NCBI GenBank assembly: GCA_015295985.1
Contig: DVDX01000023.1
Span: forward strand, 62,001-126,000
DNA from: Synechococcus sp. M44_DOE_062
Lineage (GTDB): Bacteria > Cyanobacteriota > Cyanobacteriia > Thermostichales > Thermostichaceae
Length of the DNA stretch: 64,000 bases
Reading direction: 5' to 3'
Position numbers and translations under genes: made by a program. Within the stretch, counting starts at the first letter, position 1. Every line of letters begins with the position of its first letter. The notes beneath the pieces were generated by a model. That model ran no database searches and was not told the DNA's origin. It saw nothing but the letters and a program-made list of their open reading frames with translations. Below, piece by piece: positions 1-64,000 of the stretch.

Positions 1-1
1 G

Positions 2-466
2 AGACCGGAGGAGCTCGAGGCCGAAGCCAGGGAGCTTCCCACCAATCCTGAGGACACGCCGACGGATCCCTTGTTGGCGGAGCTTACCCCGTGGGCCAGG
101 CATTTGTTCCAAAACTTGCAGGCGGCGGGCCTGCTGGATCGGCCCCAGATCCAAGATATTCTCAGCCGCTGGCAACAATCAGGGGGCAAGCTGACTGCGG
201 TCATCAGCGAGCGCACCGGCCTGAAGGCAACCACGATCAAGTTCTTTGCTGATGGGGGATATTCTGCCCGTTTGTCGGGGTGCCGTACGGTGGGAGAGTT
301 CCTCAAGGCTGCCGACTTATTGGCTGCTGATGCGCTGGAGTCCTTGCCACCAATGGATGAATCTTCGCCCCACTGGGGGGATCCCTTGGTGGAGCGGGGG
401 TTGTTGCGATCGGAGACACTGCAGTATTTTCGCAAACATTTTCTGCCGGCTTCTGCCAACGGATGA
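2..466 (+). CDS. hypothetical protein, C-terminal part (5' end outside window)
   Basis: The frame is open from the left edge of the window, so only the last 154 residues are seen. I do not recognise the family. The visible part begins with an acidic, Pro/Thr-rich linker (about 20 residues). Two helical segments of similar flavour follow (around AAGLLDRPQIQDILSRW and WGDPLVERGLLRSETLQYF), which could be a degenerate repeat of a small helical domain. No signal peptide or membrane segment is visible. The stop overlaps the start of holB in an ATGA, so the two are probably co-transcribed and translationally coupled. The presence of a gene is well supported by codon usage and coupling; its function is unknown. 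Confidence 0.7.
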   Translation, partial: RPEELEAEARELPTNPEDTPTDPLLAELTPWARHLFQNLQAAGLLDRPQIQDILSRWQQSGGKLTAVISERTGLKATTIKFFADGGYSARLSGCRTVGEFLKAADLLAADALESLPPMDESSPHWGDPLVERGLLRSETLQYFRKHFLPASANG

Positions 467-1590
467 ACTTGTCCTTTCCCGCTGAGATGATGCAAGGACT
501 CCGTCCGAGTAGCGCGAATGGAGTTGCAGCCGCCGAGACTGTTGACCGGGTGAAGGTCTTGCCTCCGCAGCACATTGTCGGGCAAGAGATGGCGGTACGG
601 CTGCTCGTGGCGGCCCTGGAGAAGGAGCGGGTGACTTCCAGCTACTGCTTCTTGGGTCCCCAAGGGGTGGGGCGGAAGCTGATGGCCCGTTGGTTTGCCC
701 AGGCCCTCTTGTGCGAAGCCAGCTCCGGGATCCCTTGCGGCAAGTGCTCCAACTGCCATTGGCTGCTGGCGGGCAACCATCCCGATCTCCATTGGGTCAG
801 TCCCACCTACCTGCACCAAGGTCGCCTCATCGCGGCAGACTCCCCGGAGGCGCAAACCCTGCAGCGGCGCTTGCCGCCCCAAATTCGCCTGGAGCAGGTG
901 CAGAGGGTATCCCGCTTCTGTGCCCGCAAGCCGATTTGCGCCCAGCGAAAGGGCTCTACCCCGCTATCTCGAGCAGTGGTGGTGCTGGAGGGAGCCGAAA
1001 CTTTGGCGGAGAGCGCTGCCAATGCTTTGTTGAAAACCCTGGAAGAGCCTGGCCCGGCCCACATTCTACTCATCGCCCCCCAGGCAGCCTCCCTGTTGCC
1101 GACGCTGTTGTCCCGCTGCCAGATGGTGCCTTTTCGCCGCCTCAGCCCAGAAGAGGTCGACCGGGTGTTGAGTGGGTTGGGTTGCCCAGATCTGGCAGGG
1201 ATCCCTCGCTCCGAGCTGATTGCCTTAGCCCAGGGCAGCCCCGGCTTGGCGTTGCTGGCCCACCAGCACCTGCAGCAAATCCCGCCGTCGCTCCTTGAGG
1301 AACTCAAACGTTGGCCTTGGCACTCTTCTCTCCAGCAGGCATTGGAATTGGGCAGAGCGGTGGCTGGCTTGGAGCTGCCGGCCCAACTGTGGCTGATCGA
1401 TTATTTGCAGCAGCATTTCTGGCTGCAGGGATCCCGTCAGCCATTCCCGTCAGGGGTGCGGAGCGCCATCCAGCAATTGGAACGCATTCGCCAACAACTG
1501 TTGCAATCGGTGCAGCCACGCCTCTGTTGGGAAGTCAACCTTGCCCACAGAGGACTCTGTCCCGCTAGCACGAACAGCCTGGGTGAGTGA
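463..1590 (+). CDS. holB: DNA polymerase III subunit delta'
   Basis: Clamp-loader AAA+ subunit that helps load the sliding clamp onto primed DNA. About 375 residues. A P-loop-like GPQGVGRK lies near residue 66, followed by a four-Cys zinc-binding segment (CEASSGIPCGKCSNC, about residues 84-98). An LLKTLEEPG segment and a conserved SRC motif (LLSRCQMVPF) lie in the second half of the AAA+ core. This combination is typical of delta' or DnaX-like proteins. The short length without a tau tail favours delta', and a full dnaX lies elsewhere in the window. The start overlaps the upstream gene by 4 bp. The N-terminal stretch QGLRPSSANG and the last residues (RGLCPASTNS) are encoded by copies of a dispersed short repeat, so both ends may be later additions. 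Confidence 0.88.
   Translation: MNLSFPAEMMQGLRPSSANGVAAAETVDRVKVLPPQHIVGQEMAVRLLVAALEKERVTSSYCFLGPQGVGRKLMARWFAQALLCEASSGIPCGKCSNCHWLLAGNHPDLHWVSPTYLHQGRLIAADSPEAQTLQRRLPPQIRLEQVQRVSRFCARKPICAQRKGSTPLSRAVVVLEGAETLAESAANALLKTLEEPGPAHILLIAPQAASLLPTLLSRCQMVPFRRLSPEEVDRVLSGLGCPDLAGIPRSELIALAQGSPGLALLAHQHLQQIPPSLLEELKRWPWHSSLQQALELGRAVAGLELPAQLWLIDYLQQHFWLQGSRQPFPSGVRSAIQQLERIRQQLLQSVQPRLCWEVNLAHRGLCPASTNSLGE
495..519 (+). repeat. dispersed repeat A copy in holB N-terminus
   Basis: Core GGACTCCGTCCGAGTAGCGC. It is read in frame and encodes part of the holB N-terminal extension. Confidence 0.7.
1551..1577 (+). repeat. dispersed repeat A copy at holB 3' end
   Basis: AGGACTCTGTCCCGCTAGC followed by ACGAACAG. 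It encodes the last residues of holB and runs into the region where holB and hisZ overlap tail to tail. Confidence 0.75.
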
Positions 1591-2899
1591 TGTGGTAGCT
1601 GCCATCGGCCTGTACCCAGGCGATCTCCGGAATGCGGCATTGGCGGGCATAGGCTTCTATCTCTTCAGGGGCCCGATCCAGCAATTCCAGCTCCACCGCC
1701 TCCATTCCCGTCAGCGATGCGGTTCCTGTTAGGGTGCCGTAGGCATGGCACTCTTCTCGCCAGCGGGCGGCCAAAGCCAGTGCCGCCGGGATCCCTGCTG
1801 GCACCAAGGGCACCACCAACCGTTTACAGCCCATCTCCTCGGTTTTGGGGTCAGGGGGCAAGAGCCGGAGCAGCGTATCCGGCAGGAGGGTAAAGCCGAT
1901 CCCCGGCTGTTCAGCCTGCTGAGGGCTGTAGAGGGCATGCAACCGGTCGTAGCGTCCCCCCAACGCAATGACCTCCCCGCCCGCCACTGCCTGAAAAACG
2001 ATGCCGGTGTAATAAGCCAGAGTTTGCAGCAAGCTTAGATCCAGCACCACCTGCACTCCATGTTCCTCCAGCACCTGACAGAGCTGCCGCAGATCCCGCA
2101 GCCGCTCAGGCGGCAGCGGCAACCGGGCCAGGTCAGAAAGAACTTGGCCGGGCTGGCCCCGCAGCTCCAGAATCTGCAAGCCAATCTGGCGGGCGGCTTC
2201 CGGCAGAGGGGCTGATTCCAGGTAAACATAGTCAAGCTGGGCAATGGCACGGCGCACTGCCGCTTGAGCTGTGGGGGCAACAGTGCTGAGCAAACTCTCG
2301 GTAAGGCTGACATCTCCCAGCAGCAGTGTCCAGGAGGACTCCGTTTCGCCGACAGGAGAAGAGATTCCGACCGAGCGAATGCAATCGGCCAACAGCAGCA
2401 GAATCTCGGCATCTGCCAGCCATCCCCCTGCCCCGATCAGCTCCACCCCCGACTGGAAAAACTCCTGGCCACTGTAGGATCCCTCCTCCCGGCGGCTGTT
2501 GCGAAAAACGCTGCCGTGGTAGTAGAGCCGCAACGGCAAGGGCCCACCGGCCAGACGGGTGGCTGCCGCCCGCACAATGGAAGCGGTCAACTCGGGGCGC
2601 AGCCCCAGCATCGTCCCTTCGCCATCCCGCAGTTGCAGCACCGACTCGGCGCGGATGGATCCCCCCGCCAGCAGCGTTTCCAGCCGCTCCAGGGTGGGAG
2701 TGATGATGCGCTGGTAGCCATAGCGCCGGAAAACTTGGGTCAGCTGAGCCTCCAGCTTCTCCCGCCGCTGTACCTCCCGCGGCAGGAGATCCCGGACACC
2801 GCTGGGGGGGCGTAGGCTGCTGGAGACGGTGGAACTGGGTTCAGGGCGCTCCGCACCGCTAACGCGAGAGTGCTCCGCACCGCTAACGCGATTGTACAC
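1565..2899 (-). CDS. hisZ: ATP phosphoribosyltransferase regulatory subunit HisZ
   Basis: A class-II aminoacyl-tRNA-synthetase-like paralogue of HisRS. It activates the short form of HisG in the first step of histidine synthesis. 444 residues from a GTG preceded by GGAG eight bases upstream. The catalytic-fold segments of the family are visible: PPSGVRDLLPRE near residue 32, LRPELTASIVRAAA in motif 2, YYHGSVFRNSRREEGSYSGQEFFQSGVELIG, and IALGGRYDRL late in the protein. The anticodon-binding domain of true HisRS is absent; the C-terminus is instead a short Rossmann-like tail, as in HisZ. Its 3' end overlaps holB by 26 bp. The first 20 residues repeat RVSGAE twice because two tandem copies of a short dispersed repeat encode them. 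A second repeat type encodes AYGTLTGTA near residue 390. Confidence 0.88.
   Translation of the reverse strand: MYNRVSGAEHSRVSGAERPEPSSTVSSSLRPPSGVRDLLPREVQRREKLEAQLTQVFRRYGYQRIITPTLERLETLLAGGSIRAESVLQLRDGEGTMLGLRPELTASIVRAAATRLAGGPLPLRLYYHGSVFRNSRREEGSYSGQEFFQSGVELIGAGGWLADAEILLLLADCIRSVGISSPVGETESSWTLLLGDVSLTESLLSTVAPTAQAAVRRAIAQLDYVYLESAPLPEAARQIGLQILELRGQPGQVLSDLARLPLPPERLRDLRQLCQVLEEHGVQVVLDLSLLQTLAYYTGIVFQAVAGGEVIALGGRYDRLHALYSPQQAEQPGIGFTLLPDTLLRLLPPDPKTEEMGCKRLVVPLVPAGIPAALALAARWREECHAYGTLTGTASLTGMEAVELELLDRAPEEIEAYARQCRIPEIAWVQADGSYHITHPGCSC
1719..1749 (+). repeat. dispersed repeat C copy inside hisZ
   Basis: A 31-bp unit containing GGGTGCCGTAGGCAT. Near-identical copies are at 37603-37633 (reverse orientation) and 48675-48705. 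Here it is translated in the minus-strand hisZ frame as HAYGTLTGTA. Confidence 0.7.
2846..2891 (+). repeat. two tandem copies of dispersed repeat A-like unit in hisZ 5' end
   Basis: GCTCCGCACCGCTAACGCGA occurs twice, at 2848-2867 and 2872-2891. Both copies lie within the hisZ coding start. Confidence 0.8.
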
Positions 2900-2948
2900 A
2901 GGGCAACTCCGACAGGCTGTCCTGCCGCATCATACCGGATGTTCGAGG

Positions 2949-4019
2949 TCAGCCGGGATCCCTGGGAAACTCAGGCCACTCCCAGATGGGATCCGTGGAG
3001 CGCACCCGGTGCATTCCTGCTTCTGCAAAGCGGGCGAAGGCAGCCTCTGCCTGTTGGCTGAAATCCGCAACGCCGGGGATCACCACCGCCGAGGTGCAGT
3101 CCTCCAGAAGATAGACTTTCTTGGCCAAGCTGGGATCCGTGGCTTGGATTTCTTGCAGCAGGTCGCTCACCGTCCAGGCCACGCAATGGCTTTTGGCTTG
3201 GCCAGCCACAATTAGCGCATCAAACTGCAACAGATGGCGGATAAGGGACTCATTTTTCTCGTCGATGGGATCCCCTTCCGGCCCAGTCAAGACCTCCGGG
3301 CTGAGCACAGAATAATTTTCCGTCAAGGGGTTGGCTCCCTTGAGCTGCAGACTGGGCTGGCTGAGGCGGGCCATGCCGTGAAAGAAAATCGCCTCTTCCA
3401 CCGCCGGCACCAGGGCATGGCCGATCCCCCCCAGCATGGAGTGGTAGGGCCAGACGATGAGGGGATATTTCCCCCCCTGCTCCAACTGCTCGGCGTAGTG
3501 CAGAGCATAGACCTGCAACCGGGTCAGATCCCCTTGGGTTAGGCTGGCGGCTACAGCCGGGTTCACCCGCCACCGCCCGCAGCGGATATCGGCTGCTGAA
3601 ATGGCCGTGGCCGGCTCAGGATGGGATCCCTGCGCATCCACCCAAAAGACGGGGTGGAAGATCTGCATGGCCGTGTGGGTGTCTAGAGTGGCGATGATCT
3701 GGGTGATGCAGGCCAAATTGCGGTAGATGAACTGACAAAGGCGACGGTTGTCTTCCACCGCTCCCAACCCGCTAGAACCGGCCACAAACAACTCAAAGCC
3801 GGGAATGCAAAAGGTATTCTGCACATCAATGAGCAACAAGCCCACCCGCACCCGATCGGCCTCTGCCGGCGGGATCCCTTGCTCCTTGGCCCAGCGCTCG
3901 GCTTCCGCTGCCCGCTGTTGGTAGGGCACACGCCAAATCTCTCCCACCCGCCCCGGATCAAAGTGGGGAGGAAGGCCCGCTGGAGCCGCAACCGTTAGCT
4001 CCTGTAGAGTGGTATTCAT
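2949..4019 (-). CDS. isochorismatase-family cysteine hydrolase, probable nicotinamidase-related
   Basis: The isochorismatase/nicotinamidase fold uses an Asp-Lys-Cys triad to hydrolyse amides such as nicotinamide. [11 protein letters not shown] carries the catalytic Asp. The active-site Cys lies in [17 protein letters not shown] in the C-terminal third. The ATG at 4019 (MNTTLQEL) is preferred over an upstream in-frame start. At about 356 residues it is much longer than typical PncA (about 210), with a roughly 55-residue N-terminal extension and extra insertions. Substrate specificity is therefore open. It is divergent from pncB, and both genes have their own copy of one palindromic operator. 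This supports a role in NAD salvage (nicotinamide to nicotinate), which is inference from context. Confidence 0.8.
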
Positions 4020-4096
4020 GGCGTTCTCCCGGTGGGGGCTGGATTGACCAGGCTTGCACAAGCTTGATCAAGAAGGTTGAAGGGGGTCAGGCTGAT

Positions 4097-4121
4097 ACTT
4101 ATGGTTGGTTTCACTATAAGT
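4097..4121. promoter_or_regulatory. palindromic operator, copy 1 (isochorismatase side)
   Basis: ACTTATGGT, 7-bp spacer, ACTATAAGT: arms that match as an inverted repeat at 8 of 9 positions, 78 bp upstream of the isochorismatase start. The same arms and spacing recur at 4253-4277. A shared NAD-metabolism repressor such as an NrtR-type regulator is plausible but not shown. Confidence 0.6.
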
Positions 4122-4252
4122 TGGGGACGAGGTTTTGTCCAGATGACCGCCTGTGTTCTCGGCTGAGTTTGGGTTTAGTGTCTTGTTGAGACCGATTTTT
4201 CGGGTTTTTCGGGGGTTGCGGTGCTTCTTGTGGATCCCGGACAGGCAGGCTT

Positions 4253-4277
4253 ACTTATGGTAAGTTTCACTATAACC
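4253..4277. promoter_or_regulatory. palindromic operator, copy 2 (pncB side)
   Basis: ACTTATGGT, spacer AAGTTTC, ACTATAACC, 61 bp before the pncB start. The left arm is identical to copy 1 and the right arm is weaker at its outer end. Confidence 0.58.
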
Positions 4278-4338
4278 TTGGCAACAGCCCTCTGCTCGAT
4301 CCCATCGCTCCCCATCGGCTTCTGCCCAGAGGTTTTTC

Positions 4339-5721
4339 ATGTTGAGCCCTGATTTCTCGTCGTTGCAGCCCCAAGACTATGGCTTGCTAACCGATCTGTA
4401 CCAGTTCACCATGGCTGCTTGCTATGTGGGGGAAGGGCTAGAGGCTCAGCCCGCTGCCTTTGAGCTGTTCGTGCGGCGGCTGCCCACCGACTATGGCTAT
4501 CTGATTGCCATGGGGCTCACCCAGGCGGTGGAATACCTGCAGCAGCTCAGCTTCACCCCAGAGGCTTTGCGAGCGCTGCGGGAAACGGGCATTTTCGCCG
4601 ATGCGCCGGAGCGCTTTTGGGAGCTGCTGGCCCGCTGCCGGTTTGAGGGAGATGTGTGGGCGGTGCCGGAAGGAACGGCCATTTTCCCCAACCAGCCCCT
4701 GTTGCGGGTGGAAGCCCCCCTCTGGCAAGCCCAACTGGTGGAGACCTATCTGCTGTCCACCTTTAACTACCAGACCCTAATTGCCACCAAGGCAGCCCGT
4801 ATGCGAGATGCAGCAGGGGATGAGGCCATCTTGCTGGAGTTCGGCACCCGGCGAGCTTTTGGGCCCCAGGCGGGGCTATGGGCGGCCCGGGCGGCTCTGG
4901 CGGCAGGGTTCAATGCCACCTCCAATGTTTTGGCAGCCCTGAAATTGGGGCGCAAGCCGGCAGGAACCATGGCCCATTCTCTGGTGATGGCCATTGCCGC
5001 TCTTTCGGGAGATGAGACCCGCGCCTTTCAATCCTTTCGGCGCTACTTTCCCCAAGCTGCGCTGCTGATCGATACCTACGACCCCATCCAGGGGGCGCGC
5101 ACGGCAGCCCAGCTCTTTGCGGCCAGAAGCCCGGATCAACTGGGATCCCAGGGGGAAATCGGCGGGGTGCGCATCGACTCCGGAGATTTGGAAGATCTCT
5201 CCCGCCGGGTGAAACAGATTTTGCCTCAAGGAGCCCCGGTGTTCGTCAGCGGGGATTTGGATGAATACGAGATCGAGCGCCTGCAGCGCTCCCAAGCCCC
5301 CATCAGCGGTTACGGGGTGGGCACTCGCCTGGTGACCGGAGAAGGCGTAAACGGGGTGTACAAATTGGTGGAAATCAACGGGATCCCAGTGGCCAAAGCT
5401 TCCTTTGCCAAAGCCACCCTTCCCGGTCGCAAGCAGATCTTTCGCGGGCCTGAGGGAGATTTGCTGGGCCATGCCGACGAGCCCCCGCCCCCTGGCTACG
5501 AACCGCTCTTGCGCAAAGTCATGGAGAAAGGGCTGCTGCTGGATCCCTTGCCGGATCTAGAAGCCATTGCCCGCAGCAGCCGTGCTTCTGTGCTGCACCT
5601 GCCCCAAGGGGTGCGACAACTGCGCCAGCCGGATCCCCGGCCCATGGCCCTGACTGCAACTTTGCAACGGTTGAAAGACCACACCCTCGGTCAGGAATAT
5701 GCCTCGACGGGCACTGCCTGA
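4339..5721 (+). CDS. pncB: nicotinate phosphoribosyltransferase
   Basis: Makes nicotinate mononucleotide from nicotinate and PRPP in the Preiss-Handler NAD salvage route. 460 residues, normal family length. The N-terminal signature GLLTDLYQFTMA is near residue 15. An EFGTRRAFGPQAG segment is around residue 170. The phosphorylatable His lies in GTMAHSLVMAI around residue 215. GGVRIDSGDL and VFVSGDLDEY belong to the phosphate-binding barrel end, and the terminal part has YGVGTRLVTG. All key motifs are present. It is divergent from the isochorismatase gene across a 319-bp region that contains two operator copies, suggesting coordinated repression when NAD is sufficient. Confidence 0.95.
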   Translation: MLSPDFSSLQPQDYGLLTDLYQFTMAACYVGEGLEAQPAAFELFVRRLPTDYGYLIAMGLTQAVEYLQQLSFTPEALRALRETGIFADAPERFWELLARCRFEGDVWAVPEGTAIFPNQPLLRVEAPLWQAQLVETYLLSTFNYQTLIATKAARMRDAAGDEAILLEFGTRRAFGPQAGLWAARAALAAGFNATSNVLAALKLGRKPAGTMAHSLVMAIAALSGDETRAFQSFRRYFPQAALLIDTYDPIQGARTAAQLFAARSPDQLGSQGEIGGVRIDSGDLEDLSRRVKQILPQGAPVFVSGDLDEYEIERLQRSQAPISGYGVGTRLVTGEGVNGVYKLVEINGIPVAKASFAKATLPGRKQIFRGPEGDLLGHADEPPPPGYEPLLRKVMEKGLLLDPLPDLEAIARSSRASVLHLPQGVRQLRQPDPRPMALTATLQRLKDHTLGQEYASTGTA

Positions 5722-5742
5722 GGAGAAAGAGTTCTGCTGCAC

Positions 5743-5748
5743 TATAAT
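5743..5748 (+). promoter_or_regulatory. candidate -10 box upstream of gmd
   Basis: A perfect TATAAT in the short gap between pncB and gmd. No convincing -35 box is visible, so this rests on one hexamer and its position. Confidence 0.28.
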
Positions 5749-5843
5749 GTTCTCGCTTCAAGGTCTCTGCTTTGAGGTTTGCCATTGGACTTGAGCCTTG
5801 AGCCACTTGGTTCTTCATTTTCTCAATCTTTGCCCCCAACCCT

Positions 5844-6980
5844 ATGACCCAACGTGCCCTAATCACCGGCATCACCGGACAGGATGGCTCTTATCTGGCC
5901 GAGCTGTTGTTGCAGAAAAACTACGAAGTCCACGGCATCATCCGCCGCGCCAGCACCTTCAACACCGACCGCATCGACCACATCTACGTGGATGCCCACG
6001 ACCCTCAGGCCAGGCTGTTTCTCCACTACGGGGATCTCACAGATGCCACCACCCTGCGTAGGATCCTGGAACAGGTGCAGCCGACGGAAGTGTACAACCT
6101 GGGGGCCCAATCCCACGTGCGGGTGAGCTTTGATGCGCCGGAATACACTGTTGATGCAGTGGCCATGGGCACGCTGCGTCTTCTAGAGGCCATCCGCGAC
6201 TACCAGCAGCGCACCGGGATCCCGGTGAAGTTTTACCAGGCGGGATCCTCGGAAATGTTTGGCCTGGTGCAGGAGATCCCGCAAAAGGAGACCACTCCCT
6301 TCTACCCGCGCAGCCCCTATGCCTGTGCCAAGGTGTACAGCTACTGGCAGACGGTCAACTACCGCGAAGCCTACAACCTCTTTGCCTGCAACGGTATCTT
6401 GTTCAACCACGAGAGCCCACGGCGAGGGGAAACCTTTGTAACCCGCAAGATCACCCGCGCCGTCAGCCGCATCGTTGCCGGCAAACAAAGCAAGCTGTAC
6501 CTGGGCAATCTGGATGCCAAGCGGGACTGGGGCTACGCCAAAGACTACGTCGAGGGGATGTGGATGATGCTCCAACAACCCCAGCCGGATGACTATGTGC
6601 TGGCTACCGGGGAAACCCACACTGTGCGCGAGTTTGTGGAACGGGCCTTCGCGCTGGTGGGCCTGCCGATTACCTGGAAAGGCTCCGGCCAAGCTGAACA
6701 GGGGTTGTACAAAGACCAGGTGTTGATCGAGATCGACCCCCGCTACTACCGCCCAACCGAGGTGGATCTGCTGTTGGGGGATGCTTCAAAAGCCAAGCGG
6801 GTTCTGGGATGGGAGCCCAAGGTGAGCTTCCCGCAATTGGTGGAGCTGATGGTGCTGGCCGACTTGGAAGCCATTGGCCTGGATCCAGATCCCATCTTGG
6901 GGGAACGGCGCACCCTCAACGGCCTACTCAGCGAAGATCGCGCCTTCATCCGCACCCAAATGGGGGTTCACTACGACTGA
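5844..6980 (+). CDS. gmd: GDP-mannose 4,6-dehydratase
   Basis: NADP-dependent short-chain dehydratase that converts GDP-mannose to GDP-4-keto-6-deoxymannose, the precursor of GDP-fucose or GDP-rhamnose for surface polysaccharide. 378 residues, normal length. The Rossmann motif [12 protein letters not shown] is at residues 8-19. [13 protein letters not shown] and [12 protein letters not shown] follow. The catalytic YxxxK lies in [12 protein letters not shown], followed by [31 protein letters not shown], of which the NHESPRRG part is the GMD signature. No GDP-fucose synthase gene is beside it, so the final sugar cannot be stated. Confidence 0.95.
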
Positions 6981-7155
6981 CAAGACAGTTAGAACGGTGG
7001 AGACGGGATCCCAAAAACAGCCCTACCCCCTTGCCCAAAGCAGGGATCAAACGCTTAATATAGTAGATCGCCGATTCTTTTGGTGGTTTGTACTCTTGCT
7101 CCCTAGCTGACCGTCTCTTGCAGAGTTTGTTTGCTGATTTTGGAGAAATGCCCGC

Positions 7156-7767
7156 ATGTCCCGCTACACAGGTCCCCGCCTAAAAATCATTCGTCGCTTC
7201 GGGGGACTTGATCTGCCCGGCCTGACGCGCAAGCGCCCCAAAAATACCAATCCACCCGGTATGCACGGGGCCGAGCGCAAGAAAAAATCCGAATATGCCA
7301 TTCGCCTGGAAGAAAAGCAGAAGGTGCGCTTCAACTACGGGCTGAGCGAGCGGCAGATGATCCGCTACATGCGCAAGGCACGGCGCTCCAAGGGATCCAC
7401 CGGTTTGGCCTTGCTGCAAATGCTGGAAATGCGGTTGGATTGCATCGTATTTCGTCTTGGCATGGCTCCAACCATTCCGGCAGCTCGACAGCTTGTGAGC
7501 CACGGCCACATAGAGGTTAACGGCCAGAAGGTAACCATTCCCAGCTATGGCTGCAAAGTGGGGGATGTGATTACGGTGAAGAACAAGGAATCTTCCCGCA
7601 AGCTGGTGGCTGCCTACGCGGAGTATCCGGGGTTGTTTTTGCCGGACTACCTGGAGTTTGACAAAGAAAAGCTGCGCGGACGCATCAAGGAATTGCCCCC
7701 CCGCGAGCAAATTTGCGCCCCGGTCAATGAGCTTTTGGTGGTCGAGTTCTATTCCCGCAAGCTCTAG
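7156..7767 (+). CDS. rpsD: 30S ribosomal protein S4
   Basis: Primary 16S rRNA-binding protein that nucleates assembly of the 30S body. 203 residues. The N-terminal [16 protein letters not shown] and LPGLTRK are the cyanobacterial/plastid S4 signature. The S4 RNA-binding domain ([27 protein letters not shown]) is around residues 93-120. It stands alone rather than in the alpha operon, as is usual in cyanobacteria. It converges on the TolC-like gene across a 143-bp gap in which I see no convincing terminator with a T-run. Confidence 0.97.
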
Positions 7768-7910
7768 GGATCCCCTTTTGCGGCCATTGCAAATTGCAGG
7801 GGGGCGATTCGATGTTCTCCCCCTTGTCCGAAGTCAGGGGATCTTTGCGGTATCCATAGCACCCTTCTCTCTTTGGAAGAAGGGCTGGAAGTGAGGGAGA
7901 AAGGCTCAAG

Positions 7911-9464
7911 TCAAAGGCTGCCAATGGCCCGTTTCAGTTGTATCAGGGCGCGATTGTAGGCAATTACAGCATTGGAAAGGTTGCCACGGGCAGTGGTGAG
8001 GGCAGCTTCAGCATTGATCACCTCGGTTTGGGTGCCCACCCCCGCTTGCAGGCGCAGCCGGGCCAAGCGCAGGCTCTCTTCTGCCGAGGCAATTGCCACT
8101 TTGGCCGAGTCGATCTGTTCGCGGCTGGAGCTGAGGGTCAGGAAGGCTTCTTCCACCCCCCGCTGGATTTCATTGCGGGTGCCGACGAAGTTGCTCACGG
8201 CCACTTGCCCGTCGATCTGAGCTTGGCGGGCTTGGGCAGCCGCTTCTCCCCCATCGAACCAAGTCAAGCTGAAATTGGCTCCAACCGAATAGCCAACATC
8301 AAAGCTATCGCGGCTGGCGTTGAAATCGTTAACGGCATCGAGGCTGGCGAACAAACCAATTCGGGGGCCATTGCGGGCTTGTGCTAGGCGCACACGGCTT
8401 TGGGCCTGCTCCAATTCTCGGCGCTGGCGCTCCAATTCCTGTCGTTGGGCAAAGGCAGCAATGATGGTCTCTTCCAGGCTGAGATCCCACTCCCCCATCG
8501 GCTCAATGCGGTCGCTGGCCAACACGTCGGTGGGGCTAGGAAAATTCAGCAGCTCGGCCAGGCGACGACGATTCAGTTGTTGGGTGTTCTGGGCCACCAG
8601 CAAGGTTTGTCGATTGTTGGCCAATTCCGTCTCTGCCTGGAGAATCTCAAAGCGGGTACCCAGCCCGGCCCGTTCTCGAGCTTGAGCATCTCGCAGGGTG
8701 GCTTCGGAACTTTCGACAGCAGCTTGGCTGATGGCAACCCTGGCGTCTGCACTTTGCAGATCGTAGTAGGCATTGGCCACAGCTTGTTTGACTGTCTGCA
8801 GCGTTTGCTCCAGTTGCAGTTGGGCGATGCGCAGAGCTTCCTGGGCCAGCTTCAGGTTCTGCTCCCTGAGGCCACTGTCGAAGGCGGTATACTCTACCCG
8901 CACCACACTGGCCGAGAGGGTGTGGGATTCGCGCCTTGGCCCACCACCCGGAGAGGGAGCCTCACTGTACTGGTAGTTGGCACGGCTGGAGAGGGTGGGA
9001 GCAAAGGCAGCTTGAGCTAGGGCTACCCCAGCTTCAGCTCGCTCGACGGCCAGTCTGGCCTGCTGCACAGTCGGGTTCTGGGCAACGGCAATCTCCAGAG
9101 CTTCTTCCAAAGACAGGCCCTCTCTTCGCTCGATGCGCACCTGCAAGGGGGATTGAGGCACCACCAATTCTTCAGCCTTGGAAGCCCCCTGCAGAACCAG
9201 GTCAGCCGCAGGGGTAGGGTCAGCAGGGTTGGGGGGAATGGATAGGGTGGGGGGGGGTGGGGGGGTGAGGATTTCGCGGCTGTTGGGTAGAGCAAAGGCA
9301 GCGGAGCTGGGAGCTTCCGGCTGGGCAAGAGCGGGGACAACCCAGAGCAGGCTCAACAGTAGGCCACAGGGGACAGAACAGGCAAGGTGCAACCGGGATC
9401 CCAGCGAGCTTGTCTGCTGTTGGGGAAGTTGAAGCGGATCCCTGGCTCCATTTTGCATCGCCAT
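7911..9464 (-). CDS. TolC-family outer membrane efflux/secretion channel
   Basis: Outer-membrane trimeric alpha/beta-barrel channel used by efflux pumps or type I secretion. 517 residues. A signal peptide with hydrophobic core LLLSLLWVVPALAQ ends near residue 48. A Pro-rich linker follows, encoded by long G-runs on the plus strand. Two OEP repeats come next: SLEEALEIAVAQNPTVQQARLAV near residue 115, and a second with EQIDSAKVAIASAEESLRLARLRLQAGVGTQ near the end, of which GVGT is the turn typical of the family. No inner-membrane pump or adaptor gene is adjacent, so the partner is unknown. Family assignment is firm. Confidence 0.9.
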   Translation of the reverse strand: MAMQNGARDPLQLPQQQTSSLGSRLHLACSVPCGLLLSLLWVVPALAQPEAPSSAAFALPNSREILTPPPPPTLSIPPNPADPTPAADLVLQGASKAEELVVPQSPLQVRIERREGLSLEEALEIAVAQNPTVQQARLAVERAEAGVALAQAAFAPTLSSRANYQYSEAPSPGGGPRRESHTLSASVVRVEYTAFDSGLREQNLKLAQEALRIAQLQLEQTLQTVKQAVANAYYDLQSADARVAISQAAVESSEATLRDAQARERAGLGTRFEILQAETELANNRQTLLVAQNTQQLNRRRLAELLNFPSPTDVLASDRIEPMGEWDLSLEETIIAAFAQRQELERQRRELEQAQSRVRLAQARNGPRIGLFASLDAVNDFNASRDSFDVGYSVGANFSLTWFDGGEAAAQARQAQIDGQVAVSNFVGTRNEIQRGVEEAFLTLSSSREQIDSAKVAIASAEESLRLARLRLQAGVGTQTEVINAEAALTTARGNLSNAVIAYNRALIQLKRAIGSL

Positions 9465-9717
9465 CGTGTTGTCATTCTCAACATCACCCCTAGCAGTATC
9501 GCAAAACGAAGGACAAAGATAAGACGGTTTTCCACAGGCTCACTGGCCCCCTTGTTTGGGCCAGCGGAAGGGAGTCCCCGCGTCATTTGCCCCTGCAACA
9601 ACGAGGCCAACCTGCTTCTTTTCCGGCAGGGGGCCTGGGCGCGATCCAGACTGCAACCGTCCCCTGGAACTGGGATCCCTGCCTGGGTTGCTAAACCCGG
9701 AACCGCTGGAGGTTGCG

Positions 9718-10257
9718 CTAGGTTCCCACCGGACTTGCCCAGGCCCAGACAGCGACCATCCCATCCCAGAGCAACAGAAGCAGAGCAAAACATCCGAGAA
9801 GCCCGTACATCCAAGGCTGAACGTAGGGGCGCAGCCCGTCAATCTCCAGTTGAGTGTGACGTTGAATCTCAGCCAACAGGCGCTTGAACCCAGCTACCCG
9901 CATGGGCAAAAGCACGCGATCTCCAGCTTGGCTGACCAAGTAATACACCATACCACCCTGGCTGGTGGAGCGGGGCTCAATGTGCTCGATGTCAGCCCAC
10001 CGGATCTGCCACTCCTGCCGCACAAAAGGCGGCACCCAATTTGGGTAGGTGGCCCTCATGCCCTCTTCGTCCAACTGGATCTGCTGGCTTAGGGATCCCA
10101 GGACTACCCCCCACCCCAGCAGCAGAACGACCCAAAGGGATCCCAGCTCAAGAGGCGTTGCCTGTTGCCGGGCTAGCAAAATTGGCAGGGGTAAAACCAG
10201 TCCCCAGTACAGAGCCTGCACAGCGTAGCGGATCAAGGGGGAGATGGGGAAGGTCAT
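9718..10257 (-). CDS. hypothetical membrane protein
   Basis: 179 residues from the ATG at 10257; the open frame extends upstream only as a shadow of dnaX. Two hydrophobic segments lie near the N-terminus (about residues 5-25 and 35-55) and one near the C-terminus (YGLLGCFALLLLLWDGMVAVWAW). The cytosolic-looking middle (EEGMRATYPNWVPPFVRQEWQIRWADIEHIEPRSTS region, about residues 70-125) resembles the beta-rich PH-like domain seen in many small bacterial membrane proteins. It lies 43 bp after dnaX on the same strand, so co-transcription is likely. I cannot assign a function. Confidence 0.72.
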   Translation of the reverse strand: MTFPISPLIRYAVQALYWGLVLPLPILLARQQATPLELGSLWVVLLLGWGVVLGSLSQQIQLDEEGMRATYPNWVPPFVRQEWQIRWADIEHIEPRSTSQGGMVYYLVSQAGDRVLLPMRVAGFKRLLAEIQRHTQLEIDGLRPYVQPWMYGLLGCFALLLLLWDGMVAVWAWASPVGT

Positions 10258-10300
10258 CGTCGGCAAGATGAGGCTGGCTTTATCAACCTTAAGATAGCGC

Positions 10301-12538
10301 TTAAAAAGGCAACTCCTCCCCCAAGGGCCCGCTATCGCGTTCGCAGAAGCGTCGCGTAGCGATAAAGGACTCCGTCCCGCTATCGCGATCAGCTTCCAGA
10401 GTCTCCACTGGGGACAGCTCTTCCGTAGATTCCGCCGCGTCAGCCCCCAACACCCCCTCCAAATCCACCAAGCTGCCGTTGAAATGGTCGGCAAAACGGC
10501 GGGCAATCTCCGCCAGCTCATGGGCTAGCTCAAAGGACTGCCCACGGTGCTCTGCACGACTTGGAGAATCGGTCGCGACAGCAGTGCGGAGCACTTTGTT
10601 CGTACCGGCGGGAGAAAATCCTTGGGTTGCCAAGCCGGCCACCTTGATGCCACCTGTAGAGTTGTCCCCCTCAGGCTTTGGGGAAGATGAGCCGGAGTCA
10701 GAAGGGGCAGGTTGCTGTCGCCCCCCATGGCTCTGCGGTTCTGCTCCAGGCTTCCTTGAGGAAGCACGACTGTTGGTGCTATTGCTCTGCAATCCCGGCG
10801 GAGTGACAGGATCCGGGGGGGTGGGGGGCAGGTCTTTTTCTCGGCTGGGCAATGCTGAGGATCCCGCACCGCTGACGCGAATGGAAACGTCCAGCCCCCG
10901 CTGCGCAATCAAGTTGAGTTGCACAGGGCGCTGGAGTAGGTTGTGGAGCACCGACCGCAGTTCGGCTTCTTTGCTGCGCACTTTTTCCACCAAACCCTTA
11001 CTGGGAAAGGCGAGGGTAATCGCTTCGGGAGTCTCTTGGTGCAGATGACCGGATCCCATCAGAGCCTTAGTGAGGGGAGAGAGGCGTTTGAGGAACTCTT
11101 CCCAGTGGGGGCGCAGCAGCTTGACTTTGGCGGTGTCCCCTGCCTGTTCTCTGGGCTGCTCTGGGGACTCCGTCCGAGTAGCGCAATCTGCCTTCTGGCT
11201 CGACACAACAGCAGGGGATGCTGGCGCAGCAGACTTGGCAGTTGCCGTGTCAACAGTTGGCTTATCTGGCTCATCACCAGGCAATGGAGAGACAGTCGCA
11301 GCAGGAGCCGGGGGGGTGGGGGGGAGAGACTCTGTCCCGGCTGGGGGGGGCATCTGGGGTGCAGGAGACAAGTCAAAGGCTGGGAAAGGGCTCCGTTCCG
11401 CTGACATGAACGGTTCTCGATCCTCAGCCACCCTGCTCGGGCGAAGCTGGCCCAGCAGATCCACCAGGGCAATTTCCAACCACAGTTGAGGCTGTCCGCT
11501 CTGGCGAATTTGCGGCTCACACTGGCGCAGATGGCTCTGGGCTGCCAGCAGCATCTCCACCGAATAGCGAGGGGCCCGTTGCTGCAGGGCTTCCCAGGTG
11601 GAATCCGTCACAGCCACCAACTCCCGTTGCTGGGGGGCCGTCTTGACCAGCAGCAGATCCCGATAGAAGGCCACCAGGTTCTGCAACAGGGCTAAGGGCT
11701 CTTTGCCCCGCTCCAACAATTGCCGAGTTTGGCCGAGTACTGCCTGCACATCCTGAGCCAGCAGCGCATCCATCAGAGCCAGCAGTTGTTGCTCCGGGAT
11801 CCCTCCCACCAAGTCCCACACAGCTTCAGGGGTGATGGATCCCTCCAGGAGGCTGAGCTGATCCAGCAGGCGTTCGGCGTCCCTCAGCCCTCCTTGGGAA
11901 AGTTGGGCCACCAGTTGCACAGCTTCGGGGGCGATAGGGATCCCTTCTTGGGCAGCAATCTTGCCCAGGTGGGCCACCATGTCGCCGAGGGGAATGCGGC
12001 GGAAATCGAAGCGCTGACAGCGAGAAACAATCGTGGGCAAAACCCGCTGCGGGTCGGTGGTGGCCAGCACAAACACCACGCGGGGGGGCGGCTCTTCAAG
12101 AGTTTTCAGCAAGGCGTTAAAGGCGGCATTGCTGAGCATGTGGCACTCGTCGATGACGTAGACCTTATAGCGGCTGTTCACTGGGGCAAACTGGGCCCGC
12201 TCGATTAGCTCGCGGATGTTGTCTACGCCGGTATTGCTGGCAGCATCGATCTCGATGACATCTAAAGAGGATCCGGCAGTGATGGAGCGGCATTGGCTGC
12301 ACACCTGACAGGGATCCGGTGTCGGCCCCTGCTCACAGTTCAAAGACTTGGCCAAGATACGGGCGCTGGAAGTTTTTCCCGTGCCCCTCGGCCCGCAGAA
12401 CAAATAGGCAGGTGCAACCCGCCCCAGCCGGATGGCGTTGGCCAAAGTCTGCACCACCGCCCCTTGGCCGACCACATCAGCAAAGCGCTGCGGACGATAT
12501 TTCAGATGAAGGGGTTCGTACTTGCCAGCGGTGGCCAT
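10301..12538 (-). CDS. dnaX: DNA polymerase III subunit gamma/tau
   Basis: Clamp-loader ATPase and replisome organiser. 745 residues from the ATG at 12538 (MATAGKYEPLHLKYRP). P-loop GPRGTGKTSSA near residue 49, zinc-binding Cys cluster CEQGPTPDPCQVCSQC near 68-83, Walker B VIDECHML near 128, sensor and arginine-finger region VSRCQRFDFRRI near 175. The AAA+ core and collar (to about residue 375) look normal. The C-terminal half is a low-complexity Pro/Ser-rich tail containing one ordered segment (KLLRPHWEEFLKRLSPLTKALM). At least five short dispersed repeats interrupt this half, including the one that forms the last residues. No intein is present, although inteins occur in dnaX of some filamentous cyanobacteria. 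Confidence 0.93.
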   Translation of the reverse strand: MATAGKYEPLHLKYRPQRFADVVGQGAVVQTLANAIRLGRVAPAYLFCGPRGTGKTSSARILAKSLNCEQGPTPDPCQVCSQCRSITAGSSLDVIEIDAASNTGVDNIRELIERAQFAPVNSRYKVYVIDECHMLSNAAFNALLKTLEEPPPRVVFVLATTDPQRVLPTIVSRCQRFDFRRIPLGDMVAHLGKIAAQEGIPIAPEAVQLVAQLSQGGLRDAERLLDQLSLLEGSITPEAVWDLVGGIPEQQLLALMDALLAQDVQAVLGQTRQLLERGKEPLALLQNLVAFYRDLLLVKTAPQQRELVAVTDSTWEALQQRAPRYSVEMLLAAQSHLRQCEPQIRQSGQPQLWLEIALVDLLGQLRPSRVAEDREPFMSAERSPFPAFDLSPAPQMPPPAGTESLPPTPPAPAATVSPLPGDEPDKPTVDTATAKSAAPASPAVVSSQKADCATRTESPEQPREQAGDTAKVKLLRPHWEEFLKRLSPLTKALMGSGHLHQETPEAITLAFPSKGLVEKVRSKEAELRSVLHNLLQRPVQLNLIAQRGLDVSIRVSGAGSSALPSREKDLPPTPPDPVTPPGLQSNSTNSRASSRKPGAEPQSHGGRQQPAPSDSGSSSPKPEGDNSTGGIKVAGLATQGFSPAGTNKVLRTAVATDSPSRAEHRGQSFELAHELAEIARRFADHFNGSLVDLEGVLGADAAESTEELSPVETLEADRDSGTESFIATRRFCERDSGPLGEELPF
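10328..10389 (+). repeat. compound dispersed repeat A at dnaX 3' end
   Basis: A truncated unit in one orientation is followed by AAGGACTCCGTCCCGCTATC in the other. It encodes the C-terminal residues of dnaX. Confidence 0.7.
10547..10600 (+). repeat. dispersed repeat A-like pair in dnaX
   Basis: GTGCTCTGCACGAC and the opposing GCAGTGCGGAGCACTT lie about 25 bp apart, giving a partly palindromic unit in the dnaX tail. Confidence 0.5.
10861..10884 (+). repeat. dispersed repeat A-like copy in dnaX
   Basis: ATCCCGCACCGCTGACGCGA matches the unit found twice at the hisZ start. Confidence 0.6.
11163..11187 (+). repeat. dispersed repeat A copy in dnaX
   Basis: GGGGACTCCGTCCGAGTAGC is nearly identical to the copy at 495-519 in holB. 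Confidence 0.7.
11388..11413 (+). repeat. dispersed repeat A copy in dnaX
   Basis: GGGCTCCGTTCCGCTGAC followed by ATGAACGG. A degenerate copy in the low-complexity dnaX tail. Confidence 0.55.
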
Positions 12539-12554
12539 GTTCGAGATCTGCAGT

Positions 12555-12578
12555 CGCGATGGTGGGACGGAGTCCTTG
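12555..12578 (-). repeat. dispersed repeat A copy just upstream of dnaX start
   Basis: On the minus strand it reads AAGGACTCCGTCCCACCATC. It lies 17 bp upstream of the chosen dnaX ATG. Confidence 0.65.
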
Positions 12579-12597
12579 CAAGCAGCGCCCCAACCGG

Positions 12598-12652
12598 AAG
12601 AGGAGAGAGCAGAGAGAAAAGAGCAAAGAGGAGAGAGCCTCACTTCTCATTC
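12598..12652. repeat. purine-rich repeat B upstream of dnaX
   Basis: GAGAGAAAAGAGCAAAGAG and, 8 bp later, CTCACTTCTC. The same two blocks occur at 43419-43458 inside the ArsA gene. Confidence 0.6.
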
Positions 12653-12704
12653 TGGCTCCTCGATAAAGAGCTCCCTCCCTGTCCACCAAGGGTGGGGCTG
12701 AGCA

Positions 12705-13193
12705 CTAGTGGGCAGGCAGAGCTTTTGTGCTCCCTTCCGCTGACCCGACGGGCGGCGGGCCGGAGGACTTGGGATCCTGGCGACGCAGAGAAGGAAGCTG
12801 GGGCAGTTGTACTCTCCAGCCAGGCGAGTCGAGCTGATCCATGTGCTGCAGGCGGTAGCTGAGCTGGCATAGCTCCTTCCTGAGCTGGCGATTCTCAGCC
12901 TGGATGGCGGCGATGCGCTCGCGGATGGGCTGAAGGCGGGCTTGCAGCTTGCGCCGGTAGAGTTCTGGCAACTCTTGGATCATCTGCTCCAGCAACTGCT
13001 TCTCTTGGTAGAGCTGCTCGATCTCCGCCTCGTAGCTGCGAATTTGCCGGTGTTGCTTTTCTTGGCGCAGCTCCAGAAGGTCTACCTGGCCCTGCAAGAT
13101 GCGATTACGCTCCCGCAAAAGCTGGATTTCCCGCTCCCGCGCAGCCAGAGCTTGGGCAAACTCCGTCTCGCCGACGCAACCTGCTTCCTGCAT
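12705..13193 (-). CDS. coiled-coil hypothetical protein
   Basis: 162 residues from the ATG at 13193, chosen because TTGAGGG lies seven bases upstream; longer starts lack this. Nearly the whole first 120 residues are charged heptad-like sequence (EREIQLLRERNRILQGQV and EKQLLEQMIQELPELYRRKL regions), predicting a long coiled coil. The tail is Pro/Ser-rich and ends close to a dispersed repeat. No enzymatic motif is present. It lies between coaE and dnaX on the same strand. A structural or scaffolding role is possible, but I do not recognise the family. Confidence 0.7.
   Translation of the reverse strand: MQEAGCVGETEFAQALAAREREIQLLRERNRILQGQVDLLELRQEKQHRQIRSYEAEIEQLYQEKQLLEQMIQELPELYRRKLQARLQPIRERIAAIQAENRQLRKELCQLSYRLQHMDQLDSPGWRVQLPQLPSLRRQDPKSSGPPPVGSAEGSTKALPAH
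12728..12751 (+). repeat. degenerate dispersed repeat A in coiled-coil gene
   Basis: TGCTCCCTTCCGCTGACCCG near the 3' end of the gene. Weak match. Confidence 0.4.
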
Positions 13194-13239
13194 CGTTTTT
13201 CCCTCAACCCACCTGTACATGGCTACCCAGGGATCCGCC

Positions 13240-13953
13240 CTATCCGAACGCAAGGGATCCCCTACCTGTCACTGTATCCGGAGCGCGGGGGTTCTGGCCC
13301 ACTGAGGCCAAAGCCTGCTTCACCTGGGCTTCCAGCTCGGCCAGGGATCCGGAGTTGTCCAGCACCATGTCGGCACGGCGCACTTTTTCCGCCAAAGGCC
13401 ACTGGCTGGCAATGCGAGCTTCGATTTCTTCCGGCGTCAGGGGATCCCGGCGGGCAAGGCGTTGCCGCTGCTGCTCTGGGGTGCAAGTTACCACCCAAAT
13501 TTCGTTCACCCACCCTTCCATGTGGGCTTCAAACAGCAACGGGATCATCAGACAAACGGTTTGGGATCCCTGGCCTACCCCACTGTTCTTTTGGGAGCCA
13601 GGCTCTTCCTCAAGCGGCACGCCATGGACTTTGGAGCTCCGCTCTGCTAACCCGAACAGAAAATCTTGCAACTGAGCTTTAACGAAAGGGTGGATTTGAG
13701 CTTCTAGCCAAGCCCGCTCAGCGGCATCGGCAAATACGATTTGGCCCAGCCGCCGACGATCCAGATCTCCAGAGGGCGTTTGGATGGCCTTTCCATAGCG
13801 TTCCAGCACCCTGTCTCGAATGGGGGATCCCAATGCCAAAGCCTGCCGGGCCATTTGATCGGCATCGGCCACCGGGATCCCGTGCTGCTCCAAGATGCGG
13901 GCAACCGTGGATTTGCCCGTGCCCACTCCGCCCGTTAGGCCGATGATTCGCAT
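13240..13953 (-). CDS. coaE: dephospho-CoA kinase
   Basis: Last step of coenzyme A synthesis: ATP-dependent 3'-phosphorylation of dephospho-CoA. 237 residues. P-loop GGVGTGKSTVARIL is at residues 8-21, followed by HGIPVADADQMARQAL (substrate-binding DAD). The lid-type segment PEQQRQRLARRDPLTPEEIEAR is near residue 160. The conserved VPLLFE block appears here as IPLLFEAHMEG. Between HPFVKAQLQDFL and it lies an extra stretch of about 30 residues (ERSSKVHGVPLEEEPGSQ and on). It starts at a dispersed repeat copy and is not part of the usual fold. The core motifs remain intact, so activity is likely. Confidence 0.92.
   Translation of the reverse strand: MRIIGLTGGVGTGKSTVARILEQHGIPVADADQMARQALALGSPIRDRVLERYGKAIQTPSGDLDRRRLGQIVFADAAERAWLEAQIHPFVKAQLQDFLFGLAERSSKVHGVPLEEEPGSQKNSGVGQGSQTVCLMIPLLFEAHMEGWVNEIWVVTCTPEQQRQRLARRDPLTPEEIEARIASQWPLAEKVRRADMVLDNSGSLAELEAQVKQALASVGQNPRAPDTVTGRGSLAFG
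13633..13659 (+). repeat. dispersed repeat A copy inside coaE
   Basis: GGAGCTCCGCTCTGCTAACC followed by CGAACAG. It lies at the edge of the extra coaE segment. Confidence 0.55.
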
Positions 13954-14027
13954 AGCTGTCGTGGTTACGGTTTAGCTTGCTGGGGTAGAGGGGCGCTGCC
14001 AGGGTAAAGCCAGTTGAAGGTTTTTCT

Positions 14028-15722
14028 TCAAGGGGAGGCCGTTTTTGCAGCCAGCGGAGAAGAACGGTGCTCTGCCGCAGCCGGCAAAGGAGAGCTGGGC
14101 GGCAGCAGGCTATACTCAAAGCCCTCCACCAAAGCCCGACAGGAGGCCTCGATGATGTTGGTGGAAACCCCCACCGTTGTCCAACGGCGGTGGCCGTCGC
14201 TGAACTCCACCAGTACGCGCGTTTTGGCCGAGGTGCCGGCCTGCCCATCCAAAATGCGCACCTTGTAATCGGACAGGTGAATCGCTTCCAGTTGGGGATA
14301 GAACTCCAGCAGCGCCTTGCGCAGCGCTCCATCCAGAGCGGCCACCGGCCCATTGCCTTCCGCTGCCGTCACCCGAGTCTGCCCCTGCACCGCGATCTTC
14401 ACCGCCGCCAGGGATTGCACATCTGCCCCTTCCCTGCTGGGATCCCAGTCTTTGCTGTTCCAATCCGAGCGTGTGGTGGTTGTCACGTTGAAGCTGAGCA
14501 CCTCAAAAGGATGGGAGCGCTGTCCCAACAACCCCCGCACCAACAGCTCAAAGCTGGCCTCAGCAGCCTCAAACTGATAGCCCTGCAGCTCCAGGGTTTT
14601 CAGCCGCTCCAAAATCAAGCGCGCCTGCGGATCCGACTTGTCCAGCCGGATCCCGAATCCGGCCATTTTGTGGAGGATGTTGCTCAGCCCCGCCTGTTCT
14701 GAGACCACGATGCGGCGACAGTTGCCCACTTGCTCCGGGGCAATGTGCTCGTAGGTGAGGGGGTTTTTCTGAACGGCGCTGACGTGGATCCCGCCCTTGT
14801 GGGCAAAGGCCGATAGGCCCACAAACGGAGCATGGTCATCCGGGGCCAAATTGACCACCTCGCTGATGGAGCGGGAGATCTCCGTCAGGTATTTCAACTT
14901 CTCTTCCGGCAGGCAGCGATAGCCCAGCTTCAATTGCAGGTTGGGGATGACGCTGCACAGGTCGGCATTGCCGCAGCGTTCCCCATAGCCGTTGATGGTG
15001 CCCTGAACCATGCGCGCCCCTGCCTGGACGGCAGCCAAGGCGTTGGCCACAGCAGTGCCGGAGTCGTTGTGGGTGTGAATGCCTAGAGGCAAATGCCGCA
15101 GGTGATGGGATTCTGCCAAGACGGCTGCGGTCATCTGGGCAATCTCGTGGGGCAGGGATCCGCCATTGGTATCGCAGAGAACCAGCCACTCTGCCCCTGC
15201 CTCGGCAGCCACCACCAGGGTTTGCAGGGCATAGTCGGGGTTGTGGCGATAGGCATCGAACCAGTGCTCGGCATCGTAGATGACCCGCCGCTGCTGGGAT
15301 CCCAAGTAGGCAATGGTATCCCGGATCATGGCCAGGTTTTCGGCCAGCGTGGTGCCCAGACCTTCGGTAACATGCAGATCCCAAGACTTGCCGAACACCG
15401 TCACGTAGCGGGTGCCCGCCGCCAAGATGGCCTGCAACATTGGATCTTCAGCCGCACTGCGCCCCGGTTTGCGGGTGGAACAAAAGGCTACCAGCTCTGC
15501 CTGGGTCAGAGGCTCCTCCCGCATCTGCCAGAAAAACTGCACATCTTTGGGATTGGCTCCCGGCCAGCCCCCTTCAATGAACGGGATCCCCAGGCGATCC
15601 AGCAGCTTAGCAATCTGTAACTTGTCTTGCACCGACAGCGATAGCCCCTCTCGCTGGGCCCCATCCCGCAGTGTGGTGTCGTAGAGGGTGATGGTGGCTG
15701 AGCAACCCAGGTCAATCTTCAT
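14028..15722 (-). CDS. cimA: citramalate synthase (LeuA-like)
   Basis: Condenses pyruvate and acetyl-CoA to citramalate, the threonine-independent entry to isoleucine. It belongs to the 2-isopropylmalate synthase/homocitrate synthase superfamily. 564 residues. The N-terminal DTTLRDGAQREGLSLS carries the metal-binding Asp and catalytic Arg. FIEGGWPGANPKD is characteristic of the CimA branch (isopropylmalate synthase has different residues here). LGIHTHNDSGTAVANALAAV supplies the metal-binding HxH. The C-terminal 150 residues form the LeuA-type allosteric domain. Substrate choice between citramalate and isopropylmalate is from family knowledge. The start overlaps the stop of the upstream 123-residue gene by 11 bp. 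Confidence 0.88.
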   Translation of the reverse strand: MKIDLGCSATITLYDTTLRDGAQREGLSLSVQDKLQIAKLLDRLGIPFIEGGWPGANPKDVQFFWQMREEPLTQAELVAFCSTRKPGRSAAEDPMLQAILAAGTRYVTVFGKSWDLHVTEGLGTTLAENLAMIRDTIAYLGSQQRRVIYDAEHWFDAYRHNPDYALQTLVVAAEAGAEWLVLCDTNGGSLPHEIAQMTAAVLAESHHLRHLPLGIHTHNDSGTAVANALAAVQAGARMVQGTINGYGERCGNADLCSVIPNLQLKLGYRCLPEEKLKYLTEISRSISEVVNLAPDDHAPFVGLSAFAHKGGIHVSAVQKNPLTYEHIAPEQVGNCRRIVVSEQAGLSNILHKMAGFGIRLDKSDPQARLILERLKTLELQGYQFEAAEASFELLVRGLLGQRSHPFEVLSFNVTTTTRSDWNSKDWDPSREGADVQSLAAVKIAVQGQTRVTAAEGNGPVAALDGALRKALLEFYPQLEAIHLSDYKVRILDGQAGTSAKTRVLVEFSDGHRRWTTVGVSTNIIEASCRALVEGFEYSLLPPSSPLPAAAEHRSSPLAAKTASP

Positions 15723-16083
15723 ATCGCATCAGTTTCTTGTAAAAGGCAGTGGAGAAATCCGGCGGTTGTCCGCGCTGCACCAGAGAGACCACATCAATCA
15801 GGTAGTCCACAAACTCGTAGTTGGCAATGGAGAGCTGATAGGTGAGATCCGCATCCTGAGCAAAGATCACCTGAACCACCGTCAGATCCGAAGGCAACGG
15901 CGACATGTGCCAACTGGCCAAGAAGCGGACAGGCTCCTCTCCCTCAATGGCCCTCTGCCCTTCCAGGCTGCCTTTTTTGTAGAGGCCCACCGCGAGGGCT
16001 AGGTACTGTCGGCGGGCAACGGCGTAATAGGGCTGATAAACGGCCACTTCTGGCGGGCTGGCGGGTTCAAGTTGCAAAGCCAT
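15712..16083 (-). CDS. conserved hypothetical protein, cyanobacterial type
   Basis: 123 residues, soluble, mixed alpha/beta composition, with no motif I can tie to a function. Distinctive segments are YYAVARRQYLALAVGLYKKGS and the C-terminal NYEFVDYLIDVVSLVQRG. It overlaps cimA by 11 bp on the same strand, so it is probably translated from the same message. No clear Shine-Dalgarno sequence precedes the ATG at 16083. Confidence 0.75.
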   Translation of the reverse strand: MALQLEPASPPEVAVYQPYYAVARRQYLALAVGLYKKGSLEGQRAIEGEEPVRFLASWHMSPLPSDLTVVQVIFAQDADLTYQLSIANYEFVDYLIDVVSLVQRGQPPDFSTAFYKKLMRYED

Positions 16084-16525
16084 GGTGCGCTAGGAGAGGG
16101 GTACCGCTTTTTCTAATTTCATGAAGTTCTGCAAGATAGGTGGGATCCCTGTAGCCGAGAGAGATCTCTGCGTTGGCTGTAGCAAGTGTCGCCGGAATAA
16201 AGTTGTGAGGTCAATGGCAGGAGAGAACCCAGAGAGAATCTCAGGGGCCATCGCAACCTACCCCATCCAGCCTATCGCGTTAGCGGTGCGGAGCACAATC
16301 GCGACAGCGGGTGAGCGGACTACGGATAGATTGCCCAATTGTCTACTTTTCCTTGAGGGATCCCGCATCCCATGCTGGAGAGAAGCGTTGGAAAGTCGGG
16401 GATCTCTAGGAAAGAATAAAAAAGGAGGGATCCCTGCCCCTGCTCGCAACCGGCTCTTCTCCTGCCGGCAATAGCGAGATGGCATCCTTGCCTGGTTATC
16501 TAAACGTTTGGTATCTCTTGACTTC
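16084..16525. other. gene-free region upstream of larE
   Basis: 442 bp between divergent genes. It contains one repeat A copy at 16271-16310 and several GGGATCCC octamers. An open frame at 16121-16474 runs through the repeat and has no recognisable product, so I do not call it. Confidence 0.5.
16271..16310 (-). repeat. dispersed repeat A-like unit
   Basis: CTATCGCGTTAGCGGTGCGG then AGCACAATCGCGACAGCGG. Minus-strand reading matches the unit at the hisZ start. Confidence 0.65.
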
Positions 16526-17449
16526 ATGAGCACAGCCCAAGGCCCAACCGCCTCTCGCCTCGACCCTCTCCCCCCAGGAGAGGGAGGAATAGCGGCCAAC
16601 CCCCTGCTGGAGTGGGATCCCGTCCTGCAGCACAAGTTCCAGCAGCTTGTCCAGATCTTCGCCGAGATGGAGCGGGTCTTGGTGGCCTACTCTGGGGGAA
16701 TAGATAGCAGCTTGGTGGCCAAGTTGGCCTGGGATCAGTTGGGGGAGCGGGCTCTGGCCGTCACCGCTGCTTCTCCTTCGCTGCTGCCCGAAGATCTGGA
16801 GGAGGCAATTCAGCAGGCTCGGCAAATTGGGATTCCCCATCAGATCGTCGAAACCCATGAGCTGGAGGATCCGAGCTACGCCGCCAACCCCGTTAACCGG
16901 TGTTACTTCTGCAAAAGCCACTTGCACGATACCTTGCGCCTGTTGGCCCAAGCCCAGGGATATGACCATGTGGTGGATGGCCTCAATGCCGACGATCTTG
17001 CCGATTACCGACCGGGGACACAGGCAGCTCGGGAGCGCGGCGTGCGTTCCCCCTTGGCGGAGGTGGGGATGAGCAAGCTGGAGGTGCGGCAATTGTCTCG
17101 CCACCTGGGGCTGTCTTGGTGGGATAAACCGGCCCAGCCCTGTCTCAGCTCCCGCTTTCCGTATGGAGAGGCGATCACCGCCGAGAAGCTACGTCGGGTG
17201 GGAGCGGCAGAGCGCTATTTGCGCAGCTTGGGTTGGCGGCAGGTTAGGGTGCGCTCGGAAAAGGATACTGCCCGCATCGAACTTCCCCCCGATCAGATCC
17301 TGGAGTTTGTGCAGAAAACGGATCTCTCAGCCTTGGTCGCAGCCTTGCAGGCGGTGGGCTATCTCTATGTCAGTCTTGATCTGGAGGGCTACCGCAGCGG
17401 CAAGCTCAACCGAGTCCTCAACCCTTCCCAGTTGGCCACGAGCCAATAG
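16526..17449 (+). CDS. larE: ATP-dependent sacrificial sulfur transferase LarE-like
   Basis: PP-loop enzyme that donates sulfur during synthesis of the nickel-pincer cofactor of lactate racemase and relatives. About 307 residues from the ATG at 16526. The PP-loop SGGIDSS is at residues 56-62. A CYFCK segment is at 126-130. The sacrificial-type Cys is in PAQPCLSSR near residue 206, at the position described for LarE. The Cys-desulfurising variants have three Cys clustered; here only the single Cys is evident, consistent with the sacrificial type. No larA, larB or larC lies nearby, so either these are elsewhere or the protein has another sulfur-transfer role. Confidence 0.85.
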   Translation: MSTAQGPTASRLDPLPPGEGGIAANPLLEWDPVLQHKFQQLVQIFAEMERVLVAYSGGIDSSLVAKLAWDQLGERALAVTAASPSLLPEDLEEAIQQARQIGIPHQIVETHELEDPSYAANPVNRCYFCKSHLHDTLRLLAQAQGYDHVVDGLNADDLADYRPGTQAARERGVRSPLAEVGMSKLEVRQLSRHLGLSWWDKPAQPCLSSRFPYGEAITAEKLRRVGAAERYLRSLGWRQVRVRSEKDTARIELPPDQILEFVQKTDLSALVAALQAVGYLYVSLDLEGYRSGKLNRVLNPSQLATSQ

Positions 17450-17505
17450 ACTGGGGAAGCCGTAGGGGATGTGTGTTGAAGTTTCGCGCCGGGTGATGGG
17501 GAGGT

Positions 17506-19338
17506 ATGAGAGGGTTGCGGTTGCTCTGGCTCTGCCTAGGAGTACTGGGGTTGGCAGTTGCCGGCCCTGCTGCGGCTCAGGTGGAACCACAGAAGAAGGG
17601 GGTCGCCCAGCCCATAAGTACGACCGACCTCGGCGCCCTTGCCGACCGAACGTTACGGCTGCGTTCTGATCGGCAAACCTTCGACCAACGGGCGGAAGTT
17701 TTCCAGGCGGAAGGCAATGTGGAGATGCGGCTGGGTCGCTCTGTGTTGCGGGCGGATCGCCTGCGCATTGAGCTGCGACAGCGGCGGGCTGTGGCCGAGG
17801 GCAATGTCTCTATCCAACTGGATCGGCAGCGCATTCAGGGATCCCGCCTGGAATACGACTTTGAGCAGGAGCGGGGATTTGTGGAAGAGGCCTTCGGGCA
17901 GGTGGACATTGGCCAGTTGCAGGCCAGTGGATCCCCGGCAGCCGCTTTGGCTCCAGAGCGGTTGGTGCGCTTTCGTGCCGTCCGCATCCGCTTTGATGCC
18001 AACACCTGGGAAGGAGAACAGGTGCGGCTGACCAACGACCCGCTGGATCCGCCGGAGTTGGAGATTCGCAGCCCAAGGGTGACCTCCACCTTGCAGGCAG
18101 ATGGTTCCAGCCTGCTGATTGCCGAGGCGGGGCAATTGGTTTTTGACCAAGTCTTGTTTCTGCCTCTGCCCATTCGGTTGCGCTTCGACTCATTGAACCG
18201 TCAGCCTCCGGTCAGTATCTTCTACGATGATTTCGACAGGGAAGAATTGCGGCGGGGCTTGATCCTGCAACCCAACTTCGAGCTGCTGCGGGATCCCAAC
18301 GTGAGCTTGGTGCTCTCCCCGCAACTGTATCCACAACGCCTTTGGGGCAGCGACCGGGGAGTTTTGGATGGGATCGGGCTGCGGGCCGATTTTCGTTGGC
18401 GACAACCGGAAGCCAATGCCCAAACCTCGCTGTTTGCCGAGCTGCGAGGGATCGTCTTCCAGGAGTTTGCTCAGCGCTTACGAGCTCAGGTTGAACACCG
18501 CATCACCACCGGCGATGGCGGAGAAGTTACCTACACCTACGCCTATCGGGAGCGCTTCTTTAGCGGTCGCCTGGGGTTTCAAATTGTGGAAAACCGCCTC
18601 GGTGCCAGCTATCGCTCCCCTACTCTGCGCCTGGGCAACACCGGCTTGGATCTCAGCTACCGCATAGCCGTCGACTACATTGATGCCTTGGGACAGCCGG
18701 ATGAAATCGACCTGGATCCGGAGTTGGCCTTGGCCAATACCACCGACCGCCTTCAGCTCTCCCGCCTGCAACTGGGGGCAACCTTGAATCGCTCCTTCCC
18801 CCTTTGGAGTCCTCCCAAGACGGCAGCGGATCCCCCACCCCGCTTTTCCGCTTTGCCCATCGAGCAAGGGATCTGGCTGAACACCGGCGTGAGCAGCAGC
18901 CAGTCTTTTTACTCCAATGGTCGGGCCCAGAGCTACACTGCCGGTAGCATTGGCATCGATGCGGTGATTGGGGCTTTTGTGGCCGATACCTTTGACTACA
19001 CCAACCTGAGGGTGACCTACTCCAACGGTTTTCTGGCCGGAGCCTCACCGTTTTTGTTCGACCGCATCACCACGCGGGAACAGCTCGTTTTGGGCTTTTT
19101 GCAACAACTGTACGGCCCGCTGCGGGTAGGGGCAGAGACGACGGTAGATTTGCAGTCAGGCCAGCAGGTGGATGTCGTCTATCGCCTGGGCTATGACCGC
19201 CGCACCTATGGCTTCAGCCTGCAATACAATCCAGTGCGCCAGTCGGGGGCTCTGGAGCTGCGGGTGGAGGGCCTGAACTGGGATCCCGGCCAGTCCTCGC
19301 CGCAGATGACGACCGGATCGCGGATCCACGAGCCTTGA
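17506..19338 (+). CDS. DUF3769 / LptD (OstA)-like outer membrane protein
   Basis: 610 residues with a signal peptide (LLWLCLGVLGLAVAGPAAAQ). Residues 60-120 carry an OstA/LptA-type beta-jellyroll repeat: FQAEGNVEMRLGRSVLRADRL, then VAEGNVSIQLDRQRIQGSRLEYD, each with the EGNV turn. The rest is rich in alternating aromatic strands, consistent with a large beta-barrel (for example VDVVYRLGYDRRTYGFSLQYNPV near the end). This is the cyanobacterial form of an LPS-transport barrel and probably places lipopolysaccharide in the outer membrane. That function is inferred from the OstA domain and barrel. No lpt partner gene is adjacent. Confidence 0.82.
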   Translation: MRGLRLLWLCLGVLGLAVAGPAAAQVEPQKKGVAQPISTTDLGALADRTLRLRSDRQTFDQRAEVFQAEGNVEMRLGRSVLRADRLRIELRQRRAVAEGNVSIQLDRQRIQGSRLEYDFEQERGFVEEAFGQVDIGQLQASGSPAAALAPERLVRFRAVRIRFDANTWEGEQVRLTNDPLDPPELEIRSPRVTSTLQADGSSLLIAEAGQLVFDQVLFLPLPIRLRFDSLNRQPPVSIFYDDFDREELRRGLILQPNFELLRDPNVSLVLSPQLYPQRLWGSDRGVLDGIGLRADFRWRQPEANAQTSLFAELRGIVFQEFAQRLRAQVEHRITTGDGGEVTYTYAYRERFFSGRLGFQIVENRLGASYRSPTLRLGNTGLDLSYRIAVDYIDALGQPDEIDLDPELALANTTDRLQLSRLQLGATLNRSFPLWSPPKTAADPPPRFSALPIEQGIWLNTGVSSSQSFYSNGRAQSYTAGSIGIDAVIGAFVADTFDYTNLRVTYSNGFLAGASPFLFDRITTREQLVLGFLQQLYGPLRVGAETTVDLQSGQQVDVVYRLGYDRRTYGFSLQYNPVRQSGALELRVEGLNWDPGQSSPQMTTGSRIHEP

Positions 19339-19619
19339 TCCCCAAACTCCAAGGAAGCCTAAAAATGTAATCTTGACTACTACTCTGCGGAGATTTTCTA
19401 TGAGAAACTGCTCAGAACTGGGGCAAAACCCTAATTCAAATCTTCCTGGAATTGCAGAACCCTCCTGGAAATCGAAACAGTAAGATAAAATACAGAAGTT
19501 ATTTTTTCTAGGATTGATTTCTGCCAGTTGGGATCGCCGTATCGCAGACTACAGCAGTGATCCCCAGGCGGTGCTAGGGTAGATAATAGGCTGAGCAAAG
19601 TGGGCTGGTGATCTGAACA

Positions 19620-19901
19620 ATGCAAACACTCGATGCAATCCCCGATAAAAAACGAGCAGAGCGAATAACCTGTAGCTACATCAATGCGACCAGCTCTATT
19701 CAGGTGATTCGCATCACGAATATCGAAAACTGGTACTTTGAGCGGGTGGTCTTTCCAGGCCAGCGGCTGCTGTTTGAGGCGGTGCCTGGAGCCAAGCTGG
19801 AGATTCACACAGGCATGATGGCCAGTTCCATTCTGGCGGATACCATCCCCTGTGAAAAGCTGCGCGTTCGAGAAACGGAGCCGGTGACTGTGGGTGCCTA
19901 G
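19620..19901 (+). CDS. DUF1830 domain protein
   Basis: 93 residues. The pattern CSYINATSSIQVIRITNIENWYFERVVFPGQ (about residues 19-49) matches the small cyanobacterial DUF1830 family of unknown function. A Cys at the start of the domain and the FPGQRLLFEA strand are the conserved features. It stands alone between the OstA-like gene and a convergent lipoprotein gene. TAGATAAT, a plausible -10 region, lies about 45 bp upstream of the ATG. Confidence 0.8.
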   Translation: MQTLDAIPDKKRAERITCSYINATSSIQVIRITNIENWYFERVVFPGQRLLFEAVPGAKLEIHTGMMASSILADTIPCEKLRVRETEPVTVGA

Positions 19902-19925
19902 ATCTCCAGAGGCCAGCAGTGCGGA

Positions 19926-20333
19926 CTAGGTTTCCCGGCTTTGCTGCTTTCTTTCCTCTCGTTCTGGACTGAGGGAAGATTGGGGTGAGGGGCTGGCGGA
20001 GCGGCGGGGCTTGGGAGGTAGGGGGATATCCAGGAAACGGGCGCTTAATCTTACCAGGCTGGTCTCTTGGGGCGGCCAAGGGATCCCCAACCAACGGGCT
20101 GTGAGCTCCAGCAAGCTGGGGGGTGGTGTCGGGGTAGGAGTTGGCGTGGGTGGTGGGGTGGGATAGAGATCTAGGCGCGGTGGCCGTGGGGTACTGACCC
20201 GAAAAGCATCGGGGGGCGGTTGGGTCAGAGGTACATTCGGATCCCCGCATCCCAGCAAGCCCAGTCCGCCGGCAAGCAACAGGCCGTACAGCTTTTGGGT
20301 ACCTCTACCGCCCATGAATACACTGCTGGACAT
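19926..20333 (-). CDS. proline-rich lipoprotein, hypothetical
   Basis: 135 residues. A type II signal peptide is visible: a basic start, hydrophobic LLLAGGLGLLGC with the lipobox Cys near residue 29, then a tract of Thr-Pro repeats (TPPPTPTPTPTPPPS), which suggests a cell-wall-spanning or extended linker. The remainder contains two similar short blocks, LTARWLGIPWPP and LSARFLDIPLPP. Function unknown. It follows the 242-residue membrane protein gene by 13 bp on the same strand. Confidence 0.7.
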   Translation of the reverse strand: MSSSVFMGGRGTQKLYGLLLAGGLGLLGCGDPNVPLTQPPPDAFRVSTPRPPRLDLYPTPPPTPTPTPTPPPSLLELTARWLGIPWPPQETSLVRLSARFLDIPLPPKPRRSASPSPQSSLSPEREERKQQSRET

Positions 20334-20346
20334 CTCTAACGGGGTA

Positions 20347-21072
20347 TCATCGGGATCCCAAGGTTCCGAGCTGGGCTTGTAAATCTTCCGCTAGGCCGGA
20401 TAGCTGGCGAGCCAGGGTTGCGTAGCGGTTGCCAGTCAAGTTTTTGGCGGTAAATTGCTCTAACAGTTGCTGATCCCGGGCAACCATTTGGTTGAGATAC
20501 TGAGCCACAGAGGCTTTTGGATCCTCGATTAAAGCTCGGCACACCTGCAGGGCCATCACCAGTTGGGCCCGCACCTGCAAAAACAGCGACTGGATGTACT
20601 TTTGCTCGGCCTCGCTGAGTTGCCGAAAATCCCGCCAATGCTGCCCCCCCTGCAGAGATTGTTGAAGTTCGTTTACCCAGTGGTTGTAGTCTTTTACTTT
20701 GCGGGCCAGATCGGTGGCAAACTTCATCACTTCAGGGGTGCTGTTGAGCAGATGGGCTTCCTGCCAACGCTGCCGGATGCGATGCAGGCTGTTTCCCAAG
20801 CGCAAGTTGGCTCTCAGGATCCCCAACAGGAGCAGCAGTAGGATCCCGGTAGCGGCGGCATAGGGCACCCAAGAGCCGGGATCCCGCATTCCCAAGAAGA
20901 TGATCAAAGCCATCGCCACCAAGCCAAAGGCCAGCATGCCCCAGAAACGTAGCCGCTGTTGCTGCAAACGCAGGTACTCTGCCCGCAGATCAAAGGCCTC
21001 GCAGCAAGCATCCAGATCGGCGGCCATGAGCTGGCGAAACTCGTCCGCGGAGATCGGTTCCACATTCATCAT
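20347..21072 (-). CDS. hypothetical two-TM membrane protein
   Basis: About 241 residues from the tandem ATG at 21072/21069, preceded by AAGGG; an upstream in-frame start at 21132 is less likely. Two adjacent membrane segments (MLAFGLVAMALIIFLGM and YAAATGILLLLLLGILRA, about residues 45-92) are followed by a long helical cytosolic domain with several amphipathic stretches (HRIRQRWQEAHLLN, AEQKYIQSLFLQVRAQLVMALQVC). No catalytic motif is seen. It forms a likely operon with the DUF3110 gene upstream and the lipoprotein downstream. Confidence 0.7.
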   Translation of the reverse strand: MMNVEPISADEFRQLMAADLDACCEAFDLRAEYLRLQQQRLRFWGMLAFGLVAMALIIFLGMRDPGSWVPYAAATGILLLLLLGILRANLRLGNSLHRIRQRWQEAHLLNSTPEVMKFATDLARKVKDYNHWVNELQQSLQGGQHWRDFRQLSEAEQKYIQSLFLQVRAQLVMALQVCRALIEDPKASVAQYLNQMVARDQQLLEQFTAKNLTGNRYATLARQLSGLAEDLQAQLGTLGSR

Positions 21073-21113
21073 CGAGGGCACCCTTAACGCAAGTGGATCG
21101 ACGCCGAACGGCA

Positions 21114-21656
21114 TCAAGATCTGCCCTGCCAATCACGGGCAGCTTCTGTACTTTCTTGTAGAGGCTCTAGGGTTTCGCTGGCCGGAACCACCATCAACCC
21201 ATATCCTCCCCCGCGACAAAAATCGACGATCTCCTGTGTGTCAAAACGCTCTGCCACGGGCTTGGGCAGTCCCTGTTGAGCCAGCCTCTGCGCATATTTT
21301 CTTGCCGCAAACGAGCTCTCAAAAGCAATGACAATATCTTGACCCCCAACCTGGCGCGTACAGATCCCCTCTTGCCCATTGGCTTGGTAGAGCAGCACGA
21401 TCACCTGGGGGGGCAAGTCTTCTGGGCTAACCCAAGACAACCCCTTCTCAGCCTGGGATCCCCCGCTGAGCAATACATCCCGCGCTTCCTTCAACCGCGC
21501 CAGTTGCGCCTCTAGCAAGGGTCTTTGTCGCTCGTCCTCCAGTTCCGCGAGGGCAGTACTGAGGGTTTGGTATTCCTGAAACAATCGCCCCCGGATCTGC
21601 CGCTCGGTTGCATCCGGCGGAAGGTTGAGAATCTGAAGGGCTTCGGTGGTGCTCAT
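21114..21656 (-). CDS. DUF3110 domain protein with N-terminal J-like helix region
   Basis: 180 residues from the ATG at 21656. The first 65 residues (TTEALQILNLPPDATERQIRGRLFQEY) resemble the helix I-II region of a J-domain but lack the HPD tripeptide. They are a J-like fold without the Hsp70-stimulating motif. Residues 85-150 (PPQVIVLLYQANGQEGICTRQVGGQDIVIAFES...RYAQRLA-type pattern) match DUF3110, a small domain common in cyanobacteria and plants. Function unknown. The downstream membrane-protein gene starts about 40 bp after its stop. Confidence 0.75.
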   Translation of the reverse strand: MSTTEALQILNLPPDATERQIRGRLFQEYQTLSTALAELEDERQRPLLEAQLARLKEARDVLLSGGSQAEKGLSWVSPEDLPPQVIVLLYQANGQEGICTRQVGGQDIVIAFESSFAARKYAQRLAQQGLPKPVAERFDTQEIVDFCRGGGYGLMVVPASETLEPLQESTEAARDWQGRS

Positions 21657-21772
21657 CATAGGCTCTGATTCATTCAAAATCATTGCCTAGACTAGCTGTT
21701 CTGAGAGTCCCTGGAGAGAAATTCTGCGATGATCGTGGCTGCCCGTTTTCTCGGCCAGACGAGAGGGTGGAC

Positions 21773-22000
21773 TCACCAAATGCGGCGATGATTACTTCCA
21801 TCTTGGGGCTGCTCAGCAGGGGAATCGGCTTTGGGTTGGTCGGATAAAGAGGGAAGGGGAAAGCCCAACTCAAAAGCCTCTCGTGCCAGCAAAGCCAGCA
21901 GAGATGGATTCGACTGGGCGCGTTTCACCCGCTCTTTGAGACGATTCCACAGGTGTGCTCGGTGGATGCGTTCCAACTCTTCTCTCTGTCCACGTATCAT
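21773..22000 (-). CDS. small hypothetical protein
   Basis: 75 residues, basic and helical in the first half (ERIHRAHLWNRLKERVKRAQ), with a Pro/Gln-rich tail. The case for a gene is the strong ribosome-binding site AGGAGAGGT about eight bases before the ATG at 22000. No family is recognised. Confidence 0.5.
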   Translation of the reverse strand: MIRGQREELERIHRAHLWNRLKERVKRAQSNPSLLALLAREAFELGFPLPSLSDQPKADSPAEQPQDGSNHRRIW

Positions 22001-22233
22001 GCTGTTCCCACCTCTCCTGTATCAATCCTAACTAAGCAATGGGGGAGCTGGTGTCAGGGAACTTTGATGGATTTTAGGGGATGGGATCCTGATTTTCTCC
22101 GAGTTGACCCGTCTCCCTGGGGTTGCCAGCAGGGAACAACGTTCACCTCTGTGTTGCAGCAAGCCCGTCTTCGGAATGCACAAGGGCGGGATCCGACAGT
22201 TTTTCTGAGGATATTTCGGGATCCCTGCTCGCT

Positions 22234-22581
22234 TTAGAGGTCTTCTGCACAGAGAACTGCAGCTTTGAGGGGGCCAGCTTGCCCTAACCTATCCAAAAAA
22301 TGCTGCAAGAGCTGAAAACTGGGTGGGTTAAGGCTGTAGTAAATCCAGCGGCCCTGCTGGCGAGCATTGACCAATTTCGCATCGCGCAGGGTTTTCAGGT
22401 GAAACGAGAGCTTGGATTGGCTCACCTTCAGCTCCTCGCAGAGATCACAAACGCACAGCTCGCGCCCCTGCAGCAGTTGCAGCACACGCAGGCGAATCGG
22501 GTCGGAGAGAGCGTGGAACCCCGCCCGCACCTGCTCATCCATCCAATCCCCTTCTACCTCGACCAGCAGCGAAACCATCAT
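22234..22581 (-). CDS. ArsR/SmtB-family transcriptional regulator
   Basis: 115 residues. Winged-helix repressor: ALSDPIRLRVLQLLQG at residues 24-39, then GRELCVCDLCEELKVSQSKLSFHLKTLRDAKLV. ELCVCDLC in the alpha3 helix provides the vicinal Cys pair used by ArsR-type arsenite sensors, with a third Cys three residues on. The recognition helix is SQSKLSFHLKTL. Metalloid sensing is inferred from the Cys motif. No arsenic-resistance gene is adjacent; the ArsA-like gene lies 20 kb away. Confidence 0.88.
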   Translation of the reverse strand: MMVSLLVEVEGDWMDEQVRAGFHALSDPIRLRVLQLLQGRELCVCDLCEELKVSQSKLSFHLKTLRDAKLVNARQQGRWIYYSLNPPSFQLLQHFLDRLGQAGPLKAAVLCAEDL

Positions 22582-22671
22582 TCAACCAGGGTAGCAGGAG
22601 TTTTGCGCTTTAGTTGTCGGTTGATTGAGGGGCGGGGGAAAGGCGCGACAATTAACCGGCTCGGCAGCATC

Positions 22672-23889
22672 TCACTCGACGGCCAGCAAATACAGACCTT
22701 CCGGTTCAGAAGGGATCAGTCGATACGGATCCTTCTGATTGGCCTGTTCACAAAGATTGGCAAAAGACTGCAAACCTTCCAAGCGTTCTGCGAGTTCGCT
22801 GAGGGTGTCGAGATACTCCGCCAAGCCCGCTTGAGTCAGGTACCAAGATTTGTCCAGCTCCCGAAAATAGGTCATCTGAAACTCCACCGAGAGATTCTTC
22901 TCTCTGAGAAAGCGCTCCTGCGGAGTTAGGGATCGGTCAAAGGGAGAAAGACGGGCAATGCGCTGGATCCGCTGGCTGGGGATGTAGGGGGCAAAGCGGG
23001 GGGCCATGTAGGTGTATGCTGTTTGCAGTTGAGGCCGATCTGCCGGCAAGAGAGCAGCACACCACCTTTCACTGAGCTGACGGAAACGGGGAACCTCAGA
23101 GTTGAGACTATCCACCGCATCTCGAAGGTACCCATGCTTAATCAAAAGCTGGGACTCGGTTGCCAAAGAGACCGCCCAACCCTTGAGGGCAACATCGCTG
23201 AGCAGCAAATGGTGGGCTTGGCGCTCAACGGGAATCTGATGAGCCTGATCGAAGAAAAAAGCGCGGGTTTCTGCTAAAACCTTAAGGGCATCACGAGGAG
23301 AAGCGTCGGGAAATCTTTTTAGGCTGGCCAGTTCTGCTTGGAGCTTGGCAAGGCTTTGGATAAAGATGGCGCGATGTAAGTTGGAAATAGCCTCCAGAAT
23401 CTCAGCCCTACTTCGTATAGCGAGGATTTGTAGGTAAGCAAGTTGTCCAGCAAGCGTCTCAAGCTTCGAGCCAATATCTTCAATCCCACTCCTAACAAAG
23501 TTTTCAAGATTGATAATGGAGTCCTGCAATTGGTTTAGCCGAAAGTGCATGTAGGTGAAACCAATGGCGCTGACCCCTAGATTCAAAGCGCTGGCCCCGG
23601 CGGTCACTTGGGAAAGGCCCAAAAGGCTGGTGGCAGTGCGTTGCAGAACCTCAAGCTTTCGATGGGTAGCTTGGTGACCAAGGGTATTGATCACCGGATC
23701 TAAAACACTAACAATCGGAGGAACAGGAGCATTCGTCAGCAAGCTCGTCAGTCCAGGAGATTCCGCTAGGTGCTTGACAATGCGACCTGTGCCGGCCTCT
23801 CGAATCACGCCCCCATAGCGAACCAGGGATCCATCCAGGAGCCCGCTAACAATTGGAGCCGAAGCAAAAAGAAGAGTTGGAATTAGCAT
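22672..23889 (-). CDS. hypothetical protein, partner gene of dynamin-like operon
   Basis: 405 residues from the ATG at 23889, supported by AAGGGG ten bases upstream; the longer open frame has no such site. The first 25 residues are hydrophobic (LIPTLLFASAPIVSGLL). A Gly/Ala-rich hydrophobic segment (LGLSQVTAGASALNLGVSAIGFTYMHF, around residues 92-117) could be a membrane hairpin and leads directly into a helical coiled-coil-like region (RLNQLQDSIINLENFV). The C-terminal 200 residues are helical and soluble. It is the last gene of the low-GC operon headed by the GTPase pseudogene. Not recognised; membrane association is inferred. Confidence 0.72.
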   Translation of the reverse strand: MLIPTLLFASAPIVSGLLDGSLVRYGGVIREAGTGRIVKHLAESPGLTSLLTNAPVPPIVSVLDPVINTLGHQATHRKLEVLQRTATSLLGLSQVTAGASALNLGVSAIGFTYMHFRLNQLQDSIINLENFVRSGIEDIGSKLETLAGQLAYLQILAIRSRAEILEAISNLHRAIFIQSLAKLQAELASLKRFPDASPRDALKVLAETRAFFFDQAHQIPVERQAHHLLLSDVALKGWAVSLATESQLLIKHGYLRDAVDSLNSEVPRFRQLSERWCAALLPADRPQLQTAYTYMAPRFAPYIPSQRIQRIARLSPFDRSLTPQERFLREKNLSVEFQMTYFRELDKSWYLTQAGLAEYLDTLSELAERLEGLQSFANLCEQANQKDPYRLIPSEPEGLYLLAVE

Positions 23890-23908
23890 GGCTTGTAGTC
23901 CCCTTAGG

Positions 23909-24511
23909 TTAAACAGGGTAGAAACCTTTCTTCGTAAGAGACTCCAGATACACCAGGGGAGAGACTCCCACAACCTTTGCCTTGCCTGCCAGTTTCAGAA
24001 ATGCATCTCGTCGATCGAGGGAACTTACACCCCTAGCCAATCCGGGAATGTCTTCATCGAGCTGGAGAGCAACCAAGCGAAAAGCACTTTCATCACCTGG
24101 CTTTGCTACTGGAACGCCCTTGCCTTGCAAGATGTCGACAAACTTGTTGGCTTCTAGCTCTGCTTGTGTTCCTCTCCAAATATATTTGGATTTCTCATAC
24201 AAGAGTTCGCATATATCTCTTTCAAGATAAATACCTTTTTCTGGGTCAGGAAAGTCGACAGAGGAAAACTTGTGGGATGAGCCAGTTCTCAACGCTAATA
24301 TAACAAAGTATGGAAATTTTTTGGCTAGAGGTACCAAGCTAGGGCCAATGCCAGGCTTGAGTAGAGCATCAGCAACAAAAAATGCACTCACTGCACCAAA
24401 AAGAGCTCCCACTGGCCCCAAAGCGGCGCTACCAACCGCAGCTCCGATCCCTAAGGCTGCAGCTCTGGCAAACTGCTCTCTCTGGCTCTGATCCATATTG
24501 TTTCCGTTCAT
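23909..24511 (-). CDS. hypothetical protein with glycine-zipper membrane segment
   Basis: 200 residues. An N-terminal glycine-zipper helix (ALGIGAAVGSAALGPVGALF, about residues 19-38) with GxxxG-type spacing suggests membrane insertion or oligomerisation. The remainder is soluble, mixed alpha/beta, ending SPLVYLESLTKKGFYPV. The ATG overlaps the upstream TGA as ATGA, so translation is coupled to the end of the GTPase frame. The gene is AT-rich and contains no GGGATCCC, unlike the rest of the window. Function unknown; position suggests a partner of the dynamin-like GTPase. Confidence 0.75.
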   Translation of the reverse strand: MNGNNMDQSQREQFARAAALGIGAAVGSAALGPVGALFGAVSAFFVADALLKPGIGPSLVPLAKKFPYFVILALRTGSSHKFSSVDFPDPEKGIYLERDICELLYEKSKYIWRGTQAELEANKFVDILQGKGVPVAKPGDESAFRLVALQLDEDIPGLARGVSSLDRRDAFLKLAGKAKVVGVSPLVYLESLTKKGFYPV

Positions 24512-24735
24512 CCTTGTTTACTCCCTACTAAGCAAAACAAATCCTGAACCAGGCACGTGATTTTTCTCTTTCTATCCTCTAGATTGTTAACTAAAGTCAT
24601 TGTTTCCTCAAGACCCTTTTCAATCAGCCCTCTCTGCCTATCCAGCTCATCCTCAGCTAGCCTGCTTGCTTGCTCAGCCGACTTTTGGACGACATCTTTA
24701 AGGTCAGACATGTAGCTCGTAATCCAATTTTTCAA
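24508..24735 (-). pseudogene. GTPase fragment 5: C-terminal coiled coil
   Basis: 75 codons from a TTG, or fewer from the ATG at 24711, in the same frame as the GTPase. Helical and charged (AEQASRLAEDELDRQRGLIEKG). It could be a real small gene, because its TGA overlaps the next ATG. Fragment 4 (24778-24990, 70 codons) lies between it and fragment 3. Confidence 0.45.
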
Positions 24736-25065
24736 AACATTCCACAGCCTTTGCTTCCCAGACCTAACTCCTTCTGACTACTGCTTTGCCATTTCGTCAA
24801 AGTTAGGCACAGTCAGGCATTGATATAACTTTTTTCCAACAATCTTTTCGTCATAAGTTCCTCCAAAGCAAGACCGACGCTTCTCCACAGTTTGTGTGAT
24901 GAGTTCCTTTTGATCCGATACTTTTATTGGATCTTCAAATATAATGACTTCTCGAACGGAGGGCGTCCTAGTCTCTGCATAGTTTCTCATCTTGTTTAGA
25001 ATCAGCTCTCTGACTCCTAGCGCATCGGCAGAGTTAGTGTGAATGCTACTTAGAATTTCAGTAAT

Positions 25066-26112
25066 CTAATCAGTCAGTTGTGAGACTAAGTGACCACTAA
25101 AACCCTCAAAGGTTTGCGCCTTCGCTTGAAGCAGAAACTCCGACCTATGCTCAAGGGCCTCCCTGACCGATTGATATAAAGCTAGGACTGAACCCTCAGC
25201 TCTTTCTATTTTCTGATGTCGCTTCCCACCCCCCTCTTTAACTTCTACCTTAAGCACTAGGGCGTTTCCATGATGCTCGCAGTCTCTTAGGGCTCTGATT
25301 GCTAGCTCACAGGCTCGGGAAACATAATTTGCCAAGTATGGGGGGATGAGCTTCACTAGAGAATCTTCAAGGTCATAAACACCAATTTCTTGCTTGAGAG
25401 TGTCTCGAATCGGGGCAATAATCTTATTGATGAGATCCCTAGCTTGCTCGTCAACAAAGTCAATAAATTCCGGAAAATCCTGCCACCCCTTTTCTCTGGC
25501 TTTGCATTCGATCTTAGATATAGACTCAGGGCTGCCGTCACTGTTGGCAACTTGGTTGATTATCTCTGCAACATCGCTGATGAAGCGGTTGATAACTGTA
25601 TTCATTTCTTTTCTACATTGCTCTTGTCTTTCTTGAACATATTTTCTTTGCCTATCCACTTCTTCCAGAGTCTCTATCCGTCTTGCTTCGATGAAGATGC
25701 TCAGTGTATCGCCAATATCTTTGGCCGAGTTGATGACTCCAAGCACGGCTGGCAGAATGGTAACCTTTGCAAATTCTGCCGCCAGCCTCTCCCGCAAGAC
25801 CTTCCACAGCAGATTACCACCGCTCCACTCCCTGGCGTATCCCAGCAATGCTCTCGTGTCTCCGTCAGATATCGCTAAGCCTTCCTCAACACCCTCTTCC
25901 AAATCCCTTAGCCAATCCCTCAGCTCCCTATTCCCCCTCGCGGAAGCTTTGATGAGGCCGGCGCAGTCTTGAAAGAAAGCGCTGAGCATCTGCCTTCTGG
26001 TATTGGAATCCACGTCAGATGATTCCGAAGAATTGGCTCCCCAGGCGCATTGAGTGTAAAAGAGCGCTATAGCAGAAAGTGGAACAATGAAAGGAAGTTC
26101 TGGGAGTTCCAA
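25066..26112 (-). pseudogene. GTPase fragment 3: helical stalk part
   Basis: 348 codons, largely helical and charged, with a hydrophobic patch near its start (PFIVPLSAIALFYTQ). An automated annotation would probably call this as a separate hypothetical gene from the TTG at 26112. The frame continues upstream to the TAA through TDDPLEQRIDDLRNEIKETL. Confidence 0.6.
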
Positions 26113-26169
26113 TGTCTCTTTAATTTCATTCCTCAGATCATCAATTCTTTGCTCAAGAGGGTCATCGGT

Positions 26170-26544
26170 TTAATTCCGCAAATCGACCCTATTTAGCAAA
26201 AAGATCATCATGCTGGTCTGGCCATTGAGAAACTCCACAACATCCTTTAGCTCCTTCAGCAGGGTTTCTCGTTTGGATTGATCTGTTTGGGAATAATCCA
26301 GGGGAACAATGCTAAAACATGTCTTGACGTGATCTTGAATAACCCTGAGGTTGGCTCTATCTTGAATTGAGTTTAATCCGGGCAGATCATAAATCTCAAT
26401 CTGCAGGCCCTTGGGCAGATTTAGCAGTAGAGGTGCTCTGACAGGGAGTAGAGGACACTCGACATCCATTTGCGGCATCGGTACGTTGTCTTTGTTCCTC
26501 TTGTTTTTGCGCTTTTGATGGTATGCCTCCATCGTGCGCTTCAA
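26170..26544 (-). pseudogene. GTPase fragment 2: G3-G4 part
   Basis: Carries DLPGLNSIQD (G3) and LLNRVDLR (G4 variant), then the TAA. The frame also reads cleanly back to the TAG at 26614 through ATEGATWECGTWEDLSDEE, so the start at 26544 is only the first TTG after the stop. Confidence 0.6.
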
Positions 26545-26613
26545 CCTGCTGTAGATCTCTTCGTCGCTTAGGTCTTCCCAGGTGCCGCATTCCCAAGTGG
26601 CTCCTTCTGTAGC

Positions 26614-27012
26614 CTAGATAACTAGCTTGCTACGCTCGTTGTGTTTGATACGTAGAATCCCGGCGCTCATCTCCTGGGCCTCGATGGGGGCAATCCTCCT
26701 GCCAATGAGGGCGTTAACAATGGTGGACTTGCCGGAGGAGGTGGTGCCGATGGTGGTAATCCGAAACGAAGGGTTCTCCAAGCGGGCAACAGCCTCTTCG
26801 TAAGTAACCCGAAAGGCTTGCAATTTTTCCAGGATTTGGGGGTTGCCAATCACATCCTGATATTCGTTCAGGATCTCGCTGATAACATTGCCTAGGGCGA
26901 ACAGGGACTGTCTTGCAGTCTGTAGGGTTGCCAAGGGATGCATAGAGTTAAAGCCGAGGTGCACTCTGATTATCTCGGCTTGAGGATAATACTGCCAACA
27001 TTGCGTTACCAA
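26614..27012 (-). pseudogene. GTPase fragment 1: G1 (P-loop) part
   Basis: 133 codons to the first TAG. A helical N-terminal segment is followed by FRITTIGTTSSGKSTIVNALIGRR, where GTTSSGKST is the P-loop. The start is uncertain (TTG 27012 or ATG 26943, neither with a clear ribosome-binding site). Confidence 0.6.
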
Positions 27013-27108
27013 CTCTGTCTTCTCTTTAACATTTCTGGTTAGAGCTCCATATCCTACTTGAAATTACCGGGATCGCTTATGCAAGAGATACGCCTGGACT
27101 GGTGAGAG

Positions 27109-28302
27109 TTAATCCCGACACAGGGATCCAATGCGAGCTTGGCAGGTGGCGATTTCTTCGGGGGTGAGGTTGTCCCAATTGACGTCGCGGCGCAGCACCA
27201 AGCCATTGTGCCCAGTGATGAAACGGGGCAGCTCTGCTTGGTCAATCACACTTAGATCCCGCATGTGATAGGTAGTGTAATAAGTAACATCTGGACTCTC
27301 GAAGTCCACGTCGATGAGGGTAATCGTCTTGCGGGGGGGCAGAGGGCTGCCCAAGAGGGGGCGGGGGCCGGAGCCGAGAATGCCGCAATGAAGCAGTTGC
27401 AGTTGCCCTTTGTGGCCGGGGTAGTAGCCGTGATGGTGGCCGCTGATGTAGGTGTGGACGCGGTACTTCTCCAGCAGGGCTCGCTTGGCATCGGCATCCA
27501 GCAATACTTCTCCCGGATCGTCGCGCCCAACGGTAATGGCATAGAGGGGCAGGTGGCCGATGACGATGCGCAACTTGGCCTTCTGAGCCCGTTCGCTGGC
27601 CAGAGCCGCTTCCGCCCAAGCCATTTGTTCCGGTGGGATGTAGTTGCAGGTGGCATCCCAGGCTAGGTAAAACACATTGTCTTTTTCAAAGGTGTAATAA
27701 AAGGGAAAGTCCCCTCGATCTACAAAGTTCAAGCCTGGATCGTGGGCCGGATCGTTCCAAAACTCGCGGGCCAGATCCCGTTCTTTTTGAAAGAGAAAGC
27801 CGCCCCGCGTGGTGCGGGCACAGGAAGCATCGTGGTTGCCCAGCGTGAAGCCATATGGGAGTTTGGCCGCTCGAAGGGGGCCGGCCACATGCCGGTCGAA
27901 GGCTGCCCACATGGCCCGGATGCGCTCCTCCGACAAGCGGGGATCCTGCCCGGCCACCATATCTCCTCCTCCCAAAACAAGATCCGGCTGAAAGTAGGGG
28001 ATGAGGCCGATGCTCCGATCCACCTCTGGGTCATATTCCACCGAGCCATAGATGCCGTTCATGTCACTGATGACCAAGAGGCGCAGATCTCGGCGGGGAG
28101 GGATGTAGAGGCCATGAGGGGCATCTGGATGGGGAACGACGGTGGGGGTGGGCTGGGGGGTAGGAGAGGGGAGAGGGGCGCCAGGGGATCCCATTGCCGG
28201 GGCTAGATGAGAGGACTGCTGCCGACTGGCCCAATAGGCTCCTGCCAGTCCACTGCTGCTGGCCAACCCCAACAACCCCAGAATCATCTTGCGCCGCTGC
28301 AT
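27109..28302 (-). CDS. metallophosphoesterase, exported
   Basis: Calcineurin-like phosphoesterase. About 397 residues from the ATG at 28302, chosen for GGGGAA upstream. A signal peptide (MILGLLGLASSSGLAGAYWA) and a Pro-rich linker (PSPTPQPTPTVVPHP) precede the catalytic domain. Metal-site motifs appear in order: LLVISDMNGIYGS (an SDMN variant of the usual DxH), LGGGDMVAG (GGD block), FTLGNHDAS (GNHD), VIGHLPLY (GH) and YISGHHHG (GHxH). The first motif lacks the usual DxH histidine, which may alter metal binding. Substrate unknown. Confidence 0.85.
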   Translation of the reverse strand: MQRRKMILGLLGLASSSGLAGAYWASRQQSSHLAPAMGSPGAPLPSPTPQPTPTVVPHPDAPHGLYIPPRRDLRLLVISDMNGIYGSVEYDPEVDRSIGLIPYFQPDLVLGGGDMVAGQDPRLSEERIRAMWAAFDRHVAGPLRAAKLPYGFTLGNHDASCARTTRGGFLFQKERDLAREFWNDPAHDPGLNFVDRGDFPFYYTFEKDNVFYLAWDATCNYIPPEQMAWAEAALASERAQKAKLRIVIGHLPLYAITVGRDDPGEVLLDADAKRALLEKYRVHTYISGHHHGYYPGHKGQLQLLHCGILGSGPRPLLGSPLPPRKTITLIDVDFESPDVTYYTTYHMRDLSVIDQAELPRFITGHNGLVLRRDVNWDNLTPEEIATCQARIGSLCRD

Positions 28303-28519
28303 GATCTTTTCCCCAACACCCCAGGGGTATTCTAGAAAATCAAAGGCCAGTGTTGGTCTTTTCCATCTGCGCACAGCCTGGACTCGGCTCGAAGATGGCT
28401 ATGGGCGGTAGCTCTTGTAGGGTTCGGGGTGCTTTTTGAACAACTGTTGATGCACAAATGCTACCCTAGTAGCAATAAGCAACTGCCTATCTCAGACCTC
28501 GTATGACTTGAGGTTTTCC

Positions 28520-28954
28520 ATGCCTCGCCCTTTGGATTCTTTGGAAGCTGCTTTGGAGCGGTGCCGGGAGTGCAATCTGCGTTTGAGCCGACAGCGCCGT
28601 TACATCCTGGAGCTGTTGTGGCAGTGTGGCGAGCACCTCTCCGCCCGCGAGATTTACGATCGCCTCAATCAACAGGGCAAACCAATTGGCCACACCTCCG
28701 TCTATCAAAACCTGGAAGCTCTGGCCAGCCACAACATTGTCGAGTGTTTGGATCGTGCCGATGGGCGTCGCTACGGCAACCGCACCCATCCCCACAGCCA
28801 TGTCAACTGCTTGGATAGCAACCGCATTTTGGATGTGGATGTGGAGCTGCCGCCTGAACTGCTGGCCCAGGTGGAGCAACAAACGGGCACCCGCATCCAG
28901 AGCTACCGCATCGAGTTTTTTGGGGTAGAAAAGTCGGCGGAGCCCCAACCGTAA
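28520..28954 (+). CDS. Fur-family transcriptional regulator
   Basis: 144 residues from the ATG at 28520, preceded by GAGG. The winged-helix region is LRLSRQRRYILELLWQCGEHLSAREIYDRL, followed by recognition helix GKPIGHTSVYQNLEALASHNIV. The dimerisation domain begins GRRYGNRTHPHSHVNC, but the usual C-terminal CxxC pairs of Zur/PerR are missing; only the single Cys of VNC is present in this part. It may thus lack the structural zinc site, as some cyanobacterial FurC/PerR-like members do. The exact metal or peroxide specificity cannot be read. Confidence 0.85.
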   Translation: MPRPLDSLEAALERCRECNLRLSRQRRYILELLWQCGEHLSAREIYDRLNQQGKPIGHTSVYQNLEALASHNIVECLDRADGRRYGNRTHPHSHVNCLDSNRILDVDVELPPELLAQVEQQTGTRIQSYRIEFFGVEKSAEPQP

Positions 28955-29000
28955 CCTCTAAAAAGGATCCCTGCTGTCCTGAGGAAAAGTTGGGCAAAGG

Positions 29001-31106
29001 TCAGTAAGCTCGGTTTTGGCCTTTGGTGATTTGCGATTGGATTTGCTCGAGAGAACTGGCAGGAGCCAGACATTTGTTGCCCCAGCACACCAGCCCCAGA
29101 GCTCCTTCCGGCAGGGGTTCGGCCTCGGTGGGGAGGGCAAAGACGGTGGTGGGCCAAGATCGTTGCTGGAAGGCAGGAATGGAATCGGCCTCCAGGGTGA
29201 CTTTCACCCAATTGCTGTACCAATCCAGTCCGGCAAAAAGGCTGGGGCAGGTGCGCGGCTGGGTGCTCATGGTATGGACAAAGGTTTTTAGGGCCTGTTC
29301 CGCCCGTTCCAGATAGTCCAGATCTCCGGTGAGGGCAGCCAGGCGCACCAGGTTGGCGATGGCCACCCCATTGGCTGCAGGGGTAGCGTTGTCTTGAAAT
29401 TCTTTCTCCCGCACCAGGAGCTCTGGAGCACTCTGGGCATCGCTGACAAAGTAGCCTCCCCGAACCGGATCCCACAGTTGCGTATCCATCTCCTGCTGGA
29501 GCTGGAGGGCAGCTTGTAACCAGTCTTGAGGGGTGGGATCCCCCAGCAGGGGCAGGCAGGCTTGCTGCAAATCCAACAGGGCCTTGATCAGCAGGGCGTA
29601 ATCTTCCGATTTGGCGGGCACCTGGGCTGTGCCATCGTAGTTCAAGCGCAACAGGGATCCGGTCTCGGGGTGGCGCTGCCGGCTGAGGATGAATTGGGCT
29701 GCCCGCAGAGCCAATTGCAGATAGTCTGCGTTGCCGAACACTTGATAAGCCCGCGCCAGGCCGGAAATCATCAAGGCGTTCCAAGAGACGATCATCTTGG
29801 TGTCGGTGACGGGTGGGATCCGCCCCGGCCAAGATTGCAGGCGGGCTGATTGGGCATCCACTGCCGGAGGGAAGGGAACTCGTCGCTCCGCAGAGCCATA
29901 GCGTGCCTGAAAAAGATGGGTGGTCAAGGCGGTTTCAACTCCTGGCGGCAACGCTCCCCCCTGTTTGCGCTGCAAGACGATGCAGCCGGGCCGATCGGGA
30001 AAGTTGCCCCCTGGAGACAGGTCAAACGCCTGCTGCAAGGCGCGGAAGGTTTCCTCCCCCAAGAGAGCCTGCAGCTCCTGCCAGCGCCAGACGTAGAACT
30101 CTCCCTCCTCCGGCTCCCGATCCTCTGCTCGGGCAAAGCTGTCGGCATCTTGAGCGGCGTAGAAATACCCCGCAGGGGCGGTCATCTCCCGTGCCACCCA
30201 CTCCACCGTCAGCCGCACCGCCCGCTCGATGGCAGGATCTTGGATCCCATGGGCCCAGAGATCGGAGAGGAACTCCAGGATCTGCCCGTTGTCGTAGAGC
30301 ATCTTTTCAAAGTGGGGCACCGTCCAGGTGGGATCCACGGTATAGCGGTGAAATCCGCCGGCCACATGGTCAAAGATCCCTCCCAGCACCAAGGCCATGC
30401 CTCGCTCTTTGGCCCGTTCCAGAGCGCTCATCGAGCCGGGGATCCCTTCCGGTGGGTCGAAGCGGGCCGAACGCAACACCAACTGGGCGTAGGGCATCAT
30501 GGGGAATTGCTGCACTGCCCCGGCATTGGAGAGCAAAGGCTGGATCTTGGGGATCCCAGAGCGTAGCAGGTCGGCGGGAATGTGGTCTTCCGGCACCAGG
30601 TCACTGAGGGTGGTCAGGGCCGTCAAAATCTGGCCTTTCATCTCCTCTATTTTTGCCTTTTCCTGCCGGTAAAACTGCAGGATGCGCTGCAGCAAGGCCA
30701 GAAACCCCGGGCGGCCAAAGCGGGGCTCCACAGGGAAATAGGTGCCGGCGTAAAAGGGCACCAAGTCATCGGGCGTGAGGAAAACATTGAGGGGCCACCC
30801 CCCCTGCCCGCTCATGAGCTGCAACGCCTGCATGTAGATGCTGTCGAGATCGGGCCGCTCCTCGCGATCCACTTTGATGGGCAAAAAATGGGCATTGAGG
30901 AAAGCGGCGATCTCCGGGTTGGAAAAAGCCTCACCCTCCATAACCGTACACCAGTGGCAACTGGAATAGCCGATGGACAGAAAAATCGGCCTGTCCTCGG
31001 CCCGCGCTTTCTCCAGAGCCTCTGGGATCCAAGGCCACCAATCCACCGGATTCTCGGCGTGCTTGCGCAAGTAAAGGCTGGAACTTGTGGCGAGGCGATT
31101 GGCCAT
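29001..31106 (-). CDS. thioredoxin-domain protein, DUF255/YyaL (SSP411) family
   Basis: 701 residues, normal for the family. The N-terminal thioredoxin-like domain is visible: NPVDWWPWIPEALEKARAEDRPIFLSIGYSSCHWC, whose SCHWC supplies the redox Cys pair near residues 49-52. FLPIKVDREERPDLDSIYM follows. The rest is an (alpha/alpha)6-barrel like that of N-acylglucosamine 2-epimerases and cellobiose epimerases (EKMLYDNGQ, SWNALMISGLARAY). The true substrate of the family is unknown. The reverse frame across this region also stays open for several hundred codons, but it is a shadow. Confidence 0.88.
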   Translation of the reverse strand: MANRLATSSSLYLRKHAENPVDWWPWIPEALEKARAEDRPIFLSIGYSSCHWCTVMEGEAFSNPEIAAFLNAHFLPIKVDREERPDLDSIYMQALQLMSGQGGWPLNVFLTPDDLVPFYAGTYFPVEPRFGRPGFLALLQRILQFYRQEKAKIEEMKGQILTALTTLSDLVPEDHIPADLLRSGIPKIQPLLSNAGAVQQFPMMPYAQLVLRSARFDPPEGIPGSMSALERAKERGMALVLGGIFDHVAGGFHRYTVDPTWTVPHFEKMLYDNGQILEFLSDLWAHGIQDPAIERAVRLTVEWVAREMTAPAGYFYAAQDADSFARAEDREPEEGEFYVWRWQELQALLGEETFRALQQAFDLSPGGNFPDRPGCIVLQRKQGGALPPGVETALTTHLFQARYGSAERRVPFPPAVDAQSARLQSWPGRIPPVTDTKMIVSWNALMISGLARAYQVFGNADYLQLALRAAQFILSRQRHPETGSLLRLNYDGTAQVPAKSEDYALLIKALLDLQQACLPLLGDPTPQDWLQAALQLQQEMDTQLWDPVRGGYFVSDAQSAPELLVREKEFQDNATPAANGVAIANLVRLAALTGDLDYLERAEQALKTFVHTMSTQPRTCPSLFAGLDWYSNWVKVTLEADSIPAFQQRSWPTTVFALPTEAEPLPEGALGLVCWGNKCLAPASSLEQIQSQITKGQNRAY

Positions 31107-31212
31107 AGGTACACCCTCTCACCCTTGTTGCTTTTCAGGCTAGCGCGTTCTCCTGCCGAGGCCGAACCAACCCACTGTTGTTCAAGATACACTGGCCTGG
31201 GATCCCTGGCGG

Positions 31213-31716
31213 TCAAGCCTGCTCCTGCTCGGCAGCCGGGATCAAAAACTCCAGAGGGCGTCCATGTAAAACCAAGGTGGTGCTGGGATTTTCCACAAAG
31301 CCGATCCGCTCGTAAAAGCCGCGCTGATGGGTCGTGAACAGGTAGATGCGCTCTACTGACTGCAGGTGGGGATGGCTGATCAGGGTTTCCACCAACTTGC
31401 GCCCAATGCCCTGACGTCGGTAATCGTGATCAACCACGATATCCCAGAGGACGGCTCGGTAAACCCCATCGGAAGTGGCGCGGCCAAAGCCAATCAGGCG
31501 CTCCCCATCCCACACGCTGACCACCGGATGGCTGTGGGCTACGGCCCGCTCCATCTCCTCCCGGCGGCGATTCTGTGCCCAAAAGGCGTTGCGGTTCAAC
31601 AGCAAGAGAAGTTGATCCAGATCCAGCTCGCCCCGCTCCAGAGAGAAGCGAATGTTGCGGTTGTCCACCGGCTGATGAGAGAGGGCGATGACAGGCTCAG
31701 GAGAGGGATTGGGCAT
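31213..31716 (-). CDS. GNAT-family N-acetyltransferase
   Basis: 167 residues from the ATG at 31716, supported by AAAGG eight bases upstream; a longer frame to 31827 lacks one. The acetyl-CoA-binding motif A is clear: DIVVDHDYRRQGIGRKLVETLI, with Q/RxxGxG/A as QGIGRK. FYERIGFVENPSTTLVLHG is motif B and the C-terminal strand. Family members acetylate small amines or proteins; the substrate cannot be told. Confidence 0.85.
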   Translation of the reverse strand: MPNPSPEPVIALSHQPVDNRNIRFSLERGELDLDQLLLLLNRNAFWAQNRRREEMERAVAHSHPVVSVWDGERLIGFGRATSDGVYRAVLWDIVVDHDYRRQGIGRKLVETLISHPHLQSVERIYLFTTHQRGFYERIGFVENPSTTLVLHGRPLEFLIPAAEQEQA

Positions 31717-31789
31717 GAAGAAAACCTTTGCAGCAGTAAGGGTTGGCAAGGGGGAGTTCAACAAAACACTTGGGCCTGTCAATCTAAGG

Positions 31790-32257
31790 CTAGCTGGCCG
31801 AGGCATTTTCGGTGGCTGGCCCCGCATGCTCTAGGGCATAGGCTTTGAAGCGCTCCAGATCCGCCTGGATGGTGCTTTCCACCACTTTGCCCACAAACAG
31901 GCCATCCAAGATTTTGCCAAGGATCCCTGGGATCTTGTAGGCAACCGACAGCTTAACAATGGTACTGCCTTTGCGGTCGTAAAAGCGCAGCGCGCCCCGG
32001 TTGGGCAGCCCTTCCACCGAACTCCAGCCGATGTGTTGGTGTTTCACCACCGTATGGGTGCGGGAGATCCAACTGAAGGTAAGGCCGCGGGTATCCAGAG
32101 TCCACCGGGATAACTCCTGATCCAGCAGTTCCACCGAGCGGATCCACTTCATCCAGCGGGGCATGAGGGTGAGGCTGGCCCACAAATCCCATACTTGCTC
32201 GACGGGAACAGGCACCTCCACCTGACAGGTATGCTCCAGCCAATCCGACTCCGACAT
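31790..32257 (-). CDS. SRPBCC-family protein (polyketide cyclase/COQ10-like)
   Basis: 155 residues from the ATG at 32257, with GGGAGG upstream. START-like helix-grip fold: EVPVPVEQVWDLWASLTLMPRWMKWIRSVELL is the conserved beta1-helix entry. Strands with IGWSSVEGLPNRGALRFYDR and STIVKLSVAYKIPG follow, then a long C-terminal helix. Such proteins bind hydrophobic ligands; in cyanobacteria they often work in quinone, lipid or pigment handling. No specific ligand can be assigned. Confidence 0.83.
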   Translation of the reverse strand: MSESDWLEHTCQVEVPVPVEQVWDLWASLTLMPRWMKWIRSVELLDQELSRWTLDTRGLTFSWISRTHTVVKHQHIGWSSVEGLPNRGALRFYDRKGSTIVKLSVAYKIPGILGKILDGLFVGKVVESTIQADLERFKAYALEHAGPATENASAS

Positions 32258-32544
32258 AGGGCCTCCCACACAACACCCGGCAGAAACGCAAACTGTCCAA
32301 GGGCTTGACCCTCGGAACGGGATCCCTGCCTTTACAAAATTTTATATCGACCTAAGATAGCATTATCAGCCTCATGAGAATTTGGGGCTTTGCGCTTTTT
32401 GGCAGCCCAGTTTCTTTTTCGAGCAAGTTGCGGCTGCCCCCCACAAGGGCACTGCAGAAGGCAGGTATCATGATTGCCATCTGCAAGCTTCACTTGCAAG
32501 GGTTTAGTGCATCTGCTCGGTTGACTCGACGGAACGACCTCACC

Positions 32545-33321
32545 ATGGTTTCGCAATGGAAACAGCATCTTAAGAACTACTTCGTGGCAGGGTTGCTGGT
32601 GGTGATCCCTCTGGCAACCACCATTTGGCTGACGGTGGAGGTAGCCGCCTGGAGCGTTGGCATTTTAACCAGCATTCCCAAGCAGTTTAATCCCATCCAA
32701 GGTTTGCACCCGATCTTGATCAACCTCATTGATCTGGCGGTGGGCTTGTTGACGCCGGTTCTGCTTATCCTGCTGATTGGCTTCATGGCCCGCAACATTG
32801 TCGGCCAGTGGTTGCTCAATCTGAGCGAACAGTTGCTCCATGCGATTCCGGTGGCAGGGCTGGTGTACAAGACCTTGAAGCAATTGCTCAGTGTTTTGTT
32901 TGCCCCCAACAATCAGGGCTTTCGGCGGGTAGTGCTGGTGGAATATCCCCGCCCAGGGGCTTGGGCGCTGGCCTTTGTAACGGGCACCATTCAAACTCCC
33001 ATTCGGCCCGGTGGGCCGCAGCGCTCCCTGAGCCTGTTTGTGCCCACCACCCCCAACCCAACGACGGGCTGGTATGCCATCGTGCCGGAAGACCAAGTGG
33101 TGGAGGTGTTCATGCCGGTGGAAGACGCCTTTAAGATGCTCATTTCCGGCGGCATTGTCACCCCTGAGAGCTTTGAAGCGGGACTGCAGCGGCGAGAAGG
33201 AGCTTTGGCTGTGACCATGCCCAGTTTGCGGGAGCTGGTGGAGCAGGAGCGGGTGGCAGGATCCCCCAGGGCCGACTCGGTGGGATCCGAGGTAGGCTTT
33301 GAGACTGAAGGGATCCCTTAA
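32545..33321 (+). CDS. DUF502 membrane protein
   Basis: 258 residues from the ATG at 32545 (MVSQWKQHLKNYF); the longer open frame is not supported. Two transmembrane segments (FVAGLLVVIPLATTIWLTV and LAVGLLTPVLLILLIGFMA) flank a short loop with FNPI and HPILINLID. The conserved soluble domain follows: IPVAGLVYKTLKQLLSVL, YPRPGAWALAFVTG and SLFVPTTPNPTTGWYAIVP, where PTTPNPTTG is the family signature. It is widespread in plants (COV1/LCV proteins) and bacteria. Molecular role unknown. The 3' end overlaps the convergent TIGR03792 gene by 4 bp. Confidence 0.9.
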   Translation: MVSQWKQHLKNYFVAGLLVVIPLATTIWLTVEVAAWSVGILTSIPKQFNPIQGLHPILINLIDLAVGLLTPVLLILLIGFMARNIVGQWLLNLSEQLLHAIPVAGLVYKTLKQLLSVLFAPNNQGFRRVVLVEYPRPGAWALAFVTGTIQTPIRPGGPQRSLSLFVPTTPNPTTGWYAIVPEDQVVEVFMPVEDAFKMLISGGIVTPESFEAGLQRREGALAVTMPSLRELVEQERVAGSPRADSVGSEVGFETEGIP

Positions 33322-33668
33322 CCCTGCTTTTCTGTACTTGCAGATGGGCCAGGCTGCCAGAGCTGATATTCTTTGGCCTGTTCCAGGTGCACATAAAAGG
33401 GCCGCATCTGTTGATCCAATGCCTCCACTTGCTCGGAGGGAAAGGCTTTCCAGTCAGCGCGGCTGGCCCAGCGGAGAATGAGGTGGATAAGTTCAGGATC
33501 CTCCTGATCTAGCCAAACTTCTTTGCCCAGAAAACCCGGATGCCGGCGAAGGGCGGATCCCCAAACCCGCTCGTCTTGCTCGAGAAAGGCTGCTTGTCCA
33601 CCGGGAGGAACCCGGAAGCAGAGATGTTCGATGGCGATAGGGCCAGACGGGCTTGGGTGGGTGGACAC
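33318..33668 (-). CDS. TIGR03792-family protein
   Basis: 116 residues. The pattern IEHLCFRVPPGGQAAFLEQDERVWGSALRRHPGFLGKEVW, notably HPGFLGKEVW, followed by LIHLILRWASRADWKAFP, matches the uncharacterised cyanobacterial TIGR03792 family, a likely ABM-type alpha/beta barrel dimer. No function is established. It is convergent with the DUF502 gene. Confidence 0.82.
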   Translation of the reverse strand: MSTHPSPSGPIAIEHLCFRVPPGGQAAFLEQDERVWGSALRRHPGFLGKEVWLDQEDPELIHLILRWASRADWKAFPSEQVEALDQQMRPFYVHLEQAKEYQLWQPGPSASTEKQG

Positions 33669-33769
33669 AAGAGCAAGGGCGGCAAAGTTAGAGATGGAGA
33701 TGTAGTCAATTCAAACAGAAACAAGACACGAGCCAGTGCAATAGCTCTGTTCGCAAAACGGGCCGTAGG

Positions 33770-34235
33770 CCTTATCCTTTCACCACCAGAACCAGGCTCT
33801 CACTCCGGTACTTCTGAACCAATTCCCTCAAAACTCTGGAGCATTGAACTCTCCCTTCTCAATCCTGCTGTCGGTACCCTAACTCTTTTTTTCGTGTTAT
33901 TTTCAGCTTCCTGAGAGCATAGTAAATGGCACTGGGTTGGACACCAAACCTCTGGGCTCTATCCTTCAATCGAGCTTCTGGGTACTGATCCACATCTTGC
34001 TGGAGGGCGGCCAAGTCTATCTTTCGCTTCCGGGTCTTGACTTTTGTCGGCCTGAGGTCTTCTCGATTCAGCCAGCGATAAACTGTTGCACGACTGACTT
34101 TGTACATCCGTGCGGCTGCAGTAGGGCTGCCCCCTTCCTGGACATACCCTACGACTCTCTCCCTCAGGTCTAAGCTGTAGCTCATGGAGCTTCCTCTTGA
34201 GGTTTACCTCCATGTCAATGTCATCTTACCTTGAA
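33770..34235 (-). mobile_element. IS630-family remnant
   Basis: Contains the first open frame of an IS630-type transposase. A +1/-1 shifted continuation (VLRELVQKYRSESLVLV) degenerates within about 90 bases, before any DDE residues. Terminal repeats are not clear, so the ends given are approximate. Confidence 0.6.
33859..34185 (-). pseudogene. IS630-family transposase, N-terminal part
   Basis: 108 residues with the paired HTH of IS630 OrfA: MSYSLDLRERVVGYVQEGGS, AARMYKVSRATVYRWLNR, then a second helix-turn-helix (RAQRFGVQPSAIYYALRKLKIT). In intact elements the DDE catalytic domain follows, either fused or by frameshift. Here it is lost, so the element cannot move on its own. Confidence 0.8.
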
Positions 34236-34290
34236 ACCGTCTCACCATGAACTGAATTAACTGGAGAGCTTCGCTCCCTGCAAGATCCTC

Positions 34291-35742
34291 TCAAGACTCG
34301 AGGGAAGAAGCTGTCAATCGTTGCAGGGTGGGAATGAAGTCGGGGTAGGAGATACGGGCACAGTCGGCTCCCCTGAGGAGGGTGGATCCCTGCGCTCCCA
34401 AAGCTGCCACCATCAGGCTCATGGCGATGCGGTGATCCTCGTGGCTGTCTACCTCGGCCCCATGAAGAGGGATCCCTCCCTTGATTTCCAGGCCATCAGG
34501 ATGTTCGCTGACCTGGGCTCCCATGCGACTCAACTCTTGGGCCATGGCAGACAGACGGTCGCTTTCTTTCACCCGCAGCTCTGCGGCATCGCGAATCACC
34601 GTGATCCCTTCGGCAAAGGCCGCTGCCACCGCCAAAACCGGGATCTCATCGATCAGGGTGGGGATGAGATCGCCGGCGATGGTGCAGCCACGCAAGCGGG
34701 CCGAACGCACCCACAGATCCCCCAACGGCTCACCGGCCATTTCCCGACAGTTTTCAATTTGAATGTCAGCCCCCATCTCCTGTAACACCTGCAGCACGCC
34801 GGTACGGGTGGGGTTAAGGCCCACATTCCGGAGCAGCAATTCGCTCTCGGGCACAATGGAGGCGGCCACCAGCCAAAAGGCTGCTGAGCTGATATCTCCC
34901 GGCACCTGAACTTTTTGGCCCACCAGACGGGATCCCCCCACCACAGCCACGGTTTTCGCCTCTGGATCCACCTGAATGTTGGCCCCGAAGGCCCGCAACA
35001 TCCGTTCCGAGTGATCCCGAGAGAGAGCTGGCTCGGTGACTTGGGTGGTGCCTTCCGCCAGCAGGCCCGCTAGCAAGAGGCAGGATTTTACCTGCGCTGA
35101 GGCCACCGGGGAGCAATAGTGAATGCCCTTCAGGGATCCCCCTTGCACGGCCAAGGGTGCCAACGTGCCACCGGCCCGTCCCCAAATGCTGGCCCCCATT
35201 TGCCGCAGCGGTTCTACCACCCGTCCCATAGGCCGCGAGCGCAGGGATCGATCGCCGGTGACGGCAAAAAAGCGCCCAGCCTGGCCAGCCAGGATCCCCA
35301 GCATCAGGCGCAAGGTGGTGCCAGAGTTACCGGCATCCAACACGTCCGCTGGTTCTTGCAGCCGACCCAGGCCAACCCCCTGAATGCGGACACACTCGCT
35401 GTTAAGCTCCGCAATATCCGCCCCCAGCGCCCGAAAGCAGGCTGCCGTACTGCGGGGATCCTCTCCCAGCAACAGCCCTTGGATGGTGGTTTCTCCTTCG
35501 GCCAGGGATCCCAGCATCAGGGCGCGGTGGGAAATGGATTTGTCGCCGGGGATGCTCACTTGGCCGCGCAGGCCCTTGGCCGGCGAGAGGGTCAGGATAT
35601 CAGTAGCAGAAGAGTGAGTCAACACAGCAACCCTGACGGCAGACTTGGCAAAAGCGGGAGCAGTCTCATCATACTCAGAGCGGGACTCGCGCCCCAGAGA
35701 TTTTGCCGGGGATCCCGAGACAGTCTGTCTTTTGACGGCCAC
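34291..35742 (-). CDS. aroA: 3-phosphoshikimate 1-carboxyvinyltransferase (EPSP synthase)
   Basis: Sixth step of the shikimate pathway: transfers enolpyruvate from PEP to shikimate-3-phosphate. 483 residues; the first 50 are an extension before [34 protein letters not shown], so the real start could be internal. The PEP/S3P-binding [40 protein letters not shown] and late [17 protein letters not shown] motifs are all present. It is divergent from rsmH across 69 bp. Confidence 0.95.
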
Positions 35743-35811
35743 CCCTCTTTTCCCAGAGGATCACCTTAACAACATGGATTCCTCGGTCGGGGCCTGGCCT
35801 CGGCCTTTTTT

Positions 35812-36765
35812 TTGCAGATACTGAGCTTGGTAGCAGCAGAACCAGAACCCCCGCAGACCGTGCTTGGCAAGGTGTATCAACACAACTCTGTTTTGACTGA
35901 GGAGGTGATGACTTACCTACAACCTCAGAGGGGCGGCATCTTTCTGGATGTGACGTTGGGATGGGGTGGGCACAGCTTGGCACTGCTGCGGGGGGGAGCT
36001 GCTCGAGTGGTGGGGCTGGATCGGGATCCGGCGGCTCTGCAGGCGGCGCAGGCGCGTTTCGCAGCAGAAGGGATCCCCGGCAGCCGCATCCAACTGTGGC
36101 ACCTCAATTTTGCCGATTTCGATCTGCAGCAGCACGGCTTTCGGGATGAGCAGGGGCAGGGGATCCCTTTCGATGGCATTGTGGCCGACTTGGGGGTGAG
36201 TTCTCCGCAACTGGACTGCCCTGAGCGGGGATTTAGCTTTCGTGGGGAGGGGCCGCTGGATATGCGCATGGATCCCAGTGCAGATGAGGAAACTGCCGCC
36301 GATTGGGTCAATCATCGCCCGGTCGAAGAGTTGATCGAGATTTTCACCCGTTACGGCGAAGAGCGATTTGCCCATCGCATCGCCCATCACATCGAGCGGG
36401 CCCGTCCCCTCACCACAACCACTCAGTTGGCCCAGGTGGTTTGGCAGGCGGTACCCCCGGCGGCTCGGCGCGGTCGCCTCCACCCGGCCACCCGCGTCTT
36501 TCAGGCGTTGCGCATTGCCGTGAACCGAGAACTGGAGGCTTTAGAAACCTTGTTGGCCCAAGCCCCCACCTGGTTGAAACCCGGCGGCAGGTTGGCCGTG
36601 ATCAGCTTCCATAGCCTTGAAGATCGCCTGGTGAAATGGGCCTTCCGCAGGGATCCCCGTTGGCAGGTGCTCACCCCCAAGCCCTTGTCCCCTTCTGAAC
36701 TGGAACGGCAACGCAATCCACGGGCCCGCTCTGCCAAACTGCGAGTGGCTGCCCGCAGCAGTTAG
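35812..36765 (+). CDS. rsmH: 16S rRNA (cytosine(1402)-N(4))-methyltransferase
   Basis: SAM-dependent methylation of C1402 in the ribosomal P site. 317 residues if the TTG at 35812 is used; an ATG upstream runs into a stop, so a TTG start is likely. SAM-binding LDVTLGWGGHSLALL near residue 44, VVGLDRDPAALQAA near 65, DGIVADLGVSSPQLD near 122 and RGFSFRGEGPLDMRMDP near 138. The C-terminal block HPATRVFQALRIAVNRELEAL and LAVISFHSLEDRLVKWAFR is diagnostic of MraW/RsmH. The next gene occupies the place of ftsL in other bacteria. Confidence 0.95.
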   Translation: MQILSLVAAEPEPPQTVLGKVYQHNSVLTEEVMTYLQPQRGGIFLDVTLGWGGHSLALLRGGAARVVGLDRDPAALQAAQARFAAEGIPGSRIQLWHLNFADFDLQQHGFRDEQGQGIPFDGIVADLGVSSPQLDCPERGFSFRGEGPLDMRMDPSADEETAADWVNHRPVEELIEIFTRYGEERFAHRIAHHIERARPLTTTTQLAQVVWQAVPPAARRGRLHPATRVFQALRIAVNRELEALETLLAQAPTWLKPGGRLAVISFHSLEDRLVKWAFRRDPRWQVLTPKPLSPSELERQRNPRARSAKLRVAARSS

Positions 36766-36782
36766 ATGTAGGTTTGGGTCAG

Positions 36783-36853
36783 TTCTCCCGATCTCAAGAG
36801 ATCGGCTACTGTGAAGCAGACAGCTAGCCCGCCGAGACCAGGAATCGGGAGAA
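36783..36853 (+). other. nested inverted repeats between rsmH and the FtsL-like gene
   Basis: TTCTCCCGAT (36783-36792) pairs perfectly with ATCGGGAGAA (36844-36853). Within the same left arm, CCGATCTC-AA-GAGATCGG (36788-36805) forms a compact hairpin. The two helices share bases, so they exclude each other. No T-run follows. Confidence 0.45.
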
Positions 36854-36947
36854 GGGGGTTGCTGTTGGGGGGCGCGGGGAACTAGGGTGAAGCGGAACCG
36901 GCAGTCCTGCACCGCCGGATCCCTTGGTGTGTGTGAGGTTAAGCCCT

Positions 36948-37472
36948 ATGGTTAGCCAGCCTTTAAACAGGGGGCTTGATCGTCCCAAAAGCCCTCGTCG
37001 CCACAGACGGCCTTCTGCTCCGAGCCGCCCCCTCTCCAGTACAGTTCAGGCCAGCCGTACTCAGCCTTTGAATTTGGAGTTGAAATCAGCCCATCCTTCC
37101 AGCCAGCATCCCACTTGGGCAGAACACCTAGCCTGGTGGAAGCAGGTCTCCACAGGGATGGCTATCCTCTCTGGGGTTTCAGTGTTGAGCCTCTACAGTT
37201 GGACTGTGCACACCCAAAGCCGGTGGAGCCAGCGCTACCAGGTGTGGCAACAGATGCAGCGCAACGAACGACAGTTTCTGCTGACTCAAGAATCCATCGC
37301 CAATTCTCTGCGGGAAATTGCCGACCGCTCTGAGATGGTGCCGCTGGTGCCGGATCGGATGATCGAGGTGCCGATTGCTTCTCCCAGCCAAGTTGAACCG
37401 GATCCAGCCCACCAGGCAACGGCTTTGCCAGAAATCGAAAAAGCCCCTTTTTTCTATCCGGTTGGGTACTAG
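36948..37472 (+). CDS. single-TM coiled-coil protein, candidate FtsL-like divisome protein
   Basis: 174 residues from the ATG at 36948. A long basic, Pro/Ser-rich cytoplasmic N-terminus (about 65 residues) is followed by one transmembrane helix (MAILSGVSVLSLYSW, about residues 71-90). Directly after it comes a Gln/Arg-rich helical stretch (QRYQVWQQMQRNERQFLLTQESI), which looks like a short periplasmic coiled coil, and a Pro-rich tail. Small bitopic protein plus coiled coil right after rsmH is the order mraW-ftsL of the division cluster. Sequence similarity is not visible by eye, so the FtsL idea rests on architecture and position. Confidence 0.6.
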   Translation: MVSQPLNRGLDRPKSPRRHRRPSAPSRPLSSTVQASRTQPLNLELKSAHPSSQHPTWAEHLAWWKQVSTGMAILSGVSVLSLYSWTVHTQSRWSQRYQVWQQMQRNERQFLLTQESIANSLREIADRSEMVPLVPDRMIEVPIASPSQVEPDPAHQATALPEIEKAPFFYPVGY

Positions 37473-37602
37473 TTCATACGGATCCAGGGGATGGCGGCTA
37501 GGCCAGCGTCCCCATCTTGCTTTCCCAAAAGCTGTGGGTCTTGTGAAGTCTCAGCATATCTCTGTTCTGTGACATACTCCCACACTCATGCTGACGCAAA
37601 GC

Positions 37603-37633
37603 GCTATGCCTACGGCACCCTGACGGGAACCGC
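37603..37633 (-). repeat. dispersed repeat C copy
   Basis: Minus-strand reading contains GGGTGCCGTAGGCAT. Near-identical units are at 1719-1749 in hisZ and 48675-48705. Here it lies outside any gene. Confidence 0.7.
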
Positions 37634-37708
37634 GCCGCTAAAGCGAAAGAACAGGAGATGTCCGCCTTTCATCCCGACTCTCTTCCTACGGACAGAGGGC
37701 GGGGCTTC

Positions 37709-37736
37709 AAGGACTCCGTCCCGCTAGTGCGAACGG
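37709..37736 (+). repeat. dispersed repeat A copy, intergenic
   Basis: AAGGACTCCGTCCCGCTAGT followed by GCGAACGG. It is one of the best-preserved copies and lies in the gene-free stretch before the riboswitch. Confidence 0.8.
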
Positions 37737-37944
37737 CGGTCTAGCTAAAAAGCCAAGGGATCCCTGGGCCTCGCGATCTGGAGTAGCAGCGGGCCATTCT
37801 TTAACTGCTTACAGAGCAGAGAAGAAATCTGGCCTAAGTTTTTTAATAAATGAATGGGATAAATGAATGGGATGTTGCACATCCGAAGCCCTGGGATTGC
37901 AGTTGGGATCCCCCCTGGCAGGATGGGAACTCTGGAGCAGGGGG

Positions 37945-38120
37945 TGTATGATGCCTAGCACGGCTTTTTCGGAGCCATTGCAGAGGAAGCCGTGCCGACA
38001 GGTTGTCCTGGGGATCAGCCAGGACATGTAAAGGGGAAAGTCCGGTGCAAATCCGGCGCTGTGCCGCAACTGTGATGGGTGTGGGCTAGACTCACGTCCT
38101 CAGTCAGGATGCCCGCCTGC
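37945..38120 (+). promoter_or_regulatory. cobalamin riboswitch
   Basis: The conserved core AAAGGGGAAAGTCCGGTGC at 38030, then AAATCCGGCGCTGTGCCGC and AACTGTGA, and the 3' element GTCAGGATGCCCGCC near 38103, are in the order of the B12 riboswitch. GTCCTGG...CCAGGAC (38004-38025) forms an upstream stem. The 3' boundary is about 55 bp before the receptor start, leaving room for a sequestering hairpin. High cobalamin is expected to switch off the downstream uptake genes. Confidence 0.9.
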
Positions 38121-38174
38121 GGCTTTGGCTCGTCTATCTTCCGCGTCGCACGGAATCAGGAGCATAAAAAAATA

Positions 38175-40145
38175 ATGAATCCCATTCTTGGTCTCAGCCT
38201 GGCGCTGGGGAGTTTTGTTTTGCAGCTCCCAGCGTGGGCGCAGCCGGCGGCCTCTTCACCCTCAGCTCAAGAGGTGCTGGAAACCGGTGTTAGCGCCGAG
38301 ATCTTAAATCAACCCGTCACCACACCTTTTCGCCGTCCTGGTTTGCTGCGGGATTCTTCCCGCCCGGTTTACGTCATCACCCGCCAGCAAATTCGAGAGC
38401 AAGGGGCAAGAACGGTTCAGGAGGCCCTGCGCTACCTGCCCGGGATCCTCAGCGACGGCACGGCGGGAACCCAGTTGGGAGCCCTCAGCTCCCAGTTCAT
38501 GCGGGGAGGACGAACAGCCCAGGTGTTGGTGCTGTTGGATGGCCGCCCCATTAACGACCTGGGCTTTTTTGGCGGGTTCGATCTGTCCCAGATCACTACA
38601 GATGTGGTCGAGCGCATCGAGGTCTCTCCAGGTGGGGGCTCCACTTTGTACGGATCCGATGCCGTTGGCGGGATCATCAACATCGTGACGCTGGATCCAA
38701 AGCCGGGATCCGAGACCGTGCTGGAGGCGGCTATCGGCAGCTACGGCCTCAATGAGCAAGGGATCCAAAACCGCGGCCAGGTACAGGATCTGGGCTGGGT
38801 GGTCAGCTATCGCCGTCTGCAGAGCAACAACGACTTTCCCTTTGAAATTAGGCGTCTGGGCAAAGCCAGCAGGCGGGAGAACTCGGCAGTGGAGTACCAC
38901 AACCTACAAGCCAAGCTCACCTGGCAACTGGCAGAAGGCCAAGTCCTAACAGGAAATGCCCTTTACCTCAATAAAGCGTTTCAGGTGCCCGGCAGCACTG
39001 AGTTTCCCTCCCCCGATGCAGTGCAAAACACCAACGACCTGCTGTTGGATCTCAGTTGGCTGTGGGATCAAGAGAAGGGATCCCTGCAAGCTAGGGTATT
39101 TTTTGACGACCTCAACTATCGCTTCAGCGCCCCACAAAGCCAGAGATCCCGGGATGAGATCCTGCGAACGGGGTGGGGATCCCAACTGCAATACACCTGG
39201 AAGGCCGATGAAAACCTGGAGCTTACTCTAGGAGCAGACTACCGATCCATTTCAGCTCGCAACACCACCTTCTCCTTTGCCAGGGGATCCACCAACGTCA
39301 ACTACGACAACACCGTGAACCAAGGCGCACTCTTTGCCCGCCTGGATTACAAGCCACAGCCCAACTTTTATCTCAACTTAGGCGTTCGCCAAGATTCGAG
39401 CAACTTGGTCAATGGTTCGGCCACCTCGCCGGCAGCAGGGATCCGCTGGGTTTTGGCGGAAGGCACAACCCTGAGGGCCAATTATGCCAGCAGCTTTCGC
39501 ACCCCCCTGATCTCAAACCTATTCTTCCGCTTGCGGGGTTTTTTTGAGGTAGATGGAAATCCCAATCTGCGACCGGAGCGGGGAGAGAGTTTTGACATTG
39601 GCCTGGATCAGGCTTTGGGAGATTTTGGCCTCCTGCGCTTGACCTTTGCTCATAACCGCATCCGCGATGGCATTACCTTTGTCAGCACTGGCCCGCGCAG
39701 GGGAACCTATGAAAACATTGAGCTTGTAGAATACACGGGCTTGGAAGCAGCCCTGGATTTGCGATTGGGGGAAAACTGGACTCTTTTTGCCAACTACACC
39801 CTAAACGATCCCATCATCCGCTCGGCGCTGGATCCCAAAGCGGTTGGCAAACAGCTAGCCTTTGTGGGAGCAGACAGCTTGAACCTGGGCCTGAGCTACC
39901 GCGATGTAGAGGGTCGGTATGCTTCAGTTTTCCTGCATCACATTGGCACTTTCTTTACCAACAACGCCAACACCCAATCTCTGCCCGGCTACACCACCCT
40001 AGCTCTGCGGGGAGGGATCCCGGTTGCAGAAAATCTCGCTCTAGAGGTGGGGGTTGATAACCTGCTGGATGAGCAATATGAGGTTTTCCCCGGCTACCCC
40101 GGAGTGGGTCGCACCCTTCGGCTCAACATGAGAGGCCAGTTTTAG
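38175..40145 (+). CDS. btuB: TonB-dependent receptor, BtuB-like (vitamin B12 uptake)
   Basis: 656 residues from the ATG at 38175. A signal peptide (LGLSLALGSFVLQLPAWAQ) precedes a plug domain (RPVYVITRQQIREQGARTVQEALRYLPG at about residues 57-85; VLVLLDGRPIND; VERIEVSPGGGSTLYGSDAVGGIINIVT). A 22-stranded beta-barrel ends in RLNMRGQF with the terminal Phe needed for outer-membrane insertion. The TonB box is not obvious. The cobalamin riboswitch directly upstream makes B12 or a corrinoid the likely substrate. Confidence 0.9.
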   Translation: MNPILGLSLALGSFVLQLPAWAQPAASSPSAQEVLETGVSAEILNQPVTTPFRRPGLLRDSSRPVYVITRQQIREQGARTVQEALRYLPGILSDGTAGTQLGALSSQFMRGGRTAQVLVLLDGRPINDLGFFGGFDLSQITTDVVERIEVSPGGGSTLYGSDAVGGIINIVTLDPKPGSETVLEAAIGSYGLNEQGIQNRGQVQDLGWVVSYRRLQSNNDFPFEIRRLGKASRRENSAVEYHNLQAKLTWQLAEGQVLTGNALYLNKAFQVPGSTEFPSPDAVQNTNDLLLDLSWLWDQEKGSLQARVFFDDLNYRFSAPQSQRSRDEILRTGWGSQLQYTWKADENLELTLGADYRSISARNTTFSFARGSTNVNYDNTVNQGALFARLDYKPQPNFYLNLGVRQDSSNLVNGSATSPAAGIRWVLAEGTTLRANYASSFRTPLISNLFFRLRGFFEVDGNPNLRPERGESFDIGLDQALGDFGLLRLTFAHNRIRDGITFVSTGPRRGTYENIELVEYTGLEAALDLRLGENWTLFANYTLNDPIIRSALDPKAVGKQLAFVGADSLNLGLSYRDVEGRYASVFLHHIGTFFTNNANTQSLPGYTTLALRGGIPVAENLALEVGVDNLLDEQYEVFPGYPGVGRTLRLNMRGQF

Positions 40146-40255
40146 AGCATCCTAAGGCTTGGCCATTTCGCTCACTGCTTGACCACTCGCTTAGGTATTG
40201 AGATCATTTCTTCTTCTTCATCGCACCCTCTACAGTCAAACCTGGATTGAAAGTT

Positions 40256-40684
40256 ATGACGGTATCAAGCAGCCCTGTGTCTCAATCAGCTTCCCAGCTG
40301 CCAGTTCAAGCTGGCAGCACTGCTCAGCAACCCAGCGGTCATTATCTCTGGGTTTGCATCACCTGCGGATCCCGGTGGGTTAACGGCCAAAAAGAAGGGA
40401 CTAGCAAGGGAGAAATGCTGCTATCTGCCCTGCAATCTCAAACCCTCAATCCTCAACTGACCCTAAAGCCGGTTGCTTGCATGAGTGGCTGCAGCCATGC
40501 TTGCGTTGTTGCATTGGCAGCACCTCAGAAGATGACCTATGTTTTTGGAGATCTCGATCCAAAAGATGTGGATCTCATTCTGCAGACAGCAGAGCTCTAC
40601 CTAACCAAGTTGGATGGGATCCTACCCTGGGCCGAGCGTCCCCTGAAAAAAGAGGTGATTGCTCGTATTCCACCACTGCCTTGA
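40256..40684 (+). CDS. DUF1636 domain protein (metal-binding-like)
   Basis: 142 residues. The DUF1636 pattern YLWVCITCGSRW (Cys pair, about residues 32-43) and VACMSGCSHACVVALAAPQK (three further Cys) suggests a [2Fe-2S] or Zn/Co site like that of thioredoxin-like ferredoxins. GDLDPKDVDLILQTAELYL closes the domain. DUF1636 genes often accompany B12-related genes, which fits the riboswitch-led position here. Function not established; a cobalt or corrinoid-related role is inference. Confidence 0.8.
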   Translation: MTVSSSPVSQSASQLPVQAGSTAQQPSGHYLWVCITCGSRWVNGQKEGTSKGEMLLSALQSQTLNPQLTLKPVACMSGCSHACVVALAAPQKMTYVFGDLDPKDVDLILQTAELYLTKLDGILPWAERPLKKEVIARIPPLP

Positions 40685-40695
40685 GGAGCTTTCTC

Positions 40696-41565
40696 ATGGC
40701 CGCTTTCGCCCCCTGGATAACCCCTCTCCATCAAACTTGGCAGGAAGTTTCTTTAACGGGTTGGACAACCCTTTATGAAGGGATCCCTGCCCACATTGAC
40801 TGCTTGGGGCCGTTGCTCTACGAACTGTTTCAAGAGCACTGGGCCGAGATCCAGGTGGGCCATGTGGCGGAAGGCGGGGTGCTGGAGCTGGCTTTTAAGA
40901 AACCTCCAGCTTTGTGCGTGCTCTACGACGGCTATCTGACGGTTGCCACTGAAACCTGGCACCTGCATTTGTGCCTGGAGGAGCACCAAGGCGGCCCCCA
41001 TCGCAAGACCCCACCCGAGCTGCGCCGCAAAAGATTGGTGAGCCGTGCTGCTCTCTACCGGCGCCTCAATCCCCAAGGTCAGCCCCGCATGTGGGGGATC
41101 CAATTCTGGAATGGAGCGGAAGAATCTTTGCTGCAGATTTTCCTGCCCAGCCCTTTTTTGGGGCCAGAGGAAGACTACCTGCCGGAAGGCAAAGCGGACT
41201 ACCAAAAGCTTTCTCTTTACGAGCGCATCCGCACCATCTATGTGGAGGGGAAAGAGCGGATCCCCTATGAGGATAACCCTCTTAAACGTCCCTACCTTGC
41301 TGTTTGTCGTTCCAGCCGTTGTTATCCTTCCCGCAACTACCAACCGGTTGTGGAAGCTCTGGAATCGGCCCTTCGAGAAGCCAACCTGGATGTACAGGTT
41401 ATCACCTCAGGCTGCTTGGAAGTTTGCCAACAGGGGCCGGTGGTTTTTTACTCCGGAGATTGCACCTGGTACAAGCGGGTTACTCCCCAAGTAGCTCGGC
41501 AAATTGTCCAGGATCATCTGCTCAACCATTGCCCCCTAAAAGCCCATCTTTTCCCAGGAGATTAA
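40696..41565 (+). CDS. (2Fe-2S) ferredoxin-domain protein
   Basis: 289 residues from the ATG at 40696, 11 bp after the DUF1636 stop. The C-terminal 90 residues are a thioredoxin-fold ferredoxin: PYLAVCRSSRCYPSRNYQPVVEALE, then VITSGCLEVCQQGPVVFYSGDCTWYKRVTP, whose SGCLEVC plus the first Cys pair give four cluster ligands. The N-terminal 200 residues, of unknown fold, contain DCLGPLLYELFQEHW and TPPELRRKRLVSRAALYRRL. The enzyme-like N-part plus redox domain, in a B12-regulated cluster, suggests a cobalt or corrin-related redox step, but this is inference. Confidence 0.75.
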   Translation: MAAFAPWITPLHQTWQEVSLTGWTTLYEGIPAHIDCLGPLLYELFQEHWAEIQVGHVAEGGVLELAFKKPPALCVLYDGYLTVATETWHLHLCLEEHQGGPHRKTPPELRRKRLVSRAALYRRLNPQGQPRMWGIQFWNGAEESLLQIFLPSPFLGPEEDYLPEGKADYQKLSLYERIRTIYVEGKERIPYEDNPLKRPYLAVCRSSRCYPSRNYQPVVEALESALREANLDVQVITSGCLEVCQQGPVVFYSGDCTWYKRVTPQVARQIVQDHLLNHCPLKAHLFPGD

Positions 41566-41568
41566 AGC

Positions 41569-42216
41569 ATGATTGGCCTGCAATCGAGTGCTCAACCTAT
41601 CCCTGTCTCCAGCTCTCGCCGCTTGATCCCAGCCCCACTTTGGATACAAGCTGCTCAAGATTTAGCCCGAGGCTGGTTCTGGCCCAGCTTGTTTACTACC
41701 GTTGGCTGCCTGAGCAATATCGCCTATACATGTACCCTCCCTTTTGTAACTGTTGGCATTGTTGCGGGTACAACTTTAACCCGTCAAAGGGCAATTATTA
41801 GTGCTTTGATGATTTGGCTGGCAAACCAAATCTTTGGCTACACCTGGCACAACTATCCCCGCACTCCCGATTCTTTTGCCTGGGGGTTGGTGCTGGGGAT
41901 CGGCACAGTGGGGGTTGCTCTTGCTGCCAATCATCGCCCTTTGTTTTTCCAGTCCAAGACCCTTCGACCAAGGCAATTGCTGCTGAACTATCTCTGGATC
42001 CCGGCCATGCTTATCTTGGGGTTTTTGGCTTTTGAAGGACTGATTTTGGCCGCCGGCTTGGTCTTGGGGGGAACGGAGGGCTTGACCTTGCCCATCCTGG
42101 GCAAAATCTGGCTGCACAACTGGCTGTGGACAGGACTTTGGATTGGGATCCACACCCTGCTGGTGGGGGATAGGGGACGCCGAGGGGAGTGGCTGGGAGA
42201 GGAAAAACTTCGGTGA
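41569..42216 (+). CDS. hypothetical multi-pass membrane protein in B12-regulated cluster
   Basis: 215 residues starting three bases after the previous stop, so translational coupling is likely. About five or six hydrophobic segments are visible, including LFTTVGCLSNIAYTCTLPF, IVAGTTLTRQRAIISALMIWLA, WGLVLGIGTVGVALAA, YLWIPAMLILGFLAFEGLIL and NWLWTGLWIGIHTLLV. This size and topology resemble S-components of ECF transporters or other small permeases. I recognise no motif. Being last in a riboswitch-controlled receptor cluster, it may help move cobalt or a corrinoid across the inner membrane. Confidence 0.7.
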   Translation: MIGLQSSAQPIPVSSSRRLIPAPLWIQAAQDLARGWFWPSLFTTVGCLSNIAYTCTLPFVTVGIVAGTTLTRQRAIISALMIWLANQIFGYTWHNYPRTPDSFAWGLVLGIGTVGVALAANHRPLFFQSKTLRPRQLLLNYLWIPAMLILGFLAFEGLILAAGLVLGGTEGLTLPILGKIWLHNWLWTGLWIGIHTLLVGDRGRRGEWLGEEKLR

Positions 42217-42242
42217 GCCGCTCCCGTACAAGCCCTTCCCAT

Positions 42243-42264
42243 CCCGTCAGCGGTGCGGAGCACT
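42243..42264 (-). repeat. dispersed repeat A-like copy upstream of ArsA gene
   Basis: CCCGTCAGCGGTGCGGAGCA. Minus-strand reading matches the units at the hisZ start. Confidence 0.55.
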
Positions 42265-42320
42265 TTTGCAGTGATCTGGAACATCTCCAAGAGGGATCCG
42301 GGCCAAAATAGGGGCGACCT

Positions 42321-44423
42321 GTGTGGGAGGGGATCCCTTTGCAGCTTTCTCATCTCAACAGTGGCGGGAGTGCCTACCGTCCTTCTCTGCTCTCTCCTTC
42401 CCAACGTCTCCTGCTGTTCAGCGGCAAGGGGGGAGTGGGGAAAACGACCCTGACCTGCGCGCTGGCCCGCCAACTGGCCCAGGTGGATCCTCAGCGCCGT
42501 CTGCTCTTGATGTCCACAGATCCCGCCCACTCGCTGGGGGACGTGCTACAAATCTCGGTTACGGATGCGGCCCAACCCCTGCCGGATCGCCCCAATTTGC
42601 AGGTGCGGGCTTTGCAAGCGGAGATTTTGTTGCAATCTTTTCGGCAAACCTATGGGCCGGCCCTGGAGCTAATTGCCGAGCGGGGCAGTTGGTTTGGCCG
42701 AGAGGATCTGCTGCCGATCTGGGATTTAGCCTGGCCGGGGGTGGATGAGCTGATGGCGATTCTGGAGGTCAACCGGCTGCTGGCCGGGGAGGAGGTGGAT
42801 ACCGTCATCTTGGACACGGCCCCCACCGGGCACACCCTGCGGCTGTTGGAGCTGCCCGACTTTTTGGATAATCTGCTGGCCGTGTTTGCCACCTTTCAGG
42901 CCAAGCACCGGGAAATCGCCCAAGCCCTGACGGGCACCTATCGACCGGATGAGGCGGATGCGTTTTTGGCTCAGTTGCAGAGGGAACTTGAGGGGGGCAA
43001 GGCCCGCTTGACTACTCCAGAGAGCACCTCTGCTTGGCTGGTGATGATCCCGGAGCAGTTGAGCGTGGCGGAAACCCGCCGCTTTTGTCAGCAACTGCAA
43101 AACCGCCGCGTGTCCGTTGGTGGCCTTCTGGTCAATCAGGTGCTGTTTGTAGGAAAGAGTGAAGAGGAAAGAGGAGAGAGTAACAGCCAATCTTCACTGC
43201 CCACCGCTTTCCTCTCTCCCCTCTACTTGGCGCGGCAACAGGAACAGCGGCGCGTGCTCAATGCTCTACAGGAGGAGCTGCCCGGATATCCTATCTGGGT
43301 TTGTCCTTATCAACTGCAGGAGCCAATTGGGCTAGCGGCCCTGGATGGGCTGGTACAGCAGCTTCGCCCCTTGCCAGAGGTGCTGCTGGAGTTGGAAGGG
43401 ATCCTCGATTCAAGAGGAGAGAGAAAAGAGAAAAGAGCGGTGAGTATTCTCACTTCTCCCTCCTCACTTCTCCCTTCCTTCAGGGGGATCCCGGCCCTAC
43501 CGGACTTTTTGGCCCAAGCGATCCGACTGGTGCTGGTGGGGGGCAAAGGGGGTGTAGGCAAGACGACCGTAGCCGGGGCCCTGGCTTGGAACTTGGCCAG
43601 ACGCCATCCCGACAAGCAGCTATTACTGGTCTCCATCGATCCGGCCCACTCGCTGGGGGATCTGTTTCAGAGGAAACTGGGTCAGGATCCCATCCCCCTG
43701 CTGCCCAACCTGCTGGGGCAGGAGATCGATGCAGCGGCGGTGCTGGAGCAATTCCGGCAGGATTATCTGGAGGAGGTGGCGGCCATCTTGGCGGGGGAGG
43801 GGACGACAGGGGTGGAGGTTCAATACGACCCGCAGGCGTGGCGGCAACTGTTGCAGATACCCCCACCCGGTTTGGATGAGGTGATGGCTCTGTTGAGTGT
43901 TCTCCGACAAGAGACAAGCGGACAGTTTGACCTGGTGGTGCTGGACACAGCCCCCACAGGCCATCTCTTGCGGTTTCTGCAGATGCCCCAGGCTCTGGAG
44001 GGCTGGGTAAGCTTGGCCCTGAAGCTGTGGCTGAAATATCGGGATGTGGTGGGCAGGCCGGAATGGGCGCAGCGGATGCGGGAGCTCTTGGCCGAGGTGC
44101 GCCAGCTTCGGCAGCAGCTCCAGGATCCCCGGTTTGTCACCTTTATCCCCGTCTTCAACCCCGAGCAGGCGGTTCTGGCAGAAACCGAGCGTCTTTTGGC
44201 AGAATTGGAGGCTTTGGGGATCCCTCATCCCTACGCTGTTCTCAATCGGGTGTGGTTGGAGGATTCTACCCCCTTTGGAGAGGCTCTCCGCCGTCGTCAC
44301 CAGGCTCTTCTGGCCCAGCTCCCCCAGTCCTTCTCCCAGCAAGCCATCTTGGCCATCCCCTTCCTGCATCCTCCCAGCTTGGAGAATGTCGGCTCCTACT
44401 TGTTTGCTCCTTGGGAGCCCTAA
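42321..44423 (+). CDS. ArsA/Get3-family ATPase, tandem fusion of two ATPase domains
   Basis: 700 residues from a GTG. Two complete ArsA halves are present. The first has SGKGGVGKTTLTCALA at about residues 34-49, STDPAHSLGDVL and VILDTAPTGHTLRLLELP. The second has GGKGGVGKTTVAGALA near residue 407, SIDPAHSLGDLF and VVLDTAPTGHLLRFLQMP. The double form is like E. coli ArsA; cyanobacteria often have single-domain versions. The arsenite-binding Cys of classical ArsA are not evident, so tail-anchored protein or another cargo is equally possible. Two AG-rich repeat insertions encode the charged linkers (KSEEERGESNSQS; SRGERKEKRAVS). Confidence 0.85.
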   Translation: MWEGIPLQLSHLNSGGSAYRPSLLSPSQRLLLFSGKGGVGKTTLTCALARQLAQVDPQRRLLLMSTDPAHSLGDVLQISVTDAAQPLPDRPNLQVRALQAEILLQSFRQTYGPALELIAERGSWFGREDLLPIWDLAWPGVDELMAILEVNRLLAGEEVDTVILDTAPTGHTLRLLELPDFLDNLLAVFATFQAKHREIAQALTGTYRPDEADAFLAQLQRELEGGKARLTTPESTSAWLVMIPEQLSVAETRRFCQQLQNRRVSVGGLLVNQVLFVGKSEEERGESNSQSSLPTAFLSPLYLARQQEQRRVLNALQEELPGYPIWVCPYQLQEPIGLAALDGLVQQLRPLPEVLLELEGILDSRGERKEKRAVSILTSPSSLLPSFRGIPALPDFLAQAIRLVLVGGKGGVGKTTVAGALAWNLARRHPDKQLLLVSIDPAHSLGDLFQRKLGQDPIPLLPNLLGQEIDAAAVLEQFRQDYLEEVAAILAGEGTTGVEVQYDPQAWRQLLQIPPPGLDEVMALLSVLRQETSGQFDLVVLDTAPTGHLLRFLQMPQALEGWVSLALKLWLKYRDVVGRPEWAQRMRELLAEVRQLRQQLQDPRFVTFIPVFNPEQAVLAETERLLAELEALGIPHPYAVLNRVWLEDSTPFGEALRRRHQALLAQLPQSFSQQAILAIPFLHPPSLENVGSYLFAPWEP
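43150..43222. repeat. purine/pyrimidine-rich inverted repeat in ArsA gene
   Basis: GAAAGAGGAGAGAG on the left faces CTTTCCTCTCTCCCCTC on the right. It is read in frame as a Glu/Ser-rich linker. Confidence 0.55.
43405..43478. repeat. purine-rich repeat B copy in ArsA interdomain linker
   Basis: GAGAGAAAAGAGAAAAGAG at 43419 and CTCACTTCTC at 43449 match the unit upstream of dnaX at 12612-12648. Confidence 0.6.
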
Positions 44424-44434
44424 CCTAGGGGTAG

Positions 44435-46516
<2,082 letters not shown>

Positions 46517-46611
46517 CCAGGGTGGATCCCGGAAAAACTTGGGCAGGGTGGGTTGTTCTAGCGGCAGGGATGATTTATGATTCAACTCTAGTGAGGAGTG
46601 GACGCCAATAG

Positions 46612-46651
46612 GGGGAAGCGAACGCAACACGGACAGTTCCTTCCCCTTTTT
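46612..46651 (+). terminator. intrinsic terminator downstream of ligA
   Basis: GGGGAAG, 21-base loop, CTTCCCC, then five T. A TATGAT at 46576 lies 36 bp upstream of the stem, so this could instead end a separate short transcript. Confidence 0.6.
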
Positions 46652-46760
46652 GGTTAGGAAAGGACGCGGCCACACCCTCCAACAAGTACAAGTATCCAAC
46701 TTAGCTGAAAGATTCCTCTGCCTCTGATGGCTGCCTTTGCCAGTGCCAGGTCAGTTCAAC

Positions 46761-46766
46761 TATGAT
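46761..46766 (+). promoter_or_regulatory. -10 box of yfr1
   Basis: TATGAT about seven bases before the expected 5' end of the small RNA. Confidence 0.5.
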
Positions 46767-46771
46767 GGGAT

Positions 46772-46841
46772 CAGCGGAGACGCATGTTTCCGTTCACTCC
46801 TCACACCATCTTCCGCTCGGCGTCAAGTCGGGCGGTTTTTC
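46772..46841 (+). ncRNA. yfr1: Yfr1 small regulatory RNA
   Basis: The invariant unpaired motif ACTCCTCACAC is at 46796-46806. Before it, CGGAGA-CGCATG-TTTCCG forms a 6-bp hairpin. After it, CCGCTCGGCGTCAAGTCGGG followed by CGG and a T-run forms the 3' terminator hairpin. This two-hairpin plus core layout and a length near 70 nt match Yfr1, a trans-acting RNA almost universal in cyanobacteria that pairs with porin-type mRNAs. Confidence 0.85.
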
Positions 46842-47222
46842 TATGAATTCAGTGCGAAGAGAGGTATAGCCATTCTCAATAGCAGCGAAACGGCTTATTC
46901 CTTGCCATTCCCAGTTCTCTTCCCAGACACTCAGGGAGAAGTGAGGGGGGGCGCAAGTAGCACAGAGCGCCGGAGAAGCTTGTCTCCAGTCTTTCCGGTT
47001 GATCCCCAGGCGAATCTCTTGGTGCCCCGTCCCCTGGGAGCTCCAGGAATAAACCCTACGAGCCCAGTAGAGATGCTAGACTAATAGGTCAGTGAGATTT
47101 CACCCACTTCGGCCTCCCTACGCTTTCGCAGCCGATTTGCGACACGTTTTGATTGGAAGGTTTAGTTTTCTTCTGGCCTTTGCCGGATAGGATAGCCAAG
47201 AGCAAGCAGCAACGAGGATCCC
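46842..47222. other. gene-free leader region upstream of clpX
   Basis: About 380 bp with no convincing gene; an open frame from 46737 runs through Yfr1 and has no recognisable product. The ClpX promoter is presumably here, but no pair of boxes stands out. Confidence 0.45.
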
Positions 47223-48569
47223 ATGGCCAAATATGACTCCCATCTAAAGTGCTCCTTCTGCAACAAGTCACAGGATCAAGTGCGTAAGTTGATTGCGGGG
47301 CCGGGGGTCTACATCTGTGACGAGTGCGTGGAGCTCTGCAACGAGATTTTGGATGAGGAACTCTACGACGGCAACACTCCTCCTGCTGCCGCCCCTGCTG
47401 CCAGTCGTCGCGAACCCCCCAAAAAACCCTCCCGCAGCCTGCCTTCTTTGGCGCAGTTGCCCAAGCCGCATGAGATCATGCGCTATCTCGACCAATATGT
47501 AATCGGCCAGGAAAAAGCCAAGAAGGTCTTGTCGGTAGCGGTTTACAACCACTACAAGCGCCTGGCTGCCAAGGCCAACCCCGGTAGCGTCGGAGTTTCG
47601 GAACTGGATGAGGTGGAGCTACAGAAGTCCAACATCTTGATCATTGGCCCCACTGGCTCCGGCAAAACCCTGCTGGCAGAAACCCTGGCCCGCATGTTGG
47701 ATGTGCCTTTTGCGGTTGCCGATGCTACCACCCTCACGGAAGCCGGTTATGTGGGCGAGGATGTGGAAAACATCCTGTTGCGCCTGCTGCAGGTGGCCGA
47801 CATGGACGTGGAAGAGGCCCAGCGCGGCATCATCTACATCGACGAAATTGACAAAATTGCCCGCAAAAGCGAGAATCCCTCCATTACCCGCGATGTCTCC
47901 GGCGAGGGAGTGCAGCAGGCTCTACTGAAAATGCTGGAAGGGACAATAGCCAATGTGCCTCCCCAGGGAGGGCGCAAGCACCCCTACCAAGACTGCATTC
48001 AAATTGACACTTCCAACATCCTCTTCATTTGCGGGGGGGCTTTTGTTGGCCTGGAAAAAGTGATCGAGCAGCGCATTGGCAAGAAATCGATGGGCTTTAT
48101 CAAGCCAGGGGAACAATTGTCGGTTACCCGCGAGCAACGCATGGCGAATGCCCTCAAGGCTTTGGAGCCTGAAGATTTGATTAAGTACGGCATGATTCCC
48201 GAATTCACGGGGCGGGTTCCGGTGGTGGCGACTTTGGATCCGCTGGATGAGAAGGCGCTGGAAGCGATCTTGACCCAGCCCAAAAATGCCATTCTCAAGC
48301 AAGCGCAAAAGCTGCTGCGCATGGACGGGGTGGAACTGGAGTTCGAACCTGCCGCCATTGCTGCCATTGCCAAAGAAGCTTACCGCCGCAAGACCGGGGC
48401 TCGCGCCCTGCGGGCCATTGTGGAAGAGCTAATGCTGGATGTGATGTACGAGGCGCCCTCCCGCCGCGACCTAAAATACATCCGCATCACTGCCGAGATG
48501 GTGGAGCGTCGTTCCACCCGCGAGCTCATTCCTCACCCCTCTACGCTGCCCAAGCCCGAGTCGGCCTAG
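47223..48569 (+). CDS. clpX: ATP-dependent Clp protease ATP-binding subunit ClpX
   Basis: AAA+ unfoldase that feeds tagged proteins to ClpP. 448 residues. N-terminal zinc-binding domain CSFCNKSQ...CDECVELC (about residues 10-38), a Pro/Ala-rich linker, then the AAA+ module: Walker [16 protein letters not shown] near 141, pore loop [11 protein letters not shown] near 175, Walker [15 protein letters not shown] near 200, and the IGF-like loop region KSMGFIK near 283. Sensor 2 lies in the C-terminal region [16 protein letters not shown]. The full complement of motifs is present. No clpP is adjacent. Confidence 0.97.
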
Positions 48570-48674
48570 AGTCATCGCCTTTCCGATCCCTGCTGGATGA
48601 ACTTATCAGAAAACTTGGGTCTAAAACCCCGCCCTTTATTGCTACGCAACGCGGCGCGACCGCGATCTTCGGTG

Positions 48675-48705
48675 CGGTTCTCGTCGGGGTGCCGTAGGCA
48701 TTGCG
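48675..48705 (+). repeat. dispersed repeat C copy
   Basis: Contains GGGGTGCCGTAGGCATTGC. Related to the units at 1719-1749 and 37603-37633; located in the left part of the IS. Confidence 0.6.
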
Positions 48706-48731
48706 CTAAGACCTACGGCCTGCTGACGCGA

Positions 48732-49127
48732 CTAGGACAGCTTTTCTTGGTTTTGGATGTAGGTCGCTAAGACTTGCAGGGAAGCACCACCCACGCTCGA
48801 TGCATAGTAGCTAGGACTCCACAAAGCAGTTTTACCCTAGGGCTTGGGAAACTTAGCCTGTCCGTACCTACGACTGGAGACCCCCTTGAGGCCATTAACC
48901 ATCTGGGAAATAGACCATTTGGGCGAATAGGCAAGCAAAAGATGGATGTGGTCTGCTTCCCCGTTAAACTCCAAAACCTCAAAGTCCATACACTTAGCGA
49001 CAGACTTGAAAGCCCCTTCTATTAAACTCAAACTCTCCTGCGTTAGTATTTTGCGCCTGTACTTCGTTACAAACACCAAATGCGCCTGCAAACTCGAAAC
49101 ACGGTTGCGGTCTTTCCTAAATTTCAT
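48732..49127 (-). pseudogene. tnpA: IS200/IS605 transposase TnpA with in-frame amber stop
   Basis: Y1 HUH transposase. The frame runs from the ATG at 49127 to a TAG at 48732-48734, but a TAG at 48837-48839 interrupts it after residue 96. The HUH motif (ADHIHLLL) is upstream of that stop. The part with the catalytic Tyr (LWSPSYYASSVGGASLQVL) is downstream in the same frame. The truncated product would lack the nucleophile, so the element cannot transpose on its own unless the stop is read through. Confidence 0.85.
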
Positions 49128-49162
49128 GTGCTAGTATGAACATACCAACTTAGTTTTAACCC

Positions 49163-50317
49163 ATGCAAGCCCGATACAGGTATCGGTTCTACCCCACAGA
49201 CCAACAGAAGCAAGCCTTAGCTAAGACATTTGGTTGCACTAGGTATGTGTGGAACGAGGCTTTAGCGCACTGTCAAGCGGTAGGGAAGTATGTAGGATAC
49301 AACGCCTTGTCTAAGCGGCTAACAGGGTTAAAGCAGTCATTGGAATGGCTTAAGGAGGTGTCCAGTGTTGCCTTACAGCAGTCCTTGAGGCAGTTAGACC
49401 AAGCCTACCGGCGTTTCTTTGAGAAGAAAGGAGGTTTCCCACAATTCAAGAAGAAACAATCAAAGCAGAGTGATGCGTTTTCTGTCGAAGGAAAGTGCGT
49501 GTACCTAGCCAAGATAGGAAATATCAAACCTATCTGGAGCCGTGCGTTGCCAAGCCAGCCCAGTTCCGTAACCGTCATTAAAGACTGTGCGGGGCGGTAC
49601 TTCGTCAGCTTTGTGGTCGAGGTCAGCCCCAGCAAACTCCCTGCTCAATCTCCGAGTATCGGGGTGGATTTGGGGGTCAAAACCTTTGCCACGACCAGTG
49701 ACGGAGCTCAGTACCACAGCCCCAACTCTGGGCCTTTGTACCGGCGCATCACTCAGTTGCAAAAGCAATTGGCCAGGCGGGTCAAAGGGTCAAAGCGGTG
49801 GGAGCGAACAAGGCTGCGGATTGCCAAGTTGCACGCTCGTATTGCCGACCGACGCTTGGACTTCCTGCACAAGCTGTCTACCAAACTAACCTGCGAAAAC
49901 CAAGTGGTTTGTTTGGAAGACCTGAATGTCAGCGGGATGTTGAAGAACCGTAAGTTGTCCAAGGCAATAAGTCGGCAAGGGTGGGGGATGTTTCGCTCTC
50001 TGTGCGAGGCAAAGGGGGACAAGCATGGCAGGGAAGTAAGGGTCATTAACCGCTGGGAAGCTACCAGTCAGTACTGTTCCCAATGTGGTTGGCACTGGGG
50101 CAAACTGGACTTGGCAACTCGGGTGGTGGTCTGTGACGGTTGTGGTGCTGTCCACGACAGAGATGAAAACGCTTCCAGAAACGTAGAGCAAGTCGGGATG
50201 GGGCGTCGCCCGACTTTAAAACGGACGTGGAGACTGTGTAAGCCTGGCTTGTCAGCAGCGGTCGATGAAGCGTCAAGAATCCCCTGCCTTGTTGCTACGC
50301 AACGCTGCCGCGACTAG
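49163..50317 (+). CDS. tnpB: TnpB RNA-guided nuclease of IS200/IS605 family
   Basis: 384 residues. RuvC-like catalytic acids: Asp in GVDLGVKTFAT (about 169), Glu in CLEDLNVSG (about 252) and Asp in HDRDENASRN (about 334). A Cys4 zinc finger CSQCGWHWGKLDLATRVVVCDGCG lies between the second and third motifs; CSQC and CDGC are the ligands. The N-terminal RYRYRFYPTDQQKQALAKTFGCTRYVWNEAL is typical of the family. TnpB is guided by a right-end-derived RNA, and the hairpin just after the gene fits this. All residues needed for cleavage are intact. Confidence 0.93.
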   Translation: MQARYRYRFYPTDQQKQALAKTFGCTRYVWNEALAHCQAVGKYVGYNALSKRLTGLKQSLEWLKEVSSVALQQSLRQLDQAYRRFFEKKGGFPQFKKKQSKQSDAFSVEGKCVYLAKIGNIKPIWSRALPSQPSSVTVIKDCAGRYFVSFVVEVSPSKLPAQSPSIGVDLGVKTFATTSDGAQYHSPNSGPLYRRITQLQKQLARRVKGSKRWERTRLRIAKLHARIADRRLDFLHKLSTKLTCENQVVCLEDLNVSGMLKNRKLSKAISRQGWGMFRSLCEAKGDKHGREVRVINRWEATSQYCSQCGWHWGKLDLATRVVVCDGCGAVHDRDENASRNVEQVGMGRRPTLKRTWRLCKPGLSAAVDEASRIPCLVATQRCRD

Positions 50318-50340
50318 GCAGGGGGGTATGTCAAGATCTG
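50281..50340 (+). ncRNA. possible omega-RNA 3' scaffold / right end
   Basis: The tnpB 3' end contains the CCCCTGCC/GGCAGGGG stem. In related elements the guide RNA overlaps this region and ends in flanking DNA. Extent inferred from the family; not visible directly. Confidence 0.4.
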
Positions 50341-50367
50341 TTCTTGAAAGAGGGGGCAGGAGAGCAC

Positions 50368-51057
50368 ATGGCAGGGACTACGTTCCGCTGGCGCGAACGG
50401 CAGCGGGTGGATCGTGAATATGCGGTGATTGGGCTGGGGCGCTTTGGTTCTAGCTTGGCTCTCACCTTGATGGAGCGAGGGCACAACGTTTTGGGGATCG
50501 ACCGCAGCCGTGAGATCGTGCAGCGCTTGGCGGATCAGTTGACGCAGGTGGTGGCCCTCGATTCCAGCGATGAAGATGCGCTGCGAGCGGTAGATATCCT
50601 CTCCTTCGACACGGTGGTGGTGGCCATTGGCAGCGATTTCGAGAGCAATTTGCTGACGACGGTGGCCCTGAAAAGTCTGGGGGTGCGCAATGTAGTCTGT
50701 AAGGCGTCGACCGAGCGGCAACGCTCCATTCTCCTGCGAGTAGGGGCAGATCGGGTGGTGTTGCCGGAACAAGAGGCGGGACGCCGTTTGGCTCAGGTGT
50801 TGACAGCACCGGGGATCCTGGATCAGCTAGAGCTGGAGCCAGGCTACAGCATTACGGAATTACAGGTGCCGGAGGCGTTGGTGGGCCATACGCTAGCCGA
50901 GTCGGATCTGCGCCGCCGCTTCGGCATTACGGTGCTGGTGGTGAAGCGAAAGCAATCCCTGGTGGTCTCTCCCCCTGCGGACTACTTGCTGGAAAAGGGG
51001 GATCTGCTGGTGGTGCTGGGGGCCAATACCAACATCTCGCGGCTGAATGAGATGTAG
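50368..51057 (+). CDS. TrkA/KtrA-family potassium channel regulatory subunit
   Basis: 229 residues from the ATG at 50368, supported by AGGAG six bases upstream. RCK-N domain: YAVIGLGRFGSSLALTLMERGHNVLGIDR with GxGxxG and the acidic end of beta2, then AVDILSFDTVVVAIGSDFESNLLTT. RCK-C follows from about residue 150 (SITELQVPEALVGHTLAESDLRRRFGITVLVVKR). It gates the KtrB-like channel encoded 11 bp downstream according to nucleotide state. The N-terminal FRWRERQR stretch is encoded by a dispersed repeat copy. Confidence 0.9.
   Translation: MAGTTFRWRERQRVDREYAVIGLGRFGSSLALTLMERGHNVLGIDRSREIVQRLADQLTQVVALDSSDEDALRAVDILSFDTVVVAIGSDFESNLLTTVALKSLGVRNVVCKASTERQRSILLRVGADRVVLPEQEAGRRLAQVLTAPGILDQLELEPGYSITELQVPEALVGHTLAESDLRRRFGITVLVVKRKQSLVVSPPADYLLEKGDLLVVLGANTNISRLNEM
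50381..50402 (+). repeat. dispersed repeat A-like copy in ktrA 5' end
   Basis: TACGTTCCGCTGGCGCGAAC, encoding FRWRER. Confidence 0.5.
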
Positions 51058-51068
51058 GGAGGGATCCG

Positions 51069-52475
51069 ATGAAAGAGGACTCCGTCCCGCTTCCGCGAAC
51101 GGCCCTGTCTCAGTCCTCTAGGGCCTTTGGGGATCGTCTGCAGTGGTTTTTGGGAGGGGATAGGCGTCGCCCGCTGCCACCGCCATTGCGCCTGGTCACA
51201 GGGTTGGGGCTCTTGGCAGTGGTGGGAACTTTAGTGCTCATGTTGCCGGGGATCGGACGCGGGGATCCCTTGAGCTGGAATGAGGCGCTGTTTACGGCCA
51301 TGTCGGCCTTGAGCGTGACGGGGCTCTCGACGATTGTGGCGGCGGAGGATCTCACCCTGCTGGGCCAGATTGTGCTGCTGATCCTGATTCAGATTGGCGG
51401 GGTGGGCTTCATGGTGTTGGCGGTGGTGGTGTTTCAACTGATCGGGCGGCGCATTTCCCTGCTCAATCGCTTGGCGCTGTGCAATTCGCTGGGGCTCATC
51501 GATCCGGGGGCGATCCTGGAATTGACTCGGCGCGTACTGCTGGGGGTCACTCTCATTGAGTTGGGGGGGGCCTTGCTGCTCTGGGTGCATTGGCGGGATC
51601 TGTACGGGCCGGAGCGGGCGGTTTTTCTGGCTATTTTTCATGCGGTGTCGGCCTTTTGTAATGCGGGATTTGACCTGTTTGGCCGAGAAGGGATCCCTAC
51701 AGACGGTCTATCGCTGGCGATTTTGGCTGGTCTGATTTTTATCGGCGGTTTGGGCATCCCGGTTTTGTCGGATTTGTTAACCTGGCCGCGGGGCCACCGC
51801 CCCTCTCTGCACACCCGCATTACCCTAGGCGTAGTGGTGGTTTTGCTCTGCACGGGCGGCATGGGTTTGTTCTTGGGAGAGAGCTTGCCTGGTGGATCCC
51901 TGCTGGAAGTGAGCTGGCCCCGCCGCTTGGGCCTGACGTTTTTTCAATCGGTTTCTGCTCGAACGGCTGGGTTTGCCGGGATCCCCATTGAGGATTTGAC
52001 CCCCGCCAGCCAGTTGCTGTTGATGGCTCTCATGTTTATCGGAGCAGCCCCGGCTTCCATGGGGGGTGGCATAACCACCGGAACCTTTGCCGTGTTGGTG
52101 TTGGCCTTGTGGGGCTATGCTCGCGGTTTGCCCAGCGCTCAAATTGCCGGGCGCAGTTTGGATCCCTCCATGGTGCGCAAGGCGGCAGCGGTGTTGACGG
52201 TTTCTCTGTTTGTGGTGCTGTTGGCGGCTTGGTTGATTTTGATAACCCACAGTAACAGTAGGTTAGATCCGGTGTTGTTTGAAGTGATCTCCGCCTTCGC
52301 CACCTGTGGCCTCTCGACAGGCTTCACTGGGGAGTTAAGCTTGTTTGGTCAACTGATTATCGTGTTGGTGATGTTCTGGGGCCGGTTGGGGGCACTGACT
52401 ATTGTCTTGGCCTTGGCTCAGCAACAGCCCCGTCCGTTGGTGACCTACCCGGAAGAGCCAATCTTAATCGGTTAG
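51069..52475 (+). CDS. TrkH/KtrB-family potassium transporter subunit
   Basis: 468 residues. Four M1-P-M2 repeats with Gly-containing selectivity loops: ALSVTGLSTI, HAVSAFCNAGFDLFG, VSARTAGFAG and SAFATCGLSTGF. These are the K+ filter positions of Trk/Ktr channels. GAAPASMGGGITTGTFA marks the gating-loop region. The N-terminal MKEDSVPLPRTALSQ derives from a dispersed repeat copy and is not part of the family. A good ribosome-binding site (GGAGG) precedes the ATG. Forms an operon with the preceding RCK gene. Confidence 0.93.
   Translation: MKEDSVPLPRTALSQSSRAFGDRLQWFLGGDRRRPLPPPLRLVTGLGLLAVVGTLVLMLPGIGRGDPLSWNEALFTAMSALSVTGLSTIVAAEDLTLLGQIVLLILIQIGGVGFMVLAVVVFQLIGRRISLLNRLALCNSLGLIDPGAILELTRRVLLGVTLIELGGALLLWVHWRDLYGPERAVFLAIFHAVSAFCNAGFDLFGREGIPTDGLSLAILAGLIFIGGLGIPVLSDLLTWPRGHRPSLHTRITLGVVVVLLCTGGMGLFLGESLPGGSLLEVSWPRRLGLTFFQSVSARTAGFAGIPIEDLTPASQLLLMALMFIGAAPASMGGGITTGTFAVLVLALWGYARGLPSAQIAGRSLDPSMVRKAAAVLTVSLFVVLLAAWLILITHSNSRLDPVLFEVISAFATCGLSTGFTGELSLFGQLIIVLVMFWGRLGALTIVLALAQQQPRPLVTYPEEPILIG
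51075..51102 (+). repeat. dispersed repeat A copy in ktrB 5' end
   Basis: AGGACTCCGTCCCGCTTCCG then CGAACGG. Translated as EDSVPLPRTA. Confidence 0.75.
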
Positions 52476-52553
52476 CCCAGAACTGAGAAGAGAGCAGCCT
52501 TCGTTAGACTGAGTAAGGGATCCCTTCGTCCCTCGCGTTACGGGGAGCTATCC

Positions 52554-53660
52554 GTGTCCAAGTTCCTTTTAATTGGTTCTACCGAGCCTTTCAGTGGTAA
52601 GTCGGCTGCCATCTTGGGTTTGGCCAAACACCTGCAGCAGCAAGGGATGAAAGTCACCTATGGGAAGCCCATCGGTTCTTGCGAGCGGGAGGATTGCTCG
52701 CTGGAAGGGGGCGATCCAGATATGCGCTTTGTGGCGGAGTCTCTACGGCTGACGATTGACCAAATGCCACCGATGCTGCTCCGGCTCAATGAAGAGGCTT
52801 TGCTAGCCCAAATGAAGCGAGCTCCGGGGGATCCAGCTCCAGAGTGCCCGGCTGCCCCTCTGTTGGAGTTTGTCCAGCAATCCCCTGCCGATTTGGTGTT
52901 GTTGGAAGGCCCAGCCGATCTTTGTGAGGGGGAATTGTTTGGCTTGTCGCTGGCCAAGATGGCCCAAGCCCTCAATGCTCCAGTACTGCTAATCAATCGC
53001 TATCATTCCCCCTTGGCTGTCGATTCTCTTCTCTATGTCCATCACCAACTGGGATCCCAGTTGGCAGGCGTGCTGCTGAACGATGTGCCGCCCGACCAGA
53101 TGCAACCGGCAAAAACGATCATTCGGCCTTTTTTGGAGGGACAAGGGATCCCGGTCTTAGGCATTTTGCCTTCCCATCGCATTTTGCGCAGCATTAGCGT
53201 TGGGGAGTTGGCGCGGCAACTGGATGCCGAAGTGCTCTGCTGCCCGGATCGGATGGACTTGATGGTCGAAGACATTGCGGTGGGGGCGATGAACGTCAAC
53301 TCGGCCTTAAAGTATTTCCGGAAGCTGGATCACAAGGCGGTGATCACCGGCGGAGACCGCACCGATATTCAACTGGCCGCCCTGGAAACTTCCACCCTCT
53401 GCCTAATCTTGACCGGCAAGCTCCCTCTGGATCCCCGCATTCGGTCTCGAGCAGAAGAGCTGGAAGTGCCGATCCTCTCGGTGGATCTGGACACCTTCAC
53501 CACCATCAACCGCATCGAACGGGTTTTTGGGCAGATTCGCCTACACGAGGAGGTGAAAGTCCGCTGCATCCAGGAGCTAATGTCAGCAAACTTTGACTTT
53601 TCCCGTCTCTATGCCCATTTGGGCTTGACACAACCCCTAGTGTCAGCAGCAGGTGCATAA
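52554..53660 (+). CDS. phosphotransacetylase-like protein (BioD-like plus DRTGG domain)
   Basis: 368 residues from a GTG. N-terminal P-loop domain with GSTEPFSGKSAAILGLAKHL (a BioD-type variant), VTYGKPIGSC and DLVLLEGPADL. The C-terminal DRTGG-type domain follows: LRSISVGELARQLDAEVLC, VGAMNVNSALKYFRKLDHKAVITGGDRTDIQLAALE, where GGDRTD is the DRTGG-like signature. The family resembles the regulatory N-part of long phosphotransacetylases but has no transferase domain, so the catalytic label is uncertain. Possibly a nucleotide-sensing regulator of acetyl-phosphate metabolism. Confidence 0.8.
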   Translation: MSKFLLIGSTEPFSGKSAAILGLAKHLQQQGMKVTYGKPIGSCEREDCSLEGGDPDMRFVAESLRLTIDQMPPMLLRLNEEALLAQMKRAPGDPAPECPAAPLLEFVQQSPADLVLLEGPADLCEGELFGLSLAKMAQALNAPVLLINRYHSPLAVDSLLYVHHQLGSQLAGVLLNDVPPDQMQPAKTIIRPFLEGQGIPVLGILPSHRILRSISVGELARQLDAEVLCCPDRMDLMVEDIAVGAMNVNSALKYFRKLDHKAVITGGDRTDIQLAALETSTLCLILTGKLPLDPRIRSRAEELEVPILSVDLDTFTTINRIERVFGQIRLHEEVKVRCIQELMSANFDFSRLYAHLGLTQPLVSAAGA

Positions 53661-54146
53661 GAAAAGTTATTGCAGACTTCTCCATATTTAGTGTCTAAGT
53701 AGATAGTTCTCCGAGAACGGGCACTATAACTGATCAAAATAAAATGAGTCCAGTTCTGACGCACTGGCTTCTAGTGTCTGATGCTTTCCAGTATCTGCAA
53801 TGATTTCTGCAAAAAAACGCAGGGATCTCTTGTCGGTTTGGCCTACTCACCGAGTTCGAGAGATATCATGCGAGTATTCATCACCTCAACACACCACTCC
53901 TCCCCCAGATTTTCTGGGGGTTTTTGTTCGTGCCATTTTGGCGAGATTCTCCTCTTTCTCTGACTTTACGCGTCAGCGTCACGTAAGCTGATGTTGACGA
54001 GGTTTATACTGTCAGTAGTGTGAGGCAAAGCTTTGCTGGAGTTGAGTACACTAAATGAAGTAATAGGGCTGACATGCCCTTATGTGATAAGAAAGATGCA
54101 GTGTCTGTTGCCCAGCCGAGATCCCAAATCCTCCCACTAGCGTCGG
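53661..54146. other. gene-free AT-richer region
   Basis: 486 bp with no convincing gene. It contains an intrinsic terminator at 53902-53925 and a TATACT-type -10 element near 54005 ahead of rnhA. GTTCTC-CGA-GAAC near 53707 is a short hairpin. GGGATCCC is absent. Confidence 0.45.
53902..53925 (+). terminator. intrinsic terminator
   Basis: CCCCCAGA-TTT-TCTGGGGG followed by a T-run. It lies 240 bp past the previous stop, so it may end that gene's message or a small transcript in between. Confidence 0.8.
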
Positions 54147-54656
54147 ATGAGCACTATAACCAAGGTTTCACGGATGCGCAGCCGCAAAGGAGCGCGTCCC
54201 AGCCGTCTGGTTGCCTGCCCCCAGAGCGGCATTTTCACTGACGGGGGATGTTCTCCCAATCCGGGGCCAGGGGGATGGGCCGTGGTGGTGGTTCAAGATG
54301 ATCAAATTGTGGAAGAGTTTTGGGGAGGGGATCTCAATAGCACCAGCAACCGCATGGAACTGACTGGCTTGATTCGGGCTTTGCAATATTGCCGTGACAC
54401 CCAGGGCAATAGCGTGGACACCGTCTACAGCGATTCCCACCTCTGCGTGCAAACCTACAACGACTGGATGGAGCGCTGGGCAGCTCAGGGATGGCGACGG
54501 CGCACAGGCCCAGTGGAAAACTTGGATTTGATCCAGGAGCTGTATCGGCTAAAGCAGGAGTGCCCCCAGGTGCGGGTGGTTTGGATCCAGGCTCACAAAG
54601 GGTTGCGCTGGAACGAGTACGTGGATGAGTTGGTCGCTCGCGCCCGGCCAAAGTAA
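54147..54656 (+). CDS. rnhA: ribonuclease HI
   Basis: Cleaves RNA in RNA-DNA hybrids. 169 residues with a 25-residue basic N-terminal extension. Catalytic residues in order: Asp32 in FTDGGCSPNPGPGGWA, Glu71 in SNRMELTG, Asp96 in VYSDSHLC. IQAHKG carries the conserved His. The extension MSTITKVSRMRSRKGARPSRL is Arg/Lys-rich and may aid nucleic-acid binding, though it is not a recognisable hybrid-binding domain. Confidence 0.94.
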   Translation: MSTITKVSRMRSRKGARPSRLVACPQSGIFTDGGCSPNPGPGGWAVVVVQDDQIVEEFWGGDLNSTSNRMELTGLIRALQYCRDTQGNSVDTVYSDSHLCVQTYNDWMERWAAQGWRRRTGPVENLDLIQELYRLKQECPQVRVVWIQAHKGLRWNEYVDELVARARPK

Positions 54657-54751
54657 CAATTTCTACATATTCCGATGTATGAGGCTGCGATCACAGACAG
54701 GCTCTAAGTCCATCGCCTATCCTCAAGAGGACGGCTCGTCGCAGGTGTGAT

Positions 54752-56398
54752 ATGAAGACCCAACTTCAGTGCCGGTTTCGTCCTCTCTCCCTTACGTTGA
54801 TGGTGGTGGGGGGCTCTTGGCTTCTGGGATCCTGCCAGCTCAGAGGGCCACAAGCGCAGTTGCCCGGCGATGTTCTGCCGGAAACCGTGCTGGTTCCTCA
54901 GTCGGCACCCTTGGTGCTGACCTTCTCTACCCAACCTGAAGAATCATTCCGCACTCACCCTGACCTTTTGGCTCAGTGGGAGAGCTGGGCGGCAGAAGCT
55001 TTGGCTGAAACCGGCAAGGAGTTTTCTCGGGAAGAGATGCAAGCTTGGGCCGGCGAGCAATTCACGATGGCAGTGGTGATCCCCAATCTGGTGCCTGGAG
55101 CTGCCGAGCCAGTGCCCGGGATCCTGTTTGGAGCCAGCACCCGCAACGCCGATTTGTCCGGGCAATTCTTGGCCCAGGTGCGGCAACAGGCAGCAGCAGA
55201 AGGGGCGAACTTCGAGCAGCGCCAGGAGCAAGGGATCACTCTGTATGTGCAAACCAACGGAGAGCCAGGTGAGCGGTGGGTAACTGCTGAGTTTGGCAAC
55301 CGCTTTGTGGCAGTAGCCAACGACCCAAGGGTGATGCAGCAGGCGATCGCTGTTTATCGCGGCGAAGCAGAGCCGATTGGCCGCGCTGAAAGTTTCCGCA
55401 CTGCTGTTGGCGATCTGTATAAGAAGAGCGGCACGCTGGCCTTTGCCTACTTCAACTTCCAGGCTTTGCAAGAGGATCCCGAATCTTTCAAAGACTGGAT
55501 GCAGGATCTGGATCCGGCGACGCTGGGATCCCTGCAGCCCCTGCGCTCTTTGGCCATGGCTGCCCACTGGCAGGAGCAGGGCCTGCGGCTGCGCATGTTG
55601 ACCCAGACCGATCCGAAGACCCAGGCGCAGGGAGGGTGGCAACCAGCTCGGGGCGACCTCATTCAGCGGCTGCCCGGCAATGCCTTGGCGGTGCTGACCA
55701 CCCAGCAGATTGCCCAGCGCTGGCAAGCTGTTGTGCCTGAGCTGGAAAAAGATCCGTCAGTCAAAGAGTCGTTAGAGGAGTTGCGGGCTGAGTTTCGTGC
55801 CGATACCCGCTTGGACTTGGAAAAAGATCTGCTGGCTTGGATGGATGGGGAGATGGCCTTGCTGGTGGCCCCCGATGCCCAGGCCCATCCGCTGTTGCAG
55901 GGCATGGGAGCAGCCCTGGTAATTGAGACCAGTCAAAAAGACAAGGCCAACGCGGCCCTAACTCAGTTGGATCGGCTGGCTCAAGAATCCGGAACACGGG
56001 TAACAGAAGCCGGTGGACAGGTGACGTGGGCGGATCCCTTGTTCAACCGACCGCTTCTGGTGCGGGCTTGGGAAGGCAACTACCTGATCGTTACCACCAG
56101 CACGGCAGCGCTGCAGACGCTTGCCCAACGCCAGGGCAATTTGCTCCCGCAAACTGAGCCGCTGAAGACCCTCTACGATCAATTGCCCAAGCCCAACTAC
56201 GGCTACTTTTTGCTGAATTGGCAAGGGATCCGCACAGTGCTGGAGGCCACACTGCCGGGCGGTTTGGCAAGCTTAGAGCCGGAGGCCCGCGAGCTGCTGA
56301 CCCGTGTCGATGGGCTGGGCATCACCAGCTACCCTGCGGGAGATCATGCCTTTGGGCTGGAGCTGCTGGTCACCGTGCCGCCAAAGCCCCAGCGATAA
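54752..56398 (+). CDS. DUF3352-family lipoprotein
   Basis: 548 residues. A lipoprotein signal peptide with a basic start, LTLMVVGGSWLLGSC and the lipobox Cys at about residue 28. DUF3352 pattern: APLVLTFSTQP near the mature N-terminus, then DLEKDLLAWMDGEMALLVAP around residue 355 and an alternating alpha/beta arrangement of possibly duplicated lobes. Common in cyanobacteria; probably periplasmic or inner-membrane-anchored. Function not known. Confidence 0.83.
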   Translation: MKTQLQCRFRPLSLTLMVVGGSWLLGSCQLRGPQAQLPGDVLPETVLVPQSAPLVLTFSTQPEESFRTHPDLLAQWESWAAEALAETGKEFSREEMQAWAGEQFTMAVVIPNLVPGAAEPVPGILFGASTRNADLSGQFLAQVRQQAAAEGANFEQRQEQGITLYVQTNGEPGERWVTAEFGNRFVAVANDPRVMQQAIAVYRGEAEPIGRAESFRTAVGDLYKKSGTLAFAYFNFQALQEDPESFKDWMQDLDPATLGSLQPLRSLAMAAHWQEQGLRLRMLTQTDPKTQAQGGWQPARGDLIQRLPGNALAVLTTQQIAQRWQAVVPELEKDPSVKESLEELRAEFRADTRLDLEKDLLAWMDGEMALLVAPDAQAHPLLQGMGAALVIETSQKDKANAALTQLDRLAQESGTRVTEAGGQVTWADPLFNRPLLVRAWEGNYLIVTTSTAALQTLAQRQGNLLPQTEPLKTLYDQLPKPNYGYFLLNWQGIRTVLEATLPGGLASLEPEARELLTRVDGLGITSYPAGDHAFGLELLVTVPPKPQR

Positions 56399-56440
56399 AA
56401 CTGTGCCTCTTCTCCTCTTCCCAAGGGCTGGGGGTGAGGA

Positions 56441-57229
56441 CTACAGCCGAATCAGGCCATAGGTGAGGGCATAGCGAACCAGCTCGGTGCGGCTGCTGGT
56501 GCCTGTCTTGTTCAGCAGGCGGGTTACGTACTTTTCCACGTTGCGCACACTGGTCTGCAGTTGCTTGGCGATCTCCTTGTTCATCAGCCCTTCTGCCACT
56601 TTTTCCAGCACCTGCCGTTCGCGCGGCGTGAACTCCACCTTGATGGGTGGGGGCAAGGGAGTTGGGGTGGGGGGCTGAGAGGGATTGGTTGGGGGAAGAG
56701 TTCGCTCTGCCAGAAGCGCCCGAATAGAGGCCAGCTCGCGGGCGACCACTTCAGAAGGACTGGCTGCTCGGGAGCGCTCAAGGAGATTGGAGACAATGGC
56801 CACCAGCTCCTCCGGATCGAAGGGCTTGGGCAGGTAGGCATCGACGCCGGCGCGGTAGCCCTGGATGCGGTCGGCGGTCATCCCTTTGGCGGTGAGGAAC
56901 ACCACCGGCAGATGGCTGTAGGGCTCCAGTTGCCGCAGTTGCGCCAGGAATTGGTAGCCGTCCATGCCGGGCATCATGATGTCGGAAATGATCAACTGAG
57001 GCTGCGTCGTGCTGAGCAGTTGCAGGGCCTGCTGAGCGTTGGCAGCAGGGATCACCTCAAAGCCGCTGTCTTCTAGGTAGGCTTGCACTGCCTCCCGTAA
57101 GCCCGGTTCATCATCCACCAACAAGATGCGGGCCGGCGCAGCGGCGGCAGCCGTTTCGGGTTTGCCTTGGGGAGAAGAGGCCATCTGCAGCTCCTGGGTA
57201 GCGTTCAAGCGTTTGGGGGCACCTGCCAT
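56441..57229 (-). CDS. response regulator with LuxR-type HTH (Rre1/Ycf29-like)
   Basis: 262 residues. Receiver domain: ILLVDDEPGLREAVQAYLEDSGFEVI with the acidic pair, phosphoacceptor Asp in LIISDIMMPGMDGYQF, Lys in YLPKPFDPEEL. A Pro-rich linker (PPTNPSQPPTPTPLPPP) leads to a LuxR/NarL HTH (FTPRERQVLEKVAEGLMNKEIAKQLQTSVRNVEKYV). Overall layout resembles the Rre1/Ycf29 stress regulator conserved from cyanobacteria to plastids. The start at 57229 is 4 bp after the kinase stop, suggesting coupling; the ATG at 57184 has a better ribosome-binding site and is a fair alternative. Confidence 0.85.
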   Translation of the reverse strand: MAGAPKRLNATQELQMASSPQGKPETAAAAAPARILLVDDEPGLREAVQAYLEDSGFEVIPAANAQQALQLLSTTQPQLIISDIMMPGMDGYQFLAQLRQLEPYSHLPVVFLTAKGMTADRIQGYRAGVDAYLPKPFDPEELVAIVSNLLERSRAASPSEVVARELASIRALLAERTLPPTNPSQPPTPTPLPPPIKVEFTPRERQVLEKVAEGLMNKEIAKQLQTSVRNVEKYVTRLLNKTGTSSRTELVRYALTYGLIRL

Positions 57230-57233
57230 CTTC

Positions 57234-57995
57234 CTACTGAGCTGTGGGCAATCTCAGGCGAAAACAGGAGCCTTGGGGGGAGCTTTCCACCTGGAGATCT
57301 CCGCCCATCCGGGTGGCCAAGTCGCGGCTGATGGCCAACCCCAGCCCCTGCCCCGGCTTGGAAAGATCTGCTCGAAAGAAGGGATCGAAGATCCGCTCCA
57401 GATTCTCTGGATGAATACCGGAACCATTGTCACAGACGGCAACGAACACTTCCCGTTGCAAAGCAGTTGAGGGATCTCCACCCAACTCCACCCTCAGCCG
57501 GATTTCACCCGGGGGTGGGGTGTACTTGCAGGCGTTGTCGATCAAGTTATCAAGCACCTGCCGCAGGGCGCGCGGATCGGCTTGGACAGGGGGTAGGGAG
57601 GGGGGTAGGACAGCTTGAAAGTGGTGTCCCTGCGTTTCGGCCAAGGCTTGATAAATGGGGATCCACTCCCGCAGCAGGTCGGCCAAGGAGAGGGGCTGAA
57701 GCTGGAGAGGGGCCGGGATCCCATCCAAACGCTCGAACTCCGCCAGCAGCTCTTGCAGATGCTTACACTCCTGTTCAATGCTCAGGCCAATCCAGTGATT
57801 GCGATCCTCAGGGGGCAAGCGTTTTTGCAGTAACTTAGCCAGCGTGCTCAGGGCGGTGAGAGGATTGCGCATTTCGTGAAGCAAAGTGGAAAGCTGCTGA
57901 GCAGAGAGGGTGACCCCCTTGACCTTCGGTTCTCCAGCTCCGCAGACGGGCTCAGGCTCTGGATGGTGTTCAGCAACTTTTCTGGCTCTCGGCAT
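57234..57995 (-). CDS. histidine kinase without recognisable sensor domain
   Basis: About 253 residues from the ATG at 57995. HisKA helix with the phosphoacceptor His: QQLSTLLHEMRNPLTALSTLAKLLQ. HATPase_c: N box VLDNLIDNACKYTPP, G1 CDNGSGIHPENL, F box FDPFFRADLSKPGQGLGLAISRDLA with G2, then GDLQVESSPQGSCFRLRLP. All catalytic boxes are intact. Only about 45 residues precede the HisKA, so input must come through a partner, plausibly the neighbouring kinase-like protein. The gene sits directly before the Rre1-like regulator gene. Confidence 0.85.
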   Translation of the reverse strand: MPRARKVAEHHPEPEPVCGAGEPKVKGVTLSAQQLSTLLHEMRNPLTALSTLAKLLQKRLPPEDRNHWIGLSIEQECKHLQELLAEFERLDGIPAPLQLQPLSLADLLREWIPIYQALAETQGHHFQAVLPPSLPPVQADPRALRQVLDNLIDNACKYTPPPGEIRLRVELGGDPSTALQREVFVAVCDNGSGIHPENLERIFDPFFRADLSKPGQGLGLAISRDLATRMGGDLQVESSPQGSCFRLRLPTAQ

Positions 57996-58104
57996 GGATC
58001 CAATCCCTAGACTCTCCCGGCGCTGGCAGATCGATCCTAGCCCCATCTCCCCTGGATTCCGCCACATCCGTGTTGAGACGGTATCGGGATCCCAACCGGC
58101 TGGC

Positions 58105-59598
58105 CTATAGCTGGCGGGGCAGGTAGATGTTGAGAATTTCCCCCCGACGGGCGCGGTGGCGCACAGTGAGGTAGCCCCCCAAGGCGCGGAACAAGGTTTG
58201 GGTGACAGGAAGGCTGAGGCTCACTGCACCGGTATCCGGCTGCACGACCAACAACTGCCCAATGGCCTGAGGGGATTTGGGCTCTGCGGCAACAGCGGCG
58301 TCGCTGCCCTCAGGTGTGTTGACCTGAAACTGGAGTTTGACCAACTCGCCCGCGCTAACCAACTGGGCGCGAATGTGGCTGCCAGCCGGGGTACTGCGGG
58401 CAATGCGGTCAACCATGCCGAACAGCACTGCTTCCAGCGCTTTGGGATCGCTGACCACATCCGGCAGCTCATCGGGAATCTCCAGCTCCAGTTGGGATCC
58501 CCGCCGTCCCACCTGCTCCTGCCAGCGAGGCAGATTCTGCCGCACCAAGTCCACCAACGCAATGGGCTCTAGCTGGAGCCGACGCCCCTCCCGTGGGGTG
58601 GCAGTGGGCATCACCGTTTCTGTGGCCTGGAAGAACAGCCCAAAGCGGTTGATTTGCTCAGTACATTCGCGGTCGATTTTCTCCACGTATTCCCGTACCC
58701 GCGGCGGCAGATCGCACCGCTTCAGGATGAGACTCACCAAGGTGCGGATGGTGCTGAGGGGCGTCTGGATCTCGTGGATGAGAGCCCGCAGCAGTTCTGC
58801 TTCCGAAAGGCTGTTCTGTTGGCCTTGACCGGCAGACTGGCCATGGGAAGGAGGAGAGGAAGCTGCCGGGATCCGCCGCTTTTGCTGATCTTCTGGCCGG
58901 GTTGTGGGCGCAGAGGAGCTCTCGGCCCTGGCGGGGGGTAGGCGAGCGGGCGGGGATCCCGACTCGGCCAAGCTTCCCAGCAGAAGAAGGCTGCTGAAGC
59001 GGGCCAGCACCCGCACGTGGGGCTCCATCAGGGGATGGTGCTTGATCAACTGTTGCCAGAAGGGCAAGCGATCCGGCCTACCCTGTTGAACCCGCTGCTC
59101 TAGGATCTGCCAAGCCCGATGCACCACCTCCGGCTCAAAAGACACCATCATGCCCCTTTGTCGCGTGTGGGGGTGATGCCCTTGGGCGGCCACCACCGAA
59201 AAAACAGGGGTGAGCACCAGCAAAAAAGGCTCCTCCACCAGGGGATCCCGCGGCAGGAGAGGGATCACTGTCTGGCCAGGGGTCAGGATTGACTCAGGGG
59301 AAAAATCGGGGGTAAACAGCCAGGGGGCTTCACGGGCTGGCTCCCGCAGCTTCAGGTTGGGTTCTGGAGCGTCGATGGGCGACGGCAGTTGAGGCAGGGG
59401 ATCCCGAACCACCCAGGGGGGCCACCAAGACACCGGCCCACCGATCACCACCCCAAACTGTCCTACTTCTTGCCAGAGCTGGAGCAGGGCTGTCACCGTC
59501 TGCTGCCAGGAGCGCTCTCCTGCCCCCGGCAACCATTCCGGCAAGGGCAGATCGGCCCACAAAGCTTCCATCAGGGATAGAAATCGGCGGCTGTTCAC
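58105..59598 (-). CDS. histidine-kinase-like protein with degenerate ATPase domain
   Basis: 497 residues. An N-terminal region of about 215 residues (WLPGAGERSWQQTVTALLQLWQEV...; VVRDPLPQLPSP; TPVFSVVAAQG) has no domain I recognise and may be the sensor. A Pro/Ser linker follows, then the HisKA helix ELLRALIHEIQTPLSTIRTLVSLILK with its His. The ATP-binding part is altered: the N box reads EAVLFGMVDRIARSTPAGS, with Asp instead of Asn and no second Asn, and no DxGxG box is visible before FRALGGYLTVRHRARRGEIL. It probably cannot phosphorylate itself and may act with the neighbouring intact kinase. Confidence 0.78.
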   Translation of the reverse strand: MNSRRFLSLMEALWADLPLPEWLPGAGERSWQQTVTALLQLWQEVGQFGVVIGGPVSWWPPWVVRDPLPQLPSPIDAPEPNLKLREPAREAPWLFTPDFSPESILTPGQTVIPLLPRDPLVEEPFLLVLTPVFSVVAAQGHHPHTRQRGMMVSFEPEVVHRAWQILEQRVQQGRPDRLPFWQQLIKHHPLMEPHVRVLARFSSLLLLGSLAESGSPPARLPPARAESSSAPTTRPEDQQKRRIPAASSPPSHGQSAGQGQQNSLSEAELLRALIHEIQTPLSTIRTLVSLILKRCDLPPRVREYVEKIDRECTEQINRFGLFFQATETVMPTATPREGRRLQLEPIALVDLVRQNLPRWQEQVGRRGSQLELEIPDELPDVVSDPKALEAVLFGMVDRIARSTPAGSHIRAQLVSAGELVKLQFQVNTPEGSDAAVAAEPKSPQAIGQLLVVQPDTGAVSLSLPVTQTLFRALGGYLTVRHRARRGEILNIYLPRQL

Positions 59599-59741
59599 GG
59601 AGCTTCTTGACCCATCCTTCCCTTGTAAGGTAGCGGTTGTGGCCCCTCTGCGGCAGGGGAAAACCTCACCTTTTCCAGGGCGGATCCCCGCCTTACCCAG
59701 CGATAAGAATCCTCGCCTTTTGGGGCAGTGGGTCGGTCAAC

Positions 59742-60728
59742 TCAGCCTATCCGTCCATCCGGCAGGGTTGCCCCGCGCAAATTGGCCCCGCTGAGGTTGG
59801 CTGTGCTCAGATCAGCTCGGGTGAGGATCGCCTCGCCGAGATCGGCATTTTCCAGGTTGGTGCGGCCCAAATAGGCGTCCACCAGGTTGGCCCACCTCAA
59901 ATCGGCCCCGGCCAGATTGGCCCGACTGAGATCCGTCCGCGCCAGTTTGGCCGAGCGCAGGCAACTGGCGGAAAGATCGGCTCCAGCTAGATCCGCCTCG
60001 CTCAAGTTGGCCTCTGTCAAATTTACTTGGCGAAGTATCGCCTCCTTCAAGTTAGCCCGCGCCATCTGCGCTCCTTGCAGGTCTGCCCCCAAGAAAGAAA
60101 CCCCCCTCAGGTCGGTCTCGCTCAGGATGGCCCCCTGCAAACAGGCTTGCTGCAGATTGGCCCCCTGTAAGTTGGCTTTGAGCAGACTGGCCTCTTTTAG
60201 GTTGGCTCCGCTTAGGTCGGCCCGCGTCAAATCCGCTCCCGACAGGTTGGCTCCGCTGAGATCGGCGCGGCTGAGGTTGGCATTGCGCAGTACCGCTCCC
60301 CGGCGGCTATCGAAACGGAGATTGGCCCCCCGCAGACAAGCTCCCCCCAAGTTGGCACTGGTGAGGTTGGCCCAGCGCAGATCCGCATCCAGGAGGTTGG
60401 CATCGATTAACAGAGCTAGCGTCAGGTTGGCCCCGTGCAAATCTGCCCCTTGTAGGGTGGTGCCGTGCAACTGGGCATCCCTGAGATCCGCCTCGCTCAA
60501 GTCCGCCTGGCTGAGGTTGGCCCCGCCAAGGTTAGCCCCAACAAGGTTGGCCTTCTGCAGCTTGGCCCGCCCCAAGAAGGCAAAGATCAAATTGGCACCG
60601 TGCAGGTCTGCTTGGGAGAGATCCACCCCGATCAAATCGGCTCGGCTCAGGTCAAGGGCGGCCAGGTTTTCGCCGGCAAAGTTGATCCGTCCTGCCCGGT
60701 AAAGCCGGAGCAGATCCTTGGCATCCAT
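59742..60728 (-). CDS. pentapeptide-repeat protein
   Basis: 328 residues, almost entirely A(D/N)LXX repeats (for example ANLVGANLGGANLSQADLSEADL), about 55 to 60 five-residue units that form a right-handed beta-helix. The N-terminal MDAKDLLRLYRAGRINFAGENL is a common leader in cyanobacterial members. Roughly 15 full coils are expected. Such proteins can mimic DNA or scaffold membrane complexes, but function cannot be read. No fused catalytic domain or signal peptide. Confidence 0.93.
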   Translation of the reverse strand: MDAKDLLRLYRAGRINFAGENLAALDLSRADLIGVDLSQADLHGANLIFAFLGRAKLQKANLVGANLGGANLSQADLSEADLRDAQLHGTTLQGADLHGANLTLALLIDANLLDADLRWANLTSANLGGACLRGANLRFDSRRGAVLRNANLSRADLSGANLSGADLTRADLSGANLKEASLLKANLQGANLQQACLQGAILSETDLRGVSFLGADLQGAQMARANLKEAILRQVNLTEANLSEADLAGADLSASCLRSAKLARTDLSRANLAGADLRWANLVDAYLGRTNLENADLGEAILTRADLSTANLSGANLRGATLPDGRIG

Positions 60729-60868
60729 AGAAGAGAGGGGAGAGCTTAGAGAAGTGAGAGGGGATGCAAACTGGTGGTCATTCTAGAAGAAAATCAAGGC
60801 GTTTCCCCAGCACTCGGCACGGCTGATCGTGAGTGTTGAACGGGATCCCCGAACAGCGGGCTTGGCTC

Positions 60869-62395
60869 TCAAACCAGTCCGAACAGACGGCGCTCTGCCT
60901 CCTCCATGCGATCTAAGAAAGCGGCAAATTGGGTGGAGATCTTCTCCACTTCTTGCAAAAAGGCGCGTAATGTCTGGTACTTGAGAACCAAGGCTTCCTC
61001 TAGGGTGCAGGTTTGGAACTGCTCGTCCAACGCCTTGCCCAACTCGCTCAGGGCCTGTTCGATAGCAGTTTTAACAGAGGCGACGCTGCGCCGTACCAAG
61101 CGCATCACCTCCTGCTCCAACTGCGGCTTTTGCTGGGCCAGCTCGCTGCTGGCCAAGACTTGCCTCAGGGAAGCATAGGGATCGGCAAGCTCAGTGGGCA
61201 CTTCAGCGACTGCCTCTGGCAGGGCATGCTCTCCATCGCTGACGCGAAGGGGCTGCACCAGGCGCCACTCCGATTGTTCCAGCTTTTTCAAGATCCCCCT
61301 GAACATCGCGGCGGATCCCTCGACATCCCTCAAGAAGCCGCGCAGCACCTGGTGTTTAAGGGTTAGATATTGGGTGGGATCCTCATCCTGCAGACCTTCA
61401 TCCAGGGCATTGCTCAACTCGCTCAGGGTGTTCTCGATGGCAACCATCAGGGATCCGGCGCTGCGATGGAGCAGTTGGCGGCAGGACTCTGGGAGCTCCT
61501 GTCGAAGGTCAAAAGAGGGGGCGGGTGGTGTTGCCGGGGCCGCAAAAGCCGAAAGCTCTACGGGTTCTTCCCCATCCTCTGGGATCCCAGCGTCAATCCA
61601 AGTCATGGAGCCGGATAAGGACTCTGCCCCGCCGGCGCGAACGGCATCTTCCGTACTCAGCCAATCCAGATCGGCAGAGAGAAGCTCGGCAGCCAACCCC
61701 CCAGCAGCGACCGTTTCTGGGGGCACGTCGATGTAAAGAGGCTTCAGCATCTGCAGCACGGCATTGGCGGCTTGGCCATCCTGATCCGGCTCCTGCAACT
61801 GCTGCACCGCCTCCTTCAGCCGGGTTTCCAGTTCTTGGGGGGAGTGGCAGGCATCGTAAAGGGCTCTGAGCAGCTCATCCAGGCTGTAGCGCCGCAGGGC
61901 TGCTAACCCTTGCAGGGTGGGCTCTATTTTGTGGTACACAGCCGTGAACAGAACCAGCTTGGCCCGCAAAGGGCTGGTTTGCCGCATCACCCCTGCCCGT
62001 AGCTCGAAGGGATCGTAGTCTTGCTTTTTCAGTCGTGGGCTCCCATATTCCAAGGACAAGACAGGCGAGGGCATGAGTGGGCTAAAGGGATCCCTTTGGG
62101 GCTGTTGATACAGGGGCTGTAGCTTGCTCAGCAGCATCTTGGCGATGCGGGCGTACTCGGCTTTTTTGTTGATGCGGCTGATGGCCTCTCGAAAGCGTTG
62201 GCCCAAAGCATCAAGGGTAGCGTGCTCGCGGCAGAGCTGCTCCAGCAGAGCTTTCAGGTCTACTTGACTCAACTTGCTGACATCGCTTTCCCAGGTGCTG
62301 GTGCAGGCAAAGTAAACCAGCTTTTTCACTCGGTCTGCGTACCCGCCCTGCTGCACTTCTTGCACAACAAGGCCTAAAGGATCCGAGACTACCAT
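60869..62395 (-). CDS. hypothetical protein built from two pairs of internal repeats
   Basis: 508 residues from the ATG at 62395; an upstream ATG at 62491 would add 32, and neither has a good ribosome-binding site. Two related helical units near the N-terminus (A: LKALLEQLCREHATLDALGQ through KLQPLYQQ; A': LDELLRALYDACHSPQELE through MLKPLYID) are followed by two more near the C-terminus (B: VAIENTLSELSNALDEGLQ; B': TAIEQALSELGKALDEQFQ, each with a matching LxLKxQxLRxFLxxVE helix). An acidic Ala-rich linker between them contains two dispersed repeat copies. I do not recognise the family. Confidence 0.75.
   Translation of the reverse strand: MVVSDPLGLVVQEVQQGGYADRVKKLVYFACTSTWESDVSKLSQVDLKALLEQLCREHATLDALGQRFREAISRINKKAEYARIAKMLLSKLQPLYQQPQRDPFSPLMPSPVLSLEYGSPRLKKQDYDPFELRAGVMRQTSPLRAKLVLFTAVYHKIEPTLQGLAALRRYSLDELLRALYDACHSPQELETRLKEAVQQLQEPDQDGQAANAVLQMLKPLYIDVPPETVAAGGLAAELLSADLDWLSTEDAVRAGGAESLSGSMTWIDAGIPEDGEEPVELSAFAAPATPPAPSFDLRQELPESCRQLLHRSAGSLMVAIENTLSELSNALDEGLQDEDPTQYLTLKHQVLRGFLRDVEGSAAMFRGILKKLEQSEWRLVQPLRVSDGEHALPEAVAEVPTELADPYASLRQVLASSELAQQKPQLEQEVMRLVRRSVASVKTAIEQALSELGKALDEQFQTCTLEEALVLKYQTLRAFLQEVEKISTQFAAFLDRMEEAERRLFGLV
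61228..61250 (+). repeat. dispersed repeat A-like copy
   Basis: GCTCTCCATCGCTGACGCGA in the segment between B and B' of the repeat-built protein. Confidence 0.45.
61617..61644 (+). repeat. dispersed repeat A copy in linker
   Basis: AAGGACTCTGCCCCGCCGGC then GCGAACGG. Translated on the minus strand as AVRAGGAESLSG. Confidence 0.7.
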
Positions 62396-62665
62396 AAGGA
62401 GCTGCCGAGCAGGAGTAGGTGAATCTAAGCTTACGAAGATCTTTGCGGTTTTTGAACAGGGCCGGGTACCTTGCTGGGCAGAGTAGCCCATCCTTCCCAG
62501 ACCTGATGTTTGCCCAGGGATCCCCCAGCCATCAAGTGGGATTTGGCGGATTTTGCGCCTTTCTTGATCCGGATTGAAGAATTAAGTGGGCTCGCCTTCA
62601 CCCAAAAGATAGGTCTGTGTTGGCTGCAGTCGGTGTTGCCGGAAAAAGGCAAAGAGGTTGGAAGA

Positions 62666-63583
62666 TCAGCGGCCTATTTTCTGCAGGGCTTTTTCCACCT
62701 GCACCACATGACGGTTCAGTCCCAAGTTTTTCGCCGGGATCCCCAAGGCCAGGCCCACCAATTGCGGCAAATGCAGGATTGGGATCCCCAACTTGCGCCC
62801 GATCACCTCTTCCACCTCCGGCTGCCGAGAGTCCAGGTTGAGGTGACATAGAGGACAGGGGGTGACCACACAATCGGCTCCCGCCTCTATGGCCTCCAGG
62901 AGATGCCGGCCTGCCATCGAGAAAGACTGCTGCGGGGCATAGCTGGAAATGGGCCAACCACAACACTGGGTGCGCCCGCGATACCAAATAGGGGTGGCCC
63001 CCAAACGCTCGAAGAGATCCTCCATCAAACGGGGATCCCGTGCCACATCGAAGCGGGAGATGTCGTAGGCCCGCAACAGATAACACCCGTAGAAGGCAGC
63101 GCAGCGCAGCCCCAAGAGAGGCCGTTTGACCTGTTGGGCCAATCGCTCCAGGCCGTAGTCATGAACCAGCACCCACAGCAAATGGCGCACATCGCCTGTG
63201 CCCTGGTAACGGCTCTCACAGCCGCCTTTCTGGCACAGGGTTTGCACCTGGTGAAAATACTCTGGATTCGCAGTTTTCGCAGCTTTTAACTTTTCATTCA
63301 CGCGGCCTAACACCCCCTGACAGGTGCTGCAGTGGGTGAGCATCGGCAACCCCAGCGCCTCGGCCAAAGCCAGGTTGCGGGCATTCACCGTATCTTCCAG
63401 CAGCTCCGATTCTTCTTTGAAGGTGCCAGAACCACAGCAGGAAGCAGCCTCCAGCTCTACCAGTTCAATGCCCAGATGCCGCGCAATCTGGTCGGTGGAG
63501 TCGTACAGTTCACGGCAGGCCCCCTGGGCCACACAGCCAGGGTAGTAGGCGTAGCGCAAAGGGGAAGGAACAACTGCGGTCAT
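62666..63583 (-). CDS. HdrB-like CCG-domain protein
   Basis: 305 residues. Two CCG domains, each with the Cys signature for the noncubane [4Fe-4S] site of heterodisulfide reductase subunit B: EAASCCGSGTF with HCSTCQGVL, and RTQCCGWPISSY with TPCPLCHLNLDS. YYPGCVAQGACREL near the N-terminus is the usual start. In cyanobacteria, proteins of this family are often annotated as succinate-dehydrogenase/heterodisulfide-reductase-like. The disulfide or quinone it acts on is unknown, and no HdrA or HdrC partner lies within the window. Confidence 0.88.
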   Translation of the reverse strand: MTAVVPSPLRYAYYPGCVAQGACRELYDSTDQIARHLGIELVELEAASCCGSGTFKEESELLEDTVNARNLALAEALGLPMLTHCSTCQGVLGRVNEKLKAAKTANPEYFHQVQTLCQKGGCESRYQGTGDVRHLLWVLVHDYGLERLAQQVKRPLLGLRCAAFYGCYLLRAYDISRFDVARDPRLMEDLFERLGATPIWYRGRTQCCGWPISSYAPQQSFSMAGRHLLEAIEAGADCVVTPCPLCHLNLDSRQPEVEEVIGRKLGIPILHLPQLVGLALGIPAKNLGLNRHVVQVEKALQKIGR

Positions 63584-63879
63584 GGGAAGAAGAGAATTGG
63601 GTTTGCAATCTCAACACTAATAACAATCCCTGAATCAATTGCCCACCCATCACAGCACTGGCCTGTCCACAGAGCGGGAATCCAAAGCTGCCCCTACGCT
63701 GCTACAGCACATTCGTCGCTAACCAAGACAGGGAGCCCGTCAAAGCTTCCCTATTTATCTGCCCCTAGTTTGAAGCTGATGTGATGCCAATACCCTATTT
63801 TTCTCCCTGCCTAGTGCCTCTCGGGCCGATGTCGGGTAGATTTGGCGATAGCCATCGCTGCAGAATCGGTCAACGCTTT
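63584..63879. other. gene-free region near right edge
   Basis: 296 bp between the divergent HdrB-like gene and a gene starting near 63880. I see no terminator or convincing promoter boxes. Confidence 0.4.
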
Positions 63880-64000
63880 ATGAACAGCCCGATCCAGGAT
63901 CGCGAGCCCCCCGTTTCACCCCCCTCTAAGCAGGGTAGTCCGGGTTGGAGCCTTCCCCTGAAAGGCTTGGGATTTGGCTTGTTTTTCGGATCCCTGGTTT
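63880..64000 (+). CDS. N-terminal part of a gene running off the window
   Basis: Open from an ATG at 63880 to the edge. The 40 visible residues start MNSPIQDREPPVSPPSKQGS and then turn hydrophobic (LPLKGLGFGLFFGSLV), consistent with a cytoplasmic Pro/Ser-rich start and a first membrane segment. Too short to identify. Confidence 0.45.
   Translation, partial: MNSPIQDREPPVSPPSKQGSPGWSLPLKGLGFGLFFGSLV

Follow-up and report, generated by a model that had tools for sequence, protein, structure and literature searches.

The four stop codons that lie in frame within a dynamin-family GTPase gene of the window, as we call the whole 64,000-nucleotide stretch of DNA analysed here, are best explained by genuine pseudogenisation: with a probability of about 0.92, the gene is the first of an accessory cassette inherited at this site, has suffered four nonsense and extra missense changes, and decayed most likely after the split from the closest comparison strain, JA-2-3B'a. 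The apparent oddity in stop codon usage thus comes down to the normal decay of a gene, seen at an early stage, and the apparent link to glutamine codons which had drawn attention to it disappeared once homologues were aligned. The more useful outcome is a conserved trio of genes, including a dynamin-like GTPase and a JukB-like protein, which is mostly intact in cyanobacteria and has been independently lost in hot-spring Synechococcus. Two of the comparison genomes, G001 and G004, fit Synechococcus JA-3-3Ab and JA-2-3B'a(2-13), respectively, and are probably these strains.

In the favoured course of events, the cassette would have been passed down at this site from the ancestor shared with JA-2-3B'a, and would have ceased to confer a selective advantage on this lineage of hot-spring Synechococcus. 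The dynamin gene would then have gained the four nonsense substitutions together with additional missense changes, most likely after the JA-2-3B'a split, and in sister genomes the cassette would have been destroyed through other lesions.

The stops and the homology are directly visible in the translation and in the alignments. Positions 24508-27012 of the minus strand translate as one frame of 835 codons with in-frame TAG at 26614, TAA at 26170, TAG at 25066 and TAG at 24778, and a terminal TGA. The read-through frame was aligned with intact homologues over essentially its whole length in the absence of any frameshift, at 37-57% identity to the full-length proteins, which bears out the earlier note's description of a single, unshifted frame that looks like protein before and after each stop. 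The figure of 835 codons given there is correct for the stretch as translated, but the gene itself is likely to have 811, because the homologues, which begin with MHP or MDP, start at ATG 26943 and not at TTG 27012. The frame matches the Pfam model PF00350 (Dynamin_N) at 3.3e-15 and 56.9 bits (cut-off 27) and retains the GTPase motifs G1 (GTTSSGKS), G3 (DLPG) and G4 (NRVD), as is characteristic of the dynamin superfamily. With four in-frame disruptions, where 25 of the 28 assessable homologues from outside the host's family have an open frame, it classifies as a pseudogene, and translation would end after 109 codons, inside the GTPase domain. Coordinates are collected in Table 1.

Table 1. The pseudogene, its stop codons, the remaining cassette genes and the flanking genes in the window.
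Feature	Positions	Strand	Remarks
Dynamin-family GTPase pseudogene, cassette gene 1	24508..26943	-	811 codons, ATG to terminal TGA; PF00350; homologues
Stop 1, TAG	26612..26614	-	His in 3/3 family relatives; mostly Glu/Ala elsewhere
Stop 2, TAA	26168..26170	-	Gln in G005 and JA-3-3Ab, Leu in G007; variable elsewhere
Stop 3, TAG	25064..25066	-	Variable position; short in-frame insertion relative to G005/G007
Stop 4, TAG	24776..24778	-	Trp invariant in 25/25 outside homologues and in G005 and G007 (both family relatives covering the site)
Cassette gene 2, 200-aa hypothetical protein	23909..24511	-	Open; ATG overlaps dynamin TGA; ends TAA
Cassette gene 3, 405-aa JukB-like protein	22672..23889	-	Open; PADLOC JukB 4.6e-7
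Upstream flank, calcineurin-like phosphoesterase	27109..28374	-	Intact; Pfam PF00149 1.8e-12; order as in the JA-2-3B'a-matching genome
Downstream flank, ArsR-type regulator	22234..22581	-	Intact; Pfam PF01022 1.4e-18; inside stretch collinear with JA-2-3B'a

It had been noted that all four stops could be single C-to-T changes in glutamine codons, with the suggestion that the homologous residues be compared. The alignment returned glutamine at one of the four positions only, stop 2, where two of three family relatives have it. At stop 1 the conversion of a histidine codon into TAG needs two changes, and at stop 4 a TGG (Trp) became TAG. As the residues are histidine, glutamine, a variable residue and an invariant tryptophan, the four stops do not mark glutamine; moreover, none of them is common to any relative examined. 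The lack of TGA among the stops, earlier considered unlike ordinary decay, is unremarkable, since by the codon spectrum of this sequence 77% of random nonsense changes lead to TAA or TAG (P = 0.36 for four out of four).

Stop 2 would be accounted for if the gene originated under, or is translated with, a genetic code in which TAG and TAA specify glutamine, but family relatives have other residues at the remaining three positions, including the invariant tryptophan at stop 4. Against it stands also the presence of the gene in genus and family relatives whose code is the standard one, which contradicts the transfer from a genome with reassigned stops envisaged in the earlier note. The glutamine codons of the frame itself, with stop 2 taken as CAA, are 30 CAA and 12 CAG, the host has release factor 1 (RF1) and many genes that end in TAA or TAG, and the remnant of the cassette in JA-2-3B'a, described below, shows vertical inheritance at the site. 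The chance that this reading is correct is practically negligible.

The decoding machinery of the host was itself observed and is standard. RF1 is intact in the genome (513 bits, above the cut-off), and no CUA or UUA anticodon of the kind that a suppressor tRNA would carry was found among the 38 tRNAs detected by an Rfam search of the genome, a list which may miss a few; the combination expected of a reassigned code, a suppressor tRNA with an absent or altered RF1, is therefore not what was found. Termination at TAG or TAA is normal in this host: 22 of the 40 open reading frames of at least 250 aa in the window end in this way (14 in TAG and 8 in TAA), and the TAA end of the neighbouring gene, from which a general reassignment had already been doubted, was confirmed.

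The same data bear on stop codon read-through, programmed or tolerated, by which a low level of full-length protein would still be made. Read-through has been the interpretation given to bacterial genes that have in-frame stops yet a low dN/dS (PMC7918605), and the present frame, free of indels and with its GTPase motifs intact, resembles what would be expected. However, read-through would have to be efficient at each of four stops in series, the 38 tRNAs detected include no suppressor, and the stops are not conserved, as no relative has any of the four. Furthermore, changes have accumulated in excess at conserved positions, including the loss of the invariant tryptophan, and in sister genomes frameshift and deletion have independently destroyed the gene, which the lineage therefore does not need. 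Real read-through, the third explanation of the earlier note, is contradicted by these observations and has only a very small chance of being right.

The parallel breakage was likewise observed directly in relatives of the host. In G004, the genome matching JA-2-3B'a, the flanking DNA is collinear with that of the window, but about 510 bp stand in place of positions 22884-27103, and all that is left of the cassette at the site is a stump of 0.2 kb, the last 67 codons of gene 3. Since this stump stands at a collinear site, the cassette was present there in the common ancestor with the window. The replacement (L118:5076-5585) holds a TnpB-type tail (Pfam PF07282, 2.7e-14), an IS200/IS605-type TnpB zinc-ribbon located exactly at the site of cassette loss, and a transposon-associated deletion of the cassette in G004 is suggested. 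In G001, matching JA-3-3Ab, the cassette lies at a different location and has a frameshift, together with a deletion by which the dynamin runs into the final part of gene 3. Among the drafts, G005 has one frameshift and G007 has several, to which no weight was given because the coverage of the contig (L170) is about 2.2x; no match was found in G002, G003 and G006. Open copies amount to 0 of 4 inside the family versus 25 of 28 outside (P = 0.001, or 0.004 without G007).

If the stops were assembly or sequencing errors, the gene would be intact. Poor assemblies commonly show spurious internal stops (PMC11017572), and the genome is a draft of 90 contigs. Yet the supposed errors would be four isolated substitutions in one gene, whereas the collinear flanking genes have 96-98% amino-acid identity to JA-2-3B'a and show no disruptions, so that the neighbourhood is not error-ridden. 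Along with the stops, missense changes are in excess at conserved sites, and the sister genomes G001 and G004, each a single contig, have independent lesions in the gene. There is a small chance that errors are nevertheless responsible.

When and in what order the mutations arose is inferred from substitution counts, and the result agrees with recent pseudogenisation. In this sequence 3.7% of random substitutions are nonsense, so that some 107 neutral changes are expected for every four stops, a nonsense clock of 0.044 substitutions per site (95% interval 0.012-0.11). The dS of the flanks between the window and JA-2-3B'a (G004) is 0.23, or about 0.11 per lineage; as the clock reads less than this, inactivation most likely came after the split from G004. 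Departures at conserved positions number 22 in the window copy, against 3 in G005 and 9 in G007. According to the alignment, seven of the 22 are common to JA-3-3Ab and so are older than the inactivation; where JA-3-3Ab is comparable, only five are specific to the window. Polarised nonsynonymous and synonymous changes stand at 34:21 in the window copy versus 37:41 in the JA-3-3Ab copy (P = 0.11), and the branch dN/dS is raised, at 0.25-0.28 versus 0.16, a difference that is not significant. Transitions from GC to AT outnumber those from AT to GC by 23 to 16 in the window copy, whereas the JA-3-3Ab copy has 20 and 38 (P = 0.02); this mild shift is about equal on both strands. The first explanation of the earlier note, recent pseudogenisation with a C-to-T bias, therefore stands as regards pseudogenisation and this mild GC-to-AT shift, but not as regards C-to-T changes in four glutamine codons.

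It had also been argued that ordinary decay should give indels. Zero frameshifts among the roughly 107 inferred neutral changes, assuming that 30-50% of lesions are nonsense, has a P of roughly 0.01-0.06; their lack is mildly unusual, but with four events the evidence is weak. Overall, the timing and constraint data fit a long-constrained gene that died recently, and what counts against this is that the raised branch dN/dS is not significant and that genes 2 and 3 retain open reading frames. The case resembles bacterial pseudogenes with several nonsense mutations in its full-length homology, in-frame stops, missense excess, GC-to-AT shift and parallel loss, and differs from them in that the lesions are all substitutions; that indels have yet to appear agrees with a young pseudogene. 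The best other Dynamin_N protein of this genome, the paralogue C56, was considered as a backup copy and set aside, as it aligns over the G1 region only.

The dynamin frame is the first gene of a conserved trio, followed by the small hypothetical protein and the JukB-like protein. Gene 2 is homologous to the second gene of the cassettes of G005, G007 and a Nostoc plasmid, and gene 3 is 40-70% identical to the third gene of other cassettes. An alignment-based scan of genome contigs, undertaken where a scan with the single protein gave no relative, recovered the copies outside the family, mostly in cyanobacteria, of which 25 of the 28 that could be assessed are intact and open. The order of the trio recurs in many cyanobacterial genomes and once on a Nostoc conjugative plasmid, and related dynamins are present in some other bacteria. 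The cassette, at 22672-26943 in the window, was located also at L037:4995-9738 and L137:5001-9791. In Dulcicalothrix desertica (L167:5001-6118), the N-terminal part of the dynamin is fused to gene 3 in a manner resembling the internal deletion of JA-3-3Ab, and deletions of this kind may recur in the cassette. The viral contigs contain no relative of the GTPase, and the stop 4 region has no identical match there.

As for function, the intact cassette, with the JukB-like protein taken as a membrane protein, is tentatively proposed as an undescribed anti-phage system of cyanobacteria and a few other bacteria, which might attack phage-induced or host membranes, a possibility to which we give rather less than even odds; a limited literature search found no paper describing it. 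A defence role is suggested by weak profile matches to LeoA/LeoBC and JukB and by the scattered distribution. The dynamin frame matches LeoA/LeoBC of the Eleos system weakly in PADLOC (E about 1e-7) and shares with bacterial dynamin-like proteins, Eleos included, the Dynamin_N domain and the G1, G3 and G4 motifs. Unlike in Eleos, a second dynamin gene is absent alongside and the partners are the small hypothetical and the JukB-like protein; genes 2 and 3 gave no match to a dynamin or other GTPase, and a sequence search with the dynamin frame found no close solved structure.

All 14 gene 3 homologues match the PADLOC model of JukB, the effector of the Juk (jumbo-phage killer) system, over the N-terminal 110 residues or so only (best 5.1e-16). 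According to PMC13282480, JukA recruits JukB, which forms pores on the early phage infection vesicle. In contrast with Juk, only the N-terminal part of gene 3 matches, the gene is coupled to a dynamin, and the sensor JukA had no match among the cassette proteins, the wider neighbourhoods being covered by a sample. The predicted fold of gene 3 is of low confidence (mean pLDDT 65) and had no match in the PDB with an E-value below 0.001. A defence-island setting was considered and found no support, as PADLOC matched only one kinase-type protein among ten neighbours of intact cassettes. If the anti-phage proposal is true, the lost function would have been membrane-directed phage defence, and the decay across hot-spring Synechococcus would mark the loss of a costly defence. 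Elsewhere in the genome matching JA-3-3Ab, at G001:C1:1809586-1809963 (L223), lies a second sequence distantly related to the JukB-like gene 3.
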